From the IMG/VR virus record IMGVR_UViG_3300023180_000394, positions 1 through 24,054 of that record: a stretch of 24,054 nucleotides of DNA. The stretch is one strand, 5' to 3'. A model generated the notes under the pieces. The model did no database searches. It was not told the origin of the DNA and saw nothing but the letters and a program-made list of their open reading frames with translations. Of this stretch, positions 1-24,054 are shown piece after piece (position 1 is the first letter of the stretch; every line of letters begins with the position of its first letter). The position numbers and the translations under genes were made by a program. The stretch is from a virus.

Positions 1-573
1 GTCATTGATAAATATGCTCAAGAAATGCAAAGACAGTTTGATATCTCACAACAAAATAGAGCCTCACAAGCACTGGGTGCAGGAGCTTTTGGTGGTGGAA
101 GAGAAGGTGTTTATCAAGCAGAAGGTTTAAGAGGTTTTCAAGAACAACTAGGTTCAGGTATTGCTGGTCTTTTATCTAAAGGATATGGACAAGCACAACA
201 AATGGCACAGACAAACTTTGCCGATAGAATGAAAAGATTACAAGGAGCTTCTGGTTTAGAATTGGCTGGAGGAGAATTAGGTTTAGGAGCAGGTACTGCT
301 TTTGGAGATTTAGGATCGACTTATGGTGCAACCATGGCAAACACAGCAGCTACTTTAGGTAACTTAGGTGTGACAGGTCAACAGCAACAACAAGACATTT
401 ACAATTTACAATATCAAAATCAAATGAATCAGTTTAAGCAACCCTATGAACAACTTAATTTCATGTCAGGTATTCTCAGCGGCATTCCACAAGGTTTCAT
501 GCAGAATGCTGTAGCAGCACAAGGCAATCCTCTTCTAGCTGGTATAGGAGCATTAGGTAATTTTGCGTTCTAA
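1..573 (+). CDS. Phage structural protein, 5' partial
   Basis: The frame is open from base 1, so the gene begins upstream of the window; an internal ATG lies at 25. The visible 190 residues are rich in Gly, Ala and Gln, with a QQQQQ run near residue 130 and no Cys. The composition (AGAFGGGREGV, GLELAGGELGLGAGTAFG) resembles small phage virion or head-tail proteins, not enzymes. It sits 9 bases before the 609-aa gene and is probably co-transcribed with it. No catalytic motif is visible. A virion role is inferred from composition and position in front of two large virion-type proteins; the exact role is unknown. Confidence 0.6.
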   Translation, partial: VIDKYAQEMQRQFDISQQNRASQALGAGAFGGGREGVYQAEGLRGFQEQLGSGIAGLLSKGYGQAQQMAQTNFADRMKRLQGASGLELAGGELGLGAGTAFGDLGSTYGATMANTAATLGNLGVTGQQQQQDIYNLQYQNQMNQFKQPYEQLNFMSGILSGIPQGFMQNAVAAQGNPLLAGIGALGNFAF

Positions 574-582
574 GGGGGTATC

Positions 583-2412
583 ATGAGCGATTCAGGATTT
601 GACACCCTCAACACTTTCAAGACAGATTTTACAATCGAGCCTATTGGAGGATATAAGGGACTTCAAGGTATTCAAGGTGGCTCTGTTGATATTCAAAACA
701 GAGAAAAACTTGCAGAAGAAACTGTTGTTAAAGATGAGATTGCAACAGGCTTAGCGGAAGCGGCTGTTGATCAGACTCCTGACTTTAATGCAATGGCTCT
801 ACGTTACGCAGGTGAGTTTCTTCCCGTCGCACAACAATCACAAATTAATCAAAGTTTAATCGCACAGCAAATGGGACTCGGTAAGAGAGTTACATTTGAT
901 GAAGTATTAGCTGGTATCGAAGAACAGATCGGTCCTCTTCCAAAGAAACCTGGAATACAAAAGTCTTTAGAGTTTCTGACTGATTCAATTAATGCAAGAA
1001 CACCCTATAAAGGTGCCGCAGGTATTTTTGATGTTATTGCACAAGCATCTGGTAAATTTTTAGAAAGAGAATCTGCTGAAAAAGCAGCAGCCATTACACA
1101 CAATCTTAAAATGAAGGAAATGGCAATCAAACAAATGCAGGATATAAATGCAGCAACTCTTGCAAAAGAAGGTGAATTCTTTCTAAAGAAAATGCAAATG
1201 GACGATGATTACTTACAAAAGAATTTAAGCTTTACTCAAGACTTAGCGTTAAAGTCTGCACAATTTGATATTGACAAAGCAAAAGCATCACACGGTGCGT
1301 TGATGGATTTATATGCTAACCCTAATAGACTTTTTGAAAACATTACATACATCGTAGGTGATAAACAAACAGTTGCCACAACAATGAGAAAATTCAATCC
1401 TGAGACAGGAGAATATCAATATTTCTTACCACGTGCTGATGAAAAAGGAGGAACTACTTTTGATGTTCCTATTCCAATTGATCCTGCTGAAGGTAGACCT
1501 AATTTTTATTTCTCACCTGATGAAGGACCTCAAGCTGACGCTGACCTTGCAATAAGTACACCAAACTTTGGTCAATCATCTGAACTGATTGGTGACTTCA
1601 ATACTTTAGGTCGATCATCAAGAATATTACAAACAATGTTAGAAGAAGATGAAAAATATCAAGCAGACACAGGTCAATCTCGTTTTGGTATTGAGGGTGC
1701 TATTAATTATTTAAAACAAGAAACAGGAGCTACTTTAGATTCATTCTTTAATGCTGTAATGCCTGGTTCTGGTAATGACCTCGTAAACTTAGGTAAAGCT
1801 CAGTATGAAAGAGATTTAAGTATCTATCCTTTAAAAGCTGGTGAGGATGAAGAACTATTTGATATTACAATTAAGTTACCAGGTAACGCTTTAGATAAAG
1901 TTACAGGTAGAGACACTATAACAAAGAAAGTAGGTTTAGAAGATTTATTTAGACCATCAACTTATGCTGGTGGAAATCAATATGACCCTGAGTTTGCTCG
2001 AAACAAAGTTCGTGAAAATCTTATCATTTATTCTATTGCTCGTGCGTTGAAGCCTACAGGTCGTTTGAACGTGGATGATATTAAGAGAGCATCTGATATT
2101 GTTAACTTACAAGGTTTAAAATCACCTGACTTTGTAAGAACACAGTTAAGAGAGATTCTTGGATTCTTGAGAGAGGGTCAAAAACTTATTATTGATCAAG
2201 CACAAACAGGAGATAAGAACTTTATTTTGGATAATACAGATAGCACAGAAGTTCAAGACTATTTAAAATTTATGGGTGTTAATCCACCTACACCTAATCC
2301 TCAACCCGCACCAAACATAAATTCTGAAATTGAAACATCGCCTGTAGAGGATCCAGCTCAAAGTCAAGTTGGTTATAACGGTGAAATATTTACAATGGGA
2401 GGTAACATCTAA
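583..2412 (+). CDS. Large phage protein, probable virion component (609 aa)
   Basis: A 609-residue protein starting at an ATG preceded by AGGGGGT. It is mostly polar. A long Lys/Glu/Met/Gln-rich helical stretch around residues 160-240 is a likely coiled coil, and the tail (about 570-595) is Pro/Asn-rich. No signal peptide, membrane segment or enzyme motif was found. The stop shares one base with the start of the next gene (TAATG), which indicates translational coupling. Size and placement beside a 961-aa protein with a hydrophobic segment suggest an internal virion or tail-associated protein. I do not recognise the family. Confidence 0.6.
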   Translation: MSDSGFDTLNTFKTDFTIEPIGGYKGLQGIQGGSVDIQNREKLAEETVVKDEIATGLAEAAVDQTPDFNAMALRYAGEFLPVAQQSQINQSLIAQQMGLGKRVTFDEVLAGIEEQIGPLPKKPGIQKSLEFLTDSINARTPYKGAAGIFDVIAQASGKFLERESAEKAAAITHNLKMKEMAIKQMQDINAATLAKEGEFFLKKMQMDDDYLQKNLSFTQDLALKSAQFDIDKAKASHGALMDLYANPNRLFENITYIVGDKQTVATTMRKFNPETGEYQYFLPRADEKGGTTFDVPIPIDPAEGRPNFYFSPDEGPQADADLAISTPNFGQSSELIGDFNTLGRSSRILQTMLEEDEKYQADTGQSRFGIEGAINYLKQETGATLDSFFNAVMPGSGNDLVNLGKAQYERDLSIYPLKAGEDEELFDITIKLPGNALDKVTGRDTITKKVGLEDLFRPSTYAGGNQYDPEFARNKVRENLIIYSIARALKPTGRLNVDDIKRASDIVNLQGLKSPDFVRTQLREILGFLREGQKLIIDQAQTGDKNFILDNTDSTEVQDYLKFMGVNPPTPNPQPAPNINSEIETSPVEDPAQSQVGYNGEIFTMGGNI

Positions 2413-5300
2413 TGGCCGAAAGAATGAAATCAAATCCAAATCTGGTTACGATTTTACCTGGCACACCTAATGCTCATACTTTTTATTTTAAAGATTCACA
2501 GAACCCTACTAAAGAAGAATTAAATCAAGTCAGAGAATATTATGGAATACCTTTAGATGTTTCTGCGCAAGAAGCATCTGATATGCTTAACGCTTTAGGT
2601 CAACAAGCTTCAGCAAACATTATTTCTGATATTCCTTACGCTCCAAATACAAAAGAATATTACGCAGAGATAGCTCAAAGAGTGGCGGATATCAATCAAC
2701 GTAAAGCTCTAATTGGTGATCCTGCTAATTACTATTTTAAACAATTACAAAAAAAAGTTCCTGGTCTTGATCAGTTAGTGCCTGATGAGTTAGTATCTAA
2801 AGGATCCGCTGAAATGTTTGGTTCTTTGGTAGCACAAATGGGTGCAGGAATACCTGGAAAAGCATACAAATATGCACAAGCAATTCCTTCATTATTAAAA
2901 GGAAAAGGTTTTTTAAATATTCCAACAGGTTTACTTACAGAGTCTGCAACTAAATTTGCAGGTAAAACTTTAGCTGCGGATGCTTTAGGTTCACAAGCTG
3001 GTGGTTATGTTTATGAATATACAAATCAGTTACTTAGATATTTAAATGACTTACCTCAGGAAAGTCAGGATGAACAAGTTAATAAATTTTTAAAAGATGC
3101 ATATCTTAACTTAGCATTTAGTGGTGGCTCAATGGCCTTGGGACCTATTGTTAAAAACTTTAAGCCTGCGGTTGGTCGTGTATTATTTGGTTTAGATAAC
3201 AAAAACCCAGAATATCAAAAAATGATAGAGGTTGCTGAAACCTATGGTATGCCATTAGGTATCATTCAAGCTACTAATAGTTCTTTTTGGAAAGGTTACT
3301 CAGAAGTTCTTGGTGTATTTCCATATGTCGGAACACCTTTTAGACGATCACAAGAAGGTGCTAACGAAGCGATTAGACAATATTTTGATACAGCAACAAA
3401 AAACTTTGCACCTTTACAAACTATGGCTTCTTTAGGAGGCGACTTAGCAAAATTAGCGGAAGCAGGATATGATGATACCATGACAATTTCTCGAGCTTTG
3501 TATCAAGATTTTGAGGCATACGCAGAAAAATTAGCAGGTAAAAAAGTTATTAAAGTAGACACTGTTAAAAGATTGGCCGATGATTTTGCTAAAAACTTAC
3601 GAAGTGCACAACCACCAGCAAGTGGATATGAGTTTAAGTTTCCTGGCGCAAATTCAGAAAGATTGTTTACAGAGTTTTATGAAAGTTTATCTCGACTAGA
3701 TCGAGACGGTATTACAATACAACAAGCAAGAAATCTTTTGGATAAGTTTTCAAACTTTCAAAACAGCTACAAAATTGAGGGTAAAGGTATTGTTCCTAAG
3801 ACAGAAGGACCAAGGATTACACAACTTCAATTAGCGTTAGAAAGTGATTTAAGTCGATTAGTTGCACTTGATGATGATATTGACAAAGTGGTTTTTGAGA
3901 CTGCTTTAAATAAATTAACAACAGCTAATGATTATCTTTCTGCGGTTATGCCTAAATTTGATAATCCGATTGCTGATCAATATAAATTAGTTAATGCGAG
4001 TATATTTGCACCTGGAGCTCCAGGCAAAGCCGTCATCGGTAATGCACAACTATTAGATAATTTAGTAGGTATGGCTAGAAAAGATGAAGATTTGATGAAA
4101 GCTATCATGAATTTAGCAGAAACACCTAAAGCAAATCTTGATGCTTATAAAGCAGCAGGTCAAAAAGAAGGTGTCACTAAAAAAGTAAAAGTTCAAAGAC
4201 TAGATGATGAGCCTTATTTACCTAACGGTGATGAAAATCCAAACTTTGGTAAGACAATCACTACAACAGAAGAAGTAGTTTCTATGGCACCGAATGCAGG
4301 TAGAAAGAAAATTTTAAGACATCTTTATGATCAAGCGTTAGAGGAATCTTTCTCTGGTCTTCCTGTGGCAGCAACACTTGGTGATTACAAAAATTTAAAA
4401 GGTTTAAATCCTGAACAATTAGCTAAATATGGTTATAAGGGTGGAGTAAGTAAAAACGCACCAGACTTGTTTAAATTTAGAACTGTTCAGTTTGACCCAC
4501 AAGTATTTGCGGAAAAGCTCGGTTTAAATACGGTTGAAGGTCGTGCCGTATTAGATGTGGCCTTTGAAGGCACCGGTGTCGGAGCTAAAGATATCACTCG
4601 ATTCTTAGAAGTAGCAGAAAGAGCAGGTAGCTTTGTTGTAAGAGATCCTGCACAGTTTGTTACTCGTCGTGTAACCTTGGGCGGATTTAAAAGTCTTTTA
4701 TTATTTGGTTTAGGATCAGGTGCAGCAGGATTCTTTGGTGCAGGACTTGCACCTTTAATGGTTCCTTTTATGTTACGATATGGTTCTAGTATTTTAACTG
4801 ACCCACAAGTATTGAAGTCATTCTCAAAAGCTTTAGAGAGTACAGGTGCAGAAACGGCTCGTCGAACTGGTGTTGCCAAAGCCGTATTTAGTAAAGAAGA
4901 TCAGCAAGTTTTACTTGACTGGGCTAATAAAACCTTACCGACTGAAGATGAAGTACAGCAAATGGAATTTGTTAACAGAGTAGAAGAGTCCATATTAAGT
5001 TTAATGAAAACACCACAGTTACCGATTGAACAAAAATCAGCTCGTGAAGAACAGTTAGATATTATGAGTCAAATGGGTAAAACTCAAACAATGAAACCTG
5101 AGGATTTTGAAACAGGAAGAATGTTAGAAGATAGATTAGCTCCAACTTTCCCTGCTGCTGTAACAGATCCTTATAGTTTCATGGAACAGGAGATAGGCTT
5201 TCAAGAAATGAATCCACAAACAAGATCCAACTTAGCATTTGGTACCGTAGATGATGCATTAGAATCACAGTATGGTAGCGGAGGCATAGGAGGACTATGA
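2412..5300 (+). CDS. Very large phage protein with C-terminal hydrophobic segment, possible internal virion protein (962 aa)
   Basis: A 962-residue protein whose ATG overlaps the preceding stop by one base and has GGAGGT eight bases upstream. Most of the protein is soluble and helix-rich. At about residues 756-795 there is a long Gly/Ala/Phe/Leu-rich hydrophobic region (SLLLFGLGSGAAGFFGAG followed by LAPLMVPFMLRYGSSIL), which could form one or two membrane segments. After it comes an acidic, Met/Gln-rich tail. Large phage proteins with an amphipathic or hydrophobic stretch are often ejected internal (core) virion proteins that help DNA cross the host envelope. That is an inference here; no transglycosylase or peptidase motif was seen. 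Confidence 0.6.
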   Translation: MAERMKSNPNLVTILPGTPNAHTFYFKDSQNPTKEELNQVREYYGIPLDVSAQEASDMLNALGQQASANIISDIPYAPNTKEYYAEIAQRVADINQRKALIGDPANYYFKQLQKKVPGLDQLVPDELVSKGSAEMFGSLVAQMGAGIPGKAYKYAQAIPSLLKGKGFLNIPTGLLTESATKFAGKTLAADALGSQAGGYVYEYTNQLLRYLNDLPQESQDEQVNKFLKDAYLNLAFSGGSMALGPIVKNFKPAVGRVLFGLDNKNPEYQKMIEVAETYGMPLGIIQATNSSFWKGYSEVLGVFPYVGTPFRRSQEGANEAIRQYFDTATKNFAPLQTMASLGGDLAKLAEAGYDDTMTISRALYQDFEAYAEKLAGKKVIKVDTVKRLADDFAKNLRSAQPPASGYEFKFPGANSERLFTEFYESLSRLDRDGITIQQARNLLDKFSNFQNSYKIEGKGIVPKTEGPRITQLQLALESDLSRLVALDDDIDKVVFETALNKLTTANDYLSAVMPKFDNPIADQYKLVNASIFAPGAPGKAVIGNAQLLDNLVGMARKDEDLMKAIMNLAETPKANLDAYKAAGQKEGVTKKVKVQRLDDEPYLPNGDENPNFGKTITTTEEVVSMAPNAGRKKILRHLYDQALEESFSGLPVAATLGDYKNLKGLNPEQLAKYGYKGGVSKNAPDLFKFRTVQFDPQVFAEKLGLNTVEGRAVLDVAFEGTGVGAKDITRFLEVAERAGSFVVRDPAQFVTRRVTLGGFKSLLLFGLGSGAAGFFGAGLAPLMVPFMLRYGSSILTDPQVLKSFSKALESTGAETARRTGVAKAVFSKEDQQVLLDWANKTLPTEDEVQQMEFVNRVEESILSLMKTPQLPIEQKSAREEQLDIMSQMGKTQTMKPEDFETGRMLEDRLAPTFPAAVTDPYSFMEQEIGFQEMNPQTRSNLAFGTVDDALESQYGSGGIGGL

Positions 5301-5833
5301 TGAAAAAAAGATCATTTGATGGTGGTGTAGCATCCGTTCGAGTCATTCCTATGGGAATGAAAGAGGGTGGTGATTTATCCGTTCCCCCTCCAAAGTCAGA
5401 TAAGCCTGCACCTAAACAGTTTACTTTTTCGCAAGAAGATATATTACCAAGGTTTGAAGGCTTTGAGCCAGGACCAAATCAGTTTTCATTACCTCAAGAA
5501 GAGAAAGTGATTCCGAGTGAACCTGACGTACAACCACGGACCTTGGACCAACGAGGTGACGTTGGTGGGTACGCTGTTCCTGATAAACCCATGTCGAGTG
5601 AACCTTTTTTTGATACTGATATGGGCACATTGAGACCTGAAGTAAGTTTTGAAGAAAGATTTTTTTATGGCCCTGTAATCAGGCCACAAGAAGTATATCC
5701 CAGGGACCCCGATCCAGGAATCATGGGCATCGCACCAAATAGATTGCCAAATGGTGGTGCTCCTAATTTATTGCAAGCAAAAGACTTGAAACCTGCTGGG
5801 ATTTTGTCTATAAACAAAGTCTATGATATCTAA
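5300..5833 (+). CDS. Proline- and acid-rich phage protein of unknown function
   Basis: About 177 residues. Two adjacent ATGs exist (5297 and 5300); 5300 is preferred because AGGAGG then lies six bases upstream, and it overlaps the previous TGA as TGATG. The sequence is low in hydrophobics and rich in Pro, Asp, Glu, Phe and Arg. Two related stretches (QFTFSQEDILPRFEG and NQFSLPQEEKVIPSEP) look like an imperfect internal duplication. It is probably an extended, disordered linker or virion-associated protein translated together with the upstream large protein. Family not recognised. Confidence 0.6.
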   Translation: MKKRSFDGGVASVRVIPMGMKEGGDLSVPPPKSDKPAPKQFTFSQEDILPRFEGFEPGPNQFSLPQEEKVIPSEPDVQPRTLDQRGDVGGYAVPDKPMSSEPFFDTDMGTLRPEVSFEERFFYGPVIRPQEVYPRDPDPGIMGIAPNRLPNGGAPNLLQAKDLKPAGILSINKVYDI

Positions 5834-5912
5834 AATAAAACAATTTATAAAAAAACTATTTAAGAAAGGAGAACCCGATGAACATCAAGAACATTGGGGT
5901 ATAGGAGCATGA
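5823..5912 (+). CDS. 29-aa cationic amphipathic peptide coupled to lysozyme
   Basis: ATG at 5823 lies inside the end of the Pro-rich gene in another frame, and the TGA overlaps the lysozyme start as ATGA. The N-terminal half (MISKIKQFIKKLFKKG) is strongly cationic with hydrophobic residues spaced like an amphipathic helix. The C-terminal half (EPDEHQEHWGIGA) is acidic and His-rich. It is chained by overlaps to both neighbours, which argues for real translation. Its place directly before the endolysin suggests a lysis accessory role such as membrane disruption, or just a coupling peptide. No clear SD precedes the ATG, so coupling to the upstream gene would be needed. Function is inference. Confidence 0.55.
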   Translation: MISKIKQFIKKLFKKGEPDEHQEHWGIGA

Positions 5913-6364
5913 TTGATTTAACAGATGAACTGAAAGACCGGGTACGTATCCATGAAGGCGTGCGCACCCAAATGTATCTGGATTCGCTAGGCAAAGCCAC
6001 GATTGGTATAGGCCACCTTATTCAGCCTCACGAACGAGATAGATACCGAGAAGGTGTTGAAATCTCCATGGAGGAAGTCGAAGAACTATTTGATATAGAC
6101 TTGAATAGAGCTGCTGCGGGGGCTGATTTATTAATAGATGAATGTGTTGGACATGATTTACCACAAAATGTATCAGAAGTAATACTGGAAATGGTATTTC
6201 AATTAGGCACAAATGGTGTTCGCAAGTTTAAAAACATGTGGAAAGCCTTGAGAGTCAAGGATTGGAAGAAAGCTGCTGAGGAAATGAAAGATTCTAGGTG
6301 GCATGCACAGACAACAAAAAGATGTGAGAGCCTTGCAGAAATTGTTGCAAACACAACCATATAA
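5909..6364 (+). CDS. T4-type lysozyme (endolysin, glycoside hydrolase family 24)
   Basis: A 151-residue muramidase that hydrolyses the N-acetylmuramic acid to N-acetylglucosamine bond of peptidoglycan to release progeny. The T4 lysozyme signature is present: RIHEGVR with catalytic Glu16, MYLDSLG with Asp25, and TIGIGHL with Thr31, matching T4 E11/D20/T26. The length is close to T4 lysozyme (164 aa). There is no signal peptide, so it should need a holin or other membrane lesion; small membrane proteins occur elsewhere in the window. ATG 5909 overlaps the previous stop (ATGA). An upstream in-frame TTG at 5894 is possible but lacks a well-placed SD. Confidence 0.93.
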   Translation: MIDLTDELKDRVRIHEGVRTQMYLDSLGKATIGIGHLIQPHERDRYREGVEISMEEVEELFDIDLNRAAAGADLLIDECVGHDLPQNVSEVILEMVFQLGTNGVRKFKNMWKALRVKDWKKAAEEMKDSRWHAQTTKRCESLAEIVANTTI

Positions 6365-6379
6365 GAGTAGGATTGAATC

Positions 6380-6694
6380 ATGGGTAAAACAGAAAAGAAA
6401 TTAACTCTACAGGCTATGGAGCGAGAGCGTAAAAAACGTGAATCCAAAGCAAAAAAGAAGATTTCATATAGATATGATCACATTAAAGACCTAGATAAAG
6501 AGGTTAGAGAGATCAAAATGAAAAAGGGGGGTTCCGTGAAAAAGAAAAAATTTCCAGATTTAAATAAAGATGGCAAAGTTACCAAGAAAGATATTCTAAT
6601 TGGTAGAGGTGTCATTAAGAAAAAAAGCGGTGGTTCTGTATCTCGTGGTATGGGTGCTGCAACCCAAGGCGGTAAATTTCAAGGAGTATTCTAA
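6380..6694 (+). CDS. Small Lys-rich phage protein with an EF-hand/dockerin-like loop
   Basis: 104 residues, very basic in the first 55 positions. Residues 60-71 (DLNKDGKVTKKD) match the Ca-binding loop spacing D-x-N-x-D-G-x-x-x-x-x-D of EF-hand and dockerin motifs. The C-terminus (RGMGAATQGGKFQGVF) is a Gly-rich motif that, from memory, recurs in small marine phage proteins. AGGA about eight bases before the ATG acts as SD. It lies in the lysis cluster and its stop overlaps the next start by one base. It could be a virion-associated or wall-associated accessory protein; this is not established. Confidence 0.6.
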   Translation: MGKTEKKLTLQAMERERKKRESKAKKKISYRYDHIKDLDKEVREIKMKKGGSVKKKKFPDLNKDGKVTKKDILIGRGVIKKKSGGSVSRGMGAATQGGKFQGVF

Positions 6695-6813
6695 TGACTG
6701 AAGAACAAATCTTAGAAAGAATCAGAGAGCTTCGTGGCTCACTAACCGAGGACAACGAAACAGAAGTCATGGCTGAAATCATGCAGCTTGAAGACGAACT
6801 AACAAGTGATTAA
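6694..6813 (+). CDS. 39-aa acidic helical protein
   Basis: ATG overlaps the previous TAA by one base (TAATG) and AGGAG lies a few bases upstream. The 39 residues (starting MTEEQILERIRELRG, ending MQLEDELTSD) are acidic and strongly helix-forming with heptad-like Leu/Ile spacing, so a short coiled coil is likely. It stops two bases before the next ATG. The frame is supported by chaining on both sides. Function unknown; its acidity complements the two very basic neighbours, so an interaction is possible but speculative. Confidence 0.55.
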   Translation: MTEEQILERIRELRGSLTEDNETEVMAEIMQLEDELTSD

Positions 6814-6815
6814 TC

Positions 6816-7055
6816 ATGGGCGTTGTAGGAAAAGCTTTGAGAGGTTTTGGTAAGGCTCTCAAAAAAACAATGGACAGCAAAAAAACAGGAGACGTTTTAG
6901 AGGCTGGGGTTGTTACTTCTATACCCGCTGCTATGGTTGCAGGTGAAATTAAACATCGAAGAAAGAAAAAGAAAAAAGCAGAGGAAGGTCTAAAGAAGCT
7001 AAAAAATATAGTTCCTCACGTTGAATATATTAGATCAAAAAAGAAATCTAAGTAA
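6816..7055 (+). CDS. Small basic protein with short hydrophobic segment
   Basis: 79 residues beginning MGVVGKALRGFGKALKK, then a modest hydrophobic patch at about 30-43 (AGVVTSIPAAMVAGEI), then HRRKKKKK and a basic tail. It starts two bases after the 39-aa gene. The hydrophobic patch is short and weak for a membrane helix. The position in the lysis cluster makes a holin-like or membrane-associated role conceivable, but nothing proves it. The last 8 bases overlap the 3' end of the minus-strand helicase gene. Confidence 0.55.
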   Translation: MGVVGKALRGFGKALKKTMDSKKTGDVLEAGVVTSIPAAMVAGEIKHRRKKKKKAEEGLKKLKNIVPHVEYIRSKKKSK

Positions 7056-8529
7056 TCCAACTTTTCAATTCATCACCCATAACTTGACTGGCTATGTCAA
7101 CTTTGTTCTTCAAGGCAGTTAATATTTTCTCATCAACCGTTCCCTGGCAAACAAAGTCAACATAGGTAACTTTATTTTTCTGTCCAATTCTGTGTGCACG
7201 ATCTTCACTTTGTAATCTTATTTCAAGATCATAATTGTTTGAAAAGTACACAACAGTGTGACTGGCAGTAAGAGTGATTCCATATCCACCAGTCTTAGGA
7301 TTCGCAATAAGGTACGTGAGATCATGATTTTCATTCTGAAAATTCTTAACAAGTTCCAAGCGATCATCACTCGCAGTGTCGCCATAAAAAGCGTCAGCTT
7401 TTGTTTCACCATATTTTTCCTTTAGTTTTTTTGTGATAGTTTCGATGTTATGTCGATAGGTAGCCCAGATAATAACTTTACCATCAACTTCCTCTAAGAC
7501 ATCCAGCAATTCATCGTAACGTTTGTTAGGCACGTCGTGGATTTCACCTTGATCATTAATGGTGAACCCACAACATACCTGGTGCAACTTAACAATCTGT
7601 GAGAGCCGGTTCACAGATGTCGTTGTTTTGTCATTGAAAATAAACATTGCGTTTCTTCTCAATGATTCATAAGCTACAAGTTGTTTCTCACTCATAGGTA
7701 TGAACCTTTTCATATATATTTTTTCTGGTAAATCGACACATTCCTCTTTCTTCACCCGGAATGCAGCAGAGTAAATTTTTTCTTCTAATTCATCTAAACG
7801 TTGATAGCCTGTTATCAAAGGAAAGTGACGGCCACCAGAAGTTGGTCGATTAATAATCTTGGCATATCGTGCACGAAAAGCATAATAGTTTGACTGACCG
7901 AGTATCTTTGGATCAAGAAAAGCAAACTGTGTATAGATATCCAAAGGTGATTTAGTGACAGGTGTACCTGTTAGTATTCTTTTATAATTTATATCCTTTG
8001 CTAGTTTTATTAAGTTTTTTGTACGTTTAGCATTGTGTGTTTTGATGACTGTACTTTCATCAACAATCATCATTGTTTTTGTTTTATCTTGTACACTTAA
8101 ATATTTTTCTAAAAACTTTACACCTTTGGGTGACGAGATAGCTTCAATGTTCATCAAAAAAATATTCAATGGCACGACACTTTTTTCTAATAAATCTGTT
8201 AACTTCGCTTTCGTGACAGGATCTTTTAAACTAGGGTCCCACGTGCTAATTGCATATTTTGTTTTTTCAGGTGCAACAAATTCTATAATTTCTTTATACC
8301 AATTACGATACACGGACTTCGGTGCAAGAATTACACAGTTATCCACATCTTTATAATGATGCAAACCCATGAGATCCATGATTGCTGTAATAGTTTTACC
8401 TGTTCCCATCTCCATCAAATAGGCGAAATTGTTGATGTTTCGATCGTGACAAATTCGTTTTGCCTTTAGTTGATGAAGAAAAGGTTCCTTCAAAAAAAAG
8501 TTAGCCATATACAAAATAATATATTGCAT
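7048..8529 (-). CDS. SNF2/DEAD-like superfamily 2 helicase
   Basis: 493 residues with the SF2 motifs in order: Walker A MEMGTGKT (39-46), motif Ia LAPKSVYRNW (about 68-77), Walker B VDEST (156-160), motif III LTGTP (186-190) and the SNF2-type motif VI QSEDRAHRIGQ (440-450). This is an ATP-driven DNA translocase of the kind found beside phage replication genes, with roles in replication initiation, recombination or fork remodelling. It is short for SNF2 proteins and has no nuclease or extra domain. It is alone on the minus strand between two plus-strand operons. A second in-frame ATG at 8508 is an alternative start; neither ATG has a clear SD. Confidence 0.9.
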   Translation of the reverse strand: MQYIILYMANFFLKEPFLHQLKAKRICHDRNINNFAYLMEMGTGKTITAIMDLMGLHHYKDVDNCVILAPKSVYRNWYKEIIEFVAPEKTKYAISTWDPSLKDPVTKAKLTDLLEKSVVPLNIFLMNIEAISSPKGVKFLEKYLSVQDKTKTMMIVDESTVIKTHNAKRTKNLIKLAKDINYKRILTGTPVTKSPLDIYTQFAFLDPKILGQSNYYAFRARYAKIINRPTSGGRHFPLITGYQRLDELEEKIYSAAFRVKKEECVDLPEKIYMKRFIPMSEKQLVAYESLRRNAMFIFNDKTTTSVNRLSQIVKLHQVCCGFTINDQGEIHDVPNKRYDELLDVLEEVDGKVIIWATYRHNIETITKKLKEKYGETKADAFYGDTASDDRLELVKNFQNENHDLTYLIANPKTGGYGITLTASHTVVYFSNNYDLEIRLQSEDRAHRIGQKNKVTYVDFVCQGTVDEKILTALKNKVDIASQVMGDELKSWIT

Positions 8530-8552
8530 TTTGTTAGGATTTCAAGTATAAG
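8524..8552 (+). promoter_or_regulatory. Sigma70-like promoter for the replication operon
   Basis: TTGCAT at 8524-8529 and TATAAG at 8547-8552 with a 17-base spacer. The same bases read on the other strand give CTTATACT, a possible -10 (TATACT) for the minus-strand helicase, so the two divergent promoters would share their -10 region. No good -35 was seen for the minus direction. Confidence 0.45.
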
Positions 8553-8559
8553 ATTTGTA

Positions 8560-8771
8560 TTGAACAATTAAGTGTTTAGCTGACACTTATGGCTTGTGGC
8601 GGAACAACGTTTTCAACAGAGGCGTAACGCACAGGGGTGATAGAGTAGGGCCAACTGGCTGAGGCTATCATGAGTAGGTTCGAGTAGGGTAGATGAACAG
8701 TTTATCTGTGTCCCGAAAGTTGGAGGTGAAACAACTAATCCTCCCAAGCTGTTCTAACAAAGGAGGCAAAC
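8560..8771 (+). promoter_or_regulatory. Long structured 5' leader of the replication operon
   Basis: About 210 bases without a credible ORF between the divergent promoter and the SD (AAAGGAGG) of the next gene. It contains a hairpin AAGTGT/ACACTT near 8570, a stem TGATAG...CTATCA with an inner GCC/GGC pair (about 8638-8671), three copies of GAGTAGG (8643, 8672, 8682), an ACAG/CTGT hairpin near 8697-8711 and a GGAGG...CCTCC pairing close to the start codon. It could be a regulatory leader or could release a small RNA. No known riboswitch class was recognised. Confidence 0.4.
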
Positions 8772-9347
8772 ATGGCTAGCGTAATTGACTTTGAAGACCT
8801 CAAGCAAGATGCGGGGGATCTCAAAAAACTTCAAGACGATGATCTATCGGGATTATCAAAACTCATACAAAAACAATTAGATTTAGACTCTGAAATAGAA
8901 AATATGGAAGAGACATTAAAAGATATGAAACGTGAAAGAGATATTCTTTCTAGTGAAACAATTCCTACTAAAATGCAGGAACTAGGTATTAATGAAACTA
9001 TAATGAAAGATGGCAGTAAAGTGACTGTCAAGGAAGGATTTCATTGTAGAATACCTAAAGCTAAAGAAGAAGAAGCATTACAGTATTTAAAAGATAATGA
9101 CCTCGGTGACATTATAAAAAACCAGGTATCAACAAGTTTCGGAACGGGTGAAGACAATATGGCTGGAGATTTAGCTGGATATATTGAATCAAACTTCGGC
9201 ATCACCCCAGACGTGAAAAAATCAGTGCACCCTTCGACACTGAAGGCGACTTTAAAAAAGCGTCACGAAGAAGGACTAACGGACCCTGATGATCTCTTTG
9301 GGATCTTCATACGTCCAGAAACAAAAATAACAAAAGGAACAAAATAA
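8772..9347 (+). CDS. Phage replication-region protein with N-terminal coiled coil
   Basis: 191 residues starting after a strong AAAGGAGG SD. Residues about 27-60 (LIQKQLDLDSEIENMEETL, then KDMKRERDIL) form a coiled coil. The C-terminal part carries EEEALQYLKDNDLGDIIKNQV and SVHPSTLKATLKKRHEEG. This layout, a coiled coil followed by 'xWLxENGLxDLIKxxVxPxTLKAxxKE', is familiar to me from small proteins placed before phage SSB or replication genes, but I know no firm function. It is the first gene of the replication operon and directly abuts the SSB-like gene. Confidence 0.65.
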   Translation: MASVIDFEDLKQDAGDLKKLQDDDLSGLSKLIQKQLDLDSEIENMEETLKDMKRERDILSSETIPTKMQELGINETIMKDGSKVTVKEGFHCRIPKAKEEEALQYLKDNDLGDIIKNQVSTSFGTGEDNMAGDLAGYIESNFGITPDVKKSVHPSTLKATLKKRHEEGLTDPDDLFGIFIRPETKITKGTK

Positions 9348-10163
9348 ATGACACAACAACAAAAAACCAAAAACGAAGTAGCAACAAAAAAATCTACTGC
9401 CGTTACTGCTGCACCGATTGATTTGAGTGTAGTAGCCCAAGACCAAGGTAAAGGTTTAGCTGCCGTTGATATGAACAGCACTGCTATACCTTTCTTGAAA
9501 ATACTTAGCTCAATGTCTCCGCAGACGAAAAAACAAAAGAGTGAGTATGTTGAGGGGGCAGAAGAAGGTATGATTTTCAATACGGTCACAGAGGAAACTT
9601 TTGACGGTACTGAAGGTATCTCAGTTATACCATGTTACTTCGAGCCTGTTGCACTAGAATGGTCCGACCGTGGTACAGGGTCCTCGGCTCCCATCGTGCA
9701 CCCAGTGGATACTCCTCTATGGGATAAAACTACAAAGGATGCAGAGGGTAAATCTAGGCTTCCACAGGGTACTTACTTAGAAAGAACTCATAATCATTAC
9801 TGCCTCCTTACAAACAGTGAAGGACTAACCTCGCAGGTCCTTATTTCAATGAAAGTGAGTGGCTTATCTAAGTCTAGAAAATGGAACAGTCTCGTTATGT
9901 CAGCGAAGGTGAAGAATGGTGAACAATCCATCAACCCTCCTAGTTGGTATTTCAAGTATGACTTGACCACCAAACCACAATCCAATGACAAAGGTGATTG
10001 GTATAGCTGGGATATTAAGAGAGGTGATGTCGTTTCGGCTCAAGAATACGAAGATGGAAAACGATTTCACAATGCAGTGAAAAAAGGATCTGTTGAGGTC
10101 AACTACGAACAGACGAATGAGAGTTCTGGAACAGATAAACCAGATACTGACAATCCTTTTTAA
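9348..10163 (+). CDS. Putative single-stranded DNA-binding protein
   Basis: 271 residues. After a Gln/Lys/Thr-rich head, the core contains STAIPFLKILSSMSPQTKK, EEGMIFNTVTEETFDG and ISVIPCYFEPVALEW, a pattern I associate with phage proteins annotated as ssDNA-binding. The C-terminus is a flexible Ser/Asp/Glu tail ending TDKPDTDNPF, which resembles the acidic, Phe-terminated tail of SSB (DDDIPF) and T7 gp2.5 that docks replication partners. It sits between the coiled-coil protein and the primase. A strong hairpin follows the stop. SSB function is inferred from tail and context; the OB fold cannot be confirmed by eye. Confidence 0.65.
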   Translation: MTQQQKTKNEVATKKSTAVTAAPIDLSVVAQDQGKGLAAVDMNSTAIPFLKILSSMSPQTKKQKSEYVEGAEEGMIFNTVTEETFDGTEGISVIPCYFEPVALEWSDRGTGSSAPIVHPVDTPLWDKTTKDAEGKSRLPQGTYLERTHNHYCLLTNSEGLTSQVLISMKVSGLSKSRKWNSLVMSAKVKNGEQSINPPSWYFKYDLTTKPQSNDKGDWYSWDIKRGDVVSAQEYEDGKRFHNAVKKGSVEVNYEQTNESSGTDKPDTDNPF

Positions 10164-10169
10164 GGTGCT

Positions 10170-10193
10170 AGGGGGACTTCGGTCCCCCTCTTA
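10170..10193 (+). terminator. UUCG-capped hairpin, attenuator or terminator
   Basis: An 8-bp perfect stem AGGGGGAC/GTCCCCCT closed by a TTCG tetraloop, followed by CTT. The T run is short, so termination may be partial. It lies 9 bases before the primase start and would lower primase expression relative to the SSB-like gene, or protect the upstream mRNA 3' end. Confidence 0.7.
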
Positions 10194-10198
10194 ATTGA

Positions 10199-11722
10199 AT
10201 GGAAGCGTATCTAAAATTCAAAGCAATCTTTAATGGGCTAACACGTGCCCATGGGGTTTTCTACAAAGGTGAAAAGAAAGAAAGCGGTAAGGTCGGTGGC
10301 AAAGCTTTTATTATTAAAGAAGAAGTTACTGATAAGCATTGGAAAGACCATATCGAAGGAAATGATCCAAGCCTTGGTATTATCCCTATACGTGACGATG
10401 CCACTTGTTCTTGGTCTTGTATTGATGTTGATGATTATTCTATAGATGTACGCAAGACTATCCAACTTTACACAAAATTAAATTTACCAATTATACCTTG
10501 CCGATCAAAGTCGGGAGGATTTCACTTATTCATTTTTTACAGTGAGCCTGTACCAGCCGCAGATGCTATCAAAAAACTAACAGAGATAGCTTCGGTGCTT
10601 GGATTTGCTGACTGTGAGATATTTCCAAAGCAAGAATCTTTAAATGCAGAGCGTGGTGACACAGGAAACTTTCTCAACCTTCCGTATTTTAAGGGAGATA
10701 TGTCTGGCAGATACGCCATGGACGAAAAAGGAGAGTCATTAACGCTTGATGAGTTCTTCAATTTGGTTTCTCAGAAGGCAATCACACACGACCAACTTCA
10801 AAACCTATCTGTAAAGCCCTTAAAACAGAAAAAAGCCACTTTTGACGGCCCTCCATGCATCGAAATCATGCAAAATATGGGTATTTTTGAAGGATCGAGG
10901 GATGATGTGGTATTTCACTACTGCGTCTATGCGAAAAAGAAGTTTGGACCTGGTGAGTGGCAGAACAAGGTCATGGAATTTAACACCAAATACTGTCAAC
11001 CACCGATGAGCTACGATCAAGTTAAGCAAAAGATCGATCAGCATGAGAAAAAAGAATATGGCTATAAATGTAAAGACGTCCCTATGCGTAATCACTGTGA
11101 TAGCTCCAAGTGTCGTGTAAGAAAGTTTGGTATTGGCAGGGATGATATTGAAATGAACATAGCCAACCTGACCAAGTTAGAGTCGGATGAATCAGTATGG
11201 CATTTAGATGTGGATGGTAAGAGAATTACAGTCACGACAGATGAGTTAATGGATCAAAGAATGTTTCGTAAGAAGGTGCTAGAAACACACACCAGTTTAC
11301 CTGTTGAAATGTCCAAGAGGGATTTTGAAGCTAGGATAAGAGAATTACTAGAGCAATGTGAGGTTATTAAGATGCCTTACGAGGTAACAAAAGAAGGACA
11401 ATTTAATTCACATCTTGATGATTTCATATACAATCAAGCTATCGCTGATGAAGCAGAGGAAGTATTAAATCATTGTGTTTGGAAAACTGACGGCAAAGTA
11501 TTTTTTCAACTCGCTAGCTTGGAGAGATATTTTCGTAAAATACAATTTAAAGAGTTTAGCTCTACACAAATGGGTTCCCTTATTCGTGATCGAGGTGGTG
11601 ACTCAAAGCAAGTTCGTCTTAACAAAAATACAGTCAAAAATTTATTCTTTATACCTGACCCACGACCTCAAGAAGAAAAGAAATTAAATGTTCCCAACGT
11701 TAAATCCGATGTACCATTCTAG
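10199..11722 (+). CDS. AEP-type (archaeo-eukaryotic) DNA primase
   Basis: 507 residues. The primase core shows the AEP motifs: CIDVDDY (Asp76/Asp78) for metal binding, CRSKSGGFHLF (His109) as the nucleotide-binding sxH motif, and DCEIFPKQ (Asp138/Glu140) as the third acidic motif, followed by GNFLNLPYF. A Cys/His cluster at 291-305 (CKDVPMRNHCDSSKC) then RKFGIG looks like a metal site. It should make primers for PolA. The protein ends VKSDVPF, similar to an SSB tail. No SD is visible: the ATG lies 9 bases after the terminator-like hairpin. The end overlaps the helicase gene. Confidence 0.85.
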   Translation: MEAYLKFKAIFNGLTRAHGVFYKGEKKESGKVGGKAFIIKEEVTDKHWKDHIEGNDPSLGIIPIRDDATCSWSCIDVDDYSIDVRKTIQLYTKLNLPIIPCRSKSGGFHLFIFYSEPVPAADAIKKLTEIASVLGFADCEIFPKQESLNAERGDTGNFLNLPYFKGDMSGRYAMDEKGESLTLDEFFNLVSQKAITHDQLQNLSVKPLKQKKATFDGPPCIEIMQNMGIFEGSRDDVVFHYCVYAKKKFGPGEWQNKVMEFNTKYCQPPMSYDQVKQKIDQHEKKEYGYKCKDVPMRNHCDSSKCRVRKFGIGRDDIEMNIANLTKLESDESVWHLDVDGKRITVTTDELMDQRMFRKKVLETHTSLPVEMSKRDFEARIRELLEQCEVIKMPYEVTKEGQFNSHLDDFIYNQAIADEAEEVLNHCVWKTDGKVFFQLASLERYFRKIQFKEFSSTQMGSLIRDRGGDSKQVRLNKNTVKNLFFIPDPRPQEEKKLNVPNVKSDVPF

Positions 11723-13232
11723 AGTCAAAAAGATATTTGGACCACCAGGTACAGGCAAGACAACATTCTTACTTAATATTGTTGAACAAGAATTAGAAAA
11801 GGAGTTGACACCCGAGGATATAGCTTTCGTGGCTTACACCAAGAAGGCCGCAAGCGAGGCTATAAACAGAGCTGCTTATAAGTTTAAGCTCGACCAAAAA
11901 GATTTCCGTTATTTCCGTACTATTCATAGTTTAGCATTCCAATGTTTAGGGTTATCTACTAATGACGTAATGAAGTCAAAACATTATCACGAAATTTCTG
12001 ACATATTAAAAGTTGATCTTGCACCCAAAGATACACATGATGAAGACGGCAACTTTATACAACAAGATCCTTATTTAAAAATTATTGATCTATCTCGTAT
12101 CACAGGAATAGGATTGTATGACACATTCTCTAAGTTTGGTCACATCGTAGGTGGTTGGAGAAAGTTAGAACAGATTGCCGAGTATCTTAAAGAGTTCAAA
12201 AAATCTAGAAAATTATATGACTTTACTGATATGTTGTTAGAGTTTAATCTTAGATCTGACATATGGCCAGAGATAGAGGTATTAATCGTTGACGAGGCGC
12301 AAGACCTATCGCTCGTACAGTGGCAAGTTGTTACAAACCTTATCTCTAAATGTAAAAGGGCATATTTAGCAGGTGATGACGACCAGGCTATTTTTAAATG
12401 GGCTGGAGCGGATGTTAATACATTTCAGTCTTACCCTGGCACTTCTGTTGTACTCAATAAATCCTACAGAATACCTCAATCCCACCACTTCGTGGCATCC
12501 AAGATCGTTCGAAATATCAAAGATAGAGTCGAAAAAGAATGGGAAGCTAAGGATGAAGAGGGCAAGGTTGTTACAGTCTATTCACATGAGGCAATTCCCT
12601 ACAAAGATAAAGAATGGCTCGTCCTCGCAAGGACTAAATACATACTTAATAAAGTTGAAAAGTTCTTCTTGGAACAGGGTTTCTACTACCAACGATTTGG
12701 TCAAAGCAGCATAGCTGACAAATTAAAACACGCTATCGCATCTTGGAATAAACTTTCTGAAGGGGAGAGTGTGGGTTTAGAAGGTGTTAAAGCCATGTAT
12801 GAATACATGAGCTCTGGTATTGGTGTTCAAAGAAATTTTAAAAATTTAAAAAACTTAGATGAGAAAGAAAAGTTTGATTATGAAAAACTGATGTTTAATC
12901 ACGGACTCCTGGTGGATAAGAATGCTACTTGGTATCAAGCATTAGATAAAATTCCTTATGGTAAAGTAATGTACATACGACAATTAATGAAACGTGGTAT
13001 TAACATTTGGCAAAAACCACAAATAGAAATTTCAACAATCCATGGCGCTAAAGGTGGTGAAGCTGATAACGTTGTGTTGTTGTTAGACTTATCTCGTAAG
13101 TCGGAAGAAACATTAATTAATAATCCTGATGATGAGCACCGAGTTTTCTATGTTGGTGCTACAAGAGCACGAAAAGAATTATGGTTAGTACGTTCAGAAT
13201 CAGACAGAGAATACCTGGAGGTGTTACGTTGA
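11709..13232 (+). CDS. UvrD/Rep-type superfamily 1 DNA helicase
   Basis: 507 residues from the ATG at 11709; an in-frame ATG at 11688 is the alternative. SF1 motifs in order: GPPGTGKTT (11-19), AYTKKAASEA (Ia), RTIHSLAF, VDEAQDLS (194-201), GDDDQAIFKWAGAD (Q-rich motif III region), STIHGAKGGEADNVVLL (motif V) and RVFYVGATRARKELWLV (motif VI). It should unwind DNA 3'-5' at the phage fork. It overlaps the primase by 14 bases in another frame and is probably translated by coupling. At about 500 residues it is smaller than host UvrD (about 720). Confidence 0.9.
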   Translation: MYHSRVKKIFGPPGTGKTTFLLNIVEQELEKELTPEDIAFVAYTKKAASEAINRAAYKFKLDQKDFRYFRTIHSLAFQCLGLSTNDVMKSKHYHEISDILKVDLAPKDTHDEDGNFIQQDPYLKIIDLSRITGIGLYDTFSKFGHIVGGWRKLEQIAEYLKEFKKSRKLYDFTDMLLEFNLRSDIWPEIEVLIVDEAQDLSLVQWQVVTNLISKCKRAYLAGDDDQAIFKWAGADVNTFQSYPGTSVVLNKSYRIPQSHHFVASKIVRNIKDRVEKEWEAKDEEGKVVTVYSHEAIPYKDKEWLVLARTKYILNKVEKFFLEQGFYYQRFGQSSIADKLKHAIASWNKLSEGESVGLEGVKAMYEYMSSGIGVQRNFKNLKNLDEKEKFDYEKLMFNHGLLVDKNATWYQALDKIPYGKVMYIRQLMKRGINIWQKPQIEISTIHGAKGGEADNVVLLLDLSRKSEETLINNPDDEHRVFYVGATRARKELWLVRSESDREYLEVLR

Positions 13233-13420
13233 GAATCGTATACAATGACGGCAAACTATTTGTTTCTTTTGATAAAGAGCAAATGGATAATATTAAAAAG
13301 ACATGGCCACAACCTATTGAAATAAATAAAGCTTGGGTGCCTCTTTTAATAAAAGATATTGGTGATGTAAACTTACAGATGTGGCGAGAAAGTTTAGAAA
13401 AGAAAAGTAATGCTACATAA
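13229..13420 (+). CDS. 63-aa small protein with TTG start
   Basis: The TTG at 13229 overlaps the helicase TGA (TTGA) and has GGAGGT about seven bases upstream, which decides this start over a GTG/ATG-like frame opening at 13181. The product (MRIVYNDGKLFVSFDKEQMD..., ending EKKSNAT) begins with a beta-hairpin-like stretch and contains a Trp/Pro-rich middle (TWPQPIEINKAWVPLL). Function unknown. It is chained by overlap to helicase and to the next ORF. Confidence 0.55.
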   Translation: MRIVYNDGKLFVSFDKEQMDNIKKTWPQPIEINKAWVPLLIKDIGDVNLQMWRESLEKKSNAT

Positions 13421-13586
13421 GATAAGTAATTTCTGTGATCAAATAAAAAGGATTTATGAGCAATCAGAAAAGCTTCGAAAAGCTAAATATGAAGACAAAT
13501 TACCCAAAGAAAAAATTGATGTAATTATTGAAGACATTCAATTTCAAATGTACCTATTATCTAACGACAAGGAAAAATATAAGTGA
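13410..13586 (+). CDS. 58-aa small basic helical protein
   Basis: ATG at 13410 lies inside the end of the previous gene in another frame and the TGA overlaps the next GTG start (GTGA). The product (MLHKISNFCDQIKRIYEQ..., ending MYLLSNDKEKYK) is charged and almost entirely helix-forming. Support comes from the chain of overlaps and Lys/Ile-rich composition like its neighbours. Function unknown. Confidence 0.5.
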   Translation: MLHKISNFCDQIKRIYEQSEKLRKAKYEDKLPKEKIDVIIEDIQFQMYLLSNDKEKYK

Positions 13587-13771
13587 ACTGCTATCATTGT
13601 AAGAAGGAATTAATCTGGAGCTCCGATATTGATATTTCACATGAAAGTGAAAATTATGCAATAGAATCATACCTTTATTGTGAGAACTGCGGCTCAGAAC
13701 ATTTAGTTTATTTACCAAAAGAAGAGGAGAAAGATGACGATTCAAAATCCACTGTTCGCTCCACCGAGTGA
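13583..13771 (+). CDS. 62-aa zinc-ribbon protein
   Basis: Starts at GTG 13583 overlapping the previous stop, with AAGGA upstream. Two Cys pairs (CYHC at 3-6 and CENC at 33-36) frame a short beta-rich segment, the pattern of a zinc ribbon. The tail is very acidic (LPKEEEKDDD). It overlaps the polymerase start by 38 bases in another frame. A second zinc-ribbon gene sits just after the polymerase. It may bind nucleic acid or a replisome protein; this is inference. Confidence 0.55.
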   Translation: MNCYHCKKELIWSSDIDISHESENYAIESYLYCENCGSEHLVYLPKEEEKDDDSKSTVRSTE

Positions 13772-15593
13772 ATGGGTGTGTCCCGAATGTATTGATTACA
13801 AAGGACAAAGTCCTGTAGCAATTGATTTAGAAACATACGATCCAGGAATCAAGGACCACGGACCAGGGTGGGCTACCGGTAATGGTAAAGTTGTGGGTGT
13901 CGCTTTAGCATGGGAAGGTTTTAAAGGTTACTTTCCGATTGATCATGACGCTCCAGGTAACTATGACAAAAAAGTTTTTTTAAGACAGTTTCAAGATTTA
14001 CTAGACAGATGTCCTGAAATTGTTTGTCACAATGCAATGTATGATGTCGGTTGGATGAGACGCATGGGTATGAGAATTACTTCTAAGATTTGGGATACAA
14101 TGCTCATGGCTCCTATATTAGATGAAAACAGAATGAGATACTCTTTAAATATTGTGGCACAAGATTATTTAGGCGAAAAGAAATCAGAAACACTTTTATA
14201 TGAAGCAGCAAAAGAATGGGGTGTTGATGCAAAGAATGACATGTGGAGATTACCACCGATGTATGTGGGCCCGTATGCAGAACAAGACGCAGAGCTCGCA
14301 TTAAAACTTTATGATGTTTTACAAAGAGAAATTGTTGCACAAGATTTAACTCACATTAATGAGTTAGAACATAACGTTCTACCTGTCTTAATTGATATGA
14401 AATGGAACGGTGTTAGAGTTGACGTAGATCAAGCAGAACAAACAAAGAAAGCTTTACTCAAACAAGAGAAAAGTAATCTTCAAAAAATAAAAGAGGCAAC
14501 AGGTGTTGCGATTAATGTTTGGGAAGCCAAGTCTATATCGAAAATGTTCGATGCGTTGGATTTACCATACGCACGGACTGAATTAACGGGTGCTCCTAAA
14601 TTCGACAAGCATTTCCTCCGCACACATGAGCATCCGTTGGTTCAAGCTGTGGCAGAAGCCAGAGAATATAACAAAGCAAGAACAACTTTTATTGATACAA
14701 TTTTAAAGCATGAACATAATGGTCGTATTCATGCAGAGATAAACCAATTACGTGGAGATGGTGGTGGCACAGTCACAGGACGACTTAGCTACAATACACC
14801 AAACCTACAACAAGTTCCGTCTTCGAAGGTTTTAGGACCGATGATACGCTCGATCTTTAAACCTGAAGAAGGGATGCAATGGGGTGCGTTTGACTATTCA
14901 CAGCAGGAGCCACGACTAGTGGTTCACCTAGCTAGCTTAACTGCTGGCGGGTTGAAAGGCGCTGATGAGTTTGTCAACGCATACCATGAAGATCCAAACA
15001 CAGACTTCCATACCATGGTCTCAGAGATGGCTAAAATAGACCGAAAAAAGGCTAAAACGATCAATTTAGGGCTGTTTTATGGCATGGGTAAGGGGAAATT
15101 AAGCTCAGAGCTAGGATTGACTCCAGGGCAAGCTGAGGACCTTTTTGAGAAGTATCATAGCCGTGTGCCTTTTGTAAAAGAAATGATTGAGCGAACCATG
15201 AAAAAAGCGGCTGACGTTGGACATGTAAGAACTTTACTTGGTCGTAAGTGTCGATTTGACTTGTGGGAACCATCACGATACGGAGTCCACAAACCACTGC
15301 CCAGGGACGAAGCAGAACGAGAACATGGCAAACAAATAAAAAGAGCTTTTACTTACAAAGCTTTAAATAAAATTATTCAAGGATCAGCCGCTGACATGAC
15401 CAAGAAAGCCATGGTTGATTTACACGCCGAAGGTATTACACCGCACATTCAGGTGCATGATGAACTAGATTGTTCTTTTGACAGTGAAGCACAAAAGAAT
15501 AAAATTTTAGAAATAATGAAAAATGCAGTTGAATTACAAGTACCAGTTAAATTAGATGCGGAGGTAGGACCATCATGGGGCGAGGCGAAGTAG
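13734..15593 (+). CDS. polA: DNA polymerase I (family A) with 3'-5' exonuclease
   Basis: 619 residues, the usual size of a phage PolA without the 5' nuclease. Exonuclease: IDLET (Asp31, Glu33), CHNAMYDVGW (Asp104), YAEQD (Tyr181, Asp185), so proofreading should be active. Polymerase: GRLSYNTPNLQQVPS, motif A FDYSQQEPRL (Asp387), O helix with Arg437, Lys441, Leu445 and Tyr449, IQGSAADM and motif C IQVHDELDCS. The residue equivalent to E. coli Phe762 is Leu445. SD GAGGAG lies just before ATG 13734. It is the core replicative polymerase of the operon and overlaps zinc-ribbon ORFs on both sides. Confidence 0.96.
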   Translation: MTIQNPLFAPPSEWVCPECIDYKGQSPVAIDLETYDPGIKDHGPGWATGNGKVVGVALAWEGFKGYFPIDHDAPGNYDKKVFLRQFQDLLDRCPEIVCHNAMYDVGWMRRMGMRITSKIWDTMLMAPILDENRMRYSLNIVAQDYLGEKKSETLLYEAAKEWGVDAKNDMWRLPPMYVGPYAEQDAELALKLYDVLQREIVAQDLTHINELEHNVLPVLIDMKWNGVRVDVDQAEQTKKALLKQEKSNLQKIKEATGVAINVWEAKSISKMFDALDLPYARTELTGAPKFDKHFLRTHEHPLVQAVAEAREYNKARTTFIDTILKHEHNGRIHAEINQLRGDGGGTVTGRLSYNTPNLQQVPSSKVLGPMIRSIFKPEEGMQWGAFDYSQQEPRLVVHLASLTAGGLKGADEFVNAYHEDPNTDFHTMVSEMAKIDRKKAKTINLGLFYGMGKGKLSSELGLTPGQAEDLFEKYHSRVPFVKEMIERTMKKAADVGHVRTLLGRKCRFDLWEPSRYGVHKPLPRDEAEREHGKQIKRAFTYKALNKIIQGSAADMTKKAMVDLHAEGITPHIQVHDELDCSFDSEAQKNKILEIMKNAVELQVPVKLDAEVGPSWGEAK

Positions 15594-15802
15594 ATAAAAA
15601 ACTAGACGAAAAAGTTCAAGCAACATTATGTCCACATTGTTCCTATGAACATGTGATTGTTCCGATGTTTCGTATTAAAACTGATCATTATCATTGTTTG
15701 TTATGTAAACAATCTTGGGAGAAAAGAGTGAACGGTAAAACTGTTTTCTATCCGATAGAAACAGAAGCTAGTGTTGAGTTCGAAGCTGACTTTGAAGTTT
15801 AG
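15575..15802 (+). CDS. 75-aa zinc-ribbon protein
   Basis: The ATG at 15575 overlaps the polymerase end by 19 bases and has GGAGG ten bases upstream. Two CxxC pairs are present: CPHC at 19-22 and CLLC at 41-44, giving a zinc-ribbon fold. The tail is acidic (EASVEFEADFEV). It is the last gene of the replication operon. A nucleic-acid or protein-docking role next to PolA is plausible but unproven. Confidence 0.6.
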   Translation: MGRGEVDKKLDEKVQATLCPHCSYEHVIVPMFRIKTDHYHCLLCKQSWEKRVNGKTVFYPIETEASVEFEADFEV

Positions 15803-15912
15803 CAACGACAATTAATAAACTATTTTTTTGCAAGAGACACTAGTCTAATAACTTTTGCGATACACAAAATTCCTTTCATGTTACGGCCGTTGCTATCCTA
15901 AGATTTTATCAT

Positions 15913-15931
15913 TTGCATGACTGTCATGCAA
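15913..15931. promoter_or_regulatory. 19-bp perfect palindrome, probable operator
   Basis: TTGCATGA-ctg-TCATGCAA, two 8-base arms around a 3-base centre. It lies in the 185-base gap after the replication operon and about 30 bases upstream of a TATAAA at 15962-15967 that could be a -10 box for the next gene (no clear -35). The geometry fits a dimeric regulator site or a short RNA hairpin; there is no T run after it. Confidence 0.5.
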
Positions 15932-15987
15932 TCAAAACAAAACTAAAATTATTTTTCTTGTGTATAAAAGTGCCAGGAGAAAATGAC

Positions 15988-16155
15988 ATGACAAAACTAA
16001 TGAAAGCTTTAGGTAACTTTTTTACCTTAGAACCTAACAGTGAGAAGGCAATCAAAGAATGGTTACAAACCGAATATAAAAAAGATTGGCGTGCTGCTTA
16101 TGTTCAATTTAAACAAGACGGAACACTTCCAAATTTTGTAAGACGTACTTTATAA
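15988..16155 (+). CDS. 55-aa small protein
   Basis: ATG 15988 has AGGAG eight bases upstream. The frame is open further upstream to a TTG inside the palindrome at 15913, which is rejected because it lacks an SD. The product (MTKLMKALGNFFTLEPNSEK..., ending GTLPNFVRRTL) is compact, with aromatic and basic residues, and includes KEWLQTEYKKDWRAAY. Function unknown. It overlaps the convergent minus-strand gene by 6 bases. Confidence 0.6.
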   Translation: MTKLMKALGNFFTLEPNSEKAIKEWLQTEYKKDWRAAYVQFKQDGTLPNFVRRTL

Positions 16156-16350
16156 AACGTCTTCTAACAAACCAGCTTGAACACATGTGAACTTTAGCGT
16201 TACAGTGTTCAATGTCTGGAGGTGTGCTGTCGCTGTTTGATAATATTGATTACACTCTTCATAATCTTGAAAAACAACTTCTGATCCCATCCGAATACAT
16301 TCTTTTCCGCTAATTCCTAAACAAATCCAACCTACCAAGAAAAACTTCAT
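16150..16350 (-). CDS. 66-aa secreted Cys-containing protein
   Basis: On the minus strand with a good SD (AGGAG about ten bases before ATG). The N-terminus MKFFLVGWICLGISG is a short Lys-led hydrophobic signal peptide. The mature part has Cys at 18, 33 and 56 and the pattern C-x-R-M-G-S-E-V-V-F-x-D-Y-E-E-C, which I have seen in small exported phage proteins. It should reach the periplasm. Roles such as superinfection exclusion or envelope modification are possible but not shown. It opposes all neighbouring genes. Confidence 0.65.
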   Translation of the reverse strand: MKFFLVGWICLGISGKECIRMGSEVVFQDYEECNQYYQTATAHLQTLNTVTLKFTCVQAGLLEDVL

Positions 16351-16371
16351 TTTGTTTTACTCCTATCCCTA

Positions 16372-16400
16372 TTGACATTCATACCATAAATTCTTATATT
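16372..16400 (+). promoter_or_regulatory. Consensus sigma70 promoter
   Basis: TTGACA at 16372-16377, a 17-base spacer and TATATT at 16395-16400. It would start transcription near 16407 and drive the run of small genes beginning at 16419 with a leader of only about 12 bases. Confidence 0.7.
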
Positions 16401-16418
16401 ATACTAAGAAATTAGGAC

Positions 16419-16535
16419 ATGGCTTATTTAATTATTATATTCCTTTGTGTGATGTTCGTCATTGCAAAACTGAGATGGTTTATTGGTATAGGCTTATGTT
16501 CCTACGTAATATTAGTATTAACAGGAGTTATTTAA
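16419..16535 (+). CDS. 38-aa membrane protein with two hydrophobic segments
   Basis: Starts 19 bases after the -10 of a consensus promoter; only TTAGGA just before the ATG could serve as SD. The product is MAYLIIIFLCVMFVIA, then KLRWF, then GIGLCSYVILVLTGVI, i.e. two hydrophobic helices joined by a basic turn. It could be a holin-like or other tiny membrane protein. The stop overlaps the next ATG (TAATG). Confidence 0.6.
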   Translation: MAYLIIIFLCVMFVIAKLRWFIGIGLCSYVILVLTGVI

Positions 16536-16693
16536 TGGATGCTAGCAAATACAAATCCGTGGCTATAAAAGTCGCTGTTTATAATAAAGCACGACCGATG
16601 GCAGAAAAAGATTACTGCACCATGGGTGGATTTATACAAAAACTAATTGAACAAGAGGAGAAGAAAAGAAATGGAAAGAAAATACGAAAGTAG
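16535..16693 (+). CDS. 52-aa putative ribbon-helix-helix protein
   Basis: ATG 16535 overlaps the previous stop and has AGGAG seven bases upstream. The order strand-helix-helix fits RHH DNA-binding proteins: KYKSVAIKVAVYNK (strand and start of helix), ARPMAEKDY, then TMGGFIQKLIEQEEKKR. RHH proteins are dimeric repressors, so this may regulate a nearby operator such as the palindrome at 15913 or the inverted repeat at 18140. The fold is inferred from pattern only. Confidence 0.5.
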   Translation: MDASKYKSVAIKVAVYNKARPMAEKDYCTMGGFIQKLIEQEEKKRNGKKIRK

Positions 16694-16919
16694 ATCATTA
16701 GAGTTTAGAAAACATTTATATAATGCGATTAGTTACATGAAACACGATCGCACTAATTTTTCACTACCAACGACTGTAGCTTATTTAGAAGGCTACTTAG
16801 CAGGTGTGGAAGCATTAGAAGATGAAGAGTATGATAAGTGGTTAGAGGATCAAAAAGAAAATGCAGATCCTACGCCTAATCATGCAATGTTTTCACATGG
16901 TGTGCAAGTCACCAAGTAA
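16671..16919 (+). CDS. 82-aa small phage protein
   Basis: ATG 16671 has GAGGAG about ten bases upstream and overlaps the previous gene by 23 bases. The product (MERKYESRSLEFRKHLYNAI..., ending SHGVQVTK) is charged and helical, with an acidic centre (EALEDEEYDKWLEDQKENAD). No motif was recognised. A frame extension upstream to 16647 exists but has no SD. Confidence 0.55.
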   Translation: MERKYESRSLEFRKHLYNAISYMKHDRTNFSLPTTVAYLEGYLAGVEALEDEEYDKWLEDQKENADPTPNHAMFSHGVQVTK

Positions 16920-16987
16920 CAAGTTCCGACTACGCCGTCTAGTTCGGTTAAAGCAGATGGATAGTGTGAAGAAAGATAGGCTTTGAG

Positions 16988-17134
16988 ATGACTGTCCGAT
17001 TCTTTCTACTGACAATTGTGGCTTTACTATGTTTATTATCTTACACAATTGGAAGTGTTGCCCGCCGGGGACACATGAAAAGCTGTGAGTTTTGGTTAGG
17101 CGTGCCTTTCCGCTTTCCACGACTCAGACGGTAG
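16988..17134 (+). CDS. 48-aa protein with N-terminal membrane segment
   Basis: The product is MTVRFFLLTIVALLCLLSYT, then a short stretch into ARRGHMKSCEFW and a basic C-terminus (FRFPRLRR). The N-terminal 20 residues form a clear hydrophobic helix, an anchor or signal. SD is weak (AGG about ten bases upstream). The 68 bases before it (16920-16987) hold nothing I can name. A membrane role is likely; function unknown. Confidence 0.5.
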   Translation: MTVRFFLLTIVALLCLLSYTIGSVARRGHMKSCEFWLGVPFRFPRLRR

Positions 17135-17153
17135 GACTACAAAGGAGGTAATG

Positions 17154-17357
17154 ATGGCTAAATTTAAACCAGTGTATGAACACCAAGACGGCAGAGGTTG
17201 CTCTGTTCGTTATTCTCAACAACGTGATAAAAGAAGAAGAGCTCGCTTGCTCGCAGAAAAACTGATGGGTAAAAATTATTTTACCAACATGCAAGCAGTC
17301 ATAATGGAAGCTGCGATTGAATTATCTAAACAAAAGGAAAAGAATGAACGTCTTTAA
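17154..17357 (+). CDS. 67-aa basic small protein
   Basis: Two adjacent ATGs (17151, 17154); 17154 is chosen because GGAGG then lies five bases away. The product is Arg/Lys-rich in the middle (SQQRDKRRRARLLAEKLMG) and helical at the end (MEAAIELSKQKEKNERL). It may bind nucleic acid. It overlaps the next gene by 14 bases in another frame. Confidence 0.55.
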   Translation: MAKFKPVYEHQDGRGCSVRYSQQRDKRRRARLLAEKLMGKNYFTNMQAVIMEAAIELSKQKEKNERL

Positions 17358-17535
17358 GTTAGATAAATATATCGCTCGTGTCGAAAGCATGATTGAACGA
17401 AAGAAAAAAGCCATACGTAATAGCGAAGGAGATACACACTGGTTGGACACAACCAAATTAGATTTTTACCAGTATAAGTTAAAGAGTCTTATGGACATGC
17501 AAAAAAATGGTGAAATCTACTATATTAAGTTTTAA
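17344..17535 (+). CDS. 63-aa small helical protein
   Basis: ATG 17344 has AAGGA upstream. A longer reading from a TTG at 17317 is less likely. The product (MNVFKLDKYIARVESMIE..., ending NGEIYYIKF) has a helical, charged first half and an aromatic end. Function unknown. Confidence 0.5.
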   Translation: MNVFKLDKYIARVESMIERKKKAIRNSEGDTHWLDTTKLDFYQYKLKSLMDMQKNGEIYYIKF

Positions 17536-17554
17536 ATATCGCTAAAATATTGTC

Positions 17555-17806
17555 ATGAATATCAACATGATGACAGAAGACCTGGAAGCTCTGATTTCCA
17601 GGCGTATGGTTTTAGATTTAATTGATCACGATCAAAGTTATTTTAAGAATAATAACGAGAAAGTCGAAGCGTTACGGGCCTGTGCTGACCTATGGGATCA
17701 TGAATTAGTGAATGATACCAAGGATTTACAAGAGGCTACACGCCGTCTAATTATTCAAAAATTGTCTAAACTGAAGAACGGAAATGTGTTATCTTTCCCA
17801 AGATGA
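17555..17806 (+). CDS. 83-aa small protein, possibly leaderless
   Basis: No SD precedes the ATG at 17555. Instead TAAAAT at 17543-17548 is placed so that transcription could start at or near the ATG. The product (MNINMMTEDLEALISRRM..., ending GNVLSFPR) is helical with acidic and Leu-rich parts (VEALRACADLWDHELVNDTK). Function unknown. Its stop overlaps the next start (ATGA). Confidence 0.55.
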   Translation: MNINMMTEDLEALISRRMVLDLIDHDQSYFKNNNEKVEALRACADLWDHELVNDTKDLQEATRRLIIQKLSKLKNGNVLSFPR

Positions 17807-17997
17807 TAAGAGATATTGTAAGAGCGGTTGAAATTTTTACAAAAGTTTCGGATCCACCTGAGATGTTAGAGAAAATAATGTATCGGGTGATTTATCGTGA
17901 TGGAAGTAAAGATGAATTCACGCATGAAGAGTGGAATAACATTGTCACCAGGGGTAGTAGAGCTTTGATTGAGAACCAAAGCCCACGGACCACCTAG
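17803..17997 (+). CDS. 64-aa small protein
   Basis: ATG overlaps the previous TGA by four bases, indicating coupling. The product (MIRDIVRAVEIFTKVSD...) has a helical first third, a beta-like middle (IMYRVIYRDGSKDEFTHEEW) and a polar end. Function unknown. It ends two bases before a convergent minus-strand microgene. Confidence 0.5.
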   Translation: MIRDIVRAVEIFTKVSDPPEMLEKIMYRVIYRDGSKDEFTHEEWNNIVTRGSRALIENQSPRTT

Positions 17998-17998
17998 T

Positions 17999-18082
17999 TT
18001 ATTCCTTTTTTTCTGCCAATTTAGCCTGTAAGAGAGCAATAACGATGTACGCTTCCTCTAATTTCTTTTCTAACTCTTGCAT
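17999..18082 (-). CDS. 27-aa coiled-coil microprotein, minus strand
   Basis: A perfect SD (GGAGG at 18089-18093 on the minus strand) lies six bases before the ATG at 18082. The product MQELEKKLEEAYIVIALLQA then KLAEKKE is one continuous amphipathic helix with heptad Leu/Ile spacing, a probable coiled coil. It is convergent with the 64-aa gene and divergent from the basic 108-aa gene. The strong SD and composition make it better than a chance ORF. Function unknown. Confidence 0.5.
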   Translation of the reverse strand: MQELEKKLEEAYIVIALLQAKLAEKKE

Positions 18083-18139
18083 GATAAACCTCCTTCATAT
18101 GCGTTAGTGCGTACCGACCACCCTATCAAAGTTCGATTT

Positions 18140-18172
18140 TAAAAGTCAATATATCTTTGATCTTGACTTTTA
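18140..18172. promoter_or_regulatory. Inverted repeat holding two outward TTGACT boxes
   Basis: TAAAAGTCAA (18140-18149) and TTGACTTTTA (18163-18172) are perfect 10-base inverted arms with 13 bases between. Each arm carries TTGACT facing outward, so they could be back-to-back -35 boxes for the minus 27-aa gene and the plus 108-aa gene, or an operator. No good -10 sits at the standard distance on the right; ATAGGG is the candidate on the left. Confidence 0.4.
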
Positions 18173-18236
18173 TTTTTGTTATGTTCTTAGTTGTATAAGG
18201 TCAAAAGACCAGGAACCACGGACCAAGGAGATTACA

Positions 18237-18563
18237 ATGGCAGAGAGAATGACAGGCAAACAAAAAATTAAAATGCTTAAAGAAAAATTAGGTAAAACTA
18301 CCAAAGGGATAGCAGGAATGGGTGCTATGGGCATGGGTTCAGAAAAATTAAAAAATTTATTAAAAGAAGCCAGAAGAAGAAAACCCTCCAAGAGAATTAA
18401 TATGGATGATCTTTTTAATGCGGATAAATACAAAATGAAAAAACCTAAAAGAGCACCAATGCAAAAAGGTCCACGTCCAATGAGACCTATCCGTGGTCCA
18501 AAAAGACAAGCTCCCAGTCCACAACTTGTAATTGCTAGAAGAAGAGCAAAAGTGAAAAGATAA
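18237..18563 (+). CDS. 108-aa strongly basic phage protein
   Basis: The SD AAGGAG lies seven bases before the ATG. The product is very rich in Lys, Arg, Met and Pro (KQKIKMLKEKLGK, MGAMGMGSEKLK, KKPKRAPMQKGPRP, ARRRAKVKR). It is probably disordered in the second half and could bind DNA or act as a virion-associated basic protein. It shares one base with the next gene (TAATG), whose product looks structural. Confidence 0.6.
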   Translation: MAERMTGKQKIKMLKEKLGKTTKGIAGMGAMGMGSEKLKNLLKEARRRKPSKRINMDDLFNADKYKMKKPKRAPMQKGPRPMRPIRGPKRQAPSPQLVIARRRAKVKR

Positions 18564-19489
18564 TGGCTCCCCCTCGTGTAAAATCAACAGGTACACCAAG
18601 AGGAATAAATAGACCTGGTTATAGTACACCTAAACCTGTAAACGTTAGTCAAATGATGAATCAGCCCATGGGTGCTGGTATGTCGATTGCTATGGCAGGT
18701 AACACAGGTCTAGCAGGTCTTTCCGAAAATCAAGCAAATCAAATCAAACAAGGTCAACAAGCTCTTAATCAATTTAAAGGAAACACAACCGAACCAGTAA
18801 CTTTTCAAACTATCGGACAACAGTTTGGTGAAATTGGATCGAAGTATCGAAGACCTGCTGACAAAGCAAGATATGCTGATCGCATGAGAATGTTAAACCA
18901 AGGTATTGCTGCGGGTGGTAAATTTTTTGTTGGACCTGATGGTGTTCCTCGTTTTAGTTTTATGGGTGGGGACACGATTGTCCGTGACGCTTCTGGTAAA
19001 CAACTATTATCAATGTTACTACCTGAGATGACCGCATCTGCTCCTACTTTAGGTCAATTAGGTGGTGACATTTCTAGAGCATTTACTGGCTACGATAGTT
19101 TAAAATATCCAAAACAAGAGTTTCAAGGACCTTTTCCTGTAGGTCAAAATAGAAATATGCCTTACATGGAATCAACACCAGGAATGATGAGTGGCATTAG
19201 TCCCTTATCTTTTATACCTGGTGCTGGTTTGGCAATGAAAGCTGTTGATATAGGAAAAAGTTTATTTGATAAAGGTATTGGTTTGTTTAAAGGTGAAAGT
19301 CAATTCGATAAACCACAGGCTTCAGGTTCTATTCCTGACTCAGGTGAGCGTTCAATTAGTGGTTTGTCTCCCTTACAACTACAAGTTTATAACGCTGTAA
19401 TTCAAATTCCTGGAAAAACTCATAGTGAAGCATTGGCTGCGGCTCAAAGACAAAATTTTGCCAACGGAGGAATTGCTACACTTAATTAG
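18563..19489 (+). CDS. 308-aa probable virion-associated protein with GG-motif C-terminus
   Basis: Starts in the preceding stop (TAATG). Residues 1-60 are Pro/Gly/Met-rich and disordered. The middle has a compact region (ADRMRMLNQGIAAGGKFFVG, then GVPRFSFMGGDTIVRD) and a mildly hydrophobic stretch (SPLSFIPGAGLAMKAVDIGK). The last ten residues, FANGGIATLN, match a C-terminal motif I know from many marine phage structural proteins. A virion or tail role is therefore likely. No enzyme motif was seen. Confidence 0.6.
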   Translation: MAPPRVKSTGTPRGINRPGYSTPKPVNVSQMMNQPMGAGMSIAMAGNTGLAGLSENQANQIKQGQQALNQFKGNTTEPVTFQTIGQQFGEIGSKYRRPADKARYADRMRMLNQGIAAGGKFFVGPDGVPRFSFMGGDTIVRDASGKQLLSMLLPEMTASAPTLGQLGGDISRAFTGYDSLKYPKQEFQGPFPVGQNRNMPYMESTPGMMSGISPLSFIPGAGLAMKAVDIGKSLFDKGIGLFKGESQFDKPQASGSIPDSGERSISGLSPLQLQVYNAVIQIPGKTHSEALAAAQRQNFANGGIATLN

Positions 19490-19730
19490 TAGGATCGAAA
19501 ATGTCTACTATTTCTTCTATCATTCCCCTAGGGATCACGGTCGACCGACCAAACTCTTTTGTACCTGGAATAAAGTCCGCTACGATAGTAATTGATTTTT
19601 TTGTTTCTTTGATCAGGAGCCCATAACTATGGACCAAACAAGCATCTTCCAATTTATCAAGGTCTTCAGGATCATACCAACCAGACGGATGCTCAACGGT
19701 ATCGAGCCACGAAACACGGACCAATCTCAT
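19482..19730 (-). CDS. 82-aa conserved-type small phage protein
   Basis: Minus strand, ending inside the 3' end of the plus-strand 308-aa gene (8-base overlap). The product, taken from the ATG at 19730, starts MRLVRVSWLDTVEHPSGWYD and contains SYGLLIKETKKSITIVADF and VIPRGMIEEIVDIF. The order 'WLD..SGW..YGLLIKE.....I..D.......IP.GMI' is a small beta-rich type I have seen in phage genomes, function unknown. An upstream ATG at 19745 would add five residues; neither has a convincing SD. Confidence 0.65.
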   Translation of the reverse strand: MRLVRVSWLDTVEHPSGWYDPEDLDKLEDACLVHSYGLLIKETKKSITIVADFIPGTKEFGRSTVIPRGMIEEIVDIFDPTN

Positions 19731-19745
19731 AATTCCAATATACAT

Positions 19746-19950
19746 TATTCTACAGAAATTAAATCTAAACTTGTGCGAAAAGTTAGAAATTGGTTTACAT
19801 ATTTACAAAGTAGTAAAAATATATATATATCAAGGCTTATCTCTGTAAATAAGTTGTCATACGGGGGTATGTCGTTGGTTTACAAAATGACACGGTTTGT
19901 TGAAAAATATAGCTTTTTTGACACCGCACCTCAAAAAGGAGGTCAAAATT
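19746..19950 (+). promoter_or_regulatory. Upstream region of the terminase small subunit gene
   Basis: About 205 bases without a credible gene. It contains an alternating AT run (19820-19831) preceded by TTTACA boxes, a possible promoter, and the short inverted repeat CATAC-GGGG-GTATG (19859-19872), which could be an operator. AAGGAGGT before 19951 is the SD of terS. Confidence 0.35.
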
Positions 19951-20511
19951 ATGCCTAAAAAAGACGTAAAAATGCTCGAATTGACCCCAAAACAGATGAA
20001 ATTTGTCAATATTTTCATCGAAAAGGGCACAATTCAGAGTGCTAGACAATGTGCTTTGGACGCTGGGTTCGCAGAATCTGGTGCTACAGTCATTGCAAGT
20101 CAACTACAAAACCCAAAATATTATCCACATGTGGTTGCAGAAATAGAACGAAGAAGGGCTGAACTTAACAGGAGATATTCCATTTCCTATAAATCACACA
20201 TACAAAAGCTAGCTGAACTGAGAGATTCAGCAGAGAAAGCTGGTAATTTTACTGGTGCTATTGCTGCTGAAAAGTATCGAGGTATGGTGGCTGGATTATA
20301 TATTGACAGGAAAGAAGTCATGCATGGCACGATTGATTCTATGTCGGTAGGAGAGGTTGAGGATAAGTTAATTGAACTTCGAAAAAAGTTATCCATTCAA
20401 GGGGAGTATGAAATTATTGACCATGACGCATCTGAAGGGACACCTGTCGGAGAGCCTGGCGATGACATACTTATTGAAGAAGGGGAATCTGGTATTCAAG
20501 ACGATTCATGA
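19951..20511 (+). CDS. terS: Terminase small subunit
   Basis: 186 residues from the ATG with AAGGAGGT seven bases upstream; a longer frame to a TTG at 19897 has no SD and is rejected. The start LTPKQMKFVNIFIEKGTIQSA is the DNA-recognition helix-turn-helix of the Terminase_2 type (T-x-x-Q-x-x-F, then a gap, then ARQCALDAGF). A helical oligomerisation region follows (AELRDSAEKAGNFTGAIAAE) and a very acidic tail. It selects phage DNA for packaging and stimulates TerL. TerL is not adjacent but lies 3.3 kb downstream. The 3' end overlaps a nuclease gene in another frame. Confidence 0.85.
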   Translation: MPKKDVKMLELTPKQMKFVNIFIEKGTIQSARQCALDAGFAESGATVIASQLQNPKYYPHVVAEIERRRAELNRRYSISYKSHIQKLAELRDSAEKAGNFTGAIAAEKYRGMVAGLYIDRKEVMHGTIDSMSVGEVEDKLIELRKKLSIQGEYEIIDHDASEGTPVGEPGDDILIEEGESGIQDDS

Positions 20512-20749
20512 CACAGGTTGTGTCGATCTTGTTGCCATTGACAAGAAAGGTAAAGTCCATTTATACGACGTAAAAACGTCATTGAAGTATGCAAATGGAA
20601 AGAAAAAAGGCAGGAGAATTAACCGAGTGCTGACTCCATTACAAAAGAAATTGAAGGTCGAGTTATTGATGGTTGATTTAGATGAAGAAAGGTGCTGGAT
20701 CATACAACATGGCGGAAGAAAAGAATCTCTGGAAACAACTAAAAAATAA
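20423..20749 (+). CDS. PD-(D/E)XK-type nuclease or HJ-resolvase-like protein
   Basis: 108 residues from the ATG at 20423; ATG 20408 is an alternative with GGGGAG close by. The layout GHLSESLAMTYLLKKGN (Glu10), GCVDLVAID (Asp35), KVHLYDVKTS (Asp49, Lys51) followed by a basic helix fits the PD-(D/E)XK fold of small endonucleases such as archaeal-type HJ resolvases and homing enzymes. It may process DNA branches before packaging. It overlaps terS by 89 bases in another frame and the next gene by about 41 bases. Activity not proven. Confidence 0.65.
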   Translation: MTHLKGHLSESLAMTYLLKKGNLVFKTIHDTGCVDLVAIDKKGKVHLYDVKTSLKYANGKKKGRRINRVLTPLQKKLKVELLMVDLDEERCWIIQHGGRKESLETTKK

Positions 20750-21128
20750 CACAAAATCAATAATTTGGACAAGAATTGAAGCTACATCAGGGTTGGGTAT
20801 TCCCGATCTATTTGGATTCTATAAACGAGGCTTTTGGCTAGAGCTTAAAATAATAACCAATAATAAATTAAACTTTAGTGCACATCAAATTGCGTGGATT
20901 CACAGGCATTATTCTGCTGGTTGCCCTGTATTTGTACTTGCCAAAGACCCTCTTTCGAAGGGGATCAAATTATTCTCAGGCTCCATTGTCCGTGATCCAT
21001 CGTCCATTGCGGATAAGCCTCCACTATGTTCCATTGTCCCCGGATCCAGGACTCAGGGCTGGGAGCAGCTCCTGCTGATGCTGTCTTCCTGGACTCCTGA
21101 CAGCAGGACAAGCACCAAGCTCCATTAG
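20709..21128 (+). CDS. VRR-NUC-type nuclease with repeat-derived C-terminal extension
   Basis: 139 residues from ATG 20709; ATG 20682 is an in-frame alternative. Motifs: RIEATSGLGIPDLFGF (Asp33), GFWLELKI (Glu45, Lys47) and FSAHQIAWI (Gln60), the PD-(D/E)XK catalytic set of VRR-NUC enzymes, which cut branched DNA. The domain ends near residue 90 (GIKLFSG). The remaining 45 or so residues (starting SIVRDPSSIADKPPLC) are encoded by the GC-rich TCCATT repeat region and look like read-through into a non-coding repeat. It overlaps the previous nuclease gene. Confidence 0.7.
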   Translation: MAEEKNLWKQLKNNTKSIIWTRIEATSGLGIPDLFGFYKRGFWLELKIITNNKLNFSAHQIAWIHRHYSAGCPVFVLAKDPLSKGIKLFSGSIVRDPSSIADKPPLCSIVPGSRTQGWEQLLLMLSSWTPDSRTSTKLH

Positions 21129-21466
21129 TCCATTACCCTTAGGCCTTCGTCCATTGCCCATTACATAAAAGACCTGACAGCGTCCCAGGCAGGAGATGGT
21201 AGTTGCAGACCCGGGAGCTGGGATCCTGACGCTTGACTCAGGAGTTGGTTTATGCTACTGCATAAATATTCCTTCTTTGTTTAGTTAGCCAAACGAAACA
21301 ATCGGTGAGTCGAAGTCCTCGGCTCACCACCCAACTTCCCCCGAAGCAATTTCCATTGTCCATTCCCCTTTTGCCCTTTCACCTAAGCCCTATACCAGAC
21401 ATAGTTCAGGCGTCCCAGGCAGGAAGTTGCTGGTACAGCAGGTTTACAAAAAAAATCTTTTACCTC
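20982..21466. repeat. Repeat-rich gap with TCCATT motifs and hairpins
   Basis: Short TCCATT(G/A/C) motifs occur at 20982, 21003, 21030, 21121, 21129, 21150 and 21352-21368, the first three inside the VRR-NUC reading frame. A longer direct repeat, CGTCCCAGGCAGGA, is at 21181 and 21411. Hairpins: TTTATGC-tact-GCATAAA at 21249-21266 and a 10-bp stem at 21304-21328. From 21129 no credible gene is present. Base composition is richer in G+C than the flanking replication genes. Confidence 0.6.
21304..21328. other. 10-bp stem-loop
   Basis: GGTGAGTCGA (21304-21313) pairs with TCGGCTCACC (21319-21328), with one G-T wobble and a 5-base loop. There is no T run after it, so it is not an obvious terminator. 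The 3' strand followed by ACC recalls a tRNA acceptor end, but no full tRNA can be folded around it. Confidence 0.55.
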
Positions 21467-21495
21467 TTGACATCCCAACATAATGGGACTATATA
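21467..21495 (+). promoter_or_regulatory. Consensus sigma70 promoter with palindromic spacer
   Basis: TTGACA at 21467-21472, exactly 17 bases, TATATA at 21490-21495. The spacer contains TCCCA-acataa-TGGGA, an inverted repeat that could be an operator for a repressor. Transcription would start near 21502. Confidence 0.75.
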
Positions 21496-21501
21496 TATAA
21501 A

Positions 21502-21776
21502 AGGTTCAGGTAGTTGCCGTAATGACTCGAGATCCTGAATCGTAGTGAGTGGCTGGTCTGCTGAAACAGGCAGAAAGCAGGATGAAGCGCACGGGACCAG
21601 ACCTGCACGCTCACACAAAGAGCATCTAAACACTGGCGACTGTGGGTGTACTGGGTCGCACTTGTTAGTCTTGTACACTCATTTGCTCTTACTAAAAGTG
21701 TAAGCCCAATCCCCGTAGAGGGTGGCGTGTGAAGTTTGGGATTGATGATCACGCACACTAAACAAAGGAGAAGAAG
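21502..21776 (+). ncRNA. Candidate structured non-coding RNA or long leader
   Basis: About 275 bases between a consensus promoter and the ATG at 21777, without a credible ORF. It has nested complementarity: GTGAG (21545)/CTCAC (21610) enclosing GGTCTG (21555)/CAGACC (21598); an 8-bp stem GGGTGTAC (21644-21651)/GTACACTC (21673-21680) with one wobble; and CAATCCC/GGGATTG close to the downstream gene. G+C is higher than in the replication genes. It could be a stand-alone small RNA or a regulatory leader for the genes from 21777. No known family was recognised and there is no internal terminator. Confidence 0.4.
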
Positions 21777-21896
21777 ATGGAAAATTATAAATACGATCAC
21801 ATCATTCAAATATTATTACAGAAGCACGGTTGGGTCCGTGTTCCCTGGTTCGTGAGTCTTAGAGAAGTTCAAGAGAGGTTTTACAATGTCCGTTGA
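21777..21896 (+). CDS. 39-aa small protein
   Basis: A good SD (AAAGGAG) precedes the ATG. The product is MENYKYDHIIQILLQKHGWV then RVPWFVSLREVQERFYNVR: a short amphipathic, aromatic-rich helical peptide. It overlaps the next gene by 11 bases in another frame. Function unknown. Confidence 0.55.
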   Translation: MENYKYDHIIQILLQKHGWVRVPWFVSLREVQERFYNVR

Positions 21897-22053
21897 GTGG
21901 GGCGACAAGTCCATCACGAAGCATGAAAAGCTAGAGCTTTTGCATTCACAAATACAAGAACTAACTAACGGGACAGAGCTGACAGACTATGATCTTCAGG
22001 TCATGCTCTGCATCGTTGAAGATATAAGAGAGGATTATATTGATGCCAGTTGA
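21886..22053 (+). CDS. 55-aa acidic small protein
   Basis: GAGAGG about six bases before the ATG is the SD. The product (MSVEWGDKSITKHEKLELLH..., ending VEDIREDYIDAS) is acidic and helical. It overlaps both neighbours, supporting translation. Function unknown. Confidence 0.55.
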   Translation: MSVEWGDKSITKHEKLELLHSQIQELTNGTELTDYDLQVMLCIVEDIREDYIDAS

Positions 22054-22438
22054 ATTTAAGGAAGACTCCATTAAAGATTGGATCCTTAACAACCTGGACG
22101 AGGGACAGGTTGCAGAGGTCGTCCTGCACGGCTGCTCAGGGGGCGTTGTCTCTGAGTTGATTTACTACGCAGACAGTTGTGCGTTCTATGAAAAATACAA
22201 AGAAGAAATATGGCAGAGGCTGTGGGACTCGTGGTCAGACTTTGGAAGCGACAGCGTTCTCCATTTCATCGCAACGTTTAACGGTGCCGATGATGTAGGA
22301 TCTGACGATCAGTTCAGGAACCTGCTGGCGTGGTGGGCATGCGAAGATGTGTGTCGTGAGGTCATTGCAGAGAAAGAAGACAAGGAGACCAATGAGTGCC
22401 TAGAAGAAATAAAAACTGCATTAGGTGAAGCTACTTAG
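22043..22438 (+). CDS. 131-aa acidic phage protein, possibly DUF7222-like
   Basis: Start taken at the ATG 22043; the frame also allows a TTG one codon earlier. It is acidic and Trp/Cys-rich, with KDWILNNLDEGQVAEVVLHG, VSELIYYADSCAFYEKYKEE and WWACEDVCREVIAEKEDKE. The pattern of a helix, 'ISY..DT..FY..Y.EEIW' and a later 'WWA.E....E' resembles small proteins I recall under DUF7222 in phage genomes; the name is from memory. No catalytic motif. It overlaps its neighbours by 11 bases and 1 base. Confidence 0.6.
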   Translation: MPVEFKEDSIKDWILNNLDEGQVAEVVLHGCSGGVVSELIYYADSCAFYEKYKEEIWQRLWDSWSDFGSDSVLHFIATFNGADDVGSDDQFRNLLAWWACEDVCREVIAEKEDKETNECLEEIKTALGEAT

Positions 22439-22635
22439 TGCCATCGTTCCTATTAACTTTCGGGATTGCCTGCCTGGCTGTGGCTATGCTGGCAATCTCC
22501 ATTTCCAAAATACCTTTCGGTATAGGTAAAGCATTCGGGGAAGTCATCAGCGTGAGCTGCTGGATCCTGATGGCGAAGATGTTTTGGTTTTTGCTCTCGT
22601 GGATTCTCCATTCTCCATTCGCCTCTAACCCCTAA
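22438..22635 (+). CDS. 65-aa membrane protein with two hydrophobic segments
   Basis: GTG start overlapping the previous TAG (TAGTG). Two hydrophobic helices: residues 3-24 (LLTFGIACLAVAMLAISI) and about 35-57 (VISVSCWILMAKMFWFLLSW). Two short membrane helices joined by a Gly-rich turn fit a holin or superinfection-type membrane protein. The last residues (HSPFASNP) are encoded by the TCCATTCTCCATT repeat, another gene ending inside this repeat. Confidence 0.6.
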   Translation: MPSFLLTFGIACLAVAMLAISISKIPFGIGKAFGEVISVSCWILMAKMFWFLLSWILHSPFASNP

Positions 22636-22700
22636 GCATTAGGCTATAGTAAGTCCCTGAGCTGGCGTGCAGACGCTGGGTTGCTGACGAAGATTCGTGT
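22607..22700. repeat. Repeat-bearing gap after the membrane gene
   Basis: TCCATTCTCCATTCGCC (22607-22623) and CCCCTAAG with TTAGGCTATAG repeat the theme seen near 21121 and 21352. GAGCTGG/GCAGACGCTGGG/GCTGACG following it recalls the 21201-21232 stretch. No gene is present. Confidence 0.45.
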
Positions 22701-22707
22701 GAAAAAG

Positions 22708-22716
22708 TTATCCACA
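22708..22716 (+). promoter_or_regulatory. DnaA box, copy 1
   Basis: TTATCCACA, the high-affinity DnaA box, flanked by AAAGTT and AACTTT as an inverted repeat. It sits 18 bases upstream of the promoter at 22735. Confidence 0.6.
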
Positions 22717-22734
22717 ACTTTGTTTAATAACTAC

Positions 22735-22762
22735 TTGTAATTAGTTAGGATATGATTATATT
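22735..22762 (+). promoter_or_regulatory. Promoter of the 109-aa gene, repeat copy 1
   Basis: TTGTAA at 22735-22740, 16 bases, TATATT at 22757-22762. The spacer contains TTAGTTAGGATAT, shared with the promoter region at 23329. Confidence 0.5.
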
Positions 22763-22785
22763 AATAATAAGCCAAAGGAGGCAAC

Positions 22786-23115
22786 ATGAACAAAAAGAAA
22801 GAAATAGACAAGTTAGTTAGACTAACTATTCTAAATAACTTCATTAGTTCGAAGTTGAAAGAGCAAAAGACAATTGTTAAGTCTTTTGTCGGCGAGGAAA
22901 AAGTCCTCAAAGGTCTTGAACATAAAATGAATGTTATCAAGCGAGAATATAAAAAGTTTGATAGCGCTCGTTTCAAAGTCGAGCAACCTTTAATGTACAG
23001 TCAGTACAGAACTCAAATTGTTGAAAGCATTGAGTTGAAGCCGATTGTCGATCACGATCAAGAGAGCGAATTGCTAACAGAGAATTTCCCTCTGTTGCAA
23101 ATGCAAACTCAATAA
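22786..23115 (+). CDS. 109-aa basic helical protein
   Basis: A perfect SD (AAAGGAGG) before the ATG. The product (MNKKKEIDKLVRLTILNNFI..., ending ENFPLLQMQTQ) is mainly helical and basic, with 'YKKFDSARFKVEQPLMYSQY', a pattern I know from small marine phage proteins of unknown function in which an Arg/Lys- and Leu-rich segment precedes 'P.LY..Y'. It forms a single-gene unit with its own promoter, DnaA box and downstream hairpin. Confidence 0.6.
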   Translation: MNKKKEIDKLVRLTILNNFISSKLKEQKTIVKSFVGEEKVLKGLEHKMNVIKREYKKFDSARFKVEQPLMYSQYRTQIVESIELKPIVDHDQESELLTENFPLLQMQTQ

Positions 23116-23137
23116 TATTAGGCTAACTAAACATTTA

Positions 23138-23163
23138 GGTGCGAGGGTATTTGCCCTCGTGCC
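23138..23163 (+). terminator. 10-bp hairpin after the 109-aa gene
   Basis: GGTGCGAGGG (23138-23147) pairs with CCCTCGTGCC (23154-23163), including two wobble pairs, around a TATTTG loop. ATTCTCC follows rather than a full T run, so termination efficiency is uncertain. A CCATTCTCCATTTCCC repeat starts right after it. Confidence 0.55.
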
Positions 23164-23302
23164 ATTCTCCATTTCCCTGTTCCCCTTTAGCATCTTGCAC
23201 ATAGGAGTGATAGGGATTCCCGCCGGGCGGAAGTTGGTTGCATGATCTTCTTATAGAAGCCAATGATGATGTGGTCAAGGGTGCGACAGAATGGTACAAA
23301 AG
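23164..23302. repeat. Repeat-bearing gap between the two single-gene units
   Basis: Contains a CCATT-type repeat (23162-23185), TTCCCGCCGGGCGGAAG (near-palindrome, about 23217-23233) and GGAAGTTGGTTGCATG, which recalls GGAAGTTGCTGG at 21422. No ORF was found that I would defend. Confidence 0.4.
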
Positions 23303-23311
23303 TTATCCACA
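23303..23311 (+). promoter_or_regulatory. DnaA box, copy 2
   Basis: TTATCCACA again, preceded by AAAAG as in copy 1, and 17 bases upstream of the TTGCAA box. Boxes and promoters keep the same order and nearly the same spacing (37 versus 36 bases from box start to TTAGGATAT). Confidence 0.6.
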
Positions 23312-23328
23312 GAAAAGTTAATAAGTTC

Positions 23329-23358
23329 TTGCAACTAATTAGGATATATGAGATTATA
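23329..23358 (+). promoter_or_regulatory. Promoter-like repeat copy 2
   Basis: TTGCAA at 23329-23334, then CTAATTAGGATATATGA, then GATTATA. The -10 is ambiguous (GATTAT at 17 bases or ATTATA at 18). The ATG of the next gene is only 5-6 bases downstream of it, so a leaderless or near-leaderless mRNA is possible. Confidence 0.35.
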
Positions 23359-23362
23359 ACTC

Positions 23363-23611
23363 ATGCCTAATAATAACAACAGTCTTATCAATAGACCTTT
23401 TGCTAATTTGCAAGAGCGTCTTGATAACGTTCAAAGGCAGGAACGTTCTGATATAGACACAGTAGACAGAAGGGATATTTATCGTGCTATCGCTACTTAT
23501 CTTGATTCTGAAATTTATCATCTTATTGTTAATACTGATAACCCTGAAATAAAGGCATGGGGTAGACGTATTCTTGGTAAGATTGCAGAAATGCACAAGG
23601 ATATCTTATAA
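23363..23611 (+). CDS. 82-aa helical protein, second single-gene unit
   Basis: ATG 23363 with no SD at the normal distance. The product (MPNNNNSLINRPFANLQE, then RLDNVQRQERSDIDTVDRRD, ending AEMHKDIL) is charged and helical with 'AIATYLDSEIYHLIVNTDN'. Function unknown. It has its own promoter-like repeat and is followed by a strong terminator. Confidence 0.55.
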   Translation: MPNNNNSLINRPFANLQERLDNVQRQERSDIDTVDRRDIYRAIATYLDSEIYHLIVNTDNPEIKAWGRRILGKIAEMHKDIL

Positions 23612-23623
23612 GATAAACTTAGC

Positions 23624-23649
23624 GCTGGGGGTTTCTCCCCCAGCCTTTT
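23624..23649 (+). terminator. Rho-independent terminator
   Basis: GCTGGGGG (23624-23631), loop TTTCT, CCCCCAGC (23637-23644), then CTTTT. It closes the 82-aa gene unit. Confidence 0.75.
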
Positions 23650-23650
23650 C

Positions 23651-23780
23651 CCATCTCCCCCGATCCATTTACCATCAACCTTAGTCCAACACTAGATGTT
23701 GGGAGTCCCTTAACCTTGAGCCACCAGATATGGTGGCTTGGGCGAGGGGGTGGGGGGTTAAACGCCCCCTTATGTAACTC
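23651..23780. repeat. Hairpin-rich gap before terL
   Basis: Contains a CCATCTCCCCCGATCCATT repeat, hairpin CCAACA-ctaga-TGTTGG (23686-23702), hairpin AGCCACC-agatat-GGTGGCT (23719-23738) and a terminator-like GGGGG-ttaaacg-CCCCC (23753-23769) followed by TTAT. No gene was seen; these may insulate the terminase gene from upstream transcription. Confidence 0.5.
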
Positions 23781-23797
23781 CTGAGCAAGCACCTAAG

Positions 23798-23826
23798 TTG
23801 TAATTTACACAAATAATTACTATGAT
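23798..23826 (+). promoter_or_regulatory. Promoter of terL
   Basis: TTGTAA at 23798-23803, 17 bases, TATGAT at 23821-23826. Transcription would start about 6 bases before the terL ATG, leaving nearly no leader. Confidence 0.6.
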
Positions 23827-23838
23827 AATAATTCTGAT

Positions 23839-24054
23839 ATGAAAGTAGATTTTGATGTGTCCTCAATGGACCAAAATGAGGCTCGTGAAGCACTCTTAAA
23901 ACTTGAACTAAGAAAGACTCAACTAGAACTTGCAAGTAAGGCAAGAGACTCCTTTATAACGTTCGTTAAAACTGTGTGGCCAGGGTTCGTGGAAGGTGAA
24001 CATCACATCCGAATCGGAGAGAAGTTTGAAAAGGTACTCTCAGGAGAAATTAAA
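23839..24054 (+). CDS. terL: Terminase large subunit, 3' partial
   Basis: 72 residues are visible and the frame continues past the window. After an acidic helical lead (MKVDFDVSSMDQNEAREALL), the stretch RDSFITFVKTVWPGF then EGEHHIRIGEKFEKVLSGEIK matches the N-terminal cap of phage large terminases, just before the Walker A region that would follow. TerL is the ATPase and nuclease that packages and cuts phage DNA. No SD is present, and the promoter predicts an almost leaderless mRNA. TerS is 3.3 kb upstream, which is unusual because terS and terL are normally adjacent. Confidence 0.85.
   Translation, partial: MKVDFDVSSMDQNEAREALLKLELRKTQLELASKARDSFITFVKTVWPGFVEGEHHIRIGEKFEKVLSGEIK

Follow-up and report, generated by a model that had tools for sequence, protein, structure and literature searches.

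The two modules between the terminase genes

The window, i.e. the whole stretch of DNA that was analysed, is an IMG/VR virus record of 24,054 bases. It encodes phage helicases, a primase, a family-A DNA polymerase and terminase. One helicase gene (7048-8529, - strand) lies on the strand opposite to nearly all other large genes. The source phage is aquatic, and its two predicted promoters each carry a perfect DnaA box upstream at a fixed place. Both of these modules are sited between the small terminase gene and the start of the large terminase gene. The box TTATCCACA is found at 22708-22716 and 23303-23311 on the + strand, with AAAG before each copy, exactly where the first-pass annotation had placed it. 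As also described there, TTAGGATAT starts 37 (module 1) and 36 bases (module 2) after the box start, within TTGTAATTAGTTAGG and TTGCAACTAATTAGG, respectively, and the modules face the same way with an open reading frame of 109 aa (22786-23115) or 82 aa (23363-23611) downstream on the same strand. The features of the locus are as follows.

22704-22716, +: DnaA box of module 1, AAAG-TTATCCACA; centre near -57 relative to the predicted start; identity of 100% across 48 distinct type-1 modules
22735-22740, +: predicted -35 TTGTAA of module 1, 27 bp from the box start
22741-22753, +: spacer element TTAGTTAGGATAT of module 1, conserved in relatives
22757-22762, +: predicted -10 TATATT of module 1 after a 16-bp spacer; positions 22-26 conserved in type 1
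22769-22785, +: 17-nt leader beginning at the predicted start (A at 22769) and containing the ribosome-binding site AAGCCAAAGGAGGCAAC
22786-23115, +: gene 1, conserved protein of 109 aa
23138-23163, +: strong terminator-like hairpin 3' of gene 1
23299-23311, +: DnaA box of module 2, AAAG-TTATCCACA; centre near -56; 100% identical in 32 distinct type-2 modules
23329-23334, +: predicted -35 TTGCAA of module 2, 26 bp from the box start
23335-23347, +: spacer element CTAATTAGGATAT of module 2, conserved in relatives
23349-23357, +: predicted extended -10 TG-A-GATTAT of module 2 after a 17-bp spacer; variable among relatives
23363-23611, +: gene 2, 82 aa; ATG at the predicted transcription start, ribosome-binding site absent
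23621-23646, +: terminator-like hairpin followed by CTTTT, 3' of gene 2

The earlier list of boxes was right about these two and incomplete, as exact boxes at 8339 and 20121 had been overlooked. The latter are internal to genes and have no other part of the module beside them; box and core occur together only twice in the whole window. Chance expectation was estimated from dinucleotide shuffles of the window (n = 400). The four exact boxes compare with a mean of 0.29 and a maximum of 3 in the shuffles, so that four were reached in none of the 400, and a box with TTGyAA at the module spacing did not occur in any of them.

The proteins of gene 1 and gene 2 gave no significant Pfam or PHROG match. 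Their AlphaFold models were weak (pLDDT 63 and 70), and a Foldseek search with the gene 2 model returned nothing at E 0.001. Two more conserved intergenic elements with complementary ends were observed at 21619-21689 and 21697-21759; their order is kept in relatives and they are possibly further RNA cassettes of the kind described in the last section. A conserved promoter without a box, TTGTAA-17-TATGAT, was seen before terL (23798-23826). The ATG follows 12 bases on, with no clear ribosome-binding site in front.

Predicted promoter anatomy and conservation in related phages

Related loci were collected from viral contigs, 77 with the 109-aa gene 1 and 10 with the 82-aa gene 2. Recurrence of the box and TTAGGA pair at fixed spacing in related phages, which the first-pass annotation had named as a check, was observed at 74 of the 76 gene-1 loci defined by protein similarity and with enough upstream DNA, where box and core lie within 250 bases upstream. 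At L009 and L010, the box is 264 bases away and thus beyond this limit because of an insert. A scan for the core only (TTGyAA..ArTTrGGA), in which no box was required, returned 134 distinct stretches. An exact box accompanied 131 of them, one had TTATCCCCA in otherwise normal surroundings and two were chance matches in a structural gene. In total, AAAG-TTATCCACA with TTG(C/T)AA..A(A/G)TTAGGA makes up about 130 distinct modules before two one-gene units in related aquatic phage contigs. AAAG and every letter of the 9-base box are the same in 100% of the distinct modules. By contrast, variation is seen at most positions from 9 to 26 after the start of the box. Records of 31-41 kb contain exactly two modules, one per gene. 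Among relatives of 11-41 kb, almost all cores have their box, and two modules are present where the record spans both; one unpaired core (G012) is a chance match in coding sequence.

A scan of 84,980 bacterial and archaeal genomes found the module pattern three times. One match is a contig of the related phage type (L164, DDIC01000083.1) filed in a Bacteroidetes MAG, a filing that is not safe evidence of the host. The other two have no AAAG before the box and are probably chance matches. Conservation in relatives together with near-absence from bacterial genomes indicates that the box/core pair belongs to the phage group and is under strong selection. In one relative, gene 1 and module 2 have a tRNA-Cys gene between them (L039:3794-3867), which was not seen in the other relatives scanned.

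The nearest cultured or named relatives are the HTVC023P/HTVC027P-type pelagiphages and phage DSL-LC04, with 47-54% identity in DNA polymerase and 61-67% in the large terminase. They have the same place between the small and large terminase genes. Gene 1 has a weak relative (E 2e-4) in gp27 of HTVC023P (L178:10937-11260), two genes before terL; no DnaA box is present in the region upstream of gp27 in this cultured pelagiphage. TTATCCACA and the module were absent from the 25-28 kb examined of four genomes of the pelagiphage/DSL-LC04 type.

Aligned on TTG, the consensus consists of AAAG-TTATCCACA, 17-19 bp, TTG(C/T)AA, 16 bp containing TTAGTTAGGAyAT, and an AT-rich hexamer. About six bases beyond the hexamer, a pyrimidine-A is conserved at position 34. 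The hexamer of module 1 is TATATT or TATATA. Module 2 has CATAAT, TATTAT, TAATAT, TATTTT or an extended TG-n-GATTAT, and its copy in the window is a weak -10. Sigma70 promoters are characterised by -35 and -10 hexamers 16-18 bp apart and a purine start about 7 bp downstream. The modules offer TTGyAA, a 16-bp spacer, a TATATT/TATWAT-like hexamer and YA fixed at position 34, and the prediction that both are sigma70-type promoters is well supported by this anatomy. The box-less terL promoter, which is kept in relatives, is consistent with TTGyAA as the -35. Position 34 is the A of the gene 2 ATG in 55 of 56 type-2 modules and no ribosome-binding site stands before it, so the mRNA of module 2 should be leaderless. 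In module 1 of the window, position 34 is the predicted start and falls on the first base of AAGCCAAAGGAGGCAAC-ATG.

Other assignments of the conserved parts were rejected. If TAGGAT were the -10, neither TTGyAA nor the AT-rich hexamer nor the fixed start would be explained. As a reversed DnaA box, TTAGGATAT has 6 of 9 matches, which are lost in the frequent GGACAT variant. A T7-like promoter found no support. The profile for a phage single-subunit RNA polymerase (PF00940) matched none of six phage records, but is uninformative as it also matched none of the controls.

The first-pass annotation had offered two readings of the modules, namely promoters through which the phage would time the genes by DnaA, or a duplicated origin-like element. 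The former appears well supported, as regards promoters acted on by host DnaA, by the anatomy and by the helical phasing given below; a role in timing would be a further possibility. According to the latter, the modules would be a duplicated replication-origin element made up of DnaA boxes and an AT-rich unwinding region, and indeed exact consensus boxes adjoin AT-rich DNA in two copies of the same direction. However, most genomes have a single box per module, with one or two at most and no cluster, and the mostly lone boxes are about 600-900 bp apart. Promoter elements and the start codon are found at fixed offsets, and RNA cassettes are inserted at the start site with the box-to-core spacing unchanged. 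The cumulative GC skew, followed in two records of about 40 kb and in the window, shows no turn at the modules, and the phage's own primase, helicase and polymerase genes are several kb away. An origin is thus highly improbable and was rejected because of the few boxes, the promoter geometry and the lack of a skew turn at the modules.

Box spacing and host DnaA as candidate activator

In the phage family, the distance from box start to TTG is 26-28, 18, 38-39 or 48 bp. The majority has 27-28 bp in module 1 and 26-27 bp in module 2. Three lineages depart from this, with a lone box at 18, boxes at 18 and 38/39, or boxes at 27 and 48; paired boxes in relatives have their starts 20-21 bp apart. 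All family boxes read toward the promoter and their positions are approximately one helical turn apart, which predicts an activator phased helically against RNA polymerase.

Viral contigs were further scanned for AGTTATCCACA, 8-34 bp, TTGACA, 16-18 bp and TANNNT, a canonical promoter pattern by which the family itself is left out. DnaA boxes with TTGACA promoters were detected in at least 120 contigs (L179-L298), compared to 4 with a scrambled box. Among the matches listed, 123 non-redundant cases showed peaks in the box-to-TTGACA distance at 17-19, 27-30 and 37-38 bp. A second scan covered gaps of 0-10 bp and found distances of 13-16 almost empty, followed by a sharp rise at 17-19. The on-phase bins, which were chosen after the histogram had been seen and with the family spacing of 18/27/38/48 known first, held 89 of 122 among the matches listed versus 45 expected. 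The resultant was maximal near 10.25 bp (R 0.57, n = 120, nominal p ~1e-17, among the matches listed), and as the nominal p comes partly from one dense peak, the three separate peaks and the count of 89/122 are the fairer statement. Reversed boxes were present in at least 120 contigs (L299-L410); among the matches listed, they preferred 23-26 bp with a weaker periodicity. Some of the genes downstream in the generic scan belong to HNH endonuclease, helicase-loader, O-like replication, ssDNA-binding, anti-restriction and HTH-regulator families, and one is a portal gene. BLAST of three generic-scan matches against cultured phages found none.

Sites at whole-helical-turn steps, as in class I-like promoters, are thus seen in the family (18/27/38/48) and in unrelated phages (18/28/38), and the phased distances fit a putative activator that shares a DNA face with RNA polymerase. 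Class I and class II promoters of the CRP type likewise have one upstream site, helical-turn positions and an activator on the polymerase side of the helix. CRP sites are centred at -41.5/-61.5/-71.5, whereas the activator here would be DnaA with predicted box centres generally near -49, -59 or -69 and near -57 in the family modules. The same phased arrangement in many unrelated phages suggests that phages commonly employ host DnaA as a switch for turning on genes. The literature searched contained no account of a phased DnaA-box promoter class in phages, which is weak evidence given its partial coverage.

Conserved anatomy, a fixed start, box invariance and helical phasing, the last both within the family and, independently, among unrelated phages, can be read directly from the sequences. 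From these, we infer DnaA as the binder, activation as its effect and any tie to the host replication state. A consensus DnaA box at a conserved promoter position, as found here, is what would be expected of a DnaA-regulated promoter. Each module is probably a sigma70-type phage promoter whose DnaA box serves as an upstream activator site for host DnaA. Host DnaA would occupy TTATCCACA, some 57 bp before the start, on a DNA face permitting contact with RNA polymerase, and this contact would help the polymerase to use the non-consensus -35 TTGyAA. Module 1 would then yield a short-leader mRNA for the 109-aa protein and module 2 a leaderless mRNA for the 82-aa protein, and each transcription unit would close with a hairpin. 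The related pelagiphage HTVC027P has no RNA polymerase of its own and uses the host polymerase throughout (PMC12753301).

Alternatively, the 9-mer could be bound by a phage-encoded factor that shares it with DnaA, perhaps together with the TTAGGA element, since conservation in the family extends past the DnaA 9-mer to the AAAG flank and the spacer element. This is quite unlikely: unrelated phages have the same 9-mer and phasing with ordinary TTGACA promoters, and AAAG precedes the box in only 39% among the matches listed, which makes host DnaA the parsimonious common factor. The DNA-binding domain of DnaA was absent from six phage records, which may be incomplete, in a search in which the controls worked; this also speaks against a phage factor of that type and makes host DnaA the likely activator. 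Two features speak against the simplest form of the DnaA reading. The -10 of the window's module 2 is weak, and the spacer element TTAGTTAGGAyAT, which DnaA and sigma70 do not account for, suggests a second factor, possibly phage-coded, that may bind there.

Judged from the position of the box only, DnaA would activate rather than repress. Repression or switch-off by the recruited DnaA, or its titration from the host origin, has precedents: in E. coli, several promoters are repressed by DnaA (PMC8203912), and datA titrates the protein (PMC11317965). Both are unlikely here, as the boxes are upstream of the -35 and not over the -35/-10, at helical-turn steps, and neither phasing nor a fixed orientation is needed for titration or a roadblock.

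Promoter regulation by host DnaA has known counterparts. DnaA boxes before sigma70-type promoters are found at the DnaA-regulated bacterial promoters of nrdAB, polA, purH, sda and gcrA. At ori-lambda/pR, the DnaA sites are located downstream of pR and not as a helix-phased single consensus box upstream. The present promoters, unlike those of lambda, drive small separate units. In both cases, host DnaA would act as a transcription activator on a phage template; at lambda's origin it does so via RNA polymerase beta, as cited in PMC8203912. The mechanism by which DnaA activates transcription is poorly understood (PMC11317965). As a counterpoint to the DnaA reading, the window modules carry lone boxes with a single exact box each, whereas in ChIP-seq of E. 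coli DnaA was found on pairs of boxes separated by 2-3 bp and was missing from several lone boxes of consensus sequence (PMC11317965). Boxes of the family are mostly single or have starts 20-21 bp apart, and no conserved candidate for a second weak box 2-3 bp from the first was seen by eye.

More tentatively, helix-phased DnaA boxes before sigma70 promoters might constitute a widespread phage class, in which the host initiator, and perhaps the replication state, sets the levels of small takeover or replication genes, with the family promoter also launching swappable RNA cassettes. If true, many phages would tie expression to an essential, conserved and cell-cycle-regulated host protein. A large natural collection of DnaA-box promoters that follow a clear spacing rule seems to be available in phages, which makes face, distance and orientation directly testable with simple reporters.

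RNA cassettes at the predicted transcription start of module 1

Structured RNA cassettes of about 50-110 nt are situated between module 1 and the ribosome-binding site of gene 1 in many relatives (L012:4930-5000, L009:4107-4309, L079, L063, L015, L044, L036, L068 and L069). They begin 61-65 bp after the box start, where transcription from module 1 is predicted to start. The types, of which there are at least a dozen, are interchangeable, and several are stacked in series. Rfam contained no family matching them. One type has a covarying terminal stem and, in seven variants, two stem pairs with changes on both sides. Many cassettes start with ATG, forming small leaderless ORFs that end in KPKEAT, and some are read in frame into the leader. 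Extra modules that drive cassettes only were observed upstream of the usual one at L029:3228, L068:3619, L069:4467 and L007 (about 3217), the last with the decayed box TTATCCCCA.
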